This document shows positions 1 to 64,000 of a DNA stretch of 64,000 bases, piece by piece. Every line of letters begins with the position of its first letter. The first letter of the stretch is position 1. Location: positions 1-64,000 of the forward strand of contig JAAXHJ010000061.1 in the NCBI GenBank assembly GCA_012270965.1, written 5' to 3'. The DNA is from Candidatus Palauibacter poriticola (GTDB lineage: Bacteria; Gemmatimonadota; Gemmatimonadetes; Palauibacterales; Palauibacteraceae). The notes under the pieces were generated by a model, which saw nothing but the letters and a program-made list of their open reading frames with translations, made no database searches and had not been told where the DNA came from. The translations under genes and the position numbers were made by a program.

Positions 1-3000
1 TCCCGCCGAGCCCGCCGCGTCCCCCGAACCCGGCGAAGCCGGGGCCTCCGGCCGCGCGATGGGTCGCAGTTCGTGGGTGTGGATGTCTTGTGCCATCAGG
101 TTCACGCCGGGGTTCTCCGCCCTGTAGGCCCTCGTGATCGCCTGCGCCGCCTCGTCGATCCGGTAACGCTCGAACGCCGCCTCTCCGAGCGCCGCCTCCT
201 CGTCGCGTCCCAGTGCCCGCAGGCTGAGCATGCGGTTGTAGTGCGCCTGCCGGTGCTCGGGATCGATGGCCAGCGTCCGGTCGAACGCCTCGACCGCGGC
301 CTCGTACCGGCGGGCAAGGTATCGCGTCCGTCCCAACTGGAACCAAGCCTCGCGATCCTCCGGGAAGGCGTCGAGCACCGCAAGGTACGCCGCCTCGGAG
401 GCATCGTACGCTCCGTCCTCCTGGTGCGCCCCGCCCCACACCCACGCCACGCGGGGGTTGCCCGGTTCGATGGTTTCGGCCCGCTCGAGGTTGTCGAACG
501 CGTCGTCGAGGTTGCCGGCGATGAGGGCCATGCGCGCCAGATTGAGCGGCCCGTCCACCCGATCCGAGAAGAACTCGGCCACCCGTGCGAAGGGCAGCTC
601 GGCGAGCCGGTCGTTCCCCTCCCCGAGAAGCGCGATCCCGTAGTCGTTGTAGCGGACCCAGATCTCTTCATCCTGCGACTCCGTCGAGACGGGATCCACG
701 CGCCCCCCGACGCCGATCACGACCTCGTCCCGCGCGATCTCCGTCACCGGCAGCTCGGGAACGCCGCCGAATTCCGCGAACCCCGCCGGGTTGGCCCCGA
801 ACGCGAACTCCGTGTACGCCCGGTCGAACTTCCGCCACAGGAGGCGCGCCCGCGCCGTCAGCGATCCCTCGGGCAGGTCGGACGGCAGCGTGATCCGGTA
901 GTGGGCCACATCCGCGCTCCCGGGACCGATCACGTTCGCCGCCGCGGTGACGTGGATGTCCTGCGCGTTCCGCTTTTGGATCGGCCGGCCCTCGCGGTCG
1001 AGGATCACGGACCTGAAGAAGTGGGCCATCGGATCGAGGTGTCCGTCGGCCCCGATCTCGCCGCTGATCGCGATCCGCCGGCCCTCGGCGTCCACCAGTT
1101 CGAACTCGAGCCAGCCCTCGTTGGAGTCGTTCGTGCCGCCGGGGAAGGTGTGGCCCACGCCCTGGTTCCGGACCACGACGTCGAACATCACCGTCTCCCC
1201 GGGAGACACGCTCGGAGGCGAAAGGTCGAGCCCCATCTCGGGCTCGTCGTCCGGGCCCCGCCGGATGGCGAAGATGTCCACCCGCAGCTTCTCGTCCCGC
1301 AGGAACTCCTCGATGCGGCGGATCGTCGCCGTGTCCCCCCGCAGGAAGGGGAGTGCGGTGTTCACGCCGAGGAAGCGGTGCGAGCGCACGCGCCCGTTCT
1401 CGGCCGACACGTCGCCCAGCGGCGCCTCCTCCCACGGCATGTGACAGTCCTGGCACACGCGCGCGGCGGCGGGCAGGTAGAAGGTGCGCGAGGCATTCCG
1501 CGCCACCCCGCTGTCGTGCCACGCATCGTATTCGTTCTGTCCCCTCAGCCAGCGGTAGTTATTCACGGGCTCCGTCAGGCTCACCTTGTGGCAGGTGGCG
1601 CAGAACTCCGAGGTCGAATGAACCGGCTTCAGGAGTTGCCCCATGTGGACGGAGGGCTTCGCCTTGAGCGCCGCGTCGTGCAGGTAGGCGCCGAGCGTGC
1701 CGGCCTCGGCATCGGCGAACAGGTACGGATCCTCCTGCTCGTCGGCGATGTTGTAGTTGCCGTTGCCGGTGTTGTCGTGGATACGGTCGATCGCGTGGCA
1801 GGCGAGACAGGTGAGCCCCGCCTGCGCCTCGACCGTCGCCGGATCAATGGGCGCGTCCATGGCTCCGGCGAGCATGAGGGCGGGATCGTGGCACCCGCTG
1901 CACCACTTGCTCTTCACGCGTCCCGCCGCGTCCGGCTCAAGCCCGAACTCCCGCAGGTGCGCGAGCACCTCCGGCCCCGCCTCCAGCGACCCCTCGCGCA
2001 TGTCCTCGATCGTCGCCGTATAGAAGGGGTTGTTGAAGGAGGCGAAGCGGTGCGCGGACGTCGCCCACTGCGCCGTCACGTCGGGGTGGCAGCGCACGCA
2101 CTGGGTCGCGCCGATGAGTTCGTCCGCCGCAAACCCCCGCCGTTCCACCTCGGAGCGAACGCGCGCCGAACGCTCGCGGGCCGCCTGCGCGGCGAGTTCT
2201 CCCGCTTCCGTGCGGGTGATGATGCGGGACGGCAGATAGGTCCCGGTGCTCGTCGTGGTCGCGGCCGGGAAGAAGGGACTCCCGGGCGGCACCAGACCGG
2301 TCGGAACGAAGCCGTCCTCTACGAAGCGCGATACGTCGCGATCGCGACCCCCGGGCCCCTCGTTCAGGCCCCGCGCGAGCGCGGCCTCGGCCTCGGGGGT
2401 GAGCTGGAGTCCGCGGTGCGTGAGGCTGTGCCATGCGATGAGGACGACGAGCACGCCCCCGGTGGCGAGCGCGAAACGGCGGGCCCGCCGCCCCGGCGGA
2501 CGCGCGTAGCTCACGAGACGGTGTCCCGCGTAGGCCGAGACGATGAGGACGGCGCTCCCGACGTGCGCCCACCACGCCCAACTGTTCTCCCGGCTCGCCG
2601 CCGCGGTGAGGATGAAGAGTCCCGTGAGGACGAGGACGCCGCCCACCAGCCCCATACCGACCCCCGTCAGAATCGAGGCGCGGTGCCTCCGCTTCCACAC
2701 CGTCGGGAGGTGCGCCGCGAGGAACCCGAACAGGATCGCGGCCAGCAGGAGCCCCACGCCGGTGTGCGTGAGCACCATCGCCTGAAACAGCTTGGGGAGC
2801 GAATTCTCTCCGACCGCGAAGAACTCGAGCCCCAGCCCGTCCGCGAGCCGGTTAGCGAGCAGGTAGAGCGTGTTCGCCAGCATGAACACGGCGACCCCGA
2901 GCCCGAGCCGCAGCCACCGCCGCTGCCCCGTCCCGAGCAGCGATGGCAGCACCGGCCGCGCGCCCGGAGCCTTGGAACCGGCACCGCCCGCCCGCTCGGA

Positions 3001-3051
3001 GTCGGCACCGTACCCGACCCCGTCCCCCTCGTCCCGCCCTCGTCCGCTCAT
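1..3051 (-). CDS. Membrane multihaem cytochrome c with TPR domain (3' truncated)
   Basis: Open frame of 1017 codons from ATG at 3051 to the left edge with no stop, so the C-terminus is missing. The N-terminal ~210 residues hold four or five hydrophobic segments with histidines in or near them (VLTHTG, WAHVG, AWHSLTH), which could ligate haem b. Five c-type haem motifs follow: CVRCH (~318), CSGCH (~384), CLACH (~415), CATCH (~484) and CQDCH (~533). A β-rich region comes next, then TPR-like helices near residues 840-950. Multihaem cytochromes of this build usually move electrons between the quinone pool and periplasmic partners; the actual partner here is unknown. A 1032-residue open frame lies antisense to it, but the five haem motifs fix the coding strand. 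Confidence 0.85.
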   Translation of the reverse strand, partial: MSGRGRDEGDGVGYGADSERAGGAGSKAPGARPVLPSLLGTGQRRWLRLGLGVAVFMLANTLYLLANRLADGLGLEFFAVGENSLPKLFQAMVLTHTGVGLLLAAILFGFLAAHLPTVWKRRHRASILTGVGMGLVGGVLVLTGLFILTAAASRENSWAWWAHVGSAVLIVSAYAGHRLVSYARPPGRRARRFALATGGVLVVLIAWHSLTHRGLQLTPEAEAALARGLNEGPGGRDRDVSRFVEDGFVPTGLVPPGSPFFPAATTTSTGTYLPSRIITRTEAGELAAQAARERSARVRSEVERRGFAADELIGATQCVRCHPDVTAQWATSAHRFASFNNPFYTATIEDMREGSLEAGPEVLAHLREFGLEPDAAGRVKSKWCSGCHDPALMLAGAMDAPIDPATVEAQAGLTCLACHAIDRIHDNTGNGNYNIADEQEDPYLFADAEAGTLGAYLHDAALKAKPSVHMGQLLKPVHSTSEFCATCHKVSLTEPVNNYRWLRGQNEYDAWHDSGVARNASRTFYLPAAARVCQDCHMPWEEAPLGDVSAENGRVRSHRFLGVNTALPFLRGDTATIRRIEEFLRDEKLRVDIFAIRRGPDDEPEMGLDLSPPSVSPGETVMFDVVVRNQGVGHTFPGGTNDSNEGWLEFELVDAEGRRIAISGEIGADGHLDPMAHFFRSVILDREGRPIQKRNAQDIHVTAAANVIGPGSADVAHYRITLPSDLPEGSLTARARLLWRKFDRAYTEFAFGANPAGFAEFGGVPELPVTEIARDEVVIGVGGRVDPVSTESQDEEIWVRYNDYGIALLGEGNDRLAELPFARVAEFFSDRVDGPLNLARMALIAGNLDDAFDNLERAETIEPGNPRVAWVWGGAHQEDGAYDASEAAYLAVLDAFPEDREAWFQLGRTRYLARRYEAAVEAFDRTLAIDPEHRQAHYNRMLSLRALGRDEEAALGEAAFERYRIDEAAQAITRAYRAENPGVNLMAQDIHTHELRPIARPEAPASPGSGDAAGSAG

Positions 3052-3122
3052 GCCTCAAACGAAACCGCCCGCCGCGCACCGGCGCAACCTGCCGGGCCGG
3101 ACTCTTTGGGGCCGGACTCGTG

Positions 3123-3627
3123 CGCCGCAGCGAACGACGGGGCACGAAGCCCGATTTCGTGCGCGTGCTGAAGCTCGTCTGTGCGCTCGCGTTTCGATAC
3201 ACGGTCGTGGGCCGGCTGAATCCCAACAAACTGGAGCCGGTGTATCATCGCGCGAGCAAAGCGGTGGCGGAGGGCACCGCCGGAACGCCGGGGGAGCTGT
3301 TCGAGGTCGTGAGACCAATCTATGTGTCGGACGAGGAGACGGCGAGCGCCTTCACGTTCCTCTCAATGTCGGCTCGCGGTCCCCGCAAGCGACTGGTCCG
3401 GCACATTCTCGCCCGCCTCGAGGAGGATGCGTCGGGCCTCGTGCGATCCGGAGCGGGATCCGTTTACGATCGGGCACATCCTGCCGGAGAACCCCGTCTC
3501 CGAATGGGAGGAGACGTTTCCGCCGCCGACCCGGTACGCGGCGGCCGACAGGCTCGGGAACCTCACCTTGTTCGAGTCCGGGCCGCATGTCCGCAGGTTG
3601 CAGGGATGGCATCGAGTTCGCACTTGA
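3123..3627 (+). pseudogene. GmrSD-type DUF262/DUF1524 restriction protein remnant
   Basis: One frame (about 3141-3440) reads FVRVLKLVCALAFRYTVVG, then NPNKLEPVYHRASKAV and IYVSDEETASAFTFLS, as in the helical C-terminal part of DUF262/DUF1524 proteins. Near 3430-3450 the similarity moves to another frame that reads FTIGHILPENPVSEWEE, then RYAAADRLGNLTLFE. This is the DUF1524 HNH-like signature (H-I-L-P-E and R-L-G-N-x-T-L). The N-terminal DUF262 half is absent, and the remnant begins just past the start of the divergent cytochrome gene. It is therefore a frameshifted, 5'-deleted fossil of a type IV restriction-like protein. A sequencing frameshift could explain the shift but not the missing N-terminus. 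Confidence 0.7.
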
Positions 3628-3859
3628 CGTGCTGCCGGGCGGTCTGGTCCCAAGAGCCGTTTCATGCGGCGGATCGAGCAACGAGCCGGACGGGGGCCTT
3701 CCGTCCCCCTTCCCCGTGTTCACATCTTGGACCCGCTTCCGGGAAGACGAGATCTTGAATTGATGAGTCGCCGGGGGTGATACCTTCTCTCCCGACGGAT
3801 CTCGGCAGCGACGGACACGGGCGTCTTCGGAACGAAGACCGAACTACGAATACCGGACC

Positions 3860-4825
3860 ATGAAACCAGAGACGGTCGTCATCATCGGCTCGGGCCCCGC
3901 CGCGTGGACGGCGGCGATCTACGCGGCTCGCGCCAACCTGAAACCGCTCGTGTTCGAGGGCGCGGGGAGCCGCACCATGATCCCCGGTGGACAGCTCATG
4001 TTCACGACGGATGTGGAGAACTATCCCGGTTTCCCCGAAGGGGTTGGCGGCATTGACATGATGCTGGACTTCAAGAAGCAGGCGCTGCGTTTCGACACGC
4101 GCGTCCTCACCGAGGATATCGTCCAAGTCGACTTCTCGCGGCGACCCTTCCGCCTGCACTCCTCGGGGGGACGGGACGTGCGGGCACAAACCGTGGTCGT
4201 GGCCACGGGGGCCAACGCCCGCTGGCTCGGCGTGCCGGGCGAGGAACGGCTCGCGCAGAGCGGCGGCGGGGTGTCCGCGTGCGCCGTGTGCGACGGTGCC
4301 CTGCCCGCCTTCCGAGACCGGATCCTGGCCGTGGTCGGGGGTGGCGACAGCGCGATGGAGGAGGCGCTCTACCTGACGAAGTTCGCGAGCGAGGTGCTGC
4401 TCATCCACCGGCGCGACGAGCTGCGGGCTTCGCGGATCATGCAGGAGCGGGCCTTCGCCAGCGACAAGATCCGCTTCCTGTGGAATCGGACGGTGGAGGA
4501 AGTGCTGGGGGATGACGCAATCACCGGCCTTCGCCTCCGCGACACCGTGACGGGAGAGGAGACCGAGATCGAGGTGGGCGGGATGTTCGTGGCGATCGGC
4601 CACATCCCCAACACGGGGTTCCTGCGGGGCCAGCTCGACCTCAAGGACAACGGCTACGTGGACATGCCCACGGCGTGGCGCACGGAGACGAACGTGCCCG
4701 GGGTGTTCGCGGCGGGGGACGTCATGGACGACTACTACCGGCAGGCGGTGTCGGCGGCGGGCACCGGATGCATGGCCGCGCTCGACGCCGAACGCTTCCT
4801 CGCCCACCACGGCCCCGCCGACTGA
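3860..4825 (+). CDS. trxB: Thioredoxin-disulfide reductase
   Basis: 321 residues, the usual length for low-molecular-weight NADPH:thioredoxin reductase, a cytosolic FAD flavoprotein that reduces thioredoxin. The N-terminal FAD-binding motif is [20 protein letters not shown], the redox-active pair is CAVC at residues 141-144, and the NADPH-binding motif [15 protein letters not shown] follows. A C-terminal FAD motif ([23 protein letters not shown], shortened here to [11 protein letters not shown]) completes the fold. It starts at ATG 3860 and is followed after 6 bp by a small unknown gene. A reducing system next to a putative selenoprotein OsmC gene (2 kb away) is suggestive but not proof of a link. 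Confidence 0.95.
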
Positions 4826-4831
4826 GCGCGC

Positions 4832-5185
4832 ATGACTACCCAACTGGCGGATCGCATCCTCGAGACGCTCGCCGGTCAGGGAGGGCTTTATTCGGCGCCG
4901 CGCCGCGAAATTGGGACCTTCACCTTCGTCGAACCGTTGTTCCTGTTCGGCGGCGGGGCCGGAGCGGGCTCGAACCCCAAGGCACTGGCCATCGAAGGGG
5001 ATATTCCGCGGATCAACCGGAAGGCGCTCCGGACACTTCCGAAGGCGCTGGGCGAGGGCGAGCTGCAGGAGTCGATACGCTTGGCCGAGCTTCTTGGCTT
5101 GGATGGTCAAGGCGTTGACCCGGCCGACTTCGATGAGGGGGTTGACCGTCGCGTCCGGGGATGGCTGGACTCGGCCTCCGGTTAG
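4832..5185 (+). CDS. Small hypothetical protein downstream of trxB
   Basis: 117 residues starting at ATG, 6 bp after the trxB stop, so probably co-transcribed. I do not recognise a family. It has no signal peptide or membrane segment. The N-terminal third includes GTFTFVEPLFLFGGGAGAGS and the C-terminal half looks helical and acidic (GEGELQESIRLAELLGLDG). There is no clear Shine-Dalgarno sequence, so translation may be coupled to trxB. Composition and spacing favour a real gene, but with no recognised homologue it stays a prediction. Confidence 0.5.
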   Translation: MTTQLADRILETLAGQGGLYSAPRREIGTFTFVEPLFLFGGGAGAGSNPKALAIEGDIPRINRKALRTLPKALGEGELQESIRLAELLGLDGQGVDPADFDEGVDRRVRGWLDSASG

Positions 5186-5299
5186 CGTTGGTCGCCCTTC
5201 CCGCTCGCCTGTTCCGTGGAAATCCGTCGGGTTGTTTATGGATCACGCACGCGGAATCGGATCGAACACCGGGCGTGGAGGCGTTGGGGCGACTCGCTC

Positions 5300-6829
5300 C
5301 TACCAGAAGATGGTGTAGAGGACGGCCGCCCCCGCGATCACGCCTCCGGCCCAGAATCCGGCGCGTGGGGCGGGTGTCAGATCCACCCCTTCCGCGGCGC
5401 GAGGCAGCCGACGCGGGGCCTCGAGCGGCCGCGCGCGCGTCACGACGATGATGTACACGCTGATTGCGAGGAAGGTGATCGCCATGTGGTGGAGGAATGC
5501 GATCCCCGGGAGGAGCCACAGCAATAGGCCGTAGACGGGGATCCCGAGCACCATCCCTCCGAAGGCGGCGGCGGGCGGCGTGCGCGGCGCGAAGATGCCG
5601 AACAGGAAGGCGACCACGATTCCCGGCGAGATGAACCCCCAGAACATCTGGATGTACTCGAACACGCTCGGCGCGCGCGCCACGACCGGGGCCCACAGGC
5701 ACGCCACCACCACGAGCACGCCCGTCGTCACCCGTCCCACCACCATCAGACGGCGCGAGGACGCTCCGGGTCGCAGGTGCCGCTTGTAGAGGTCGACGCT
5801 GAAGATCGTCGCCGCCGAGTTGAGCATCGAGTCGAGCGAACTCATCACGGCCCCGAACAGCGCCGCGAACATCACGCCGGTGAGCCCCGCCGGGAGAAGT
5901 TCCCGCATCATCACCGGATAGGCCTGGTCCGGGTTCGTCACCTGATCGGTGAACAGCTCCGCCGCCATGATCCCCGGGAAGATGATGATGAACGGGATGA
6001 ACAGCTTGATGAAGCCCGCCAGAAAGAGCCCCCGCTGCCCGTCCGCGAGGCTCCGCGCCGCCAGGGTCCGTTGCGTGATGAACTGGTTCAGTCCCCAGTA
6101 GAAGATGTTGGGGATCCACAGACCGCCGATGAAGACGGCCAGCCACGGCATCTCCGGGTGGTTGAAGGGGAGGACCGTGTGGAGCTTTCCGTCCGCCGCC
6201 TCGAGGAACGGGCCGATGCCGCCCAGCGCCCGGAACCCGAGCAGGGTCACGAGCACGCCGCCGAGGAGGAGGGCCACGCCCTGGAGGAGATCCGACCACA
6301 CGACCGCCTTGAGGCCGCCGTAGATCGTGTAGCCGCCCGCCAGCACCCCGATGAGCCAGATTCCGGCCGACATGTCGAGGCCGAAGACGGACTCCAGGGC
6401 GAGCGCCCCCGAGTAGAGGACGGTCGCGAGGGCCACGAGCACGTACGCCGCGAGGATGAAGCCCGCCATCAGCGTGCGCGTGCGCACGTCGTAGCGGAAC
6501 TCGAGGTACTCGGGGATGGTGTAGATCCCCGCCGCGAGGAAGCGGGGGAGGAAGAAGAGTCCGACGAGGACGAGGGTGACGGCCGCCATCCACTCGTAGC
6601 TCGCGATCGCGAGGCCGATGTCGTAGCCCCGCCCCGCCATCCCCACGAAGTGCTCCGTCGAGATGTTCGAGGCGATGAGGGAGAAGCCGATCAGCCACCA
6701 GGGGAGGTTGCGCCCGGCGAGAAAATACCCGGCCGCGTCGCGCCGGCCTCGCGAGGCGTACAGCGACACCCCGACGACGAGCAGCAGAAACGCCGCGAAC
6801 GCCGCGACGTCAAGCGGCTGGAAGCTCAT
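5300..6829 (-). CDS. Sodium:solute symporter (SSS/SLC5 family)
   Basis: 509 residues with about 13-14 hydrophobic segments, an inner-membrane Na+-coupled symporter of the LeuT-like SSS family. Typical signatures include LAGRNLPWWLIGFSLIASNI near the N-terminus (the conserved unwound first helix), IYTIPEYLEFRYD and IYGGLKAVVWSDLLQG. The start is set at ATG 6829 (MSFQPLDVAAFAAFLLLVV), which puts the first membrane helix at the N-terminus; the frame is open further upstream but that part has no membrane character. The substrate is not evident; relatives carry sugars, inositol, sialic acid or amino acids. It lies 25 bp downstream of the OsmC-family gene on the same strand. Confidence 0.9.
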   Translation of the reverse strand: MSFQPLDVAAFAAFLLLVVGVSLYASRGRRDAAGYFLAGRNLPWWLIGFSLIASNISTEHFVGMAGRGYDIGLAIASYEWMAAVTLVLVGLFFLPRFLAAGIYTIPEYLEFRYDVRTRTLMAGFILAAYVLVALATVLYSGALALESVFGLDMSAGIWLIGVLAGGYTIYGGLKAVVWSDLLQGVALLLGGVLVTLLGFRALGGIGPFLEAADGKLHTVLPFNHPEMPWLAVFIGGLWIPNIFYWGLNQFITQRTLAARSLADGQRGLFLAGFIKLFIPFIIIFPGIMAAELFTDQVTNPDQAYPVMMRELLPAGLTGVMFAALFGAVMSSLDSMLNSAATIFSVDLYKRHLRPGASSRRLMVVGRVTTGVLVVVACLWAPVVARAPSVFEYIQMFWGFISPGIVVAFLFGIFAPRTPPAAAFGGMVLGIPVYGLLLWLLPGIAFLHHMAITFLAISVYIIVVTRARPLEAPRRLPRAAEGVDLTPAPRAGFWAGGVIAGAAVLYTIFW

Positions 6830-6854
6830 TTGGGGTCGAGCAGGAACACTCTTG

Positions 6855-7415
6855 CTACTCGGGGTGAGGGGTGGGCCGTTGGCGGATCTCGCGCCGCGGC
6901 GGTAGGAGCGCGTCCGCGCGGGCCTCATCCGCAAGCAGCGTTTCCTCGAGAGTTGGTTTGGTCTCCGTGATTTCGGCGGTCCAGGTCACCTTGATCGCGC
7001 CTTCCAGGGAGCGTGCGGTGGGGCACTTCGCGTCGTGGGTCGCGAGGGCCCGGTCGACGGTCTCTCGCGCCGCGGCGGGGACGCGCAGCCGGTAGTGGAC
7101 GATGATCTCCTCCAGCATCGGCATGCGGTCGCGGAGGTGCATGACGCCCTCCGCTTCGGCGTCGATGTCTTGGGGGGCCAGGCGGATGCCGCGCACTTCC
7201 AGTGCGCCGTTGAGCGTGCCCAGCATTCAGGCGCCGGTGGCGGCCACTTGGTAGTCGACGGGGAGCGGCAGGTCCTTCGCGTCGATCCGGTAGTGGGACT
7301 TGATCGGTCCGTGGACGCCGAAGTCGATCTCGGTCCCCTCCTCGAGGCGAGCCCGGCGGTGGACTCCCTCGACCTTCTCGAGACGCGCGCGGGCGGTGTA
7401 GAACGGTTCGGACAC
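6855..7415 (-). CDS. OsmC-family peroxide reductase, probable selenoprotein (UGA = Sec)
   Basis: Two adjacent in-frame reading frames separated by one TGA (7229-7227) together make a complete OsmC-family protein of about 186 residues. The first part ends DYQVAATGA, then TGA, then MLGTLNGALEVRGI. In OsmC/Ohr proteins this site at the start of the central helix holds the peroxidatic cysteine; here it is codon 63, matching Cys59 of E. coli OsmC. The second conserved cysteine is kept in DAKCPTARSL. The start is GTG 7415, preceded by AAGGAG with 6-nt spacing. A perfect 7-bp hairpin begins 19 nt after the TGA (see separate entry). OsmC-like selenoproteins are known from marine metagenomes. The alternative is a nonsense mutation, but that would have to fall exactly on the catalytic Cys codon with the frame intact on both sides. 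Confidence 0.75.
7191..7229 (-). promoter_or_regulatory. Candidate bacterial SECIS element after in-frame UGA
   Basis: Reading the minus strand, UGA (7229-7227) is followed by 19 nt, then GCGCACT, loop GGA, then AGTGCGC (7207-7191). That is a perfect 7-bp stem with a 3-nt loop beginning with G. This agrees with the general bSECIS description: an apical stem-loop inside the coding region, roughly 16-37 nt past UGA, small loop, G among the first two loop bases. Such an element would recruit SelB with Sec-tRNA. GC-rich coding DNA forms hairpins easily, so the fit is supportive rather than decisive. Confidence 0.6.
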
Positions 7416-7562
7416 GACGTTCTCCTTGTTCTGGCGGAGCGGGATGCGCGGGTTCCCGTGCCCCTTGGTGGGCTCTTCCTTTACGCGCCCGCCTTCCCTG
7501 CCGCATTTTCGGGCGGCGAGATTCGGGCGTGACCCCAAACGTAACGATCAAGAGCGGCCAGA

Positions 7563-9380
7563 ATGACGTCAACCCGCGACACGAACCGCCTTCCGGGAGG
7601 AATCCCCGGCCTGTTCGTGGTGCTGGTATTCGTGGCGGGTGCCGTCACGGCGTGCGGCGAAGGGGCGGCCGACACCCCCGAGGGTCCGCTGCCCAGCGAC
7701 CTTTCGGCGCTCAGCGACCGCTTCTGGGACGCCTACCTTTCCTGGAACCCGCTGCAGGCCACCTATCTCGGCGCGAATCGCCTCAACGACCGGGTGCGCG
7801 ACATCTCCCCGTCGGGACGGACCAACCGGCGACGCGAGGTCGGGGCCCTGATCGATGCGCTCGCGGCGATCAATTTCCCGACGCTGCCCCCCGGCGAGCG
7901 GCTGACCTGGCTGGCGCTCGATCACCAGTTGCGGGGAGAGATCGCCCAGCAGACGTGCGACCTCGAGGTGTGGGTAGTCGATCACCGCGAGGGGTTCCAG
8001 CTCGACTTCCTCAACGTCGTGGGCGCCCAGCCGCTGGAGACGCCCGTGGACGGCGAGCGCATGATCCGGCGTTGGAACGCGTACGCCAACTTCATAGACG
8101 ACTACATCTCGAACCTCCGCTCCGGGCTGGAAACGGGCCGAGTCGCGGCGCGCGCCTCGGTGAACCGCACGATCATCCAGCTCGACGCACTCCTCGAACG
8201 GCCGGTCGAGGAATGGCCGATCTACGCCCCGGCGGGGACGCGACTCGACGCGTGGCCGGAGGGGACGCGGCACGACTTCCGGGCCGGGATCCGGGAGGCG
8301 GCGACGGACCGGATCCGTCCCGCGTACGCGCGGCTGCGCGACTTCCTGCGCGACGAACTGTATCCGCACTCCCGCACGGGCGCCGAAGTCGGCCTCTCAA
8401 GCCTCCCCGGCGGGGGCGCCTGTTACGAGGCGCTCATCCGCGACTTCACGACGCTCGACCTCGCGCCCGACGAGATCCACGACCAGGGGCTGGCCGAATT
8501 GGGGGCGATCCACGAGGAGTTGCGGGATCTGGGCTCCAAGGTGCTCGGCACGTCCGACCTCGCCGAGATCCAGACGCGTCTTCGGTCGGACCCGGAGATG
8601 TTCTTCCGCTGGCCGGGGGAGATCGTGCAGATGGCCGAGGAGGCGTACGCGAGGGCGGCCCTCGTCATGCCCGACTGGTTCGGCACGCCGCCCCGGACGG
8701 AGATGGTGATCCGCCCGATCCCCCTCTACGAAGCCCCGCAGAGCGTGCTCGCCTACTATCGGGAGCCGGCGCCGGACGGATCGCGCCCCGGGACCTATTT
8801 CATCAACACGTACCGCCCGGAGATCCGCCCCCGCTACCAGGCCGACGTGCTGAGCTTCCACGAGGCGATTCCGGGGCACCACCTCCAGACGGCGATCGCC
8901 CAGGAGGTCGAAGGCCTGCCCGAGTTCCGAAAGCACCTCGGCTCGGTCGCCTTCGTCGAGGGTTGGGCGCTGTACGCGGAACGGCTGGCCGACGAAATGG
9001 GCCTCTACGTGGACGACCTGAGCCGCATCGGCCTCGCCTCCTACGATGCGTGGCGGGCCAGCCGGCTCGTCGTCGACACCGGCATCCACGCCTTCGGCTG
9101 GACGCGGGAGGAGGCGATCGGCTTCCTTCGCGAGAACACGCTGCTCGCCGAGACGAACATCGAGAACGAGGTGGACCGCTACATCACCTCGCCCGCCCAG
9201 GCCCTCACCTACAAGCTGGGGCAGCTCGAGATCTTGCGGCTGCGCTCCGCGGCGGAAGCCAGGCTCGGGGAGGCGTTCTCCATCGCGGAGTTCCACGACC
9301 GGGTGCTGGAGAACGGCGCGCTGAGTCTCCCCGCGCTCCGCGATGCGATCGACCGCTGGCTCGCCGAGACCGCCAGTTAG
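7563..9380 (+). CDS. DUF885 lipoprotein, putative zinc metallohydrolase
   Basis: 605 residues. The N-terminus has a hydrophobic segment ending in a lipobox (GAVTACGEG), so it is probably a lipoprotein exposed to the periplasm. The body is a DUF885 protein; the key motif HEAIPGHH lies near residue 435 and is followed by FVEGWALYAERLADEMG, which carries the third, glutamate ligand. This HExxxHH..GWxxYxE arrangement suggests a zinc-dependent hydrolase or peptidase, although few family members have known substrates. The start at ATG 7563 gives a short n-region with Arg. It is divergent from the OsmC-family gene, with 147 bp between the starts. Confidence 0.88.
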   Translation: MTSTRDTNRLPGGIPGLFVVLVFVAGAVTACGEGAADTPEGPLPSDLSALSDRFWDAYLSWNPLQATYLGANRLNDRVRDISPSGRTNRRREVGALIDALAAINFPTLPPGERLTWLALDHQLRGEIAQQTCDLEVWVVDHREGFQLDFLNVVGAQPLETPVDGERMIRRWNAYANFIDDYISNLRSGLETGRVAARASVNRTIIQLDALLERPVEEWPIYAPAGTRLDAWPEGTRHDFRAGIREAATDRIRPAYARLRDFLRDELYPHSRTGAEVGLSSLPGGGACYEALIRDFTTLDLAPDEIHDQGLAELGAIHEELRDLGSKVLGTSDLAEIQTRLRSDPEMFFRWPGEIVQMAEEAYARAALVMPDWFGTPPRTEMVIRPIPLYEAPQSVLAYYREPAPDGSRPGTYFINTYRPEIRPRYQADVLSFHEAIPGHHLQTAIAQEVEGLPEFRKHLGSVAFVEGWALYAERLADEMGLYVDDLSRIGLASYDAWRASRLVVDTGIHAFGWTREEAIGFLRENTLLAETNIENEVDRYITSPAQALTYKLGQLEILRLRSAAEARLGEAFSIAEFHDRVLENGALSLPALRDAIDRWLAETAS

Positions 9381-9456
9381 CCGGAGGAGACCGCCAGCTA
9401 TCCGGTGTGCGGGGCCGTGTTGAGAGGGCGTTGATCCGGCGCGGCATGTTCACGGC

Positions 9457-10521
9457 ATGTGTTCTCTCGGCAAGATTCCACGGCTTCGGGTCCCCGTGCC
9501 CGCGGAAGCGGCGCCTCGCGGCTTCGCGCTGCCCTCGGCCATGCTCATGCTGCTGCTCGTTTCGCTCATGGCGGCCGCCGGCTTCTTCATCACGTGGATC
9601 GACGGGCAGTCCGCTCGCGCCTTCGCGCGCTCCACTCAAGCCTTCTATGTGGCCGAGAGCGGACTCGCGACGGCGGTCGCGATCGCCGAGATGCCGAACC
9701 CCTCGGTGCCTCCCGTCACGCTGGGCGTGGGGACTGCGACGGTCTCCTTCGAACCGCTCCTCGAGCTGCGGACCGGAGAGGCCGTGTACCGCGCCGAGTC
9801 CCTCGGACAGGTGGTCTCCGGCGGCGCCACCTTCGAGCGGTCGGTCGGACAGCTCCTCTGGGTGGCCGGACCACCGCGAGTCCCCGGTGCGCTCGTTCTC
9901 GTGGGGAGCACGGGCCTCATCCCCCCCGAGGGGATGATCACGGGGCTCGATGCGTTCGGGAGCGCCTGTCCGCAACAGCCCTCTCCGGTGGCGGGCGTCG
10001 CGTACTGGGGCGGGCCGGCGCCGGCTCCGGATTCGGCGTTGATGATCGCGGGGACGCCTCCCGACCGACCGATGCCGGCCGCCGTGTCGGTCGCGGCCGA
10101 GACCGGCATCCGCTGGGCGGAGCTGCTCGCCTCGTTCGGGCCCATCCCGGACGCGACCGTGCCGCCCGATCCATGGCCCGGCGCCGGCGCGGGCTCGCCC
10201 TACATCCTGATGCGCGGGTCGGGGTCGCTCGGCCCCGGTTCGAGCGGACGGGGCGCCCTGGTCGTGGAGGGCGACCTGGCCCTCGATGACGGGTTCGCCT
10301 GGACGGGGCTCATCCTCGTGGGCGGAGCGCTGGTCCTGAATGGGGACATCTCGGTCCGCGGGAGCGTGGCGAGCGGGCTCGCGGGTGGTTCGGGAGTCGC
10401 GGCCGATTTCGGCGGACACCGCGTCGATCTGCGCTTTGACACTTGCGCCGTCGCGGCGGCCGCGGAGGGGCTGACGGCTCCGGCGGCGGCAATCCCCGGC
10501 ACCTGGTACGAAGTGTGGTAG
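9457..10521 (+). CDS. PilX-like prepilin / pilus-assembly protein
   Basis: 354 residues. A short basic leader ends in PRG, followed by FALPSAMLMLLLVSLMAAAGFF, here read as a type III (prepilin) signal with cleavage after Gly. Just after the hydrophobic helix comes QAFYVAESGLATAVAIAE, characteristic of PilX/minor pilin-like proteins. The C-terminal ~250 residues are Gly/Pro/Ser-rich with no recognised domain and end near a short Cys-containing segment. No other pilus genes are nearby, so it is an orphan. The start may be ATG 9457 or a GTG shortly downstream, since neither has a strong ribosome binding site. Confidence 0.65.
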   Translation: MCSLGKIPRLRVPVPAEAAPRGFALPSAMLMLLLVSLMAAAGFFITWIDGQSARAFARSTQAFYVAESGLATAVAIAEMPNPSVPPVTLGVGTATVSFEPLLELRTGEAVYRAESLGQVVSGGATFERSVGQLLWVAGPPRVPGALVLVGSTGLIPPEGMITGLDAFGSACPQQPSPVAGVAYWGGPAPAPDSALMIAGTPPDRPMPAAVSVAAETGIRWAELLASFGPIPDATVPPDPWPGAGAGSPYILMRGSGSLGPGSSGRGALVVEGDLALDDGFAWTGLILVGGALVLNGDISVRGSVASGLAGGSGVAADFGGHRVDLRFDTCAVAAAAEGLTAPAAAIPGTWYEVW

Positions 10522-10530
10522 CCCCGTCCG

Positions 10531-10613
10531 TAGCGGCCCGTGGCGAAACCCCACTGCGTTCGAGCGGCGCTTACGCAGGGTTTCGCCAAGGACTGCTGGT
10601 CTGCCGCGGCCCG

Positions 10614-10616
<3 letters not shown>
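10531..10616. repeat. Imperfect inverted repeat between convergent genes, family copy 1
   Basis: The 86-bp segment begins TAGCGGCCCGTGGCGAAACC and ends GCGGCCCGCTA. Internally, GGCGAAACCCCACTGCGT pairs with ACGCAGGGTTTCGCC around a GC-rich loop. The arm CCCGTGGCGAAACCCC and the core CTGCGTTCGAGCGGCGC recur in the element at 12574-12737, where the core is in reverse orientation. It sits between the convergent PilX-like and α/β-hydrolase genes and covers the hydrolase stop codon, so it may also act as a bidirectional terminator. Confidence 0.6.
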
Positions 10617-11411
<795 letters not shown>

Positions 11412-11431
11412 GAAACGAAAGGTAACGGATC

Positions 11432-12559
11432 TTGAACAATCCGCCGGCGTTCGAGCCGGCGCGGGGGCTCCGGAATCCCCACCTGCAGACCGTGGTGGGA
11501 CGGATCTTGCGCCGGCGCATCGAGCCGCGCTACGACCGGGTTCGGCTCGACACGGACGACGGAGACTTCATCGACCTCGACCTGTGGACGGGGCCGGAAG
11601 CGCCCTCGGGCGTGTGCCTTCTCCTCCACGGGCTCGAGGGGAGCGCGCGCTCCGGCTACATGGTGACGACGAGCGAGGCGCTGGCGGCCCGCGGCGTTCA
11701 GGCGGTGGCGCTCAACTTCCGTTCGTGCAGCGGGGAGCCGAACCGTCTGCCGGGTGCCTACCACTCCGGTCGGACGGACGACATCGCGCGTGCGCTGGCT
11801 TGGATGGCGGCCCGCTTCCCGGGTCTTCCGCGAACCGCGGTCGGGTTCTCGCTGGGCGGGAACGCGCTCCTCAACCTGCTCGGGCGGGAGGGCGGCGGCC
11901 GGGGTCTCGTCGCCGCGGCGGCCGTGTCGGTCCCCTACGACCTCGCGTCCAGCGCCGACGCCCTGCAACGCGGGATGGGGCGCGTGTACGGTCGGCGCTT
12001 CCTCCGCAGCCTGCGGGAGAAGGCGCGCGAGAAGGCGGCGAGGTTCCCGGACGTGGTCGCGCCCGGGGCGGCGAGGGCGCGCACGATTCGGGAGTTCGAC
12101 GACCGGCTCACGGCGCCGGTTCACGGCTTCCGCGACGCCGCCGACTACTATGCGCGCTGCAGCGCGAAGCGTTTCGTGGACGGCGTGGACCTTCCCATGC
12201 TCCTCGTCCACGCGCGCGACGACCCGCTCGCCCCGGGGAGTACGGTGCCCGTCGAAACGATCCGGCGCCACCCGACCCTCTCCTTGGAACTCACGGAGCG
12301 GGGAGGGCATCTCGGCTTCGTCGGCCGGCGGCGCGGAACGGGGTGGGCCGGCGCGCGAACCGGCCGGGCCGGTGCGCGAATCGGCTGGGCCGACGCACGA
12401 AAGGCGTGGACCGGCGCGCGAGAGGGGTCGGGCGCGCGCACCGGCTGGCTCGAAGAGACCGTTTCCCGCTACATCTCGCGGGCCACGCGGCAGGCCGCGC
12501 GGCAGGCCGCGCACCGGGCCACGCATCGGACAACGCATCCGGATTCCGGAGTGTTTTAG
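11432..12559 (+). CDS. YheT-family α/β-hydrolase with repetitive C-terminal tail
   Basis: 375 residues from a TTG start. The N-terminal signature ARGLRNPHLQTVVGRIL is diagnostic for YheT/EMB8-type hydrolases. It is followed by LLLHGLEGSARSGY and the nucleophile elbow VGFSLGGNALLNLLG. Aspartate and histidine of the triad appear in VHARDDPLAPG and ERGGHLGF. The last ~60 residues are unusual: a degenerate Gly-Ala-Arg-Trp repeat (GWAGARTGRAGARIGWADAR), then a basic Ala/His/Arg tail. The tail is encoded by a GC-rich minisatellite at about 12340-12530. The core is a complete hydrolase of about 315 residues, so the tail looks like a lineage-specific addition. Confidence 0.85.
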   Translation: MNNPPAFEPARGLRNPHLQTVVGRILRRRIEPRYDRVRLDTDDGDFIDLDLWTGPEAPSGVCLLLHGLEGSARSGYMVTTSEALAARGVQAVALNFRSCSGEPNRLPGAYHSGRTDDIARALAWMAARFPGLPRTAVGFSLGGNALLNLLGREGGGRGLVAAAAVSVPYDLASSADALQRGMGRVYGRRFLRSLREKAREKAARFPDVVAPGAARARTIREFDDRLTAPVHGFRDAADYYARCSAKRFVDGVDLPMLLVHARDDPLAPGSTVPVETIRRHPTLSLELTERGGHLGFVGRRRGTGWAGARTGRAGARIGWADARKAWTGAREGSGARTGWLEETVSRYISRATRQAARQAAHRATHRTTHPDSGVF

Positions 12560-12573
12560 ATGGTTTGTACGAC

Positions 12574-12737
12574 TAGCAGTCCGTGGCGAAACCCCGCGTC
12601 AGCGCCGAGAGCGGTGAAGCGCTCGCCTGACAAGGAGCGACGAGGGAGCATGGCAGCACCATGTGACCGAGGAGCGCAGCGTTCAGGGGGGATGCGGCGC
12701 CGCTCGAACGCAGCGGGGCCTTCGCCACGGGCTGCTA
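12574..12737. repeat. 164-bp element with terminal inverted repeats, family copy 2
   Basis: The left end reads TAGCAGTCCGTGGCGAAACC; the right end, read on the other strand, is TAGCAGCCCGTGGCGAAGGC. The imperfect terminal inverted repeat is about 26-30 bp. The right arm on the minus strand continues into CTGCGTTCGAGCGGCGC, shared with the element at 10531-10616. It carries no gene and lies between the YheT-like gene and the first choice-of-anchor-B gene. This build fits a MITE or a REP/BIME-type doublet; I saw no obvious target-site duplication. Confidence 0.6.
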
Positions 12738-12769
12738 TGGTCCGCAGCCTTCACGATGGGAGTCATTTC

Positions 12770-15169
12770 ATGCGCGGATTTTCACGAGTCGCGGCCCTTG
12801 CGGCCGCCTTCGCCTGCCTGGCCACGCCAGTCACGGGACAGGGTTTCGGACGCGGCCCCGCCGTCGCGGTCTCGTCCGGCCAGGTCCTCATCGCCGAGAG
12901 CGGCGGCCCGACCTCCACGGGCACCGTCTACGTCTACGAGAGGGGTCCGGATGGATGGGCCGTGTCCGCGGAACTCGCGCCGTACGCGGCGGAGGAGGGC
13001 GGCGGGTTCGGGATCTCGCTCGCGGTCGATGGCGACCGCATGCTCGCCGGCTCGCCCGGCGCGGCGCACGTGTTCGAGCGGAGCGACGGAGGTTGGGAGG
13101 AAGTCGCCACGTTGAGGCCGGCCGAGCTGCCGGAGGGCTACGTCTTTGGCGCGGGCGGGGCGATCGCTGGCGACGTCGCGCTGGTGTCGGCCCCGGGTCG
13201 GCCGAGCCGCCAAGGGGCCGGTGCCGCCGGCCGCGTCTACGTCTTCGAGTGGGACGGCTCCGCCTGGAATGAGGCCGGGGCGCTCGAATCCCCCGAGGCG
13301 GCCGATGGAGACGGCTTCGGCGCCGCTCTCATCACCGATGGCCGGGTCGTGGCGATCGGCGCTCCGGGGGCGACCGTGGGTAACACGAACCGCGCCGGCG
13401 CGGTCTTCTTCTTCACGCGCGCCGATGACGGAAGCTGGGCGGCGGCGCCGGAACCGCTCACGGCCGCGGAGGCGGGCGAGAACGGAGGCTTCGGGAGCGT
13501 CCTGTACGGCGAGGACACCGGGGACGGCTTCCGGCTCGTGGTCGGAGCCCCCGGCGCCGGAGGCGTGGGCATCGCCTACACGTTCACTCCCGATGGCGCT
13601 GGCTGGAGGTCCGAGGGCCGGCTCTACCCGCCGGTCGTAGCCGGGGGCGGCCGACCCTTCGGCGGGGACTTCGCCAACGCCTTTGCGGGCGTGGACGGAG
13701 AGATCTGGATCGGCGGGTCCGGCGCCGGCGCGGGCCGCGAGGGGCGGGTGCTTCGCTACTCGACCGACCCCGCGGGCGGAGTCGAGTTCGCGGGCGCGGT
13801 ATCCGCCTCGAACCGGGCCGCGGGCGACGGATTCGGCGGCAGCGTCGCCGCGCAGGGTGACGTCGCCGTCGTCGCCGCAGGCCGCAAGGACTACGGGATG
13901 GGGACCGCCTACATCTTCGAGCGGCGGGGCGACGAGTGGGTCGAAGCCGCCGAGGTGTGGAGCGACGCGAAGAACTACGCGGCGATCAATGGCCACGAGG
14001 TGGGCTGCGAGGAGGGCGTCTCGGCCGACTTCGATTGCAGCGAGGTGAACATCCTCTCCTTCATGCCGGTGCAGTCGCTCGGGGCGAACCGCGGCGTTCG
14101 CGTCAACGACGTGTGGGGCTGGACCGATCCGCAGACCGGGCGCGAGTACGCCCTCGTGGGGCTCACCGACCAGGCTTCCTTCGTCGACATCACGGATGCG
14201 CAGAACCCGCGCTACGTCGGGCGCCTTCCGATGACGGAGGGGGCGCGCGGCAGCGTGTGGCGCGACATCAAGGTCTTCAGGGACCACGCCTTCATCGTGT
14301 CCGATGGGGCGGGCGGCCACGGGATGCAGGTGTTCGACCTCGCGCGTCTCCGCGACGTGGGGAGCGAGCCGGTCACCTTCGAGGCGGACGCCCACTACGA
14401 TGAGATCGCCTCCGCGCACAACATCGTGATCAACGAGGAGACGGGCTTCGCCTACAGCGTGGGATCGAGCGGCGGCGGCGAGACGTGCGGCGGCGGCCTC
14501 CACATGATCGACATCAACGAACCGACGGAGCCGAGCTTCGCGGGCTGCTTTGGTCACGAGGGCACCGGGCGCCGCGGCACCGGATACTCGCACGACGCGC
14601 TATGTCTGATCTACGACGGTCCGGACCGCGAGCACGCCGGCAAGGAGGTCTGCTTCGGATCGAACGAGACCCACGTCTCGATCGCCGACGTCACCGATAA
14701 GGAAAACCCGATCCCGCTGTCGACCGCCACCTACGCCGACGTCGCCTACGCCCACCAAGGCTGGGTGACGGAGGATCACCGTTTCTTCTATCTGGGAGAC
14801 GAACTCGACGAGCTGAGGACGCAGTTCACGGGCACGCGCACGATGATCTTCGACATCACCGACCTCGATGACCCCGTCCTCGTCAAGGAGCACTTCGGCG
14901 AGTCCACGGCGAGCGACCACAACATGTACGTGCTCGGCGATCTCCTCTATCAGTCGAACTACAACAGCGGGCTGCGGATCCTGAACGTGAGCGACCCCGA
15001 GAATCCGACCGAGGTCGGCTTCCTCGACACCGTGCCGTACGCCGAGGGGCCGGCGATGGGCGGCTCGTGGAGCAATTATCCGTACTTCGCGAGCGGCACG
15101 ATCATCGTGACGAGCGGGAACGAGGGGCTGTTCATGGTGAAGTACCAGAAGCCGGAACTCGTGCCGTAA
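12770..15169 (+). CDS. Choice-of-anchor B family LVIVD β-propeller protein (copy 1)
   Basis: 799 residues with a Sec signal peptide (MRGFSRVAALAAAFACLATP, cleavage near TGQG). The first ~390 residues are FG-GAP-like propeller repeats of the form VYVYERGPDGWAVSAELAPY and VDGDRMLAGSPGA. The second half is the choice-of-anchor B region: LVIVD-type repeats (GWTDPQTGREYALVGLTDQA, FVDITDAQNPRYVGRLP, MQVFDLARLRDVG, MIDINEPTEPSFAGC) with several conserved Cys. Family members are exported, but no enzymatic activity is established. The start is ATG 12770 with GGGAG upstream; it fits the signal peptide better than earlier in-frame codons. It is the first of five co-directional exported proteins and a paralogue of 18397-20910. 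Confidence 0.9.
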   Translation: MRGFSRVAALAAAFACLATPVTGQGFGRGPAVAVSSGQVLIAESGGPTSTGTVYVYERGPDGWAVSAELAPYAAEEGGGFGISLAVDGDRMLAGSPGAAHVFERSDGGWEEVATLRPAELPEGYVFGAGGAIAGDVALVSAPGRPSRQGAGAAGRVYVFEWDGSAWNEAGALESPEAADGDGFGAALITDGRVVAIGAPGATVGNTNRAGAVFFFTRADDGSWAAAPEPLTAAEAGENGGFGSVLYGEDTGDGFRLVVGAPGAGGVGIAYTFTPDGAGWRSEGRLYPPVVAGGGRPFGGDFANAFAGVDGEIWIGGSGAGAGREGRVLRYSTDPAGGVEFAGAVSASNRAAGDGFGGSVAAQGDVAVVAAGRKDYGMGTAYIFERRGDEWVEAAEVWSDAKNYAAINGHEVGCEEGVSADFDCSEVNILSFMPVQSLGANRGVRVNDVWGWTDPQTGREYALVGLTDQASFVDITDAQNPRYVGRLPMTEGARGSVWRDIKVFRDHAFIVSDGAGGHGMQVFDLARLRDVGSEPVTFEADAHYDEIASAHNIVINEETGFAYSVGSSGGGETCGGGLHMIDINEPTEPSFAGCFGHEGTGRRGTGYSHDALCLIYDGPDREHAGKEVCFGSNETHVSIADVTDKENPIPLSTATYADVAYAHQGWVTEDHRFFYLGDELDELRTQFTGTRTMIFDITDLDDPVLVKEHFGESTASDHNMYVLGDLLYQSNYNSGLRILNVSDPENPTEVGFLDTVPYAEGPAMGGSWSNYPYFASGTIIVTSGNEGLFMVKYQKPELVP

Positions 15170-16338
15170 TGGCAGCGCTGTGGATTCGCCCCTCGGGCGT
15201 ACCAAGGCTCTTGCAACGGGCTGCCAGCGTCGCCCGGTCCGGCACCCTCGCCTTCGGGATGGCCGGACTCGTGGCGGTTCGGGCGGCGGCGGCGGAGGGC
15301 GGGCCCGCGGCGGCGGGGGACGGGCCCGCGGCCGCCGACGGTCCGTTCCTCTACGTGGCGAACCAGGAGGCGGCGGCGGTGACCGTCATCGACCTCGAGA
15401 CCCATGAGGTCGTCGAGATCATCGACCTGGAGGCCATGGGATACGGGGCGAACGCGAAACCGCACCACGTCGCGGTCGAGCCGGACGGGTCGTTCTGGTA
15501 CGTGTCGCTCATCGCGGCCGACCGGGTGCTCAAGTTCGACCGCGACAACGAACTCGTCGCCTCCGTCGAGTTCGAGCGGCCGGGTCTCCTCGCGCTCCAT
15601 CCCTCGGAGCCCTGGCTCTTCGTGGGGCGGTCGATGGCCGCGGTGAACCCGCCGCAGCGCATCGGCCGCATCGACCGGACGTCGATGGAGGTGGAGGAAT
15701 ACGACGTCTTCATCCCGCGCCCGCACGCGCTCTTGGCGAGCCCCGACGGCGGGTGGGTCTACGCGGGCAGCCTTGGGGAGAACTCCGTCGTCACGGTCGA
15801 AGCGGAGAGCGGCGAGGCCGAGTTGCTCAGGCTCCCCGGCTCGGGGACGATGCCTCACGTCCTTGTGCAATACGCGATCTCCCCGGATGGAGAGACGCTC
15901 GTCGCAACAGCCGAGATGACGGCCAAGCTGCTCGTATTCGACGTCGCCGAGCCGGTGGCACCGAAGCTCGTCGGCGAACTGGACGTGGGGGCGCGGCCGT
16001 GGCACCCGAGCTGGTCGGCGGACGGGCGCTGGATCTGGTTCGGCAACTTGGGCGCGAACCAGGTCACGCTCGTTGACACCTCCGATTGGTCCGTGGCCGC
16101 GGTGATCCGGGGCGAGGGCCTCGCCGAACCGCACGGCAGCGTGCTCTCGCCCGACGGATCCCGGCTTTATGTCGCGAACCGGAACGAGACCGGCTCCTAC
16201 GAGTCGGCGGACCGGATGGGATACGGGGCGCCCGGCGGTACGGTCGTCGTCATCGACACCGAGACGCGCGAGATCATCGACGTCATCGAGACCCCGCCCT
16301 ACGCGTCGGGCATCAGTCTCGCCTCCGGCCCGAGCTGA
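15169..16338 (+). CDS. YncE-like YVTN β-propeller protein
   Basis: 389 residues. The ATG overlaps the preceding stop codon by one base (TAATG), so translation is coupled. A hydrophobic N-terminal segment (LAFGMAGLVAVRAAAA) is the probable signal. About seven YVTN-type blades follow, for example FLYVANQEAAAVTVIDLETH, SFWYVSLIAADRVLKFDRDN and RLYVANRNETGSYESADRM. The protein probably forms a single seven-bladed propeller in the periplasm or on the surface. Such propellers are often binding or scaffolding proteins; no catalytic residues are evident. There is an Ala/Gly-rich stretch after the signal. Confidence 0.85.
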   Translation: MAALWIRPSGVPRLLQRAASVARSGTLAFGMAGLVAVRAAAAEGGPAAAGDGPAAADGPFLYVANQEAAAVTVIDLETHEVVEIIDLEAMGYGANAKPHHVAVEPDGSFWYVSLIAADRVLKFDRDNELVASVEFERPGLLALHPSEPWLFVGRSMAAVNPPQRIGRIDRTSMEVEEYDVFIPRPHALLASPDGGWVYAGSLGENSVVTVEAESGEAELLRLPGSGTMPHVLVQYAISPDGETLVATAEMTAKLLVFDVAEPVAPKLVGELDVGARPWHPSWSADGRWIWFGNLGANQVTLVDTSDWSVAAVIRGEGLAEPHGSVLSPDGSRLYVANRNETGSYESADRMGYGAPGGTVVVIDTETREIIDVIETPPYASGISLASGPS

Positions 16339-16351
16339 GGGTCTCGGCGAC

Positions 16352-18337
16352 GTGAGCCGCATTGACGGACCCCGGAGCCGGCGGGCCAAGTCCCGGAGCC
16401 GGCGGGCCGCGCCCCGGAGCCGGCGGTCCGGGCTTCCGAGCCGGCGGGGTGCGCCGGGAGCGCTGACCGCAGCGCTCCTCGCGGCGGGATGCGCCTCGAG
16501 CGGCGGCGCCCCGGGGTCGTTGGCGCCGGAGCGCGCGGCCGGCGCGGAAACCCGCTTCGTCCGCGCCGTCACGCCCTTTCCGGTGTTCGACGAATTCGGC
16601 GAGGCGTACGAAATCCCCTTCCTCGGCGGCTTCAACGTCCCCCGCCCGCAGTGGGTGGACATCGACGGAGACGGCGATCTCGACCTCTTCGTGCAGGAGA
16701 CGACGGACCGCCTGCTGTTCTTCGAGCGCGAGGACACGCCCGAGGGACGGCGCCACACCTGGCGGCCGGCGGCGTACTCGGACATCGAGGTCGGAGAGTG
16801 GTTCCGCTTCGTGGATGTCGACGCGGACGGAGACCGGGACCTCCTCGCCGAATCCCCCTTCAGCTACATGAAGCTCTACCGCAACACCGGGACGGCCGGC
16901 GGGGCCGCATTCGAACTCATCGCGGACACCCTTCGCGACACGCGCGGGGAGGCGATCTTCTCGGATCGCCAGAACATCCCCAACGCGGCGGACATCGACT
17001 GCGACGGTCGCCTCGACCTCTTCATCGGACGCCTGGTGGGGACGGTCACGCGCTACGAGGCCACGGGCGAGATCGGCGCGAACGCCTCGCCCTTCCGGCA
17101 CATCACGGACCGCTTCGAGGACATCGAGATCGTCGCCGACCCGGCGGCGGCCGGCGGCGTACCGCCCTTCAACGGCTCCGACGGAGGCGGGCCCTTCCCC
17201 ACCCTGCACGGGGCGAACACGATGGCGCTCGCCGACTACGACGCGGACGGCGACACGGACATGTTCTGGGGCGACTTCTTCGAGGCCGGGCTCCTCCTGA
17301 TCGAGAACGCGGGCTCGTGCGAAATTCCGAATCTGCGCGTGGAGCCGCGTCCCTTCCCCCTCGACGAGCCGATCCGGACGAGCGGCTACAACGCCCCGAC
17401 GTTCGGCGACTACGACGGCGACGGCGACCTCGACCTGCTCATGGGCGTGCTCGGCGGAGCATACAACGCGAACACGACGACCGCCGACAACCTGATGCTC
17501 TTCTCACAGGAGTCCGATGGCGGCTTCGAGCTTCGCACGCGTCGCTTCATCTCGCAGATCGACGTGGGCAGCGAGAGCGTGGCGTCGCTCGTGGATCTCG
17601 ATAGCGACGGCGACCTCGACCTCCTGCTCGGCAACAAGATCGACCCCGGCGACCTGTCGAACTCGCGCGTCTTCCTGTTCGAGAACGAGGGGAGCGGGAC
17701 GCGGCCCGTCTTCCGCCGCACCGGAGAGTTCGAGTTGCCGGGTGCCTACCACAACGCGCCGGCCTTCGGCGATCTGGACGGGGACGGAGATCTCGACATG
17801 CTGCTCGGCACGTGGCGCGACGAGATCCGCTACGTGCTGAACGAGGGGTCGGCCACCGAACCCCGCCTCGCGCTGGTCGACTCGGCCTTCGTCGAGATCA
17901 CGCGCGGGAGCAACGCGACGCCCGCGCTCGGCGACCTGGACGGGGACGGTGACCTCGACCTCATGATCGGGGAGTCCTCGGGGGCGCTGAACTACTACGA
18001 GAACGTCGGCTCCGCCTCGCAACCCAGCTTCGAACTCGTGAGCGACGAGTACGCGGAGATCGACATCGGCCGGCGGAGCTTCCCCAAGCTGCTGGATCAC
18101 GACGGGGACGGCGACCTCGACCTCGTCGTCGGCACCGAGTCCGATGGGATCCGCTACTTCCGCAACGACGGGAGTCGCGCGGCCCCGAACTTCGTCGAGG
18201 CCGACGGTGGGTTCCCCGCCGCCGAGAACTTGCCGCTGTTCGCGACGCCGGAGTTCGGGGATCTGGACGGGGACGGCGACCTCGACCTCGTCGTCGGCAG
18301 CGCCGGAGGTGGCCTCTACTACTTCGAACGACGTTGA
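16352..18337 (+). CDS. FG-GAP/VCBS-repeat lipoprotein
   Basis: 661 residues from GTG 16352. The N-terminus is very basic, with a degenerate RSRRA repeat encoded by about five copies of a GGAGCCGGCGGGCC-like unit. It is followed by a hydrophobic stretch and lipobox (LLAAGCASSG), so it is a predicted lipoprotein. The mature protein has at least seven calcium-binding FG-GAP/VCBS motifs, such as DIDGDGDLDLF, DYDGDGDLDLL and DLDGDGDLDLV, spaced about 60-100 residues apart, giving a β-propeller of integrin-α type. It lies 13 bp after the YncE-like gene, in the same probable operon. It likely binds ligands at the cell surface. Confidence 0.88.
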   Translation: MSRIDGPRSRRAKSRSRRAAPRSRRSGLPSRRGAPGALTAALLAAGCASSGGAPGSLAPERAAGAETRFVRAVTPFPVFDEFGEAYEIPFLGGFNVPRPQWVDIDGDGDLDLFVQETTDRLLFFEREDTPEGRRHTWRPAAYSDIEVGEWFRFVDVDADGDRDLLAESPFSYMKLYRNTGTAGGAAFELIADTLRDTRGEAIFSDRQNIPNAADIDCDGRLDLFIGRLVGTVTRYEATGEIGANASPFRHITDRFEDIEIVADPAAAGGVPPFNGSDGGGPFPTLHGANTMALADYDADGDTDMFWGDFFEAGLLLIENAGSCEIPNLRVEPRPFPLDEPIRTSGYNAPTFGDYDGDGDLDLLMGVLGGAYNANTTTADNLMLFSQESDGGFELRTRRFISQIDVGSESVASLVDLDSDGDLDLLLGNKIDPGDLSNSRVFLFENEGSGTRPVFRRTGEFELPGAYHNAPAFGDLDGDGDLDMLLGTWRDEIRYVLNEGSATEPRLALVDSAFVEITRGSNATPALGDLDGDGDLDLMIGESSGALNYYENVGSASQPSFELVSDEYAEIDIGRRSFPKLLDHDGDGDLDLVVGTESDGIRYFRNDGSRAAPNFVEADGGFPAAENLPLFATPEFGDLDGDGDLDLVVGSAGGGLYYFERR

Positions 18338-18396
18338 ACTCCTCAACGAAGGTTGAATCCCGCGACATTCTAATCCCGCAACAAAGGATGTATCCG

Positions 18397-20910
18397 ATGT
18401 ACGTGACGAATAGAACGATGATGAATGGAGCACGGAGCTTCGCCACCGCGGCCGTCGGCGGACCCGTCATGGCCGTCTGCGGACTGCTCATGACGGGGGT
18501 GGCGCAAGCCCAGGAATTCGGCGGCACGGTGGTGCTCGACGAGGGAACGATCATCGTCAGCGAGGCGCTCGACCCCGGCGCGGACCCGCAGAACCCGTCC
18601 ACGGCCGCTCCGCGCAGCCTCTACCTGTACGAGCGGGCGGACGATGGCTGGGAGCGCACGGGCACGCTGCGCGCGCCGGAGCACGGAGGGGCGGATTTCT
18701 TCGGCCGTTTCGTGCTCGCCGACGGCGACCGGCTCCTGGCCGGAGCCACCGCTCTCGACCGCGACGGCGACGGCGAGAGCGACGGCAGCGTCCTCATCTT
18801 CCGGCGGGACGGCGATGGCTGGGCATTCGAGCGCCATCTGCGGCCGGAGAGCGTACCCCTCGGCGCCTCCTTCGGCCGTTTCGCATCGGTCGGCGGCGAC
18901 CTGCTCGTCGTCACGGCGCTCGGATACGAGGGCACGGGCGGGGCGTGGGTGTTCGAGCGCGGCGACGATGGCGAGTGGGTCGAGAGCGGCATCCTGACGC
19001 CATCGGCTCCCGCCGAGCAACTGGAGTTCTTCGGCTGGGGGGTCCACACCGATGGCGAGCGGGTCATCGTGGGGGCGATCGCCGGGCAGCAGTACCCCGG
19101 CGCCGCCTACGTCTTCGGCCGCGATGAGAGCGGGGCGTGGGCGGAGGAGGCCCGGCTCGGCCTTGAGGGCGACGAGATGCAGCCGGGCGCGGCCATTGCG
19201 CTGAACCGGGCACCGTCCGTTGCGGTCGGTGTCAGCGGCTCCCACGCGCTGCTCGGACTTCCCGGCGCCGACGGCGGGACCGGCACGGTCCTCTTCTATG
19301 AGCGCCGCTCCTCCGGAGACTGGTTGCGGCGGGGATCGCTAGCGGCCTTGCACCGGGCACCCGGCGATGGCTTCGGCGCCTCCATCACCGCGCACGACGA
19401 CGAACTTTGGATCGCCGCGCCGGGCTCGGGCCGGTTCGGCGCCATCTACGCCTTCTCGTGGGATGCCGCGACCGGCGGCTTCGCGGCGACGACCCGGATC
19501 GGAGCCGGTGCGGGCACGGACGCGGGCGACGGCTTCGGTCTCTCGGCCTCCGGCAGCGGGGATCTAGCCGTGGTGGGCCAGCCGTGGGACGACGCGTCGC
19601 TGGGCTCGGCCGTGGTGTTCGAGCGTCGGGATGGCCGCTGGACCGAGACGGCGAAGCTCTTCGTTCCCGAGGAACGCCGTCCCCTGACGGCGCTCTCCGA
19701 CGTGGGCTGCGACGAGGACGGGATGGCCGATCAGTTCACCTGCGATCAGGTGGACGTGCTCTCGTTCCTTCCGCTGGACGCGATCGGGGGCACCGACCGC
19801 GGCATCGAGACGAACGACGTGTGGGGGTGGACCGACCCGCAGACGGGCCGCGAGTACGCGATCGTCGGCCGCACGGACGGCACCGCGTTCATCGACATCT
19901 CCGATCCCTCGGCACCCGTCTACCTCGGCAGCCTGCCGAAGACGCCGGGTTCGCTGACCCAGTCGTGGCGCGACATCAAGGTCCATGCCGGCCACGCGTT
20001 CGTCGTGGCGGACAACGCGGGCGAGCACGGGATGCAGGTGTTCGATCTCACGCGGCTGCGCGACGTGGGCGACGCGCCGGTAGAGTTCGATCCCGACACC
20101 GTGTACGAGGGGATCGCGAGCGCTCACAACATCGTGATCAACGAGGAGACCGCGACCGCGTACGCCGTGGGGTCGAGCGGCGGTGGCGAGACGTGCGGCG
20201 GCGGACTTCACATGATTGACATTAGCGATCCGAAGGCGCCGAGCTTCCTGGGGTGCCACGCCGAGGCCGGCACCGGCCGCGGGCGGACGGGGTACACGCA
20301 CGACGCGCAGTGCGTGAACTACCACGGCCCGGACGCCGAGCACGCCGGGAAGGAGATTTGCCTCAAGGCGAACGAGACCGCCGTCGTGATCGCGGACGTG
20401 ACGGATCGGAACAACCCCGTCACGCTCTCCACCGCCGATTATCCGGCGGTCGCCTATACGCACCAAGGCTGGCTCACCGAGGACCACCGCTACTTCTACC
20501 AGAACGACGAACTCGACGAGATGACCTCCGTCGGCATGGCCCAAGAGGCGGGGACCGAGCCCGACATGGAGGCGAGCCGCACGCTCATCTGGGATGTCTC
20601 GGACCTGGACGATCCGATCCTCGTCAAGGAGCACTTCGGGGAGACGTTCACGATCGACCACAACCTCTACATCGTCGGCGATCTCATGTACCAGTCGAAC
20701 TACGTGAGCGGGCTTCGCGTGCTCGACATCAGCGACCGCGAGAACCCGCGCGAGGTCGGCTTCTTCGACACGGTGCCGTGGGACGAATCCGTCACCTTCG
20801 ACGGCTCGTGGTCGAACTACCCGTTCTTCGCCAGCGGGACGATCGTCGTGTCGAGCGGCAAGGAGGGCGTGTTCCTCCTCAAGTACCGCCGGCCGGAACT
20901 CGTGCCCTGA
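18397..20910 (+). CDS. Choice-of-anchor B family LVIVD β-propeller protein (copy 2)
   Basis: 837 residues, a clear paralogue of 12770-15169 with the same order: signal peptide (MAVCGLLMTGVAQAQ), FG-GAP-like repeats, then the LVIVD half. Blocks shared with copy 1 include GWTDPQTGREYAIVG, AHNIVINEETATAYAVGSSG and GGGETCGGGLHMIDI. Cysteines are conserved between the copies. An insertion near residue 700 (SVGMAQEAGTEPDMEASRTL) is absent from copy 1. The start is ATG 18397 with AAAGGA 8 nt upstream; ATG 18388 is also possible. Copy divergence is high enough for an old duplication. Confidence 0.88.
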   Translation: MYVTNRTMMNGARSFATAAVGGPVMAVCGLLMTGVAQAQEFGGTVVLDEGTIIVSEALDPGADPQNPSTAAPRSLYLYERADDGWERTGTLRAPEHGGADFFGRFVLADGDRLLAGATALDRDGDGESDGSVLIFRRDGDGWAFERHLRPESVPLGASFGRFASVGGDLLVVTALGYEGTGGAWVFERGDDGEWVESGILTPSAPAEQLEFFGWGVHTDGERVIVGAIAGQQYPGAAYVFGRDESGAWAEEARLGLEGDEMQPGAAIALNRAPSVAVGVSGSHALLGLPGADGGTGTVLFYERRSSGDWLRRGSLAALHRAPGDGFGASITAHDDELWIAAPGSGRFGAIYAFSWDAATGGFAATTRIGAGAGTDAGDGFGLSASGSGDLAVVGQPWDDASLGSAVVFERRDGRWTETAKLFVPEERRPLTALSDVGCDEDGMADQFTCDQVDVLSFLPLDAIGGTDRGIETNDVWGWTDPQTGREYAIVGRTDGTAFIDISDPSAPVYLGSLPKTPGSLTQSWRDIKVHAGHAFVVADNAGEHGMQVFDLTRLRDVGDAPVEFDPDTVYEGIASAHNIVINEETATAYAVGSSGGGETCGGGLHMIDISDPKAPSFLGCHAEAGTGRGRTGYTHDAQCVNYHGPDAEHAGKEICLKANETAVVIADVTDRNNPVTLSTADYPAVAYTHQGWLTEDHRYFYQNDELDEMTSVGMAQEAGTEPDMEASRTLIWDVSDLDDPILVKEHFGETFTIDHNLYIVGDLMYQSNYVSGLRVLDISDRENPREVGFFDTVPWDESVTFDGSWSNYPFFASGTIVVSSGKEGVFLLKYRRPELVP

Positions 20911-20945
20911 CACGCTCGGCTCGGGCGCGGGCGCTCCCGACGGGG

Positions 20946-22124
20946 GTGTCGGCGCGGGCGCTTGCGCTCCTGACGGGGGTGTCGGGCTGGGGGTGCTCGG
21001 ATGGCACGGGCCCCTCCCCGGCTCCGCCACCGCCGCCCCCGGCGCCGGAACCCGCCGTCTTCGAGCTGACGGCGAACGAAGTGCTGACCGGATTCTCCCA
21101 GCCGGTCTTCCTCGCCGCCCCGCCGGGCGACGCGAGACTCTTCGTCGTAGAGCAAACGGGTCGCATCCGCATCGGGAATGCGGACGGACAACTCCTCGCG
21201 GATCCCTTCCTCGACCTCTCGGGCCGCGTGGGCACGGCCCCCGAGGGCGGCCTCCTCACGATGGCCTTCCACCCGCGTTACGCGGACAACGGCCAGGTCT
21301 TCGTCTACTACACCGACACCGGGGACGACACGGTGGTCGAGCGCTACACCGTCTCGGGCGACCCGGACCGCCTCGACCCGGGCTCGGCGAAGCGCATCCT
21401 CGCGCTCACGCAGCGGCGCCAGAACCACAACGGCGGGATGCTGCAGTTCGGACCCGACGGGATGCTGTACATCTTCCTCGGCGACGAGGGCGGGGCGGGC
21501 GATCCGTTCGGCAACGGGCAGAATCCGCAGACGCTGCACGGTTCGATCCTCCGCATCGACGTGGACGGCGGCGACCCGTACGCGATCCCCGACGACAACC
21601 CGTTCGTCGGAGAAGAGGGCGCGCGGGGCGAGATCTGGGCCATCGGCGTGCGGAATCCATGGCGCTCGACCTTCGACTTCGCGGGCAACGTCCTCTACGT
21701 GGCGGACGTGGGCCAGAACGAACGCGAGGAGATCAACGCGGTATCGGCGGACGAGGCGGGCGTGAACTACGGTTGGAGCACGATGGAAGGGTCCGCCTGC
21801 TACCAGAGTTCCGCGTGCGACATGTCCGGTCTCACGCTGCCCGTCGTCGAGTACGTCCACGACGGCCGCGTCTGCTCGGTGACCGGAGGGTACGTATACC
21901 GCGGCTCACAGCTCCCCGAGATGGCGGGGCACTACTTCTACTCGGACTTCTGCACCGGCTTTTTACGGAGCTTCCGGCTCGACGGCGGCATGGCGACCGC
22001 CGAGAGACGCTGGAACGTGGGAAGCCTCGGGGCCGTGTCCTCCTTCGGGGTCGACGGCTCCGGAGAACTCTACGTCGTGAACCTCACCGGCTCCGTGTCC
22101 CGCCTAGAGCGCCGCCAACCGTAG
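20946..22124 (+). CDS. PQQ-dependent sugar dehydrogenase-like (Gdh/sorbosone type) lipoprotein
   Basis: About 392 residues. The fold is the soluble glucose/sorbosone dehydrogenase β-propeller: GFSQPVFLAAPPGDARLFVV, LLTMAFHPRYADNGQVFVYY, RQNHNGGMLQFGPDGMLYIF (with the usual catalytic His) and IWAIGVRNPWRSTFD are family signatures. A hydrophobic N-terminal segment followed by GWGCSDG suggests a lipoprotein, then a poly-Pro linker. The start codon is uncertain; GTG 20946 is chosen because it begins the hydrophobic segment. Many family members oxidise sugars with PQQ, but this one could be a non-enzymatic propeller. It is the last gene of the propeller series. Confidence 0.85.
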   Translation: MSARALALLTGVSGWGCSDGTGPSPAPPPPPPAPEPAVFELTANEVLTGFSQPVFLAAPPGDARLFVVEQTGRIRIGNADGQLLADPFLDLSGRVGTAPEGGLLTMAFHPRYADNGQVFVYYTDTGDDTVVERYTVSGDPDRLDPGSAKRILALTQRRQNHNGGMLQFGPDGMLYIFLGDEGGAGDPFGNGQNPQTLHGSILRIDVDGGDPYAIPDDNPFVGEEGARGEIWAIGVRNPWRSTFDFAGNVLYVADVGQNEREEINAVSADEAGVNYGWSTMEGSACYQSSACDMSGLTLPVVEYVHDGRVCSVTGGYVYRGSQLPEMAGHYFYSDFCTGFLRSFRLDGGMATAERRWNVGSLGAVSSFGVDGSGELYVVNLTGSVSRLERRQP

Positions 22125-22200
22125 CCGCCCGCCTCCGCCGACAGGTTGGGGTCGTGCGCCCCCGATCGGGCCGCGGCGTACGCCGATTCGTCCGGTACCC

Positions 22201-23004
22201 TCAGACTCCGAACGTCAGCCCCAACTGGAAGAGCATGAAGTCGACATCGGAGGCGATGGGTGAGAACGAACTCCCTCCGAAACCGTCCTCCACGATGCTC
22301 CCGGGCACGAGATACTCCGTGCGGCCGTGCCTCCGGTATTGGGCTTCCAGCCTCAGCATTACCGGCTTGGCGTTCCAGTTGACCGGGACAGCGAGCCCGC
22401 CGCCGAATCCGTACGCGGCTCGCACGTCGTCGAAGTTCACCGTCGTCCCGTCATAGGGTGATTCGTAGAAACTCCACCCGCGCTCGACGGAGCTGACCGT
22501 GAAGAAGTAGCCGAGCCCCACGAAGCCGTTCACGTAGGGCTGGATCGGGCCATACGGAAGCCGGATCTCGGGACCGAGCCCCACGTAGCCCACATTGTTG
22601 CGCGTGACGATGTCGGTCAGGATCCGGTCCGTCACCGAGAATACGGGGACGCCAAGGGTCTCGGACCCGTAGTTCACGTAGCCCGCATCGAACCGAACTC
22701 GGAAGGCGGGGGAATCCTCGAAGCCGAGCACAGCGGTGAACGCCGCCCCGAACCCCTCCTCCACGAACGAACCGAAGGGCCCCTGCGGCGCCATCACGGA
22801 GAAGGTGCCGCCCAGATCCCACTGCGGGCCGCTTGCGCGTGAAGATGGCTCCGCGGGTGGTTGGCCGGGGAAGTGTCCGCCGGGGAGCTGCGCCGCGACC
22901 TCCGCCGGGGCCAGCGCCACCAGCGTCACCAGCGTCACCAGCGTCAGCAGCCTGGCGAGTCCGGCCCCGAGCATGCTCCGGTTCCGCATCCGTGTACGCA
23001 TCAT
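22201..23004 (-). CDS. Outer-membrane β-barrel protein
   Basis: 267 residues with a long signal peptide (LLTLVTLVTLVALAPAEVAA) encoded partly by a GTCACCAGC tandem repeat. The mature part has alternating amphipathic strands typical of small 8-stranded barrels (FRVRFDAGYVNYGS, YGPIQPYVNGFVGLGYFF, VMLRLEAQYRRHG) and ends in LFQLGLTFGV. The C-terminal strand supports BAM-dependent assembly into the outer membrane. The family is OmpA/OmpW-like with no specific function assigned. It converges with the sugar-dehydrogenase-like gene. Confidence 0.8.
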   Translation of the reverse strand: MMRTRMRNRSMLGAGLARLLTLVTLVTLVALAPAEVAAQLPGGHFPGQPPAEPSSRASGPQWDLGGTFSVMAPQGPFGSFVEEGFGAAFTAVLGFEDSPAFRVRFDAGYVNYGSETLGVPVFSVTDRILTDIVTRNNVGYVGLGPEIRLPYGPIQPYVNGFVGLGYFFTVSSVERGWSFYESPYDGTTVNFDDVRAAYGFGGGLAVPVNWNAKPVMLRLEAQYRRHGRTEYLVPGSIVEDGFGGSSFSPIASDVDFMLFQLGLTFGV

Positions 23005-23039
23005 CCGTCCCGCTCCTTCCTTCTCGCCTGCGACCCGCG

Positions 23040-23165
23040 GGTCGCCCGCCCCGCAGGGTTGCCCGTCCCGCGCCCGCCGTCACACGCCATCACCCCGCCG
23101 TCACTCGCCATGACCCGCCGTCCCACACCATCATCCGCCGTTTCGCGGCGTCTCGTAGACGGCCG
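23040..23165. repeat. Degenerate CGCCGTCAC/GCCAT minisatellite
   Basis: Between the outer-membrane protein start and the phzF-like stop lie imperfect direct repeats of a unit like CCGCCGTCACNCGCCAT(C/G)A, at least four copies with drift. No gene is visible. The promoter of the outer-membrane protein gene must lie in or near this stretch, so copy-number change could affect its expression. Confidence 0.5.
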
Positions 23166-23179
23166 CACTCCGAAATCCG

Positions 23180-23983
23180 TCACAGGGTAATCTCGCCGCA
23201 GAGGTAGAGCGCCGCACGGCCGGCGATCGTCACGCGGTCGCCGAGGAGACGGCAGGTCAGCCGTCCGCCGCGGGCGCTGATCTGCCGCGCTTCGAGGGTA
23301 GCCTCGCCGCGCCCGAGCCGTGCGGCCCAGTACGGAACCAGCGTGCAGTGGGCCGACCCCGTCACCGGATCCTCCGGCACGCCAACGCTGGGCGCGAAGA
23401 ACCTCGACACGAAGTCCGCGCTCTCGCCCGGGGAGCTCGCGATGATGCCCAGCCGGTCCAAGCCGCGCAGCCGGGCGAAGTCCGGCTTCAGCTTGCGCAC
23501 CTCATCCTCGGCGGCGAACACGGCGAGGTAATCGCGTTCCGATGCCAGAACCTCCACGGGCTCCGCGCCCAGCCCGCCGACGAGCGCCCGCGGGGCCTCG
23601 CACGGCACCGCCGGTCGCGCGGGAAAGTCCATCACGAGTAGGTCTCCGTCGCCCCGTTCCACGATGAGTTCGCCGCTTCTCGTCTCGAAACGCAACGTGC
23701 CGCGGTCCGGCGCCAGCCGGTTGAAGATGACCCACGCCGTCGCCAGCGTGGCGTGCCCGCAGAGGTCGACCTCCGAAACAGGCGTGAACCAGCGGAGCCC
23801 GAACCCGTTCCCCTCGCTCTCGTCGTCGCGAATGAAGAACGCGGTCTCCGAGAGGTTGTTCTCCGCCGCGATCTTCTGCAGGACACCGTCATCAAGCCAC
23901 GCCTCGAGCGGACAGACGGCAGCCGGATTGCCCTCGAAGGGGCGATCCGTGAAGGCGTCGAGCTGATACAGCGGGATCTTCAT
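23180..23983 (-). CDS. PhzF-family isomerase/epimerase-like protein
   Basis: 267 residues, typical of the PhzF/YddE family. The N-terminus reads IPLYQLDAFTDRPFEGNPAA and contains NNLSETAFF, whose Glu (residue 46) is the catalytic acid/base of PhzF. DLCGHATLATAWVIF and a late DPVTGSAHC complete the conserved set. The start is ATG 23983 with CGGAG upstream; the frame is open further upstream, but that region is repetitive intergenic DNA. No phenazine genes are present, so the substrate is unknown and phenazine synthesis should not be inferred. Confidence 0.92.
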   Translation of the reverse strand: MKIPLYQLDAFTDRPFEGNPAAVCPLEAWLDDGVLQKIAAENNLSETAFFIRDDESEGNGFGLRWFTPVSEVDLCGHATLATAWVIFNRLAPDRGTLRFETRSGELIVERGDGDLLVMDFPARPAVPCEAPRALVGGLGAEPVEVLASERDYLAVFAAEDEVRKLKPDFARLRGLDRLGIIASSPGESADFVSRFFAPSVGVPEDPVTGSAHCTLVPYWAARLGRGEATLEARQISARGGRLTCRLLGDRVTIAGRAALYLCGEITL

Positions 23984-24011
23984 GCGTTCTCCGTGCGGCG
24001 TGACTCGCGGA

Positions 24012-24235
24012 GCGGCGGCGCGCCCGTTCCGGCGGCGGCGCGCCCGTTCCGGTTCAGGCAAGGTAGCGTCGCGTCGCGGATGTGCGCGAGCTACCGGAAG
24101 TGCCGGAGCGGCGGGCCGGGGCGCAGGCGCCTGCCGGGGCGGTGGGCCGTTGCCGGGACGGGGCGTGCCGGAGCGGCGTGCCGGGGCGGGGGCGCGTGTC
24201 GGGGCGGGCGTGTGCCGGAACCCGGGGTTCACCGT
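24012..24235. repeat. GC-rich degenerate repeats in the divergent intergenic region
   Basis: The 342-bp gap between the phzF-like and EVE genes contains a tandem duplication of a 20-mer (core GGCGGCGCGCCCGTTCC, 24012-24050). It is followed by drifting GCCGGGGCGG/GTGCCGGAGCGG units to about 24235. No coding sequence is convincing here. The promoters of the two divergent genes must lie within it. Confidence 0.5.
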
Positions 24236-24325
24236 GCGCGGCTGCGTCGGTAGATTCCGCGCAGCCGCGCGGAACGTCCGCGCACCTTCGGGATGCGGGA
24301 AGACGCGAGCAGGGGAAGACGCGAC

Positions 24326-24802
24326 ATGCCGCTCGAAATCACCGGATACTGGCTGGCCAAGACCGAGCCGCACGTGTACTCGATCAACGACCTCGCCCGG
24401 GACGGCGAGACGGAATGGGACGGCGTGCGGAATTACCAGGTCCGGAACTTCATGCGCGACCGGATGAATCCGGGAGAGAAGATCCTCATCTATCATTCCA
24501 ACACTGCGGTGCTCGGCGTGTACGGCGTGGCGGAAGTCGCGGGTCCGGCGCACCCGGACTCCACCCAGTTCGACCCCGACAGCCATTATTTCGACCCGAA
24601 GTCGAGCCGGGAGGATCCCCGCTGGTGGTGCCCCCACTTCCGCTACGTGGAGACCTTCGGGACGCCGGTGACGCGGCAGGTGATGAAGGAGACGGCCGGC
24701 CTTGAGACTATCAACGTCATGAAGCGCGGCATGCGGCTCTCGGTCATGCCGGTGACCGAGGAGGAGTTCGAGATCATCCTCCGCCTGGGGCGTGAAGGAT
24801 AA
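24326..24802 (+). CDS. EVE-domain protein
   Basis: 158 residues, nearly all one EVE domain, a PUA-like fold that binds modified bases in nucleic acid. Signatures are YWLAKTEPHVYSINDL at the N-terminus, WDGVRNYQVRNFMRDRM, GEKILIYHSN and DPRWWCPHFRYVETF. Small soluble EVE proteins occur widely; some are fused to or encoded beside restriction systems that sense modified DNA, but the neighbours here (LemA/DUF2207) give no such hint. Start ATG 24326 places the domain at residue ~6. It is divergent from the phzF-like gene. Confidence 0.93.
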   Translation: MPLEITGYWLAKTEPHVYSINDLARDGETEWDGVRNYQVRNFMRDRMNPGEKILIYHSNTAVLGVYGVAEVAGPAHPDSTQFDPDSHYFDPKSSREDPRWWCPHFRYVETFGTPVTRQVMKETAGLETINVMKRGMRLSVMPVTEEEFEIILRLGREG

Positions 24803-24821
24803 GGGGAGACAGAGGCAAGTC

Positions 24822-25370
24822 ATGTTGTGGTTCCTGATCGCACTCGCGGTGGCCGCCTTCATCGTCATCGGGATGTACAACGGTCTCGTGCGGCTGCGCG
24901 TGCGCGTGAACAGCGCCTGGGCCGACATCGATGTCCAGCTCAAGCGCCGCTGGGATCTCATCCCCAACCTGACGAGGACGGTGCAGGCAGCCGCGGGCCA
25001 CGAACGCGAGACGCTCGAGGCTGTGATCGAGGCGAGGAATCGGGCCATGGGCGCGCGGGGGCCCGCCGAGGCGGCGGCGGCCGAGGGAGCGCTCGCGGGG
25101 GCGCTCGGGAAGCTCTTCGCACTTTCGGAGGCCTATCCCCAACTGCGGGCGGTCGAGGCGTTCACGGATCTCCAGCAGAGCCTCGACGAGATCGAGGAGG
25201 CGGTGCAGAACGCGCGGCGCTACTACAATGCCGTCGTCCGGGACTACAACACGAGGACGCAGGTCTTCCCGACGAATCTGCTCGCCGGGCTGTTCGGCCA
25301 TACGCGCCGGGAGTTCTTCTCGCTCGACGACGAGCGGCGGCGCGAGGGGCCTGGGGTGGCGTTCTCGTGA
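24822..25370 (+). CDS. lemA: LemA family protein
   Basis: 182 residues. An N-terminal membrane helix (LWFLIALAVAAFIVIGMYNG) is followed by the LemA core: VNSAWADIDVQLKRRWDLIP, NLTRTVQAAAGHERETLEAV and ARRYYNAVVRDYNTRTQVFP. The single-pass protein is mostly helical on the far side of the membrane. LemA proteins are commonly encoded beside DUF2207 or TPM-domain proteins, as here, but the joint function is not well defined. ATG 24822 follows AGAGGCAAG; an upstream in-frame GTG overlapping the EVE gene is less likely. It overlaps the next gene by GTGA. Confidence 0.93.
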   Translation: MLWFLIALAVAAFIVIGMYNGLVRLRVRVNSAWADIDVQLKRRWDLIPNLTRTVQAAAGHERETLEAVIEARNRAMGARGPAEAAAAEGALAGALGKLFALSEAYPQLRAVEAFTDLQQSLDEIEEAVQNARRYYNAVVRDYNTRTQVFPTNLLAGLFGHTRREFFSLDDERRREGPGVAFS

Positions 25371-27160
25371 GGCGGCCGCGTCCGCGACGAGCTGCAGGAG
25401 TCGTCGCCCGAGCCGCGGAAGCCGTCGCCCGAGCCGCCGTGCTGGCGGGGGTCGTGGCCGGGGCCCTCTGTCCCCTGCCCTCCGCGGGGGCCGCGCAGGA
25501 GCGCTCTTGGCGCATCGAGGACCTCCACGCCGACATCCAAGTGCTGGAGAGCGGATCGATCGAGGTGACCGAAACGATCCGGGCCCGATTCGATGGAAGT
25601 TACAACGGAATCTACCGGGCGATCCCCGTCGAGTACCGGAGCAACGGATTCCGCTACAAGCTGCGCCTTTTCGTGGAGGCGGTGACGGACGCGGACGGGA
25701 ATCCCCTGCGTTACGAGTCGAACCGCGATGGGGACTACCTGAACACGAAGATCTGGGTACCCGGCGCGGTTGACGCGGTTCGCACGGTCCGGCTCTCCTA
25801 CGGCGTGACGAACGGGCTCCGCTTCTTCGAGGCGGATGAGGGAGAGGACGGCATCGTCGAGGCGTACGACGAGCTGTACTGGAACGTGACGGGGACCGAA
25901 TGGCCGGTCCCGATCGAGACGGCGAGCGCGACCGTGAGGCTTCCGCCGGCGGCCGGGGGCGTGCGCGCCCACGCCTTCACGGGGGGTTACGGGGCGACGG
26001 GCCGGGACGCGGTGGTCGACATCGCGGGAACGCGGGTGGAGGTGCGGACCGACCGGCCGCTCGGCTTCCGGGAGGGCCTAACCGTCGGGGTCGGATGGAG
26101 TGCCGGAGTCGTCCGGCGGCCCACGGCGATCGACCGCGCCGGCATGTACCTGTTGGACAATTGGCCGCTCTTCCTCCCGTTCTTCGCCTTCGCCTTCATG
26201 TACCGGCGCTGGAACGAGCGGGGTCGCGACCCCGAAATCGGGTCGATCGAGCCACGCTACGAGCCACCCGGCGACCTGACACCCGCCGAGGTCGGCGTCA
26301 TCGTCGACAACCGGGCGGACCTGCGCGACATCACGGCGACGCTGATCGACCTCGCCGTCCGGGGGCACGTGACGATCGAGGAACGCGACGGGAAGGACTA
26401 CCTCTTCGAGCGGCGCGACACCCCGGACGACGACCTGGCTCCGCACGAGAGCGCGCTGCTGCGGGCCGTGTTCGGAGGCCGAGCGACCCGCCGGCTTTCG
26501 GACCTCAGGGACCGCTTCTACAAGGATCTTCCGGAGCTGAAGTCAGAGTTGCTGGCGACGCTCATCGAGCACGGCGTGTACACGGAATCGCCGGCCATCG
26601 TCGCCGGAAAGTACGTGGGTCTGGGGTTCCTGGTTGGTATCGTGATCTTCTTCGGCGGGCTGCTCGCCCAGGCCGTGGTCCCGCTGGCTATGGGGGCCGT
26701 GCTTGGGGCGGCCATCGCCTCCGCGCTCGTCATCGTGGTTTTCGGACTCTTCATGCCGGCGCGCACGAAGAGGGGAACGGAACTGCTGAGGCAGGTGAAG
26801 GGGTTCGAGGAGTTCCTCACGCGCGTCGAATCCGACCGCTACCGGCGGAAGATCACGGGCCCGGAGATGTTCGAGAAGTGTCTTCCGTACGCCATGGCGC
26901 TGGGGGTGGCGGCGCAGTGGGCGCGGGCCTTCCGGGATCTGTATCGAGAACCCCCGGACTGGTATCATGGGCATGCCCTGTCGACGTTCAACTCTCACAT
27001 CCTGGTCTCGAACCTGAACAGCATGTCCGCGGAGACGCACAGCGCGATGCAGTCCGCGCCGCGCAGCGCCCACAGTTCGAGCTTCTCGGGCGGCGGGATC
27101 TCCGGGGGAGGCGGATTCTCGGGCGGTGGCTTCGGCGGAGGTGGAGGAGGCGCGTTCTGA
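25367..27160 (+). CDS. DUF2207 membrane protein
   Basis: 597 residues. The GTG start overlaps the lemA stop (GTGA). A signal-like segment is followed by the DUF2207 domain: SWRIEDLHADIQVLESGSIE, then TIRARFDGSYNGIYRAIPVE. Membrane helices lie near residues 260-280 and 420-460. A winged-helix-like cytosolic part (TPAEVGVIVDNRADLRDITA) follows. The C-terminus is Gly/Ser-rich (SSFSGGGISGGGGFSGGG), as in nearly all family members. The coupling to lemA indicates a two-component envelope complex of unknown role. Confidence 0.92.
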   Translation: MRRPRPRRAAGVVARAAEAVARAAVLAGVVAGALCPLPSAGAAQERSWRIEDLHADIQVLESGSIEVTETIRARFDGSYNGIYRAIPVEYRSNGFRYKLRLFVEAVTDADGNPLRYESNRDGDYLNTKIWVPGAVDAVRTVRLSYGVTNGLRFFEADEGEDGIVEAYDELYWNVTGTEWPVPIETASATVRLPPAAGGVRAHAFTGGYGATGRDAVVDIAGTRVEVRTDRPLGFREGLTVGVGWSAGVVRRPTAIDRAGMYLLDNWPLFLPFFAFAFMYRRWNERGRDPEIGSIEPRYEPPGDLTPAEVGVIVDNRADLRDITATLIDLAVRGHVTIEERDGKDYLFERRDTPDDDLAPHESALLRAVFGGRATRRLSDLRDRFYKDLPELKSELLATLIEHGVYTESPAIVAGKYVGLGFLVGIVIFFGGLLAQAVVPLAMGAVLGAAIASALVIVVFGLFMPARTKRGTELLRQVKGFEEFLTRVESDRYRRKITGPEMFEKCLPYAMALGVAAQWARAFRDLYREPPDWYHGHALSTFNSHILVSNLNSMSAETHSAMQSAPRSAHSSSFSGGGISGGGGFSGGGFGGGGGGAF

Positions 27161-27161
27161 C

Positions 27162-27644
27162 ATGACTTCCGACATGAAGATCTCGGTCGGCGACCGCGTG
27201 GAGCCGTTCACGCTGCCCTACGAAGCCGGGGGAACGATCGATCTGGGGGATCACCTGGGCCGCGATCGGATCGTGCTCCTCTTCTTCCCCCTCGCCTTCA
27301 CCTCGGTGTGCACGGCGGAGATGTGCCGGCTCCGGGATGAGTGGAAGGCCTACGCGTCGCTCGACGCCGCCGTGTTCGGGATCTCGGTTGACAGCCCGTT
27401 CGTCACCTCCCGCTTTCGGGCCGAGGAGAGTATCCCCTTCCCCCTCCTCTCCGACTTCAACCGCACGGTCTCGCGCGACTGGGGCGTGCTGTACGAGGAG
27501 TTTCACGGGCTCCGGGGCGTCGCCAAGCGGTCGGCGTTCGTGATCGGCACCGACGGCAGGGTGGCGTACGCGTGGGTGTCGGAGGATGCGGGCGTGGAAC
27601 CGGACTATGAGGAACTCCTGCAAGCGGTTGCCCGCGCACCCTAA
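27162..27644 (+). CDS. Peroxiredoxin (AhpC/TSA, AhpE-like)
   Basis: 160 residues. The peroxidatic site is in FFPLAFTSVCTAEMC (Cys50, with another Cys at 55), followed by DEWKAYASLDAAVFGISVDS and the C-terminal GVAKRSAFVIGTDGRVAYAW. It reduces hydroperoxides in the cytosol with thioredoxin or mycoredoxin-type partners. Position and length fit the AhpE/BCP branch. Unlike the OsmC-family protein at 6855-7415, this one keeps a normal Cys codon. ATG 27162 directly follows the upstream stop; ATG 27174 is an alternative. Confidence 0.93.
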   Translation: MTSDMKISVGDRVEPFTLPYEAGGTIDLGDHLGRDRIVLLFFPLAFTSVCTAEMCRLRDEWKAYASLDAAVFGISVDSPFVTSRFRAEESIPFPLLSDFNRTVSRDWGVLYEEFHGLRGVAKRSAFVIGTDGRVAYAWVSEDAGVEPDYEELLQAVARAP

Positions 27645-27707
27645 GCACGCCCGACTCGCGGAGGCGACAGCAGCCACGAAGACGACAGCAGCCACGGAGA
27701 CGATCCG

Positions 27708-28052
27708 ATGTCGATACCGCTCGCGCAGCAGCAGTGCATCCCCTGTCGAGGCGGGGTTCCACCCTTGGAGGGGGAGGCCCTCGACGCACTTGCGGAGGAA
27801 CTCGGGGCCGGTTGGCGGGTCGTGGACGGCCACCACCTCGAGAAGGAGTACCGTTTCCCGGACTTCGTGGGGGCGCTCGAATTCGTGAACCGCGTGGGCG
27901 GGATGGCGGAGGAGCAGAACCATCACCCGGACCTGTTCCTCGCGTGGGGACGGGTCGTCGTCCAGATCTGGACGCACAAGATCGACGGGCTGACGGAGAG
28001 TGATTTCGTGTTCGCGGCGAAGGCGGAAACGCTTCACCCACCGCCCGCGTGA
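27708..28052 (+). CDS. 4a-hydroxytetrahydrobiopterin dehydratase
   Basis: 114 residues, the normal length for pterin-4a-carbinolamine dehydratase. The active-site signature is EEQNHHPDLFLAWGRVVVQI, holding the His-His-Pro of the family, and KIDGLTESDFVFAAKAE follows. The enzyme dehydrates 4a-hydroxytetrahydrobiopterin formed by aromatic amino acid hydroxylases; bacterial members may also serve molybdopterin-related pterins. No hydroxylase is visible in this window. The stop overlaps the start of the next gene (GTGA). Confidence 0.93.
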   Translation: MSIPLAQQQCIPCRGGVPPLEGEALDALAEELGAGWRVVDGHHLEKEYRFPDFVGALEFVNRVGGMAEEQNHHPDLFLAWGRVVVQIWTHKIDGLTESDFVFAAKAETLHPPPA

Positions 28053-29287
28053 CCCGCACGATGTCCTCGAGGGCGCCGGAAGAGCGGCGGACTCCCGGGC
28101 GCCGGGTCGGCGCGTATCGCGGTGACGAGCCCGGGCCGCTCGTTCTCTGCATCGCCTCGCTGCACGGCAACGAACCGGCGGGGATGATCGCGCTCGAGCG
28201 CGTCTTCGATGAACTGTCCCGGACCGGGCCTCCCATGCGGGGCGACCTCGTGGGGCTGCGCGGCAACCTTCAGGGGCTGGGAGCCGGTACGCGATTCGTT
28301 GACGAGGATCTGAACCGGGTGTGGCAGCGGGAGCGCGTGGACGCGGTGCTGGAGTCGCTGAAGTCCGGCGGATCGTCCGGGGACGGGGACCGTCGCCCCA
28401 TGGTGGGGAGCGCGGAACTCGCGGAACAGCGGGATCTGCTCGCGGCCATTCGAGAGGAAAGCCGGCGGGCGAGGGGCGCGATTCACGTGCTGGATCTGCA
28501 CACGACCTCCTCGGAGAGCGCGCCCTTCGCGACCGTCGGGGACACGCTCCAGAACCGGGAACTGGCGCTCCGGCTCCCCGTCCCGCTCGTCCTCGGCCTG
28601 GAGGAGCAGATCGACGGCGCGATGCTCCGGTACTTCGACCGCCTCGGGTGGCGCAACATCGGCATCGAGGGGGGGCAGCACGCGGCGGAGTCCTCGATCG
28701 AGGCGCACGAGGACGCGGTGTGGATCATGCTCGAGGCGCTGGGGCTGATCGAGGCGGGGAGTTCGTCCGCCCCGGAGGACCGTCGTGTCCGTCTCGCTCG
28801 GCGGGCGGAGGGTCTGCCTCGGGTCGTCGACGTCCGGTACCGGCACGTCGTGTCCGAGGAGGACGGGTTCCGAATGCACGCCGGGTTCCGGAACTTCGAT
28901 CCGGTTCGGGCCGGAGATGAGGTGGGCGCGGATCGGGGCGGACCCGTGCGGGCGGCGCTCGCCGGGCGGCTCTTTCTGCCGCTCTACCAGCGCCAGGGCG
29001 ACGACGGCTTCTTCATCGTCCGGCGCCTCGCTCCCGCGTGGCTGGCCGTCTCGCGGCTGTTGAGGGTGGCGGGCGCGGACCGGGCCGCCCGCTGGCTTCC
29101 GGGGGTGCGGCCGCACCCCGCTCGAAGCGACGCCGTCGTCGTGGCGCGCTGGGCCCGCAACCGGTGGGTGTTGGGGCTCCTCCACCTCATGGGGTTCACG
29201 GCGCGGGGCGAGAGCGGCGGGGCGGTGATGGTGCGACGCCAGGAAGGGCCCGCCCGCCAGCCGGAGTCTGCGCCCGCGGGCGGTTAG
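28049..29287 (+). CDS. Succinylglutamate desuccinylase/aspartoacylase-family zinc hydrolase
   Basis: 412 residues from a GTG start overlapping the pterin dehydratase stop. Zinc ligands are in CIASLHGNEPAGM (His39 and Glu42) and a later LDLHTTSSE gives the third, as in the M14-like AstE/AspA family. A substrate-binding segment NIGIEGGQHA and a C-terminal β-domain are also present. The length exceeds AstE (about 320) because of an extra C-terminal region of ~110 residues, Arg-rich and without recognised function. The reaction is probably deacylation of an N-acyl amino acid, but no arginine catabolic genes are nearby. Confidence 0.85.
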   Translation: MTRTMSSRAPEERRTPGRRVGAYRGDEPGPLVLCIASLHGNEPAGMIALERVFDELSRTGPPMRGDLVGLRGNLQGLGAGTRFVDEDLNRVWQRERVDAVLESLKSGGSSGDGDRRPMVGSAELAEQRDLLAAIREESRRARGAIHVLDLHTTSSESAPFATVGDTLQNRELALRLPVPLVLGLEEQIDGAMLRYFDRLGWRNIGIEGGQHAAESSIEAHEDAVWIMLEALGLIEAGSSSAPEDRRVRLARRAEGLPRVVDVRYRHVVSEEDGFRMHAGFRNFDPVRAGDEVGADRGGPVRAALAGRLFLPLYQRQGDDGFFIVRRLAPAWLAVSRLLRVAGADRAARWLPGVRPHPARSDAVVVARWARNRWVLGLLHLMGFTARGESGGAVMVRRQEGPARQPESAPAGG

Positions 29288-29293
29288 CGACCC

Positions 29294-32200
29294 GTGGCTC
29301 GTCGCCCACCCCGGTTCGGAACCCGGGCCGCCGCGCCCGCGCTCGCGGGCGCCGCCGTGTGGGTGGGCGCCTGCGGAACGGACGTCACGCCGCCGGAGCC
29401 GCCAGCCAACCGGAGTCCGGTGGCGGTGGGCGCTTTTCCCGACCTCGACGTGCGGCTCGGGCACCCGGCGGTCATCGAGGTGGCTCCCTGGTTCCGCGAT
29501 CCGGACGGCGATGCGCTGACGTTCGCCGCGAGGTCGCTCGACGCCGGCGTGGCCCGCACGACGGTTGCCGGAGACCGGGTGACGGTGGAGGGGGTGGGGC
29601 CGGGATCCGCGACGGTGGAGGTGACGGCCCGCGACGGCGGCGGGCTCTCGGTCGCGCAGCGCTTCGAGGCGACGGTCGGGGTCGGGGTCGCGCTCTCGCT
29701 GGGCGTGGCGCAAGCGCGGGAGGGCGGCGTCGCGCGCGTCGAAGTCGTGCTCGACGAGGCGGCGGAGGCGCCGCTGGCCGTGCGCTATACGCTGGGCGTG
29801 GACGACGCGCGGCTGACGTACGACGCGGATTCGGCGGACGTACTCGGCGCGGGCGGGGGCGAGGTCGAAGTCCCCGCGGGAGCGAGCGGCGCCGTCATCG
29901 AGATCCGTATCGCGGACGACGACGAGATCGAGCCGCCCCGGGAGGTCCTCACCCTTGTACTCGAGCGGCCCGCTAGCGGGAGCGGCTTCGTGCTCGCCCC
30001 TCCCTCGAGCGCCGTGGTCGTCATCCGGGAGGGAGTGTGTGACCGGACGGCCGCCGTGCGCGACGCGATCGTGCGCGGGCTGCGGGCCGACGACTGCACC
30101 GCCCCCGACGGCCAAGCGCTGGCCGAACTCCGCTCTCTCAGGATCAGACCGCGGGAGCCGGACCCCGGCACGGGAACGGGAGCCGCCCCCGGCACACTGC
30201 GTGGCGCCGACCTAAGCGCCCTCTCCGGCCTGGAATGGCTCTCGCTCCGGGACTACCGGCTGGGGGCGCTTCCTCCTCGGGCCTTCTCCGATCTCTCCAG
30301 TCTGGAGGTGCTCGACCTCGCGGGTAACCTGATCGCCGACCTGCCGCCGGGGGTGTTCGCGGGCCTCCGCAGGCTGGAATGGCTCTCCCTGGTCGACAAT
30401 CGGCTGGGCGCGCTTCCGGCGGGCGTATTCGGCGACCTCGCCGGCCTGCGGGAGCTGTTTCTGCAGGATAACGAGCTGCGCGTCCTGCCCCCGGGCGCGC
30501 TCACGGGCCTCTTGAGCCTGGAACGGCTCGCCCTGGGGGGGAACGAGACCGCCTTCGCCTTCACCGTGCGGCTTGCCCGAACGGACGACGAGGATCCGAC
30601 CGCTCCGGGCCCCGCCACGATCGAGGCCCGCATCTTGGAGGGCGCGCCCTTCGACGTCCGGCTCCCGCTGCTCGCCCAGGGCGGGACGCTCTCGGTCGAC
30701 TCGGTCCTCGTGCGCGCGGGCACCACGGCGAGCGCCGCCGTGACGCTCGCTCCCGGCGGCGGCGGTGCCCCGGTCTCCGTGACCGTTGGCACGGAGGAGG
30801 CGCTGGCCGAAGCCTGCGCGGATCGTTGCGACGGTTTCGATCTCGTCGCGGGGGATCCGCTCGTCGTGTCCAACCCCGCCTCGGTCACGATGTCCGTCCC
30901 GTATGCGTATCTCACGCAGGCGGCCCAGGATCGGGAGGGCGGCGTGCCGCTGGTCGCGAACCGGCGCGCCCTCCTTCGCGTCTTCGCCACCGCCGATGAG
31001 GTCAACGGCTTCCGGCCCCCGGCCGCGGCGACCTTCTTCCGCCACGGAGTGGAGACGTACCGGACGGAGCTTGACCCTCCCGGCGGGGGGATCCCGCTCG
31101 CGGTGGACGAGAGCCGGCTCGAACGGTCCTTCAACGCCGTCATACCGGGCCACGTGCTGCGGCCGGGCGTGAGCATGGTCGCGGAACTGGATCCGGAGGG
31201 GGCGCTTCCCCTAGCCCCGTCGAGCCGGTCCCGGTTTCCGGCCGAGGGCCGGCACGATCTCGACGTTCGGGCCGTACCCCCGCTGCGCGTGACGCTCGTT
31301 CCCGTGCAGTACCATTCGGATGCGAACCGGGACGTGAATTCGGGCGTGGCGGCGTTCGCGAGCGAACTCGCGGCGGCGGGCGCGGGAGGGGGCTCGGCCG
31401 TTTCCCGGAGCGTGCTGCGCTACGCCCGCACGGTGCTCCCGGTCGGAGAGCTGCACGCGACGCTCCGCGAACCCTACCACACGTGGGCGGACACCTCGGA
31501 GGCGGGGGTCGTCGGCCTGATCGGCGAGATCGAACTGCTCCGCATGATGGAGGCGGAAGACCCCCGCGAGCACTACAGCGGGATTTTCGGAGTTCCGAAG
31601 CCCGTCTCCCGGCACCCCGACGCGTACTGGACCGACGGTCTCGGGATGCTGGGCGGACGAAGCTCCCTCACGGGCTCGCACGGTCCGGACGGCCTGCCGC
31701 AGAGGACGGGCCGTCTCCGCCTCGTGTTCGCGCACGAGCTGGGACACAACTTCGGGCGTCCGCATACGCCCTGCGACGAACCCGTCACCGACCCCGGGAT
31801 GGTGGATCCCGACTATCCGTGGCCCGATGGCCAGATCGGGGTGTGGGGACACGATTTCGGGGACCGTGACGACGACGGTGGCGGCAACGGGACGGACCTG
31901 GGACATCTGTTCAGTCCGGACCGTTACCGGGATCTGATGTCCTATTGCTATCCGCAGTGGATCAGCGACTACAGCTTCACCCGGATGCTGGAGTTCCGCC
32001 TCGAGGACGCCGGCGGCGCCGGGATGTCGGCAGCGGCGCGCACAGCGGCGGCGGACCGCCGAAACGGGCGGGGCAACATGCTCCTTCTCTGGGGCGGCGT
32101 CGACGATGGCGAACTGCGGCTGGAACCCGCCTTCGTATATCCGGCCACCGCGCGCCTTCCCTCGTCGGCCGGCCCGTACCACCTGTCGGGCCACGATGAG

Positions 32201-32545
32201 GCGGGGCGGACCCTGTTCTCGTTCGGCTTCTCGCCGACCCCGGTCGCAGGCGCGAACCACGGCAGCAACCACGGCGGGAACCACGGCCGGATCCGGGCGT
32301 TCGCCTTCGCGATCCCCTTCGACCCCGCCTGGACGGAGACGCTTGATCGCCTCACGCTGCGCGGCCCGGAGGGATCGACGTCATTGGATCGGGCTCGCGG
32401 GGGTCGCGCCGCGTTAATCATCGACCGCGCCACGGGCCGGGTCCGCAGCATCGTCCGGCACTGGCCCGGCCCGGCACCGCCCACGCAGGCGAAGGACGGA
32501 AGTGGGGTTCGAGTCCTACACGGCCTCCCGCGCCGACCGGACTAA
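29294..32545 (+). CDS. Lipoprotein with Calx-β-like, LRR and metzincin protease domains
   Basis: 1083 residues from GTG. A lipobox (VWVGACGTD) ends the signal. Order: cadherin/Ig-like domain (~40-120), Calx-β-like domain (~125-240), leucine-rich repeats (~280-420; LEWLSLRDYRLGALPPRAFS, LEVLDLAGNLIADLPPGVFA and two more), linker, then a metzincin zinc protease. The catalytic motif is HELGHNFGRPH at 814-824, and DLMSYCYPQWIS supplies the Met-turn. LRRs joined to a reprolysin-like protease on one lipoprotein suggest a surface-exposed enzyme that recognises a host or neighbour protein. The C-terminal ~150 residues are β-rich with Asn-His-Gly repeats (NHGSNHGGNHG). Confidence 0.88.
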   Translation: MARRPPRFGTRAAAPALAGAAVWVGACGTDVTPPEPPANRSPVAVGAFPDLDVRLGHPAVIEVAPWFRDPDGDALTFAARSLDAGVARTTVAGDRVTVEGVGPGSATVEVTARDGGGLSVAQRFEATVGVGVALSLGVAQAREGGVARVEVVLDEAAEAPLAVRYTLGVDDARLTYDADSADVLGAGGGEVEVPAGASGAVIEIRIADDDEIEPPREVLTLVLERPASGSGFVLAPPSSAVVVIREGVCDRTAAVRDAIVRGLRADDCTAPDGQALAELRSLRIRPREPDPGTGTGAAPGTLRGADLSALSGLEWLSLRDYRLGALPPRAFSDLSSLEVLDLAGNLIADLPPGVFAGLRRLEWLSLVDNRLGALPAGVFGDLAGLRELFLQDNELRVLPPGALTGLLSLERLALGGNETAFAFTVRLARTDDEDPTAPGPATIEARILEGAPFDVRLPLLAQGGTLSVDSVLVRAGTTASAAVTLAPGGGGAPVSVTVGTEEALAEACADRCDGFDLVAGDPLVVSNPASVTMSVPYAYLTQAAQDREGGVPLVANRRALLRVFATADEVNGFRPPAAATFFRHGVETYRTELDPPGGGIPLAVDESRLERSFNAVIPGHVLRPGVSMVAELDPEGALPLAPSSRSRFPAEGRHDLDVRAVPPLRVTLVPVQYHSDANRDVNSGVAAFASELAAAGAGGGSAVSRSVLRYARTVLPVGELHATLREPYHTWADTSEAGVVGLIGEIELLRMMEAEDPREHYSGIFGVPKPVSRHPDAYWTDGLGMLGGRSSLTGSHGPDGLPQRTGRLRLVFAHELGHNFGRPHTPCDEPVTDPGMVDPDYPWPDGQIGVWGHDFGDRDDDGGGNGTDLGHLFSPDRYRDLMSYCYPQWISDYSFTRMLEFRLEDAGGAGMSAAARTAAADRRNGRGNMLLLWGGVDDGELRLEPAFVYPATARLPSSAGPYHLSGHDEAGRTLFSFGFSPTPVAGANHGSNHGGNHGRIRAFAFAIPFDPAWTETLDRLTLRGPEGSTSLDRARGGRAALIIDRATGRVRSIVRHWPGPAPPTQAKDGSGVRVLHGLPRRPD

Positions 32546-32637
32546 GAACCGCAGCACGCGATCCATGCTCCGAGAGACGATCGATGCTCCGAGGCACGCG
32601 ATCCAAGCTCCGACGGAGTGGTTCGCCCGCGACGGCT

Positions 32638-32973
32638 CTACGGATTCACGGCCGTTCCCGCCCCGCCCCGGGCCGAGACGGTACCGCGCCCCCGAAGCGC
32701 CTCCTTGATGCTGAGCAGCCGGGCGTCAACGCCATCCAGCCGCCGCTCCACGCCGTCCAGCCGCTGTTTCACCCCGTCGATCCCTGCTTCGAGCGGCTGT
32801 TCCGCGCCGTCAATCCTTGCCTCGAGCCGGCGTCCCGCACCATCGATCTTGGCTTCGACGGCACCCATACGCGCACCGAGATGCCATACACCGCCGAACC
32901 ACAGGGACAGCAGCGTCATGAGAATCGCGAGCCCACCCGCACCCGCGATCCACCGATCCGGATTCCTCATCAT
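32638..32973 (-). CDS. Small membrane-anchored coiled-coil protein
   Basis: 111 residues. One N-terminal membrane helix (IAGAGGLAILMTLLSLWFGG) is followed by heptad-like repeats (MGAVEAKIDGAGRRLEARID, LEAGIDGVKQRLDGVERRLD). An AAGGAAGG sequence lies just before ATG 32973, which supports translation. No enzymatic motif is seen. It resembles the heptad-repeat protein at 57090-57515 in style, not in sequence. Between its stop and the previous gene are two imperfect copies of a GCACGCGATCCA(T/A)GCTCCGA unit. Confidence 0.65.
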   Translation of the reverse strand: MMRNPDRWIAGAGGLAILMTLLSLWFGGVWHLGARMGAVEAKIDGAGRRLEARIDGAEQPLEAGIDGVKQRLDGVERRLDGVDARLLSIKEALRGRGTVSARGGAGTAVNP

Positions 32974-33179
32974 CGCCCTTCCTTCTCCGCTCCCGGCGTC
33001 TCCATTTCAATACACTGTCCCCCCCCCGCATCCGCCGCCTTGTTCTCGGGAGGGGCGCAGCTCATCGGGTCGCTACGAGGCGGACGAGCGTTATATTGGC
33101 CGATCAGATTCCATGACGCGGAGAGATGACCCGTGAACGGCTTGCTGATCGTCAAGTACAAGCTGGGAGGGAACGACTG

Positions 33180-33392
33180 ATGCACAAGTACGAAATCATT
33201 CTCTACTGGAGCAACGAAGATGAGGCCTTCGTCGCCGAGGCACCGGAGTTGCCCGGTTGCATGGCGCACGGAGCCGATCACGAGAGCGCGTTGGGAAACA
33301 TCAAAGACGCCATGCAGTTCTGGATCGAACGCGCACGGGAGTTGGGACGGCCCGTGCCGGAACCCAAGGGCGCGCGCCTGATGCTGGCGTGA
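33180..33392 (+). CDS. HicB-like antitoxin, solitary
   Basis: 70 residues: KYEIILYWSNEDEAFVAEAP, ELPGCMAHGADHESALGNIK, then FWIERARELGRPVPEPKG. This is a classic HicB-type RNase-H-like half domain. ATG 33180 overlaps the stop of a 15-codon open frame by one base and follows GGGAGGGAACG. No HicA toxin is visible on either side, so it is a solitary HicB-like protein, perhaps a relic or a regulator. It lacks a C-terminal DNA-binding domain. The type I-G cas operon begins about 180 bp downstream on the same strand. Confidence 0.85.
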   Translation: MHKYEIILYWSNEDEAFVAEAPELPGCMAHGADHESALGNIKDAMQFWIERARELGRPVPEPKGARLMLA

Positions 33393-33567
33393 CCAGCTCC
33401 GGAACCGACGTCGAGCTCATGTCGCATTCATTGCCGACCGATTCGCGAGACGAGTGCGGATGGGCCTTCCCGCTCGACCCGGCTCCGGCTATCATGGTCG
33501 CCCGATCTTGGGCGGTCGACGGATTCGCGGACGCCCCCGGCTTGCCGCCATCGCGCAGTCCCCGGAG

Positions 33568-36172
33568 TTGACCACGATCAAGCATTCCACCCAACCGGCG
33601 CGGCAGCCTCGCTTCGAGGACCTGTTCCATGCGGCGTTCGACGCCGAGACCAGACCTTTTGAATGGCAGCGCACACTCGCCGGACGTGACTTACCGTCTG
33701 TGCTGGTCGCGCCGACCGGATCGGGGAAGACCGCGGGCGTGACCTTGGCGTGGGCCTACCAACGACTCGTTAAACCGGAAACCACACCCAGAAGGCTCGT
33801 TTGGTGCCTGCCGATGCGCACCCTCGTGGAGCAGACCGCAGACCACGTCCAGCGGTGGCTGAGGAATCTGGCAGGAGCGGGGATGGACGACGGTGGCACC
33901 CTCCCTCTCACGACGGATGTCCACCTCCTGATGGGCGGTGCAGATTCCGGTGACTGGATCGAGAAACCGGAGCGGCCCGCGATCCTCATAGGAACCCAAG
34001 ACATGTTGCTCAGCCGCGCTCTCATGCGCGGCTATGCGTCATCCCGACCGATCTGGCCGATGGAGTTCGCGATGCTCCATCAGGAGACTCAATGGGTTTT
34101 TGACGAAGTGCAACTGATGGGGGCCGGAGGGGCCACGTCGGCGCAGTTGGAAGCTTTTCGCCGCCAAGAATACGAGAGAGCCGAGCGAGAGGGTGCGCCG
34201 GCCGGGCGTTCCTGCCGGAGCCTGTGGATCTCCGCAACGCTACGGCCGGAGTGGCTCCGAACGGTTGACCATCCCACACCGACCGAAGTGATGCAGGTCA
34301 ACCCGTCGGCTGAGAACGACGACGGGCTCCTCGTGCTGGCGCAAGCCCCAAAGCGACTTGCGGTCGCTGCGGATGCGCCGCAGTCGAAGACTGCCGCCGA
34401 TGAGAAGGCTTATCTAGGTCGCCTCGCAACGTCGGTAGTTGACGCTCACCGTGCGGGCTACATGACACTCGTCATCGTCAACCAAGTCAAGCGGGCGCAG
34501 GCCCTGCACGACCGGGTTGCCAAGGTTCTGAGGGCTCGCCGGAGTCCCGTTCCCGCTCTCGCCCTTCTCCACTCACGGTTTCGTCCGGCGGACCGCAGGC
34601 GCGAAATGGACAGCGTTGTGGGTGCTGGCGCGCAAGGCAACATCATCGTGATCGCCACCCAAGCAGTGGAGGCCGGGGTCGACATCTCCGCCGCCGTAAT
34701 GTTTTCCGAGCTCGCACCCTGGGCTTCCATGGTGCAGAGGTTCGGGCGCGTGAACCGGCGTGCGGAGGTGGACGGCGGTGCCCAAGTGTTCTGGATCGAC
34801 CTGTTGGGGAAGCTCCAAGGGGACGATAAGGCGGTTGAGAAACAAGCGAATACTCTGTCGCGACCCTACAAGGTCGATGAGCTGCGCGAAGCGCGCGAGG
34901 AGCTTTTCTCACTCGCCGACGCGGCGCCGATCCACCTTCCACCGCCCGGAGATAGCGATCCCCCGATTCGAGTGATCCGCCGGAAGGATCTCGATGATCT
35001 CTTCGACACGGACGCCGATCTGACGGGCTTTGACGTCGATGTCTCTCCTTACGTACGCGACGCCGATGACACCGACATCAGGGTCTTCTGGCGGAAATTC
35101 CCGATATCGGGCGAGTCGCCGCCCAAGGCGGGCGCGGCGGAGCTGTGCGCGATACCGATCGGAGCGGCCCGAAAGTGGATGAAGCCCCTCGGAAGGGTCT
35201 CGGGATCTGCCGTTTTCTTCGTGCGCGATCCCCAGTGGAGACGCCGCGATGGTCGTGTCGGACCCGGACCGCCGGGGTGGACGCCGCTCCGTGACCCACC
35301 GTGGCCGGGATTGACGGTTCTGGCCGATGCGCGGGCGGGCGGGTATTTGGACCGGCTCGGATTCACCGGCAATCGAAAGGATGAGCCGTCGCCGGTTGAC
35401 TCGCCCGTAGGAGCCGTCACGGAGCCCGGAAGATCGACAGGTCATCGCCCGGGTGACGAGGCGGACGGACACGAGGACGACTCGCTGAGCGAGACCGGTT
35501 TTCCGGTCCTTCTCACAGATCACCTGCATCATGTCGCTCATGAGGCGTCCGTACTCTGTCGGGTGCTCGGACTGGATGCGCGGACGACGGAGCTGATCGT
35601 CCGGGCCGCCCGCTGGCACGACTTGGGGAAGGCGCACGAGGTTTTTCAAGATACGATGCGGAGAGGGCTGGACGGCTACGACCATTCGGTCCCCCAGGAT
35701 GCCTTTCTGGCCAAGACGATAAGCGGGAATCTTCGACACCAACGCGCCTATTATCGACACGAACTCGCGTCCGCGCTGGCGTTTCTGGCTCACGAAGGGT
35801 GGTCACGAGACGCCGACTTGGGTGCCTATCTCATCGCCGCGCACCACGGCAAGGTACGCATGAACCTGCGGGCCCTGCCTCGCGAGTCGGCCCCGAAGGA
35901 TGCCTCACGTGCGGATGCCCGGTTTGCAAGGGGAGTGTGGGAAGACGATGAATTGCCGGCTTTGACACTCGGCGACGGCCAGCGGTGGCCCGGCGGACCC
36001 CTGACTCTAGCGATCATGGAACTTGGCCGCGACGATGAGACGAAGGAGAGCTGGACCGAACGCACGCGCGAGTTGCTGTCGCACCTCGGCCCGTTCCGAC
36101 TGGCGTGGCTGGAGACCATCCTGCGAGTCGCGGACTGGCGGGCGTCGCGAAAGGAGACAGTGGGAGAGTACG

Positions 36173-36183
<11 letters not shown>
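33568..36183 (+). CDS. cas3: Type I-G CRISPR helicase/nuclease Cas3
   Basis: About 871 residues. Helicase first: Walker A VLVAPTGSGKTAG (51-55) and Walker B WVFDEVQLMG (DEVQ in place of DEAH), then motif VI in MVQRFGRVNRRAE. The HD nuclease domain is C-terminal (ARWHDLGKAHEVFQ), the opposite order to the commoner HD-first Cas3 and normal for type I-G (formerly I-U). It unwinds and degrades target DNA after recruitment by Cascade. The N-terminus is uncertain: TTG 33568 is chosen because family similarity begins just after it; GTG 33454 or ATG 33460 would add a non-conserved leader. The stop overlaps the csx17 start by 11 bp. Confidence 0.95.
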
Positions 36184-39497
<3,314 letters not shown>

Positions 39498-39501
39498 CCT
39501 C

Positions 39502-41184
39502 GTGTTCGGACTCGCCTTCCGATTCCCGGCCGGACGTTACCACGCCACGCCGTGGGGACGGAACGTCAACGAAGCCGATGTGGCGTGGCCGCCGGAGCCT
39601 TGGCGGATTCTGCGAGCGCTCGTCGCCTGCTTCTGGAGAAAGGGCGACCGCGAACGCTGGGCTGAGGACGACTTGGCTCGACTGATTGACATCCTAGCCG
39701 AGGACCTTCCTGTTTTTTGCCTGCCGGAGGGTGCAATCCATGCCCACACGCGACATTATATGCCGATCCGCAAAGGGAAATCTGAATCGACAACCTTGGT
39801 ATTTGACGCCTTCCTTCGCCTGCGTGAGAGCGCGGAAGTGGTTGCGGTCTGGCGGGACACGACGCTCGATGACGATCTGCTGGGTCTCGCGCGAGACCTT
39901 GCGTCCGGTATGGGATACCTAGGGCGTGCGGAGAGTTGGACGGAGTGCCGGGTCGTCACGGAAGTAGATGTGGAACCGAACTGCGGCCCCGCCAAATTCG
40001 AGTTTTTCGGGCAGGCGCTTCGGGTACTGGTGCCACGCTCTCCCGCGTCGTACCAAGCCGAACGAGATCGTCTGATCGACCGGGAGACGAAGCGGCTTCG
40101 CGAGCAGTCGAAGCAGGCGCTGACCGAACGTGCCTTACAAGCCAAGCTCGATCGCTCCTTTCGGGCGAACAGTGGTGTTCACACGCTTCCACCGCAGCTG
40201 CTCGATGCGCTTTCGATCGACACTTCCGACCTGCAGAATCGCAGGTGGAACCGGCCCCCGGCCGCCGACGAGGTCATCTACGCTCGAAGCCCGGCAGCCG
40301 CCCCCGGGGTTATCGGCCTCGCTCGCCACAGTCGCGGCAGGATGCGAAGGAACATGTCCGACGAGCCTACCGTAGCCCGGTACCTTCTCGCGGGACGGCC
40401 GCTGCCTCGCATGGAAGACGCCGTGAAGATCGGCGAGGTAATGCGCACGGCGACCATGTCGAAGTTCGGCTGGGCGACCGACGAGGCGTCAGGGAAGCGG
40501 ATTCCCCGAGCGCCTTGGCAGATCTCGGGGCGCGATGAGAGAAACCGGCCGCTGCGGAATCCCACGCATCCCCACGCCTTTTGGCTGCCCGAAGACGCGG
40601 ACGGCGACGGTCGGATCGACCACGTTGTCGTTTACATTGCCGACGGCATGAACGCGGCGATTCGGTCCCGACTCGACCGCGTTACGCGAATCTGGACGGC
40701 GCCCCGTGGCGGCCTCATTCAACCTCAACCTAGCGAGACCCCCAAGGCTGACGAGTGGCGCCTTGCGTTGGAGGGGTTCGGTAACCCGAAGGACTTCATC
40801 GGGAGCTCGCCGCTCCTCGGGCGGTCGCGTCGCTGGAGGAGCCTGACTCCCTTCATGGCTTCCGGGCACCTGAAGAAGGGCGGGTATCGCCGCGAAGTGC
40901 TCAGGTTGATGGAACGGCGGGGCATCGATACGGAAGGCGTGACAGTCACGGAGCGGAAGGAGATCGTGGTGGGCGGCACGTCGAGAAGGGCGCTGAACTT
41001 CCACCGGTTCCGGTCTCGCGGGCGAGAGCCGCAGCTCGACAGCTCGGGAGCGCTGTTGGAGATCGAGTTTCCGCAGGAGTTCGCTGGGCCGTTGGCGCTG
41101 GGGTACGCCTGTCACTTCGGGCTCGGAATGTTCGGGGCGAGACAGGAATTGTACGCTCGGGCGGGCGAATTCAGGGAGCCGTGA
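39502..41184 (+). CDS. csb2: Type I-G Csb2 (Cas5-Cas6 fusion)
   Basis: 560 residues from GTG 39502. The N-terminal Cas5-like part begins FGLAFRFPAGRYHATPWGRN, then WPPEPWRILRALVACFW, which is diagnostic of GSU0054/Csb2. The C-terminal part ends in a Gly-rich Cas6-like loop GYACHFGLGMFG. The fusion caps the crRNA 5' handle and supplies the repeat-specific RNase that makes crRNA. No separate cas6 gene exists in the window, so this protein probably also processes the crRNAs used by the adjacent Cmr complex. This is the last gene of the rightward operon and converges with cmr6. Confidence 0.94.
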   Translation: MFGLAFRFPAGRYHATPWGRNVNEADVAWPPEPWRILRALVACFWRKGDRERWAEDDLARLIDILAEDLPVFCLPEGAIHAHTRHYMPIRKGKSESTTLVFDAFLRLRESAEVVAVWRDTTLDDDLLGLARDLASGMGYLGRAESWTECRVVTEVDVEPNCGPAKFEFFGQALRVLVPRSPASYQAERDRLIDRETKRLREQSKQALTERALQAKLDRSFRANSGVHTLPPQLLDALSIDTSDLQNRRWNRPPAADEVIYARSPAAAPGVIGLARHSRGRMRRNMSDEPTVARYLLAGRPLPRMEDAVKIGEVMRTATMSKFGWATDEASGKRIPRAPWQISGRDERNRPLRNPTHPHAFWLPEDADGDGRIDHVVVYIADGMNAAIRSRLDRVTRIWTAPRGGLIQPQPSETPKADEWRLALEGFGNPKDFIGSSPLLGRSRRWRSLTPFMASGHLKKGGYRREVLRLMERRGIDTEGVTVTERKEIVVGGTSRRALNFHRFRSRGREPQLDSSGALLEIEFPQEFAGPLALGYACHFGLGMFGARQELYARAGEFREP

Positions 41185-41207
41185 CACCGAAATGATGCTA
41201 TTGAAGA

Positions 41208-41327
41208 GCCACCGAGGTGGCTTCCAGCGGAAGGTGGTCGACAACGATGCGCTTGATTCCCCTCGTTGGATGGCCGGGCGCACCTCGCGCGATCGCTTGA
41301 ACGGCCGGGTGGCGCGGCACCCGGCCG
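41208..41327. terminator. Two hairpins between convergent cas operons
   Basis: In the 151-bp gap between csb2 and cmr6 stops, hairpin 1 (41208-41221) is GCCACC-GA-GGTGGC, extendable on both sides with one bulge. Hairpin 2 (41302-41327) has a perfect 10-bp stem, CGGCCGGGTG, a 6-nt loop GCGCGG, then CACCCGGCCG. Neither has a clear U-tract, but the position fits a bidirectional terminator. Confidence 0.55.
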
Positions 41328-41335
41328 GTACTCCG

Positions 41336-42472
41336 TCAGGGCGCGAGGCCGGTAAGGGCCGTTTGAACCAATCTCGCCCGCTGCTTTAGCTTCTTCCTTC
41401 CGACGTTGGTTCTTGTCTTGGCTTGACCCCTTCGCCAGTAGTCGAGGTAGCCGGTCGCCCGCACGGCCTCGGCGAAGGCACGGCGCTCTTGCGGATCCTC
41501 AATGGGATGCTTCTCGAGGTGAAGGCGCACCTCCTCGAGCAGCTGCGTCTCCGTCATCCCCTTGAGCTTGAGCCGCCAGCGGTCTTCGGGGCTCTTCATC
41601 GCCTCCTGTCGCTCCCGCTCCTCTCGGCGCTTGCGGTCCTCGCCTTCCATCCGGTCGCGGTAGTCTCGCGTGGCCTTCTCGTCGCGGCGAAACCTACCGT
41701 AGCCCACGGCCGTCTTCGCGCCGGCACCCGACCACTCCAAGGCCGACTCCAACCATTTGAAGACCGATTCAAGGTCGCCTTCGTGCACGTTGGAGCGTGG
41801 AACCACGCCGACAAGCATGCGCGTATTCGCGGCGGCTGTCAGGAACGGAATGGGTTTCGGCGAACACCAGTCGCCCGGCGGATTTTCCGGGCCCCACCCC
41901 GCATAATGGGGCGTCATTACGTCCGCGTCGAGCCGCACCGGGCCCAGAGGAACCGCGTCCAAGAAGCACACCGCCCCCACGCCTTGCACCGGTCCCGCTG
42001 CACCACCGGCCCCGAACACACGGTCCACGGCCTCCTGTGTCAGTCGCGGATCAGCGTCTGCCGCCGCCCACGATCGAACGAGCCCCTTGACGGAACTCCC
42101 CGGCAGGTAGGGTGTGCCCAGTGTCGGATGCCAGGCAAAGCCGTTCTCAACGGGGTGGCTGCGGCCGAGACCCGTCACGAAGCGCGATTCCGCCTCGAAT
42201 ACGGCGAACTGGCCACCGCGCGCACGAACCAGCCGCAGGAGCCGGACCACGTATTCTCCAATCTCCTTATCGGAGCCGACGGGATTCCCGTTTGCGACCG
42301 TCCGTATCCAGTCAAGCTTCAGGTTGGCCCCGCCGCCGCTGGCCGACAGGGTCCACTTGTCGCCGACGACGGACCACGTGTCGCAGAACTTGTCGAACCA
42401 TAGCCCCGCGTGCCCTTTCGGATGCCGACTGAGCCGCGACGCGACGCCCTTATGGAGCGGTCGGCGACTCAC
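41336..42472 (-). CDS. cmr6: Type III-B RAMP protein Cmr6
   Basis: 378 residues. The central RAMP core contains NGFAWHPTLGTPYLPGSSVK followed by GLVRSWA, the family's Gly-rich loop, and GAVCFLDAVPLGPVRLD. The C-terminal part is long, helical and charged (MEGEDRKRREERERQEAMKS), including a coiled-coil not seen in short Cmr6 proteins. Cmr6 caps the backbone of the RNA-targeting Cmr complex near the 3' end of the crRNA. It is the last gene of the leftward operon and overlaps cmr5 by 4 bp. Confidence 0.9.
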   Translation of the reverse strand: MSRRPLHKGVASRLSRHPKGHAGLWFDKFCDTWSVVGDKWTLSASGGGANLKLDWIRTVANGNPVGSDKEIGEYVVRLLRLVRARGGQFAVFEAESRFVTGLGRSHPVENGFAWHPTLGTPYLPGSSVKGLVRSWAAADADPRLTQEAVDRVFGAGGAAGPVQGVGAVCFLDAVPLGPVRLDADVMTPHYAGWGPENPPGDWCSPKPIPFLTAAANTRMLVGVVPRSNVHEGDLESVFKWLESALEWSGAGAKTAVGYGRFRRDEKATRDYRDRMEGEDRKRREERERQEAMKSPEDRWRLKLKGMTETQLLEEVRLHLEKHPIEDPQERRAFAEAVRATGYLDYWRRGQAKTRTNVGRKKLKQRARLVQTALTGLAP

Positions 42473-42873
42473 CCCGCCACGCCGTCATCGGCTGGGAACG
42501 TGGCCCGGCAGAACTTCTTGTGCCATTCGAGCCAAGCCAGCGCCTCCGCTTGGGCACGAAGGTATGTCTCTTCGTCGTTGCTCACGATGGCATCCAGCAG
42601 ATCCCTGTCCTGCTCGTATACGTCCCCCTCGCCGCAGAGCCACCGTCCGATGCTCCTGTAGAGTTCGAGGTGCGCCCGTTGCACTTCGTCCGCCGGACGA
42701 AGACCCGCCGCCGCAAGCTCGGTCGCGAGCGCCTGGCCAAGTCCGTTCATGACGATGGCCGGGCCGATCCGGTCCACGTAGGCTCGGTAGTTCTTCTTGA
42801 AGGAGTCTGGCCTGCTGCCCAGCTCGCGGGTGCGCACGAGGGCGTTCTTCGCCCGCTCCCGCCCCAGGCTCAT
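42469..42873 (-). CDS. cmr5: Type III-B small subunit Cmr5
   Basis: 134 residues, all helical: RAKNALVRTRELGSRPDSFK, then KNYRAYVDRIGPAIVMNGLG and LYRSIGRWLCGEGDVYEQDR. The NGLGQAL block and size are typical of Cmr5, the small subunit that forms the inner filament of the Cmr complex beside Cmr4. Its ATG overlaps the cmr4 stop (ATGA) and its stop overlaps the cmr6 start. Confidence 0.92.
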   Translation of the reverse strand: MSLGRERAKNALVRTRELGSRPDSFKKNYRAYVDRIGPAIVMNGLGQALATELAAAGLRPADEVQRAHLELYRSIGRWLCGEGDVYEQDRDLLDAIVSNDEETYLRAQAEALAWLEWHKKFCRATFPADDGVAG

Positions 42874-43718
42874 GATTCCCCCCGTCCGTCGCCGAGGACG
42901 GTCACGGCGAACCAGCCCTGACCCACGGTCTCGTTTCCGCCCGCCTGAAGGTAGGGTCTGCTGTTCGTGAAGAGTTCGTCGAGCACTCCGAGCGCACCGT
43001 CATCGCGGCCAGCGACGAGGGCGTACATGACCGAGTCGGGCGGCAGCGTTTCTTCATACCACAGGTTCTTGCTCTGCTTGGTTTCGTCCTCGAGCACGTT
43101 GCGTGCCTGAATGGAAAGACCGTAGCGGGCGAACCAAGTGAAATCATCGTCGTGAAGGACGACGAGCTGGGACTCGACACGATCCCGCGTTTCGTCGTGA
43201 AGGAGCAGTCGCTTGATGGCGTTGACGAGATCGGAGGTCGGAGTTCTCGCAACCTTGAACTTGCGCTCCTCAAGGAATACCGTGTCGCCGCCGTGCGCCG
43301 AAAGCACCGAGCCGCGCCTCGGTCTGGGCACCTCGGGGCGAGGCTCCACCCCGGCGCGCGCAAGATCTCTGCGGTAGCGCTCGATCAGGTGGGGACACGT
43401 TGCCCACCGGTACGACGTCGTCAGACTACGCACCGGAAGCAGGAGGATCCGGGCATCCGATATCATGAGCCCCCCGGCCCTGTCTCGCGTCCCGAACGGG
43501 GCGGCCGCCGCCTCGCGGGCCTGATCCGCGCTCGCTCCCTGGGCGCGCCGACCCGCCTCGAACTTGTCGCGCAGGGCACCCTTGAGGCTCGACCCCACGA
43601 GCACCGGATAGTCCGTGGCCGCCTCGCGCGCCACCGGAAGATCGACCACGCCCAGCCCGCGTCCGGCGCCCGGGTGGACGGGAGTCTCCGCCAAGAGTCC
43701 GAGTATCGCCGTCTTCAT
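42870..43718 (-). CDS. cmr4: Type III-B backbone RNase Cmr4
   Basis: 282 residues, Cas7-type. The N-terminal sequence GLLAETPVHPGAGRGLGVVD, then LPVAREAATDYPVLVGSSLK contains Asp26, the position of the catalytic Asp that cuts target RNA every 6 nt in characterised Cmr4 proteins. Target-RNA cleavage is therefore predicted to be active. The GSSLKGALRDKF loop is the conserved Gly-rich element. ATG 43718 lies 3 bp after the cmr3 stop. Confidence 0.93.
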   Translation of the reverse strand: MKTAILGLLAETPVHPGAGRGLGVVDLPVAREAATDYPVLVGSSLKGALRDKFEAGRRAQGASADQAREAAAAPFGTRDRAGGLMISDARILLLPVRSLTTSYRWATCPHLIERYRRDLARAGVEPRPEVPRPRRGSVLSAHGGDTVFLEERKFKVARTPTSDLVNAIKRLLLHDETRDRVESQLVVLHDDDFTWFARYGLSIQARNVLEDETKQSKNLWYEETLPPDSVMYALVAGRDDGALGVLDELFTNSRPYLQAGGNETVGQGWFAVTVLGDGRGES

Positions 43719-43721
43719 CGA

Positions 43722-44912
43722 TCAGGTCTCCATCTGGTTGGGCCACGCGCCTGCCGCGGCGAGGCCGAATCCCCATTCCGTCCGTCGTCCCACTCTCAGC
43801 CATCCACCGCCCTTCCTGACGATCCGCCCAAAGCGCCCAGGCGCGGCCACTTCGCAGAAGAGCGTGCTTCCAGCGGGCAGCACGGATCGGAGCAGCAGGG
43901 GGCGGCGGGCAAGCGAGTCCCACCCGCCGACCCCGTGAGGCCGATCCAGGCAGGCGCATACGACCCGAAGTCCACCGCCGATGTCGAGCAACTCCCTGCC
44001 GCAAGCGCTGCCTTCGTCGAGATCGAGCGGCGTGAGGGCGATGAGCGCAACCCTCCCCGCCGCCTCGATTTCGCGCAAGGGCGAGCTGATCGTCAACGCC
44101 TCCGCGTTCCAAGGACGGCACTCGGCGACGCGGCTCTCGCCCCCCAACGGAACGAGGCGGCCGTGCGGCCACGTCCATCCGTTGCTCGGTACGCCGTCGA
44201 TCCGAATACCCAGGGAGACGCCGCTCGCAACCCGGACATGGGTGGTGCTATAAAGCCGACCCTCTCGCGCCGTTCGAGTAATCAAGTCGCGTTCGAGCCC
44301 GATCCTGCGCTCCTCGCTCCAAAGCATGCCGCCCGGCACAATCTCGTCCGCACCGGGGCGCTTACCGCGCAGCACCGACTCCAAACCGGCCTTTGTGATC
44401 CATCCGTCCGGGGCGGCCTTGAGTTTCCTGTCGCCCGCATCGCGAGGGAACTCGGGGAGGCGAACCGCGACACCCAAGTCGCACATGACGGCGGGTCCGG
44501 GGCGAAGGTAGCCCTCCGGCCGCCATTCGTCCGCGCCCGTACCGACCGTACCCAGCAGGTGGCGCGCGATGGGGAAGAGTGGCCGCAGAATTTTTGAGGT
44601 AGTCGCGGAAGTCCCCCGCTGAGGATGGGACCGGGCACGCTCACCCTCCGTCAAGATAATCGGGCCGTCGAACCTCAGTGAGCCAAGATTCGGACCGTCA
44701 CCGAGCACGGAATTGAGGCGCTCCGGCCACCGCCCCTTCCCGCTCCATCCGTTGCAACGCGCCAGCGCCGCCCGCAGCGCCCCGACCATGGTTGAAGGAT
44801 GCGGCGGGAACAGGCTTCGCACATCTTCTTGGGGAGCACCACCGGCGTCGAACGGAGTGCCGTCCCTCAGGAACAGAGTGTCCACCGGCTGGAGCCGGAC
44901 GCCGACCGTCAC
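43722..44912 (-). CDS. cmr3: Type III-B RAMP protein Cmr3
   Basis: 396 residues, Cas5 group. The N-terminus is VGVRLQPVDTLFLRDGTPFD, then FPPHPSTMVGALRAALARC, the hallmark of Cmr3, which binds the crRNA 5' handle and contacts Cas10. The C-terminal Gly-rich loop is WLRVGRRTEWGFGLAAAG. The start is GTG 44912, overlapping the cas10 stop (GTGA); the frame stays open upstream inside cas10, but with no conserved sequence. A 481-residue open frame antisense to this gene is a shadow. Confidence 0.92.
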   Translation of the reverse strand: MTVGVRLQPVDTLFLRDGTPFDAGGAPQEDVRSLFPPHPSTMVGALRAALARCNGWSGKGRWPERLNSVLGDGPNLGSLRFDGPIILTEGERARSHPQRGTSATTSKILRPLFPIARHLLGTVGTGADEWRPEGYLRPGPAVMCDLGVAVRLPEFPRDAGDRKLKAAPDGWITKAGLESVLRGKRPGADEIVPGGMLWSEERRIGLERDLITRTAREGRLYSTTHVRVASGVSLGIRIDGVPSNGWTWPHGRLVPLGGESRVAECRPWNAEALTISSPLREIEAAGRVALIALTPLDLDEGSACGRELLDIGGGLRVVCACLDRPHGVGGWDSLARRPLLLRSVLPAGSTLFCEVAAPGRFGRIVRKGGGWLRVGRRTEWGFGLAAAGAWPNQMET

Positions 44913-46783
44913 CGGCCCGCCCCTTCTCCGTCCGGGGCCGCCAAGAAACGAGCCAGCAGCAGCCCGTCGATGCCGACCGCAGTACCCGTCCCGCCCTCGT
45001 CGGACCGCGCACGCGACAGAACCCCCCGCACCAGCTCGGCCCATTCCGAAGCCCGCTCCTCCGCCCCATTCGCCGAAAGGAGGGTCAGGCTCCGGCGGAT
45101 CTCGGCGTGAAGGAAGGCCCCGATGTCGAGGTCTCCCGGCGGATCCGCCCACGCACCGGGTTCCCACCGCGGTTGATCGCAGAGGAGGGAAAGTGTCTTC
45201 CGCATGCGGTAAACCAGTGAGGAGGAGAGACCGGCGTCGCCATCCGTTCCGGCGAATCTCCGCACCAGCTGGCCGAGCGACTCCACGGCCTTGGCGTCTC
45301 GGCCGCCGTCAGACCGCGTCCAGGCCGTAACCCAAAGGCAATGCAGGCCACCGGGCTTGAGGACTCCGGCCGCAAGCGAATCGCGTCCGTTTCCGTCCTT
45401 CGCGACATCGTCGAGCAGCCGTCCCGCCTCCAGGAGCGCCGCACGCAACGGCGATCGAACGTGGGTGAACAGGACGGCCGCGGAGAGCGTCGCGCCCACA
45501 CCTGCCTTGAACGCGGACCGGTAGCGGTTCGCGAGGGCTTCCGCGCATGACAGCGCACCGGGAACGGGTAGCATCGCCAGTACATCATCGCCGCCCGCGT
45601 AGACGGTCACGCCGTCGTGCCGCGCCACGATTTCCGGAACCTCGCTGGTGAACGCGGTCAGCGCCTTTCCGACCGGATCCGATCCGATCTCGCGCACCAA
45701 CTCGCCCAGACGGTCGCCATCGGCCTTCAGGAGTGCGTAGAACGAGGAAGGCCTTCCCAGTGGGCAACCCGAATCCCCGGTCGCCCGGTATACGGTGTTC
45801 AGGAGGCGAACAAGGTCTTCGCGAACCTCCCCCGCCGTGCCGGGTGCCAAGGGACACCGTCGCTCGTCGCGCACGAAGTCGACGTGAAGCCAGTTCGCGT
45901 CGGCCGTGTGCGAGGGCTGCGCCGCGCCCGTGCGCTTGGCCGCTTCCGCAACGGCGTCGGCGTACCGTTTGACCTCCGCAGGTGCAATGGCCTTCGCACG
46001 CTTCAACCACGGCGAAGCACCAATGGACACCGTGGATGGCCACCGCGAGGCGTCGACGGTCCACTCCAAGGCCTCCGGAACGACGGGGAAGAGACGTTTC
46101 ACGAGGGCTATGGCGCACAGACGCTCGTTCTCTCGCAGGTTCAGTGATCCGACGAGCCGGTGCTCGCGCACACGGTCCCAGAACCCGTCTTGGCGCTCTC
46201 GGCTCGTGGTACTCTCGGCGCGCACGAACCCGGACAACTCCTGCAAACCGTGCATGACCGTGCACTTGTCGCCTGGCTCGTCAGGCGGTCGGTGGCTGCG
46301 CCAGTGCTTGCGGCGCGCGAGAAGCCCTCCACCGTCCGGGTCAACCCCGGCCGTCCACACGACCTCCCAAAAGCTCCGGATCTGCCGCTTCCAGATCGTC
46401 ACGCTTCCATGCCCCGCCGCAGCGGGTTTCTCGACGACACGTCGCCACACGGCATTGCACACGCCCTGCCACGCGTCCTCGACCGCGTGAAGCGCCGCGC
46501 GCGCCACCGCGTCGGCCGGTTCGTTCGTTTCGATCACAAAGTGGTTCGGCAGAGAGCCAATCCGCGGAACCTCTCCCTCCCTGTGCCCGGCGACCCACAT
46601 GTAGAGCGGGTCACCTTTTACGACCGGCGAGACGATCCTGCTCCCGGCCCGCTCCGCGCCACGCATCGCGCGTGCACAGAGGAATGACAGCAGATAGGAG
46701 CTCGCCCATAGGTCTCGCGTACGCCGAGACTGGGCGACGAAACCTTGGACGGGACCGATCGAAACGTCGACGCGAGTCGTCAC
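44909..46783 (-). CDS. cmr2: Cas10/Cmr2, cyclic-oligoadenylate synthase, no HD domain
   Basis: 624 residues. It begins directly with VSIGPVQGFVAQSRRTRDLW, the Cmr2 palm region, so the N-terminal HD nuclease domain of larger Cas10 proteins is missing. The second palm domain keeps the cyclase motif in VTVYAGGDDVLAMLPVPG, with ADGDRLGELVREIG upstream. The predicted output is therefore cyclic oligoadenylate rather than ssDNA cleavage. That fits the CARF protein two genes upstream. It overlaps cmr1 (ATGA) and cmr3 (GTGA) by 4 bp each. Length is shorter than HD-containing Cmr2 (about 870). Confidence 0.94.
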   Translation of the reverse strand: MTTRVDVSIGPVQGFVAQSRRTRDLWASSYLLSFLCARAMRGAERAGSRIVSPVVKGDPLYMWVAGHREGEVPRIGSLPNHFVIETNEPADAVARAALHAVEDAWQGVCNAVWRRVVEKPAAAGHGSVTIWKRQIRSFWEVVWTAGVDPDGGGLLARRKHWRSHRPPDEPGDKCTVMHGLQELSGFVRAESTTSRERQDGFWDRVREHRLVGSLNLRENERLCAIALVKRLFPVVPEALEWTVDASRWPSTVSIGASPWLKRAKAIAPAEVKRYADAVAEAAKRTGAAQPSHTADANWLHVDFVRDERRCPLAPGTAGEVREDLVRLLNTVYRATGDSGCPLGRPSSFYALLKADGDRLGELVREIGSDPVGKALTAFTSEVPEIVARHDGVTVYAGGDDVLAMLPVPGALSCAEALANRYRSAFKAGVGATLSAAVLFTHVRSPLRAALLEAGRLLDDVAKDGNGRDSLAAGVLKPGGLHCLWVTAWTRSDGGRDAKAVESLGQLVRRFAGTDGDAGLSSSLVYRMRKTLSLLCDQPRWEPGAWADPPGDLDIGAFLHAEIRRSLTLLSANGAEERASEWAELVRGVLSRARSDEGGTGTAVGIDGLLLARFLAAPDGEGAGR

Positions 46784-47982
46784 GGCCCCACTTCAATCGC
46801 GGTCAGCGCTTCCCGGGGTTCCTGTAGAAGGCGGTCGAGGAATCCGTGAACCGGGCGGTATAGTTCGTCTTCCGGTCGTTGCTCAACTCGTCGCCCGCCA
46901 ACCGAGATCCCCGATTTCCCTTCGGGAAGAAATCGAGCGGGAAGAAACGACAGGACGGCGACGGGCTTGTCGCCGCACTCGTGGATGTGGATGAAGAGCG
47001 GGCTGGCCCGCCGGTCGAGGCCGTGGTCGGCGGGTCCAACCTGGTGCTCCCGCCTCGGCCCGTAATTGTGCGGCAGCCCGAAGGCGACGCGGCGGGGATG
47101 GGTGGGAGCGCTCGCATACTGCATCTTCATCAGATCGTGATCGTCCTCGAAGTTTCGTTCCGATTCCATACCTTGCAGAATCCGGCCGCCGCGACCCCAG
47201 CTCCGGTATCTGATGAGCTCGCGTCCGATCAGATCGAGTAACGTCAAAGGCACACGAGGCGTGTGCGAATCGCTCCACACCAATACATGCCGCGCCCGAT
47301 CAGACAACGCAGTGTACTCCGGCAACACGTCGCTCACGCCGGTTCGGCGCAGCCGGGCGACGCACTTCTCGAGGTCGTCCTTGGATCGCGGGGCAGCCCA
47401 GCGGCTCTTGCCGTCCACCATCAGAGAGCGGAGAACCACCGAACCGAATCCCTTGCGGCTCTTCGCGCCCATGCCGCCGAAGACTCCCGTCGCGATGAGT
47501 GCGTCTCGCAGCAGATCCGTTCCGCCGGGGGTCAAGCGCTTCCCACTCCTCTCCAGATCGCGGACGCGCATCCGAATCGTGAACTCGCAGGGTGCCTGAA
47601 GACACTCCCGAGTCCCTTTCTTCCGGCTCGGGAAAGCCTCCATGACCCCGTACCCAAGATAGCGCACCCCTTCTCCGACCGGCTTGGTCGTGTCCGGAAT
47701 CCGGAGTATATCTTTCGCACGCGCCGTCGCCGGTCGGCCAACCTCCGAATCCAGCCGCATGGTCACCATGGATTGACCGTCCCGGGCGCTGCCGAACAGC
47801 TCGTCCTCCCGGCGCCGAATCTCCTCCAGATCACCCCCGTGCTCCTCCCAGGCGAGGGCTCGCCACCAGTACCGCAGAACGCCTTTGAAGCTGGACATCC
47901 GCAGCTCGGCCCGTGCCGGATCGGCACCGCCGGAGAACATCGGCGTCACGACCTTGTATGCGGCGTCAATTCGCGTCGGCAT
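46780..47982 (-). CDS. cmr1: Type III-B RAMP protein Cmr1
   Basis: About 400 residues. The N-terminal RAMP begins AAYKVVTPMFSGGADPARAE, then LRMSSFKGVLRYWWRALAWE, diagnostic of Cmr1, the Cas7-like end piece that binds the 3' part of the crRNA. The block GGMGAKSRKGFGSVVL is the family's Gly-rich loop. ATG 47982 has GAGGGGGCGG just upstream; the earlier ATG at 48000 lacks a ribosome binding site. The start lies 17 bp inside the CARF gene. It is the first structural Cmr gene of the operon. Confidence 0.93.
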   Translation of the reverse strand: MPTRIDAAYKVVTPMFSGGADPARAELRMSSFKGVLRYWWRALAWEEHGGDLEEIRRREDELFGSARDGQSMVTMRLDSEVGRPATARAKDILRIPDTTKPVGEGVRYLGYGVMEAFPSRKKGTRECLQAPCEFTIRMRVRDLERSGKRLTPGGTDLLRDALIATGVFGGMGAKSRKGFGSVVLRSLMVDGKSRWAAPRSKDDLEKCVARLRRTGVSDVLPEYTALSDRARHVLVWSDSHTPRVPLTLLDLIGRELIRYRSWGRGGRILQGMESERNFEDDHDLMKMQYASAPTHPRRVAFGLPHNYGPRREHQVGPADHGLDRRASPLFIHIHECGDKPVAVLSFLPARFLPEGKSGISVGGRRVEQRPEDELYRPVHGFLDRLLQEPREALTAIEVGP

Positions 47983-49747
47983 CTTCCGCCCCCTCGCCAT
48001 CAAGCCAGAACGGTTCGCCAACCTGGTACGGATCCGCGTCCTGCTCGGCGGGTGGTCTCCGGTCGATCAAACCAAAGCGGCGCACCGGCCGCGCGAAACG
48101 CCGCGCCTCGGCCGCCAGCGCCTCGGCCGCCAGCCCCATGACGGTCGTGCCTCCCGTTACGTTCACGAACACATCATCGGCACCGACGAGATGCCTCCGT
48201 CCGGCCTTCACCGCCGCCTGTATCTCGCCATGGCCGCCGTGGGGGTCGATCCGGACCGCCTCGATCCGGCCGGCGAACCGCGCGTGATTCGCTGCCTGCT
48301 CGACCAGCACCTCCGTCTCCGGCGAACAAATCGCGAGGCAGATCGTCGGCTCGGCATCGTCCGCCGCCGCCCGGCACGCCTCCAGCGCGCTGAATAGCAC
48401 GCCGGGGCGCCTGCCGACCGGGCTCACTAGCACGCGCTCGCCGACGTCTCCGAACGTCAGCGACCAGTCCGGGAACATCTTTAGCTCTCCCCACACCTCC
48501 GTGATTCGCCTTTCCTGCAGGGCTGTCTGCTGGCCCAGCAAATCCTGCTTGCGCATGCCGTGGTGGGCGTAGGCGTTCCGCGTTTCGGAGAGGCCATTCC
48601 AGAACTTGCCCAGCCGGCACTGCTCGTCTGACAGCAAGACCTTGAGTTCCGAGTCTCGATAAACCGCCCCGATCGCGCCAAGAAGACTTGCCGCTCTACC
48701 GCGTGATCCATGAAAGTCCAGCCACCCGGCTCCCGATTCGAGACGCCACACCGCCCATGAGACGGTCCACTCGTCCATCATCCCGAGCGCCGTCGCGATG
48801 CTTCCCCGCTGCAACAGATCGTCGATGATCGCCCCCTGTCGGGTCAGCTCGCCTCTCGACAGCTCGACTTTTGCCTTCCAACCACCGCCAGCCACTGGGT
48901 CATCCGGGAGTGCGAACTTGCGAAGCGTGTCCTCGAACCGCCGCACGAGTTCGTTGGTCAGCGGGAGGCGGTGATCTCCAGACAACCGCCTCCCGAGGGG
49001 TCTCAAGCTCTGCCGGAGAATGTCACGCGCATGCCGGCCCAACTCGAGCGGCAACCCCGAATGGTAGGCCTTCGACAGGTCCTTCAGACATTTGTCCAGT
49101 TGCCGAATCGACGGGTGGTCCGATCCGGTGGCCAGAGCTTCGGCAAGCGGAAGGGCACTGCCCGTGTCGCGCAGGACTCGCAGGGCGTAAACCCACCGCG
49201 GCAACTCCAAGAGCGGACGGAGGTCAAAAAAAGTGTTGGGTTGATCCCCCGGACCACCGAACACGCCGTAGTGCGCGCCGCGTACGCGGGCGATTCCGAG
49301 TGCCTCCAAGTAGAGGACGGCCGTGTACGCCAAGAACGAGAAGTGCCGGAACCCGTGCGTAAGGTCCACGGTAAGGTCAACAGAACCTCGTTCGGAAACT
49401 CGTTTGCAAACAGCGAGGAGGTATTCGTTTACACTTGCCTGCGTGTATCCGGATGGCACGGCCACACGCTCGACGGCACAGGCCGTACTGCGGAGTTCCT
49501 CCTGAAGAAGCGGCCAGCTTTCACGTTTGGCCTCAGGCGTGCAGAGGGCGATCACCCGGTCTGGACGAGCTTCGTCCTGGAGAAGGTTGAGCAGGGCGAC
49601 GGGCGCGAAACGCGATTCCGCGCACCGCCCATCCAAGGTGTAGGACGCCGCTATTGGGTTCGTCCCGAGCACGGTGAGGAGGATGTGCTCGCGGGTTTCC
49701 AAGACCGAAACCACCCTTCCCGCCTCGGGCGCGTCACCCACTCTCAC
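47966..49747 (-). CDS. CARF-HEPN-CARF-like CRISPR effector (DxTHG family)
   Basis: 593 residues from GTG. Domain 1 (~20-165) is a CARF domain of the TIGR02221/DxTHG type: ILLTVLGTNPIAASYTLDG and DLTVDLTHGFRHFSFLAYTA. Domain 2 (~190-415) is helical and holds the HEPN ribonuclease motif R-x4-H as RNAYAH (390-395). Domain 3 (~435-570) again looks like a Rossmann/CARF fold, with GERVLVSPVGRRPGVLFSAL, then VFVNVTGGTTVMGLAAEALA. In known families the first CARF binds cyclic oligoadenylate and switches on HEPN RNase cleavage. The third domain could be a second sensor or a ring nuclease that switches it off; that is inference. The start overlaps the ATPase stop (GTGA) and the end overlaps cmr1. Confidence 0.82.
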   Translation of the reverse strand: MRVGDAPEAGRVVSVLETREHILLTVLGTNPIAASYTLDGRCAESRFAPVALLNLLQDEARPDRVIALCTPEAKRESWPLLQEELRSTACAVERVAVPSGYTQASVNEYLLAVCKRVSERGSVDLTVDLTHGFRHFSFLAYTAVLYLEALGIARVRGAHYGVFGGPGDQPNTFFDLRPLLELPRWVYALRVLRDTGSALPLAEALATGSDHPSIRQLDKCLKDLSKAYHSGLPLELGRHARDILRQSLRPLGRRLSGDHRLPLTNELVRRFEDTLRKFALPDDPVAGGGWKAKVELSRGELTRQGAIIDDLLQRGSIATALGMMDEWTVSWAVWRLESGAGWLDFHGSRGRAASLLGAIGAVYRDSELKVLLSDEQCRLGKFWNGLSETRNAYAHHGMRKQDLLGQQTALQERRITEVWGELKMFPDWSLTFGDVGERVLVSPVGRRPGVLFSALEACRAAADDAEPTICLAICSPETEVLVEQAANHARFAGRIEAVRIDPHGGHGEIQAAVKAGRRHLVGADDVFVNVTGGTTVMGLAAEALAAEARRFARPVRRFGLIDRRPPAEQDADPYQVGEPFWLDGEGAEDADAN

Positions 49748-51297
49748 GCCCTCTCCACGTCGAATCCCACCACGTTCCGCGCCGCCTTGCTGAACTCCAC
49801 ACCGACCAAGAACACGTCGGCGCTTCCGTCTCGGTATTTGTCAGCGTAGCGCCGCTCCCTCAGCTGCGTGATCGCCGTGCCCGCAGGCGTCATCTCCACG
49901 ACCTTGAATTCGAACAGATACACGTTGCCCGCGAATCGTACGGCCATGTCCAGGCGGCCGTGGCTCGTGCGATCCTCCACCGTCACGTCGAGTCCCAACG
50001 CCGCGAAGTAGGAATAGAACACGCTGGCGTAGTAGCCCTCGTAGTCTGCGATGTCGTTGTTCGTGTACCATTCGTACGGAATGCTCGAGAAAAACGACTC
50101 GAACACGGCCCTCAGGCCGTCCAAGTCCGCCGCCGCCAGAAGCTCGTACAACCGAACGCTGTTCGCCGTCTGCCGGGTCGCGTTCCTCACCAGATAGCGC
50201 AGCAGGCTCCGGTTCAGGCTCTGTCGCACCTCCCGGTTGGGGTACCCGAGCCGGTAGACGGGTCCGCCGCCGAGACTGGCCTCCCCGGTGATGGTCAGAT
50301 ATCCAGTTTGGAATAGAAGCGCCTCGGTTGCCATCTCGTCCACGTCGAAAGTGGAGAGGAGGTCACCGCTCCCCATCATGCTTCCGAGTTCCACCGAGCT
50401 GACGCGGCGCCTGAAAAGCGTCTCCACAAGGAACGAGGGCGTGCCGGTTTCGAACCAGTAGGCGTCGAATTTCCGCTTTCGTAACAGCAGCAGAATGTCG
50501 AATGGGTTGTAGACCTGATCTCCCAGCCAACGGTAGCCGTTGTACCAATCGCGGATCTTCTCCCTGTCCAGCCCGTTCAGTTCCGGAGCGAACACGTCGT
50601 CGAGGTCCCGGTCGGTGTATCCGCAGATGGCCGAGAAATCCGGTTCGAGCGTGATGTCGATCAGGTTGTTGAGGCCCGAGAACAGGCTGACCTTGGAGAA
50701 CTTGCTGACGCCTGTGAAAAAGCTGAACCGGACGTGGGCATCCGCGTCCTTGACCACCCCGTAGAGGCCCTGCAGAAAGTCGCGGTTCGCCCGCGAGATC
50801 TCCGGCGCGGCGAGCGCGTCTAGGATAGGTTTGTCGTACTCGTCGACCAGCACCGCGACGCGCCGTCCCTCTCTGCCGTGGAGCGCTTCGATCAGCGCGG
50901 CGAGCCGCTCGGGTCCCGTCGAGTATCGCGACACTACGCCCGACCGTCTCGCCACTGCGTCGAGCTGAGCCATGAGATTCGCGTGCAGCGAGCCGGACTC
51001 GCGGAAACTGCCGCCGCCGAAGCTCAGCCGCAGTACGGGGCGGTGCGCACGCCAGTCCCACCGGTCGTGGATGTCCAACCCGCGAAAAAGAGTCTCATTC
51101 CCCTCAAACAGCTCCTTGCACGTGTCCAAGAAAAGACTCTTGCCGAAGCGCCGGGGTCGTGACAGGAAGTAGTGCTTCCCTCCTCCAAGCAATCGCGACA
51201 GGAAGGCCGTCTTGTCGACGTAGTAGTACCCCTCCGTCCGGATTTCCCGGAAGGTCTGAATGCCGATGGGCAGCTTGCGCTTGGCGTGGACCATCAT
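49744..51297 (-). CDS. AAA-ATPase-like / PD-(D/E)XK nuclease protein coupled to CARF gene
   Basis: 517 residues, AAA-ATPase_like plus PDDEXK_9 architecture. The N-terminus is LPIGIQTFREIRTEGYYYVD, then KTAFLSRLLGG. Walker A is SRPRRFGKSLFLDTC (residues ~35-48) and Walker B VAVLVDEYDKPILDALAAPE. The C-terminal nuclease core is GRLDMAVRFAGNVYLFEFKV, with the Asp and Glu-x-Lys of PD-(D/E)XK enzymes. Such proteins are widespread, often repeated within a genome, and have no settled function. Here the stop overlaps the start of the CARF effector gene and the ATG lies ~180 bp after the CRISPR array on the same strand. It is thus the first gene of the III-B operon, which argues for a role in it. The frame is open into the array; ATG 51297 (or 51294) is the sensible start. 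Confidence 0.88.
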   Translation of the reverse strand: MMVHAKRKLPIGIQTFREIRTEGYYYVDKTAFLSRLLGGGKHYFLSRPRRFGKSLFLDTCKELFEGNETLFRGLDIHDRWDWRAHRPVLRLSFGGGSFRESGSLHANLMAQLDAVARRSGVVSRYSTGPERLAALIEALHGREGRRVAVLVDEYDKPILDALAAPEISRANRDFLQGLYGVVKDADAHVRFSFFTGVSKFSKVSLFSGLNNLIDITLEPDFSAICGYTDRDLDDVFAPELNGLDREKIRDWYNGYRWLGDQVYNPFDILLLLRKRKFDAYWFETGTPSFLVETLFRRRVSSVELGSMMGSGDLLSTFDVDEMATEALLFQTGYLTITGEASLGGGPVYRLGYPNREVRQSLNRSLLRYLVRNATRQTANSVRLYELLAAADLDGLRAVFESFFSSIPYEWYTNNDIADYEGYYASVFYSYFAALGLDVTVEDRTSHGRLDMAVRFAGNVYLFEFKVVEMTPAGTAITQLRERRYADKYRDGSADVFLVGVEFSKAARNVVGFDVERA

Positions 51298-51473
51298 GAT
51301 TCGCCCGCCTGAGGTTCGATACGTCGGGACGCTAAGCGAAACGCGTTCACGTCGCAACGCTGGACGCTGGAAGTGTGTGCGGACCAAGTCGCGGCGCTGA
51401 CGAGGGCGACCTCGCAGGCCGGGGGCGCTTCCATGAGGGCGGCACGGGTCGAGAACCTGTTCGAGTTCCAGCC

Positions 51474-53476
51474 GCTTCAATGAGGCCGGGGCGGATCCGC
51501 CCCGGAAAGTCGACCGCATGGAGATGGGGACGGGCGGGCCGTACACGGCTTCAATGAGGCCGGGGCGACAGGGGCGGAACCGAAGGTTGACGCGCTGGCT
51601 TCAATGAGGCCGGGGCGGATCCGCCCCGGAAAGGTAGGGTACGTCACGCGGCCCGGAGAATCGCTCCGGCGCGCTTCAATGAGGCCGGGGCGGATCCGCC
51701 CCGGAAAGGCCACCGCAGTACTCACATTCGTGGCCGCTTTCCGATTCGCTTCAATGAGGCCGGGGCGGATCCGCCCCGGAAAGGCGCCAGCTGGCGGCGC
51801 GCGAGTCCATCTCCACCTCCACGCTTCAATGAGGCCGGGGCGGATCCGCCCCGGAAAGGGATGTCGCGTTGAGGGAGGCCATGCGCTGGCGGTCGCTTCA
51901 ATGAGGCCGGGGCGGATCCGCCCCGGAAAGTGGAACAGTTGCTAAGCGGGGTCAATATCAACTGGCAGTTGCTTCAATGAGGCCGGGGCGGATCCGCCCC
52001 GGAAAGACCGCCCCGGCGCGAGAACACCGAGAAAGGGAGAGGCTTCAATGAGGCCGGGGCGGATCCGCCCCGGAAAGGCCCTCCGGCGTGACGTCCCACA
52101 CCATGATTTCGCCGTTGCTTCAATGAGGCCGGGGCGGATCCGCCCCGGAAAGAAGACGGCATTGAAGTCGCCGTCTTCCCAACGGAGGACGCTTCAATGA
52201 GGCCGGGGCGGATCCGCCCCGGAAAGATGGAAGCTTACGCCGAGGTTGGCGTGGACCATGATCTCGCTTCAATGAGGCCGGGGCGGATCCGCCCCGGAAA
52301 GGTTGGGGCGGCAGACTGTAAGTTGCGCCCCAACAAAAGCTTCAATGAGGCCGGGGCGGATCCGCCCCGGAAAGATGCCTGACACCGCCGGCACCAATCC
52401 GGAAAAGGCGCCGCTTCAATGAGGCCGGGGCGGATCCGCCCCGGAAAGGCGGACTTTTTGCTCCGCTACGGCCCCGCCGCGCTTCAATGAGGCCGGGGCG
52501 GATCCGCCCCGGAAAGTCCGCTCCGCCCGGTAGACGTTCTCCGTCTGCGTCGGCGGCTTCAATGAGGCCGGGGCGGATCCGCCCCGGAAAGCTCGTAGAC
52601 CACGGCGTCGTCAAACATCTCCCGCTCCTCGCTTCAATGAGGCCGGGGCGGATCCGCCCCGGAAAGGAAGAAGACGTATCGCGGCTACGCCGCGAAGTTC
52701 CCGGGGCTTCAATGAGGCCGGGGCGGATCCGCCCCGGAAAGATGATACTAATACCCTTGCCACCGTTGCGCAAGCAAAGCTTCAATGAGGCCGGGGCGGA
52801 TCCGCCCCGGAAAGTCTGACCGACCGCGGCCAAGCGCTTCTCTCTCTGTGGCTTCAATGAGGCCGGGGCGGATCCGCCCCGGAAAGATCCTTGAGGGAAT
52901 CAAGGATGGGCGCAAGTTCGATCGCTTCAATGAGGCCGGGGCGGATCCGCCCCGGAAAGTGCCGGCGGGTGCGAGCGGGGTGGTTGCTGCTTGGCCGGCT
53001 TCAATGAGGCCGGGGCGGATCCGCCCCGGAAAGCTGATCGCCGCGGCGAAGGAGTCCTTCGTTCCTGATCGCCGGCTTCAATGAGGCCGGGGCGGATCCG
53101 CCCCGGAAAGTCAGGCCATGAACGACGATGAGAAACTCAACTTCATGGCTTCAATGAGGCCGGGGCGGATCCGCCCCGGAAAGTTTCCCGGTCTCGCGGT
53201 CAATCCGCCGGGCCGGGTGAAGCTTCAATGAGGCCGGGGCGGATCCGCCCCGGAAAGCATATGCCCCCCCCGAGAAGGATCATCAGGATCAAAAGGCTTC
53301 AATGAGGCCGGGGCGGATCCGCCCCGGAAAGCGGTGGGGCGTCCGGCCCCGGGAACGGGACTCGAAGCTTCAATGAGGCCGGGGCGGATCCGCCCCGGAA
53401 AGGTGTTTTCCGGCGTATCGAGCGGGGATCGGCTGCGGATGCTTCAATGAGGCCGGGGCGGATCCGCCCCGGAAAG
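51474..53476 (-). CRISPR. CRISPR array, 27 intact 36-nt repeats plus one truncated
   Basis: On the plus strand each repeat begins GCTTCAATGAGG, contains the perfect 20-nt palindrome CCGGGGCGGATCCGCCCCGG and ends AAAG. Intact copies start at 51474, 51598, 51673, 51748, 51823, 51895, 51971 and so on to 53441. One at 51548 keeps only its first 20 nt. Spacers are about 32-40 nt and all differ by eye. Read on the minus strand the repeat ends ATTGAAGC, a typical 8-nt crRNA handle, so transcription is leftward, away from cas2. A degenerate repeat-like sequence (GCTTCCATGAGGGCGG) at 51427 and the truncated copy mark the old, leader-distal end. Very uniform repeats suggest recent activity. Confidence 0.97.
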
Positions 53477-53694
53477 CTACCGTGTGGCAACTTCAAGAGC
53501 AACAACGCACTGCCGGGGCGTTTGCGACCGCTGGGCCTCGCGGCCGCATCCCGGCAGGGGATGTCCTGTACACACCTGGTTGTCAAATAGCCAACGCGTT
53601 GGGGAACTTCTGGTTAGCGACGATGCGACCGCTCCCGGTGGGGCGTCCGGTACCGGAGCGCTCGCGCCATCGCACGGCAGTTCGTTCCCACGCG
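53477..53694 (-). promoter_or_regulatory. Probable CRISPR leader
   Basis: The 218-bp gene-free stretch between the last repeat and cas2 lies upstream of the array in the inferred direction of transcription. It has a lower GC content than the surroundings near 53575-53615 and a TTGACA-like sequence on the minus strand at about 53579-53584, without a convincing -10 partner. Its position next to cas2 and the intact, newest-looking repeats supports a leader that carries the array promoter and the integration signal. Confidence 0.6.
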
Positions 53695-53988
53695 TCATAT
53701 CACAATAGCCCGTCTCGTCGGCGCTTCATAGGATTTGCCCAGACTCTCGACGCGAGGCTCTACGCGGTCCGCCAACCCCACGTCAACGATGAGGATGTGG
53801 TCCTCCGATGGCTTGATGAGGGCCTCCAGATCGGCCGCCATCTCCGCGCGGCGGCGGGCCGTGAGCCTGCACTGAAACACCGACAGCTGCAGCCACCGCC
53901 CGTACCCCTTCATCGTCTTGAACACGTGCTTCCAACGCTTGGGATCGGCGATGTCGTAGGTTACGAGGTACAGCCGTTCCGCCGCCAT
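53695..53988 (-). CDS. cas2: CRISPR integrase subunit Cas2
   Basis: 97 residues: RLYLVTYDIADPKRWKHVFK, with the conserved Asp in YDI, then GRWLQLSVFQCRLTARRRAE and DHILIVDVGLADRV. Cas2 dimers bridge two Cas1 dimers during spacer acquisition. It lies 12 bp downstream of the cas4-cas1 fusion on the same strand, and the leader follows. Length and motifs are normal. Confidence 0.96.
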   Translation of the reverse strand: MAAERLYLVTYDIADPKRWKHVFKTMKGYGRWLQLSVFQCRLTARRRAEMAADLEALIKPSEDHILIVDVGLADRVEPRVESLGKSYEAPTRRAIVI

Positions 53989-54000
53989 GGCGAGCGTGGC

Positions 54001-55761
54001 TCAGCGCGGAAGGTAGTGCGGGTAGGAGGCGATCTCGCCCTGCAAGTGTCGCGCGAGGAGACGGGCCTGCACCTCGATGAGGCGTCGCATCGACACCTGA
54101 TAGCCGAAGAGGGGATGGGTCGTCTCCGTCGCCATGCGGCGTTCGAACGCGGCCATGAAGGCCTTCCGCCCCGATGGTTTGAGCGAGCAGGCCGTTCCGT
54201 TCATAACGAAGTCGTTCGGCTTGACCTCGCCGTTGTTCACGACCTGTATGACGGTGGAATCGGCGATGATCGGTCGAAACGGCTCCATGAGATCGAGGGC
54301 CAGCGCCGGCCTCCCGTGTCGCAGGCGGTGATAAAGGCCCATGTACGGATCGAGACCGGTCGAGGAGATCGTGTGCGTCATGGCGCGCGTCAGAACCGCG
54401 TAGCCCAGCGACAACATCGCGTTGACGGGATCGCGGGGCGGGCGGCGGTTGCGGGTGGAGAAGGAGAACTCGCCGACTCCATTTTCGCGTCCCTGCGCCA
54501 ACATGCGGCCGAAGCTGCCGAAGTAGATCGCCGCGGCCTCTCCCTCGAGGCCGAGAAGTTGCTGCGCGTCTTGCGCGTGGCGCGCGCGGCGGGCGACACG
54601 CGTGAGTCCCGCCAGCGTCCGTTCCTTCCCATCCACGCCGTGCTCGGCCCTCCAGTTCCGGCGTAGCATGGTACGCGAGTTGCGAATCTTGGCATCGACG
54701 AGATCGCGAGCGAAGTCGAGCCGACGCTCCTCGCTGAAGGCGGCGCGGTACTGGGCTTCGCGCACCGCGACGTTGCCGTTTCCGGTTCCGACCGTGTGGC
54801 CGAGGAACCATCCTCCCATGGAGAACCACGACACCGGGATCTCCGCACGCATCAAGGCGTGCAGAGCCGGCGTCGTGATCGAAACCGGTCCGAACAGAAG
54901 CACCTGCGACACGTCGATCAGCGGCACTTCCACCCTGTCCTCGTCAATCTCGACGATCAGCCGCTGTCCACGCTTTCGCAGCCTCGCGCCCGGGGTCTGT
55001 ACGTAGAGAGGCAGCGCCGGATCATCGGAAGGATTGAGTGGGCGCGGAGGGTGTCCCGTCTTGAACAGGTTGGTCTCGTCCGGCAGACATATCCCCGCCA
55101 GAGAACAACGCGGACACTTTGGACTGTCCTCCAGCGGGGGCGGCCGAACACCGGCCTCGGCTGCGGCACGGAGATCGCGAATCGCCTCCAATGTCCTGGT
55201 CCGCAGCGCGTCATCCAGAATGACCGGCACGCGCTCCCGCGAGCCCGCGTACCAGATCGCGCCCCGTTCGACGCGGTATCCGTTGTCCTCCAAGATCATC
55301 GCTTGGACGCAGAGCTGGACGCGCTCCGGTTCGTAGACTCCGGCCGCCACGTGCGGCCGCTTCCCCTTCTTGAAGTCCACCGGCATGACGACGCCGTTAC
55401 GCACGTCGAGCACATCCATCTTGGCGATGACCCCGAGCCGCTCGGAAGAGAGCGTAACGGAGCGCACGCGAGACGTTTCGTCGCCGAGTGCGCCCGGTGC
55501 TGGCAAACGTCCCGAGGCCCTGTCGACGCGTTTGTGGACGCGCCTTCCCTGTGCGGTATCCGAGCTATCGGCCCACTCTCCCTCGACCCATTCCAGGTAC
55601 GCCAGTCGCGGACAGTACACCCATTCGTTCACCATCCGGGCGGGGATAAGCGGCGTTGAGGACTGAAGAGCCGGGAGGGGAGACCGCGCGGTTGGGGGTG
55701 GACGTGGGATTCGGGGTGCTGCACGACGACTTGACTGAGTCCGCCTCTTTCCGTGTTCCAT
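54001..55761 (-). CDS. cas4-cas1: Cas4-Cas1 fusion protein
   Basis: 586 residues. The Cas4 part (~40-225) starts with MVNEWVYCPRLAYLEWVEGE and ends with the cysteine cluster SPKCPRCSLAGICLPDE, ligands of a 4Fe-4S cluster; VMPVDFKKGKRPH is the RecB-like nuclease core. The Cas1 part follows at ~245: LYVQTPGARLRKRGQRLIVE, then ISSTGLDPYMGLYHRLRHGR and ALALDLMEPFRPIIADST, holding the catalytic His and Asp. This fusion is typical of type I-G. Cas4 trims prespacers and helps choose the PAM; Cas1 integrates them. ATG 55761 has GGAG upstream. The N-terminal ~40 residues are basic and Pro-rich. Confidence 0.96.
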   Translation of the reverse strand: MEHGKRRTQSSRRAAPRIPRPPPTARSPLPALQSSTPLIPARMVNEWVYCPRLAYLEWVEGEWADSSDTAQGRRVHKRVDRASGRLPAPGALGDETSRVRSVTLSSERLGVIAKMDVLDVRNGVVMPVDFKKGKRPHVAAGVYEPERVQLCVQAMILEDNGYRVERGAIWYAGSRERVPVILDDALRTRTLEAIRDLRAAAEAGVRPPPLEDSPKCPRCSLAGICLPDETNLFKTGHPPRPLNPSDDPALPLYVQTPGARLRKRGQRLIVEIDEDRVEVPLIDVSQVLLFGPVSITTPALHALMRAEIPVSWFSMGGWFLGHTVGTGNGNVAVREAQYRAAFSEERRLDFARDLVDAKIRNSRTMLRRNWRAEHGVDGKERTLAGLTRVARRARHAQDAQQLLGLEGEAAAIYFGSFGRMLAQGRENGVGEFSFSTRNRRPPRDPVNAMLSLGYAVLTRAMTHTISSTGLDPYMGLYHRLRHGRPALALDLMEPFRPIIADSTVIQVVNNGEVKPNDFVMNGTACSLKPSGRKAFMAAFERRMATETTHPLFGYQVSMRRLIEVQARLLARHLQGEIASYPHYLPR

Positions 55762-55906
55762 CCAGCGTCTCCATGTGGGAGCTACGTCGAGATGGGCTTG
55801 TTGATACTACCTGTGAGAGGATTTGTTCCGACTAGCCGGAGCAGGCACCTCAGCTCCGAGGCAACCCGCCCTGCGCACCCGAGGAGCATGTCCGAGAACC
55901 AGGCCT

Positions 55907-57076
55907 CTACTCGAACGTGGCCAGGACTTGGCGGAGGGCGTCGATGTCCTGCGGATCGTTGTAGACGTTCGGGGAGACGCGCAGGGCATCGCCGCGGAGG
56001 GAGGCGTAGACGCGGGCCTCGGCTAGGCGGGCGTCCACTTCGGCAAGGTCGCTGCCGGCGGGGAGGCGGACGCCGAGGATGTTCCCCGTGCGCCACTCGT
56101 CGTTCTCGATCGCCCAACCGCGGAGGCGCAGTTCATCGGCGAGGCCGGACAGCAGGGCTCGGCAGTAGTCGAGGATGCGGGCGGGATCCCATGCGAGGAT
56201 CAGATCGAGCGCCTCAACGAGCATCGGAACGAGGATGAAGTTGGAGGTCTGCCCCACGTCGTAGCGGGCGGCGCCGTCCCTGTATTCGTCGGTGTAATCG
56301 ATGAGGCTCCGGAAATCCTCGGAACCGCGGCGGGAGATCCACGTCTCCTCGAGCGGCACGCCGTCGTCGAAGCGGGGACCGTAGTACCCGAAGGCGGTCG
56401 AATAGGGTCCTAAGAGCCACTTGTACCCGACGGTGATCAACGCGTCGGGCCTGATGCGCTCCACGTCGAACGGTACGACGCCGATGGACTGCGAGCCGTC
56501 GATGACGAGCGCGGCCCCGACTTCGCGCGCCCGTTCCCCCGCCGCGTCCAAGTCGATCCGGGTTCCGTCCGTCCAGTGGCAGTGCGGAAGGCAGACGACG
56601 GCGGTCTCGGCGTCGATGGCTTCGAGCAGCCTCTCGTTCCAGAGCGCGCCGGAGGGTGGCGGCGCGGGGCGTTCGACGGTGCGGACGACACATCCGCGGG
56701 TCGCCGCCCGGCGCCGCCAGGCGTAGACGTTGCTCGGGAACTGTTCGCCGAGGACGACGATGTTCTGCCCCGGTTCGAGCGGGAGGTTCCGGGCCGCGAC
56801 CTCGATGCCGTAGGACGCGGAGGGTGCGAGCGCGATCCGCTCCGGCGGAGCGTTGACGAGGCGTCCGAAGCGCTCTCGGGTGCGATCGCAATCCGTGAAG
56901 AACGCCTCGCTCGGGAAGGGCGTGGGCGAGCACTTGCGGCGGATCCCCTCCATCCCCGCCTCGGCGACCGAGCGCGGGAGGGGTCCGAGATAGGCGCAGT
57001 TCAGGAAGTGCGCGCCCTCGTCGAGGCGAAACCGGCTCTTTTGGCAGGCGAGCGCGGGTGCGACGGCGGTTCTCAC
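55907..57076 (-). CDS. Class-V aminotransferase-fold PLP enzyme
   Basis: About 389 residues, a NifS/isopenicillin-N-epimerase-like fold. The PLP lysine is in ALITVGYKWLLGPYSTAFGY; VCLPHCHWTDGTRIDLDAAG and VIDGSQSIGVVPFDV carry the cofactor-contacting residues. It may be an epimerase, a cysteine desulfurase-like enzyme or a kynureninase relative; the neighbours do not decide. The start GTG 57076 is tentative; the frame is open upstream into the coiled-coil gene, but conserved sequence begins at residue ~15. It lies downstream of a heptad-repeat gene on the same strand. Confidence 0.85.
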   Translation of the reverse strand: MRTAVAPALACQKSRFRLDEGAHFLNCAYLGPLPRSVAEAGMEGIRRKCSPTPFPSEAFFTDCDRTRERFGRLVNAPPERIALAPSASYGIEVAARNLPLEPGQNIVVLGEQFPSNVYAWRRRAATRGCVVRTVERPAPPPSGALWNERLLEAIDAETAVVCLPHCHWTDGTRIDLDAAGERAREVGAALVIDGSQSIGVVPFDVERIRPDALITVGYKWLLGPYSTAFGYYGPRFDDGVPLEETWISRRGSEDFRSLIDYTDEYRDGAARYDVGQTSNFILVPMLVEALDLILAWDPARILDYCRALLSGLADELRLRGWAIENDEWRTGNILGVRLPAGSDLAEVDARLAEARVYASLRGDALRVSPNVYNDPQDIDALRQVLATFE

Positions 57077-57089
57077 CCGGCGACGCGTC

Positions 57090-57515
57090 TCATGGGAGGG
57101 GCTCCGGGGCCGTGAACCCGGCCGGGCGGCGCGGGACGTCGAGTTCGGCAATGAGACGCTCCACGGCGCCCACGCGTGCCTCCAGCCGGTCGAAGCGTGC
57201 ATCGATGCGCTCGCGGTCGGCGGCCTGCCGCTCGCGCATCGCAACGAGTTCGATCCGGACGCCGGCGAAATCATGCCGCGCATCGGCGAATTCTTGGCGC
57301 ACGCCGGCGAACTCCTGGCGCACGCCGGCGAACCTGTCCTCGAGGAGAATGAACCGCTCGCGGAGGCCCCCGAACTCTCGGCGGAGTCCGACGAACTCTC
57401 TGCGCAGTCCGACGAATTCCTCGTGCATGCCGGCGAAGCTCGATTCAAACTTGGCATCGACTGCGTGTACGATGGCCTCGACGAGTTCGGCGTCGCGACC
57501 GTTCAGCTTCGTCAT
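57090..57515 (-). CDS. Heptad-repeat coiled-coil protein
   Basis: 141 residues. From residue ~25 it is built of 7-residue repeats: FVGLRREFVGLRREFGGLRE, then FAGVRQEFAGVRQEFADARH and VRIELVAMRERQAADRERID. The repeats are also visible in DNA as tandem 21-bp units (around 57270-57440). AGGAG lies 9 nt before ATG 57515, which supports translation. No membrane helix or catalytic motif is seen; a long coiled coil that oligomerises is likely. It resembles bacterial DUF-type coiled-coil proteins of unknown role. Confidence 0.7.
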   Translation of the reverse strand: MTKLNGRDAELVEAIVHAVDAKFESSFAGMHEEFVGLRREFVGLRREFGGLRERFILLEDRFAGVRQEFAGVRQEFADARHDFAGVRIELVAMRERQAADRERIDARFDRLEARVGAVERLIAELDVPRRPAGFTAPEPLP

Positions 57516-57623
57516 GGGGAAGCATCTCCTGATGGGGGCTCGACCTCAAGATCTTCGACGGTGCCCTTCGATGTCAAAGCGGGCGTCCTCCCAGGAGTCT
57601 ACGCGCTCCCCGTCAAGCAGCTC

Positions 57624-59210
57624 TCAACTCGTCTCGCAGGTCCCGGCATCATCTGAGCACGACCATGATGTAGTAGGCGTTCCGGTGAGGAGCGTTCCCA
57701 GCCGGGCGCGGTCCACCTTGCCCGTCGCGGTCCGGGGGAGACGGTCCAGCACCTTCCAGCGGCGGGGCACCCGCGGACCCGACAGCCGTTCGCGGCACCA
57801 CGGATCGAGACGTGCGGGCAGATCGGGATCCTCCCCGGCGACGACGGCGGCGACCACCTGCCCCCACCGATCGTCCGGCACGCCAATGACGGCGACCTCG
57901 CGGACCTCCGGGTGGGCGGCGAGCACGCCTTCCACCTGGACCGGATCGACGTTCGACCCGCCGCTCACGATCCGGTCGCTAAGGCGCCCCGTCACCTCGA
58001 GGCGGCCCTGCGCGTCGAGACGACCGAGGTCGCCGGTCGCGAACCATGCGCCGGGGGGCTGCGCGGGCTGTCCGACGTATCCCCGGAACAGCGTGTCGCC
58101 GCGCACCTCGATGTGGCCCGGGGCAGGCGCGCCGTCCGGCCCTACGTCCGCAGCGGCCGACGGGCGGATGCGCACTTCGACGCCGGTCAGCGGGACGCCG
58201 GCCGACCGGTCGCCGGCGCGCACCTCCGCCGGGGTGGCCGTGGTGACCTGCGACCCCGCCTCGGTCAATCCGTACGTCAGCGCGATCGGCCACCCGGCGG
58301 AGAGGGCCCGCTCCACCAGATCCGGCGGGGTCGCCGCGCCACCCAGCAGGACGGCGCGCAGAGAGCCCGGCGGCCGGGCGCCGACGGCCAGCAGCCCGTG
58401 CAGCATCGCCGGCACGAGCGAGAGGTGCGTCACGGCGAGTTCGCCGAGCGCCCGGGCGACGGAGGCGGCGTCGAACCGCGGACCCGCCAGCGCGACCGCG
58501 GCGCCGGCGGCCGCGGCCCTCAGCGGCACGGCGAGCCCCCCGACGTGCGCCCAGGCCAGCGTCGCGAGCCACCGGCCGCCCGGGCCGAACCCGAGGCGCT
58601 CGCTCGACGCGATCGCGTTCGCGCGCAGCGACCGCCATTCGTGGAGGGCGAAGCGGGGGCGGCCCTCGGTGCCGGATGTGGGGAGGACGGCGCCGATCCC
58701 GCGGAGACCCGCCGATGCCGCGGGCACCGAGGTGCAGACGGATGGTGCCGCGCCCGCCGCCGGAGCGGGGCGATGCGTCCGGGTGGAATCCGCCAGATGC
58801 AGGGCGGAATCTCGCACATGCAGGGCGATCTCTCCGATTCCGGCCACGGCGAGCGACCGCGTCCTCCACCCGTCAGCCGGCCACGCCACTTCCCTCCCCG
58901 TGAGCGCGGCGGCAGGCCGAAGCGCCGCGATGAAGGCGTCCCGCTCATGCGGCGTCCACTCCGCGTGCGCGGGCGCAAGTACGCGGGCGCACCCGGGAGC
59001 GGCGTCCAGAGCCAACGCGGCAAGGGCGGCCGCACCGGCAGCATCGAGCGGGAACTGGTGAGCGACGACGGCCCCCTCCCCAACTCCCTCCTCCTCCAGG
59101 ACCCCCGCCACCGAGGCGCCGGCGGCGCGGATCTCGGCGGCGGACCACGTCCCGTCCCGCGACACGAGCGCGAAGGACGACGCCGGGGTGGGGGCCGCGA
59201 GACCGCTCAC
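57624..59210 (-). CDS. menE: o-Succinylbenzoate-CoA ligase
   Basis: 528 residues from GTG 59210. It has the acyl-adenylate-forming signatures VLPTSGTEGRPRFALHEWRS near the middle, GWPIALTYGLTEAGSQVTTA, and a C-terminal domain with GRLSDRIVSGGSNVDPVQVE, then LPRTATGKVDRARL (catalytic Lys). MenE activates o-succinylbenzoate with CoA and ATP for ring closure by MenB. It is the last gene of the menaquinone cluster. The middle contains Ala-rich stretches and short repeats around residues 100-160, so it is longer than typical MenE (about 450-490). Confidence 0.88.
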   Translation of the reverse strand: MSGLAAPTPASSFALVSRDGTWSAAEIRAAGASVAGVLEEEGVGEGAVVAHQFPLDAAGAAALAALALDAAPGCARVLAPAHAEWTPHERDAFIAALRPAAALTGREVAWPADGWRTRSLAVAGIGEIALHVRDSALHLADSTRTHRPAPAAGAAPSVCTSVPAASAGLRGIGAVLPTSGTEGRPRFALHEWRSLRANAIASSERLGFGPGGRWLATLAWAHVGGLAVPLRAAAAGAAVALAGPRFDAASVARALGELAVTHLSLVPAMLHGLLAVGARPPGSLRAVLLGGAATPPDLVERALSAGWPIALTYGLTEAGSQVTTATPAEVRAGDRSAGVPLTGVEVRIRPSAAADVGPDGAPAPGHIEVRGDTLFRGYVGQPAQPPGAWFATGDLGRLDAQGRLEVTGRLSDRIVSGGSNVDPVQVEGVLAAHPEVREVAVIGVPDDRWGQVVAAVVAGEDPDLPARLDPWCRERLSGPRVPRRWKVLDRLPRTATGKVDRARLGTLLTGTPTTSWSCSDDAGTCETS

Positions 59211-59277
59211 GACAAACCGCCGATCGCGAACACGAGCCCGTACGCGCGCGCCGCCGGGGAGGGGGTCGCGGGGGCGC

Positions 59278-60150
59278 TCACCACAGGCAGCCGATCGCGA
59301 ACAGGAGTCCGTAGGCGCCCGCCGCCCGGGCGGTGCCCGCGAGCGCCGGGTTCAGCGCTCTCGGATCCTCATGGTGCCACACGGCACGGAGCGCGGGCGC
59401 GGCGAGGAGCACGGCGCCGGAGGCGAGGAGCGCGCCGGCCGGCCAGCCGCCCGCGAGGGCACCCACCGGCGGGACCGCGGCCGCGACGACGAGCAGTAGC
59501 GTGTACTCCACGCATGTCCCCGTACGCCCGAGCCGGACGGCGAGGGTTCGTTTGCCGGCCGCGGCATCCGTCTCCCGGTCGCGGAGGTTGTTCACGACGA
59601 GAATCGCCGTCACGATCGCTCCGGCGCCGACTCCGGCGAGGATCGCCTCGGACGGCCAGCGCCCCATCTGCACATAGCAGGTGCCGGCCACCGCGACCGG
59701 ACCGAAAAAGGCGAAGGCGAAGAGATCGCCCAGCCCGTGGTATCCGAAGGGCCACGGCCCCCCCGTGTAGCAGATACCCACCACAATCGCCGCCGCGCCG
59801 ATCCATACGACCGGCCAGCCGCCCACCGCGACGAGGTACGCGCCCACCCCCGCCGCGAGCGCGAAACTTAGGCCCGCCCCGAGCCGCACCGCCCGCGGCG
59901 AAAGCAGCCCCGACTGGGTCACGCGCGGCGTACCGAGGCGGGCCGCCGTGTCCACGCCGCGCACGAAGTCCGAGTAATCGTTCGAGAAGTTCGTGCCGAC
60001 CTGGATCAGGAGCGCCCCGGCCAGCGCCGCGAAGAAGGGTCCGGGCGAAAACTCGGCGCTCTTCCAAGCGAGTCCCCCGCCCGCGAGGACGGCTCCCAGC
60101 GCGGCGGGCAGCGTCTTGGGACGCGCCCCGATGATCCAGGCGCGGAGCAC
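59278..60150 (-). CDS. menA: 1,4-Dihydroxy-2-naphthoate polyprenyltransferase
   Basis: About 290 residues with seven or more membrane helices, UbiA superfamily. The prenyl-diphosphate-binding motif is in GTNFSNDYSDFVRGVDTAAR (NDxxDxxxGxD), and a second Asp-rich segment is VVNNLRDRETDAAAGKRTLA. It attaches the isoprenoid chain in the membrane. The start is tentatively GTG 60150, 24 bp after the menB stop, with IIGARPKTLPAALGAVLAGG close behind as in the family. No strong ribosome binding site is seen. Confidence 0.92.
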   Translation of the reverse strand: MLRAWIIGARPKTLPAALGAVLAGGGLAWKSAEFSPGPFFAALAGALLIQVGTNFSNDYSDFVRGVDTAARLGTPRVTQSGLLSPRAVRLGAGLSFALAAGVGAYLVAVGGWPVVWIGAAAIVVGICYTGGPWPFGYHGLGDLFAFAFFGPVAVAGTCYVQMGRWPSEAILAGVGAGAIVTAILVVNNLRDRETDAAAGKRTLAVRLGRTGTCVEYTLLLVVAAAVPPVGALAGGWPAGALLASGAVLLAAPALRAVWHHEDPRALNPALAGTARAAGAYGLLFAIGCLW

Positions 60151-60173
60151 CCGGTCCGTCGCCGAGGCGGACG

Positions 60174-61034
60174 TCAGGGACGCCAGGGGTACTGTCTGAA
60201 GTTGGGCGCGCGCTTCTCGAGGAACGCGTTCTTCCCCTCCTGTCCCTCCTCCGTCATGTAGAAGAGCATCGTCGCGTGCCCCGCGAGTTCCTGGAGCCCG
60301 GCCTGGCCATCGCAGTCCGCGTTCATGGCGGCCTTCAGGCAGCGGATCGCGAGCGGGCTCTTCCCGAGGATTTCGCGCGCCCATTCGACCCCCTCCGCCT
60401 CCATCCGCTCCAGCGGGACAACCCTGTTCACGAGCCCCATGCGCTCGGCCTCCTCCGCCCCGTACTGCCGGCACAGATACCAGATCTCCCGCGCCTTCTT
60501 CTGTCCCACCGACCGCGCGAGGTACGAGGAACCGAACCCCCCGTCGAAGCTCCCCACCTTCGGTCCCGTCTGTCCGAACACGGCGTTGTCCGCCGCGATC
60601 GTGAGATCGCACACGACGTGCAGCACGTGCCCGCCACCGATCGCGTACCCGGCGACGAGCGCGATGACCGGCTTCGGCATCGAGCGGATGAGACGCTGGA
60701 GTTCGAGGACGTTGAGGCGCGCGACCCCATCCTTCCCCACGTACCCGGCGGTCCCGCGCACCCGCTGGTCGCCGCCGGAGCAGAAGGCCCACTTCCCGTC
60801 CCTCGAGGGTCCGTTGCCCGTGAGGAGGACGACGCCGATCTGCTCGTCATCCCGCGCGTCCTGAAACGCCTCATACATCTCGAACAGCGTGTCGGGACGG
60901 AACGCGTTGCGAACCTCGGGCCGGTTGAAGGCGATGCGGGCGATCCCGTCGCTCTTGTGATACGTGATGTCCCGGTAGTCGCCGGCCGGCTCCCAGTCGA
61001 CGCCGCTCTGCGGGGGCGAGAAAGTCTCTGCCAT
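60174..61034 (-). CDS. menB: 1,4-Dihydroxy-2-naphthoyl-CoA synthase
   Basis: 286 residues, crotonase fold, normal MenB length. [16 protein letters not shown]-type text appears as [20 protein letters not shown], the oxyanion hole in [13 protein letters not shown], and [20 protein letters not shown] carries the conserved Asp and Ser. It closes the naphthoquinol ring from o-succinylbenzoyl-CoA. ATG 61034 has GGGAG 9 nt upstream. It sits between menD and menA on the same strand. Confidence 0.96.
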
Positions 61035-61050
61035 CGCGGGTGCTCCCTCT

Positions 61051-63039
61051 TCAGATTTCGCGGCGCGCCGCATCCTTCGCGCTCTCGATCGCGGCGGCGC
61101 GCTGCTGCCAGTTGTGTTCACGCTCGATGACCGCCTCGGTAAGGCGAAGGCCCCGGCCCTCCGACTCCGGGCCCGGCGGCTTCATGGCCTCCCGCAATTC
61201 GGCGGTCGACGAGACGAGACGGTGTGGGATTCCAGCGGCGGCGGCAACCGCGCCCAGATCGACGGACTGGGGCATGACCACATAGGGGGTGAAGGGCGGA
61301 TCGTGCTCGCGGATCGGCAGCATGTGGAAGATGCCGCCGCCGCGGTTCTGGATGACGACGAGGTGGAGCGAGATGCCGGGCGGTCGGTTGGCGAGCAGCG
61401 CCCCCACATCGTGGAGCAGCGTGAGGTCGCCCACGAGCGCGGTCGCGGGCCGTCCCGAGGCGGCCGCGGCGCCGAGCGCCGCGCTCAAGTTGCCGTCGAT
61501 ACCGCTGGCGCCTCGAAGCCCGAGCGTGCGCAGCGGTCGGTCCGTCGCCCGCGCGAAGGCGTCCACGTCGCGAACCGGCATCGAGTTGCCGATAAACCAG
61601 GGCGCTCCTTCGGGGAGGCTCTCCGCCACGGCGTTCGCCACGGCACCCTCGAACCACGTCTCCGCGAGCCACGGCTCCACCGCGAGGCGGGCAGCGCGGT
61701 CCACGGCCCGCCACCGCTCAACCCAAGCCCCTTCCGAGACCCAAGCCTCCTCCGCGACGGCGGCCTCTTCCGCCTCTTCGGAGTCGGCCGCAGCCGCGCG
61801 CTCGAGGGTCGCGACGGGATCGCTCATCAGCGGTCGGGCGCTCGTGGCGAGATGATCCCGCCAGCGGTGCGCCGCGTCGAGGACGAACTGGGGTACGTCC
61901 CCGTGCCGTTCCAGGTAGCGGCAGACCGCCGCGGAGGTCGGTGCGCGTCCGACGCGAACGACCAGGTCGGGACGCAGCGCCGCAGCGACCTCGTCGGCCC
62001 GGAGCGAGAGGTCGGCGCTGCCCATCGTCCAACGCCCCGCGCCGGTGCCGAAGTGGGCGCCAGAGCCGAAGCGGGCGCCGGAGAGCGGATCGGCAACCAG
62101 GGGAGCGCGGATCCGGGCCGCCAGCTCCAAGGCAGCCCGGCCGATCGCGGGCCGCTGGGTGGGACCGCAGACGATGAGCGGCCCCCGCGCGCCGCGCAGC
62201 AGGGCGGCGAGTTCGCCACCGGCGTCTGGCGGCGAGGCTCCGCCGCGTGGCCCCCGCGGCGATGCCGAGGGCCCGTCGCCGGACGATGCCGAGAGCCCGC
62301 CGCCGGGCGGTGCCGAGGGTCCGGTGTCGGCCGGTGTCGCGGAGCCGGCGCCGAGCGGCGCCGCAGGCCCGTCGCCGGACGCCGCCGAGGGTCCGGCGCC
62401 GGGTGCCGCCGAGAGCCCGCCGCCGGGCAACGCGGAGGCGGGGAGGCGCGGCTCCAAACCGGGGGGCACGTCGCCCGGCACGTACACGGGTTCGAGCGGC
62501 TTCGCGAACTGAACGTTCAGATGCGCCGCTCCGGCGGGAGGCCCCAGCGCCGCGCGCCACGCCGCCTCCACGGCGGCCCCCAGGCGGACGAGCCCCGCCG
62601 CGGTCGGCTCCGGAAGCGCGAGATCGATGGAGCGGCGGGCGTAGCGGCCGAAGAGATCGCGCTGGTCGATCGTCTGGTTCGCATCCGTGCCCCTCAGCGC
62701 CGCCGGGCGGTCCGCCGTCAGCGCGAGGAGGGGAACCTCGCTCTGGCTCGCCTCCACAACGGCCGGAAAGAGGTTCGCCGCCGCCGTGCCGGACGTCGTG
62801 ACGACCGCGGCCGGCCGTCCGCTCGCCGCGCCCACGCCCAGCGCGAAGAAGGCGGCGCTCCGTTCATCGACGTGCGGGTGAAGGGTGAACCGGCCGTCGG
62901 CGGCCAGCGCCTCCACGAGGGGGGCCGAGCGGGAGCCGGAACCGATGCAGGCATGCGACACGCCGCGGCGGGCGAGTCCGTCGACGAGCGTCCGCGCCCA
63001 CAGTGCGTTCCGATTGGGCGCGGCCGGCGTCCGGCTCAC
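61051..63039 (-). CDS. menD: SEPHCHC synthase MenD with repeat-derived linker
   Basis: 662 residues, about 80-100 longer than usual. The thiamine-diphosphate enzyme starts with [20 protein letters not shown], followed by [20 protein letters not shown] and [17 protein letters not shown]; the C-terminal part has [20 protein letters not shown] and [11 protein letters not shown]. It adds 2-oxoglutarate to isochorismate. Between the first and middle domains lies a Gly/Pro/Ala/Ser-rich segment (~190-280; [20 protein letters not shown]) encoded by a ~27-bp minisatellite at about 62230-62450. The GTG start overlaps the menF stop (GTGA). Confidence 0.93.
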
Positions 63040-64000
63040 CGCATCCGCGCGACGCCGAGGGCCGCGAGCATCGTCTGCAGCTTGACCCGGGTCTCGTCCC
63101 ACTCCGCCGGAGCCCGGGAGCCAGTTACGAGGCCCGCGGCGGCGTAGAGCCGCAGCAGCGGGCCCCTGGCCACCCCGCCGCGCAGGGCGGGGGCGAACTC
63201 CCCGTTACCCTCTTCGTCGAACCAGCCGACGGGACCCGCGTACCAGCCGCGATCCTCCGTCTCGCGCGAGCGGATCATGTCGAGCGCGCCGGAGCGCGGA
63301 TCGCCGCACACGGCGGCGGTGGGATGGAGCGTCTCCACGAGCGACAGGATATGGGTCCCGGGCCGGGTCTCGGCCTCGATGTCCGTGCGCAGGTGTTGGA
63401 TCCGCGGCAGGCGCAGCAGGGCGGGCTTCGGGATCGCCCCGATGCGGACACCGGCCCGCCGCAGTCCTTCGACGATGTCCTCGACCACGACGAGGTGCTC
63501 CTCCCGGTTCTTGCGGCTGTCGATCAACTGGCGACCCAGCCAGGCATCGGCTGCCGGGTCCGCGCCGCGCGGCGTCGATCCGCCAACGGCCATCGTGCGA
63601 AAACGCCGGCCGCGCAGCGAACCGATCAACTCGGGGGCGGCACCGACGAAGAAGCGGTCGCGCGCGAACTGCATCAGGTAGAGGTGCGCGAGCGGGTTCG
63701 CCGTGCGCAGCGCCGTGAGGACGGCGGCGGAGTCCGGCGGTCTGGCGAGCGTGATGTCGACGGAACGCGCAAGCACGACCTTTCGCACCCGGCCGGATCG
63801 GATCTCGCCGAGGATCTCGTCGACGGCACGCCCCCATTGCCGGCGATCCACGAGTTCCTCGATCGCGGTCGCGGACGGGACGGCTCCCGGCACCGCTCCG
63901 CGGCGCTCAAGCGTGGCCAATTGCTCGCGGGTTCGCGTCGCGCGCCGGCGGAGTCGGTCAATCGCCTGATCGCCGGAGGTACCGGACGCGAAGCGGCGCG
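63036..64000 (-). CDS. menF: Isochorismate synthase (5' truncated by window)
   Basis: The frame is open to the right edge; about 321 codons are present of a protein usually near 450. The chorismate-binding domain is here: VRKVVLARSVDITLARPPDS, then NPLAHLYLMQFARDRFFVGA, then PELIGSLRGRRFRTMAVGGS and a C-terminal RETEDRGWYAGPVGWFDEEG. These are hallmarks of the MenF/EntC/DhbC group. It makes isochorismate, the first committed step of menaquinone synthesis. A TTG at 63920 begins a shorter frame, but the sequence continues upstream in the same frame, so the true start is outside. Confidence 0.93.
   Translation of the reverse strand, partial: RRFASGTSGDQAIDRLRRRATRTREQLATLERRGAVPGAVPSATAIEELVDRRQWGRAVDEILGEIRSGRVRKVVLARSVDITLARPPDSAAVLTALRTANPLAHLYLMQFARDRFFVGAAPELIGSLRGRRFRTMAVGGSTPRGADPAADAWLGRQLIDSRKNREEHLVVVEDIVEGLRRAGVRIGAIPKPALLRLPRIQHLRTDIEAETRPGTHILSLVETLHPTAAVCGDPRSGALDMIRSRETEDRGWYAGPVGWFDEEGNGEFAPALRGGVARGPLLRLYAAAGLVTGSRAPAEWDETRVKLQTMLAALGVARMR

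What the first reader, a model, noticed from the sequence alone, without database searches (positions are those of the whole stretch)
6855..7415. OsmC-family protein with UGA at the peroxidatic cysteine codon: probable selenoprotein
The sequence shows two in-frame parts of one OsmC protein split by a single TGA at 7229-7227, at the position of the peroxidatic Cys, while the second conserved Cys (DAKCPTARSL) is intact. A perfect 7-bp stem with a G-first 3-nt loop starts 19 nt downstream, as required of a bacterial SECIS. A GTG start with AAGGAG lies at the right distance. OsmC-like selenoproteins are known from marine metagenomes, but a case in this putative phylum with its own hairpin is unusual. 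A simple nonsense mutation would have to strike exactly the catalytic Cys codon and leave both halves undamaged.
Basis: partly seen in the sequence, partly recalled or inferred. Interest (0 to 1): 0.85.

Follow-up and report, generated by a model that had tools for sequence, protein, structure and literature searches.

The report
Selenium-containing OsmC redox protein, Gemmatimonadota
The apparent nonsense codon in this bacterial peroxidase-like gene is almost certainly read as selenocysteine at the active site, and the same arrangement is conserved in many members of the phylum, which makes it a new branch of a known kind of selenoprotein.

Summary
A GTG-started OsmC-domain gene (7415-6855, minus strand) is interrupted by one in-frame TGA (7229-7227) at the column of the OsmC active-site cysteine; the second cysteine (C131) is intact. 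It is very probably a selenoprotein gene, not a decayed one. The host genome has tRNA-Sec, selA, selB and selD. In 70 of 70 non-duplicate relatives read, TGA stands in the same column. They form two paralogous subfamilies; the host has one gene of each. No cysteine form of these subfamilies was seen in the listed matches. A 7-bp hairpin 19 nt after the UGA is kept in 66 of these 70, with compensatory changes that occurred more than once. The hairpin alone would not convince: about 9% of synonymous recodings do as well. OsmC-like selenoproteins are known from marine metagenomes; the window protein falls far below NCBI's OsmC_like_Se cut-off. Sec insertion itself is inferred. The window copy's last 34 or so residues are an antitoxin tail acquired by deletion.

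The parts
6855..7415 (-). osmC-U gene, GTG start, TAG stop, one in-frame UGA; 186 residues counting Sec63
   Evidence: PF02566 E 5.5e-12
7422..7427 (-). AAGGAG ribosome-binding-like site, 6 nt before GTG
   Evidence: read directly
7227..7229 (-). UGA read as Sec63, in the column of the OsmC active-site cysteine
   Evidence: 70 of 70 non-duplicate loci read have TGA here; the column holds Cys in solved OsmC 1ukk and in 14 of 14 distant Cys-type OsmC of the phylum
7191..7207 (-). predicted bacterial SECIS hairpin: 7-bp stem, GGA apical loop (7200-7198), loop 26 nt after UGA
   Evidence: meets the model printed in PMC13188914 (passage)
7023..7025 (-). Cys131, conserved second (resolving-type) cysteine
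   Evidence: invariant in 70 of 70
6858..6959 (-). C-terminal tail derived from the end of a Phd/YefM-type antitoxin gene, joined in frame by deletion; not OsmC
   Evidence: blastn against relatives; intact antitoxin ORF, PF02604, in L093

Best explanation
The gene encodes an OsmC-superfamily selenoprotein. The ribosome reads UGA at codon 63 as selenocysteine, using the genome's own SelA, SelB, tRNA-Sec and SelD and the SECIS hairpin 19 nt downstream, and goes on to the TAG at 6857-6855. By analogy with OsmC/Ohr, Sec63 most likely attacks a peroxide (probably an organic hydroperoxide), becomes a selenenic acid, and is resolved by Cys131 as a selenenyl-sulfide, which a dithiol reductant reopens. 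Shown here: conserved in-frame UGA, its alignment with the active-site Cys, conserved C131, covarying hairpin, complete set of Sec genes. Inferred: actual Sec insertion, peroxidase activity, substrate and reductant. The confidence given is for Sec insertion; for the peroxidase reading alone about 0.7.
For: Sec genes in the host: tRNA-Sec 79.7 bits with anticodon TCA by ARAGORN, selA 479.7 bits, selB 365.7 bits with a SelB winged-helix domain, selD 364.8 bits with its own in-frame TGA. By my count 119 of 119 rows that span residue 63 have a TGA inside; 69 of these plus L048 were read base by base, and in 70 of 70 the TGA is in the same column. The column is Cys in 1ukk and in 14 of 14 distant Cys-type OsmC of the phylum. 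Hairpin: 2 pairs with changes on both sides, 28 such cells and a covariation score that 0 of 500 shuffles reach; on a tree built without the stem's own residues the stem types need at least 7 changes, the rarest type 3. Codon 71 is GCA in 44 of 44 loci where codon 74 is GTG, GCG in 18 of 18 where it is GCG, GTG in 5 of 5 where it is GCA (the three loci of the shifted clade have GCC/GCC). Both halves are under purifying selection, dN/dS 0-0.12 before and 0.25-0.45 after UGA against 9 relatives. Of 115 osmC-U genomes 107 have tRNA-Sec at E<=1e-10 (Fisher p 8e-12, not corrected for kinship), and 7 of the other 8 have selB over its cut-off.
Against: No protein-level data. The hairpin of one gene is not rare by itself (266 of 3000 recodings for the window; 153, 154, 380 and 285 of 3000 for L025, L035, L050 and L058). 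In one search two of the five measures do not favour the structure: the number of pairs with a change on both sides (2; reached by 181 of 500 shuffles) and the number of further pair types (5; reached by 500 of 500). Three loci of 70 (L053-L055) lack the standard hairpin; a shifted stem with a GGA loop 18 nt after UGA can be drawn, but 1926 of 3000 recodings of L053 do as well. One genome (G036) carries both genes with UGA but showed no tRNA-Sec at E<=1e-7 and no SelB over cut-off; its assembly is fragmented and given as 91% complete. The glutamate ten residues before the Cys of OsmC/Ohr (role recalled) is not kept, so peroxidase chemistry is less certain than Sec insertion. The AlphaFold model was too poor to use (pLDDT 44.7).
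Confidence: 0.94

Rival explanations
1. The TGA is a nonsense mutation or sequencing error, and the gene is a pseudogene.
For: Formally a stop codon; the window copy does show a deletion at its 3' end.
Against: TGA in the same column in 70 of 70 non-duplicate loci read, in two subfamilies of which the second is 32-42% identical to the window protein; purifying selection on both sides; compensatory hairpin changes.
Confidence: 0.01
2. Two proteins are made: the ribosome stops at TGA and reinitiates at the overlapping ATG (TGAATG), giving a split OsmC.
For: The codon after TGA is ATG in the window and in 34 of 70 loci.
Against: In 36 of 70 loci that codon is CTG, CTA or CTC. A split would cut the OsmC domain at the active site, and leaves the conserved hairpin and the fixed choice of TGA unexplained.
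Confidence: 0.02
3. UGA is read as another amino acid (Cys or Trp suppression, or a changed code).
For: A thiol at residue 63 would also work chemically.
Against: In several near relatives the osmC frame itself ends at a second TGA; the host genome has a complete set of Sec genes.
Confidence: 0.02
4. It is a selenoprotein, but not a peroxidase: a Sec-dependent thiol oxidoreductase or disulfide-handling protein of the YhfA type.
For: The glutamate ten residues before Cys in OsmC (1ukk) is V, A, T or L here, while an invariant Asp sits one residue later, where 1ml8 (E. coli YhfA, name recalled) has Glu. A review files the OsmC-like selenoprotein under COG1765 YhfA (passage of PMC9312934).
Against: Sec and the second Cys keep the two-centre layout of OsmC peroxidases; 22 of 30 members match TIGR03562, OsmC family peroxiredoxin, at E<=0.01, though the window protein stays far below its cut-off.
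Confidence: 0.25

Closest known systems
OsmC-like selenoprotein of the Sargasso Sea and GOS metagenomes (PMC1088965; PMC2398784)
   Same: OsmC/COG1765 family, Sec in the redox motif, bacterial SECIS
   Different: Published motif is UxxT, from 3 and 5 sequences (passages); here G66 and T67 follow Sec63, so Thr is at +4, in 70 of 70. The published sequences could not be aligned here
NF041052 OsmC_like_Se (NCBIfam, OsmC-related (seleno)protein)
   Same: 19 of 30 members match it at E<=0.01; residues 48-148 of the window protein align
   Different: 24.2 bits for the window protein against a cut-off of 95
Osmotically inducible protein C, PDB 1ukk
   Same: Both redox centres align: Cys with Sec63, and the Cys of CPVSRAL with C131
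   Different: Cys in place of Sec; the Glu ten residues before it is not conserved here; profile match of 28 bits only
PDB 1ml8 (hypothetical protein, crp region; YhfA of E. coli by recall)
   Same: Acidic residue nine before the redox residue, GGC context, second Cys aligned
   Different: Weak match (E 0.017); the Pro of the CP motif is not kept

Membership tests
bacterial selenoproteins | In-frame UGA in the column of a redox Cys of homologues | tested here: met
bacterial selenoproteins | SECIS: loop 3-9 nt, stem 4-16 bp, G in the first two loop positions, loop 16-37 nt after UGA, <= -7.5 kcal/mol (passage of PMC13188914) | tested here: met
   7 bp, GGA, 26 nt, -9.7 kcal/mol for the stem-loop; covariation
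bacterial selenoproteins | Sec genes selA, selB, selC, selD in the same genome | tested here: met
bacterial selenoproteins | Sec found in the protein | not testable with these tools
   needs mass spectrometry or 75Se labelling
OsmC superfamily (PF02566) | Match over the gathering score | tested here: met
   46.4 bits against 27.5
NF041052 OsmC_like_Se | Score over the curated cut-off of 95 bits | tested here: not met
   window protein 23.5 and 24.2 bits; bits of the other members are not printed, their best E-value is 1.4e-9
published OsmC-like selenoprotein, motif UxxT | Thr at +3 from Sec | tested here: not met
   G66 at +3 and T67 at +4, both invariant in 70 of 70
OsmC/Ohr peroxidases | Glu ten residues before the peroxidatic Cys (role recalled) | tested here: not met
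   V/A/T/L in that column among the 30 aligned members; invariant Asp54 one residue later
OsmC/Ohr peroxidases | Organic hydroperoxide reduction | not testable with these tools
   needs an enzyme assay

The most novel reading that the evidence does not exclude
Two paralogous OsmC subfamilies that exist only in the Sec form have been kept across the Gemmatimonadota, with one nearly invariant SECIS (GGA loop, 26 nt after UGA) that, as far as the covariance search of the host genome shows, serves these two genes alone; Sec would then be not an optional upgrade of a Cys enzyme but a requirement of the chemistry, in a phylum where 277 of 395 sampled genomes keep tRNA-Sec.
Probability: 0.35. Interest if true: 0.55.

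Novelty: new member of a known kind. Interest (0 to 1): 0.45.

Why it matters
Under the standard code the gene is cut in two at its active site. Reading it correctly adds two OsmC subfamilies, seen here only in the Sec form, to the prokaryotic selenoproteome, and points to a phylum, Gemmatimonadota, in which 277 of 395 sampled genomes have tRNA-Sec at E<=1e-10. I found no paper on selenoproteins of that phylum in the two searches made for it (selenocysteine + Gemmatimonad, 19 papers listed; selenoprotein + Gemmatimonad, 15 of 18 papers listed; judged from titles and starts of abstracts), and the word stem Gemmatimonad does not occur in the main texts of three selenoprotein papers. The covarying codons make a clean natural case of an RNA hairpin constraining both synonymous and amino-acid-changing sites.

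Tried and rejected
Structure prediction from 7 close sequences gave pLDDT 44.7 and was dropped; no fold search was run. Plasmids gave no match and viral contigs no relative; the one scan of genome contigs went to P0001 alone, which finds close relatives only. The family was therefore not followed outside the phylum. A covariance model of UGA plus hairpin, searched in the host genome, gave 26 matches at E<=10 (150 of 7412 first-look candidates scored): the two osmC-U genes with 66.3 and 60.4 bits, then 25.8 bits and less; two of the lesser hits were read and have no UGA in the frame of a gene there. My window scan for further selenoprotein genes gave none that I believe. The automatic group labels were wrong for some rows; the tree gives 51 and 19. 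The first tree had included the residues encoded by the stem; it was rebuilt without them, with the same 7 changes.

Full report
What is there. On the minus strand a gene starts with GTG at 7415 behind AAGGAG, runs to an in-frame TGA at 7229-7227, and continues open to TAG at 6857-6855. Read through, the product matches Pfam OsmC at E 5.5e-12. The part common to relatives ends near residue 152. The window copy's tail corresponds to the end of a Phd/YefM-type antitoxin gene that in relatives lies further downstream (blastn to L089, L090, L092 and L093). In L093 the antitoxin (PF02604) and the PIN-domain ORF after it (PF01850) are intact; L089 and L090 show a similar PIN-like ORF (by eye). In the window the sequence between osmC and the antitoxin's end is gone, and of the PIN ORF only the first bases are left before the symporter. 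In L091 osmC is followed by a short ORF and the symporter, without the pair.

Where it lives.

The UGA is conserved. In 149 related genomes 73 matched. By my count 119 rows span residue 63 and each has at least one TGA inside; the 7 other rows do not reach residue 63. All 70 have TGA in the same column, and Y6, G17, R20, H35, D54, G66, T67, R75, H127, C131 and P132 are among the residues invariant in 70 of 70. A maximum-likelihood tree splits them 51 and 19 with full support; the host has one gene of each kind, the second at G000:C39:19715-20167. Over 395 genomes of the phylum, drawn evenly by the tool, 129 matched: 115 strongly and 14 weakly. The row list is cut, so 29 genomes were searched again: the 15 of them with strong matches show 1 TGA, two of these (G171, G302) in partial matches; the 14 weak ones show no stop. 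With each of the 115 has at least one listed row with a TGA; some second rows were never listed. In 14 of 14 weak matches the column holds Cys and the second Cys is present. At 30-44 bits against 88-231 they are another OsmC family, not Cys versions of this one. In the solved OsmC 1ukk the column is likewise Cys.

The Sec genes. The host has tRNA-Sec (79.7 bits, anticodon TCA), selB (365.7 bits), selA (479.7 bits) and a selD with an in-frame TGA of its own (364.8 bits). Across the phylum sample 277 of 395 genomes have tRNA-Sec at E<=1e-10. Of the 115 osmC-U genomes 107 have it, against 170 of the other 280 (Fisher p 8e-12, without correction for kinship). Of the 8 without, a more permissive search found a match at E<=1e-7 in 4, in 3 over the family cut-off, one of them cut by a contig end, and 7 have selB over its cut-off. 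G036 has neither.

The hairpin. In 66 of the 70 loci all seven pairs form in the window's register, 65 with a GGA loop and one (L057) with GGC; L068 has a mismatch next to the loop, and L053-L055 lack the stem. The stem starts 19 nt and the loop 26 nt after UGA. It meets the published bacterial SECIS model (passage of PMC13188914). On 58 distinct sequences 96.3% of cells are paired; two pairs change on both sides, in 23 and 5 sequences; no shuffle of 500 reaches the percentage paired, the number of such cells or the covariation score, and no slid register exceeds 68.7% or a score of 0.099 against 0.243. Two other measures, the number of pairs changed on both sides and the number of pair types, are reached by 181 and 500 of 500 shuffles. 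On a tree built without the residues that the stem encodes, the stem types (with the shifted clade) need at least 7 changes and the rarest type, TG/CA, 3, so the covariation is not one inherited event. At codon level GCA at codon 71 goes with GTG at codon 74 in 44 loci, GCG with GCG in 18, GTG with GCA in 5, without exception among 67; the 3 shifted loci have GCC and GCC. GCA makes up only 137 of 1407 Ala codons in these genes, the stem ones and the 8 duplicate loci included. Against this: one hairpin alone is weak evidence (266 of 3000 recodings as stable), and L053-L055 do not have it.

How it works. UGA with SECIS recruits SelB, GTP and Sec-tRNA-Sec (established mechanism; passage of PMC13188914). 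Sec63 at the OsmC active-site column together with C131 suggests a peroxidase cycle through a selenenyl-sulfide. The Glu of OsmC/Ohr ten residues before the redox residue (role recalled) is absent, and an Asp one residue on is invariant, where 1ml8 has Glu. A YhfA-like thiol oxidoreductase is therefore a serious alternative for the activity. A thioredoxin-reductase-like gene lies at 3860-4825 (PF07992; the finer name is mine), and a similar ORF lies near osmC in L091; I saw none in the 5.5 kb around the gene of G046 (L094) and draw nothing from it.

Known or new. OsmC-like selenoproteins were described from the Sargasso Sea (3 sequences) and GOS (5), motif UxxT (passages), and are listed in reviews of 2022 and 2026 (passages). 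The present subfamilies have Gly at +3 and Thr at +4, and the window protein scores far below the NF041052 cut-off. I therefore call it a new member of a known kind. Papers were seen as search listings and passages; none was read whole. In the Palauibacterales paper PMC10469786 the search for 'selen' found only an author's name and 'OsmC' nothing.

Noticed in passing
51471-53495, 54001-55761 and 47966-49747: CRISPR array of 27 repeat copies beside a fused Cas4/Cas1 (NF049935 cas4g_cas1g, 787.5 bits), with an ORF matching the CRISPR_DxTHG motif model at 47966-49747.
   Followed up: partly
6835-6960: Remnants of a deleted type II toxin-antitoxin pair (Phd/YefM antitoxin tail fused to osmC, first bases of a PIN-domain ORF before the symporter); intact PF02604 and PF01850 ORFs in L093, PIN-like ORFs also in L089 and L090.
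   Followed up: yes
L053, L054, L055 (downstream of UGA): A clade of three genes of the second subfamily in which the standard hairpin is lost; a stem with a GGA loop 18 nt after UGA can be drawn, which may be a re-sited SECIS.
   Followed up: partly
L097 (G000:C34:123614-124537): SelD of the host has an in-frame TGA near its N-terminus, so it is probably itself a selenoprotein.
   Followed up: partly
L050, 5719-6168 minus: The second osmC-U gene of the host starts at the end of a NUDIX-like ORF; ORFs that look like SufS and SufD lie a few kb away (names from my reading, not from a family search).
   Followed up: no
L015/L041 (G091:C33, record VXNP01000066.1): A contig labelled Gammaproteobacteria carries an osmC-U 90% identical to the window's gene, while the same assembly has another, more distant copy (G091:C136); possibly a misbinned contig.
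   Followed up: no
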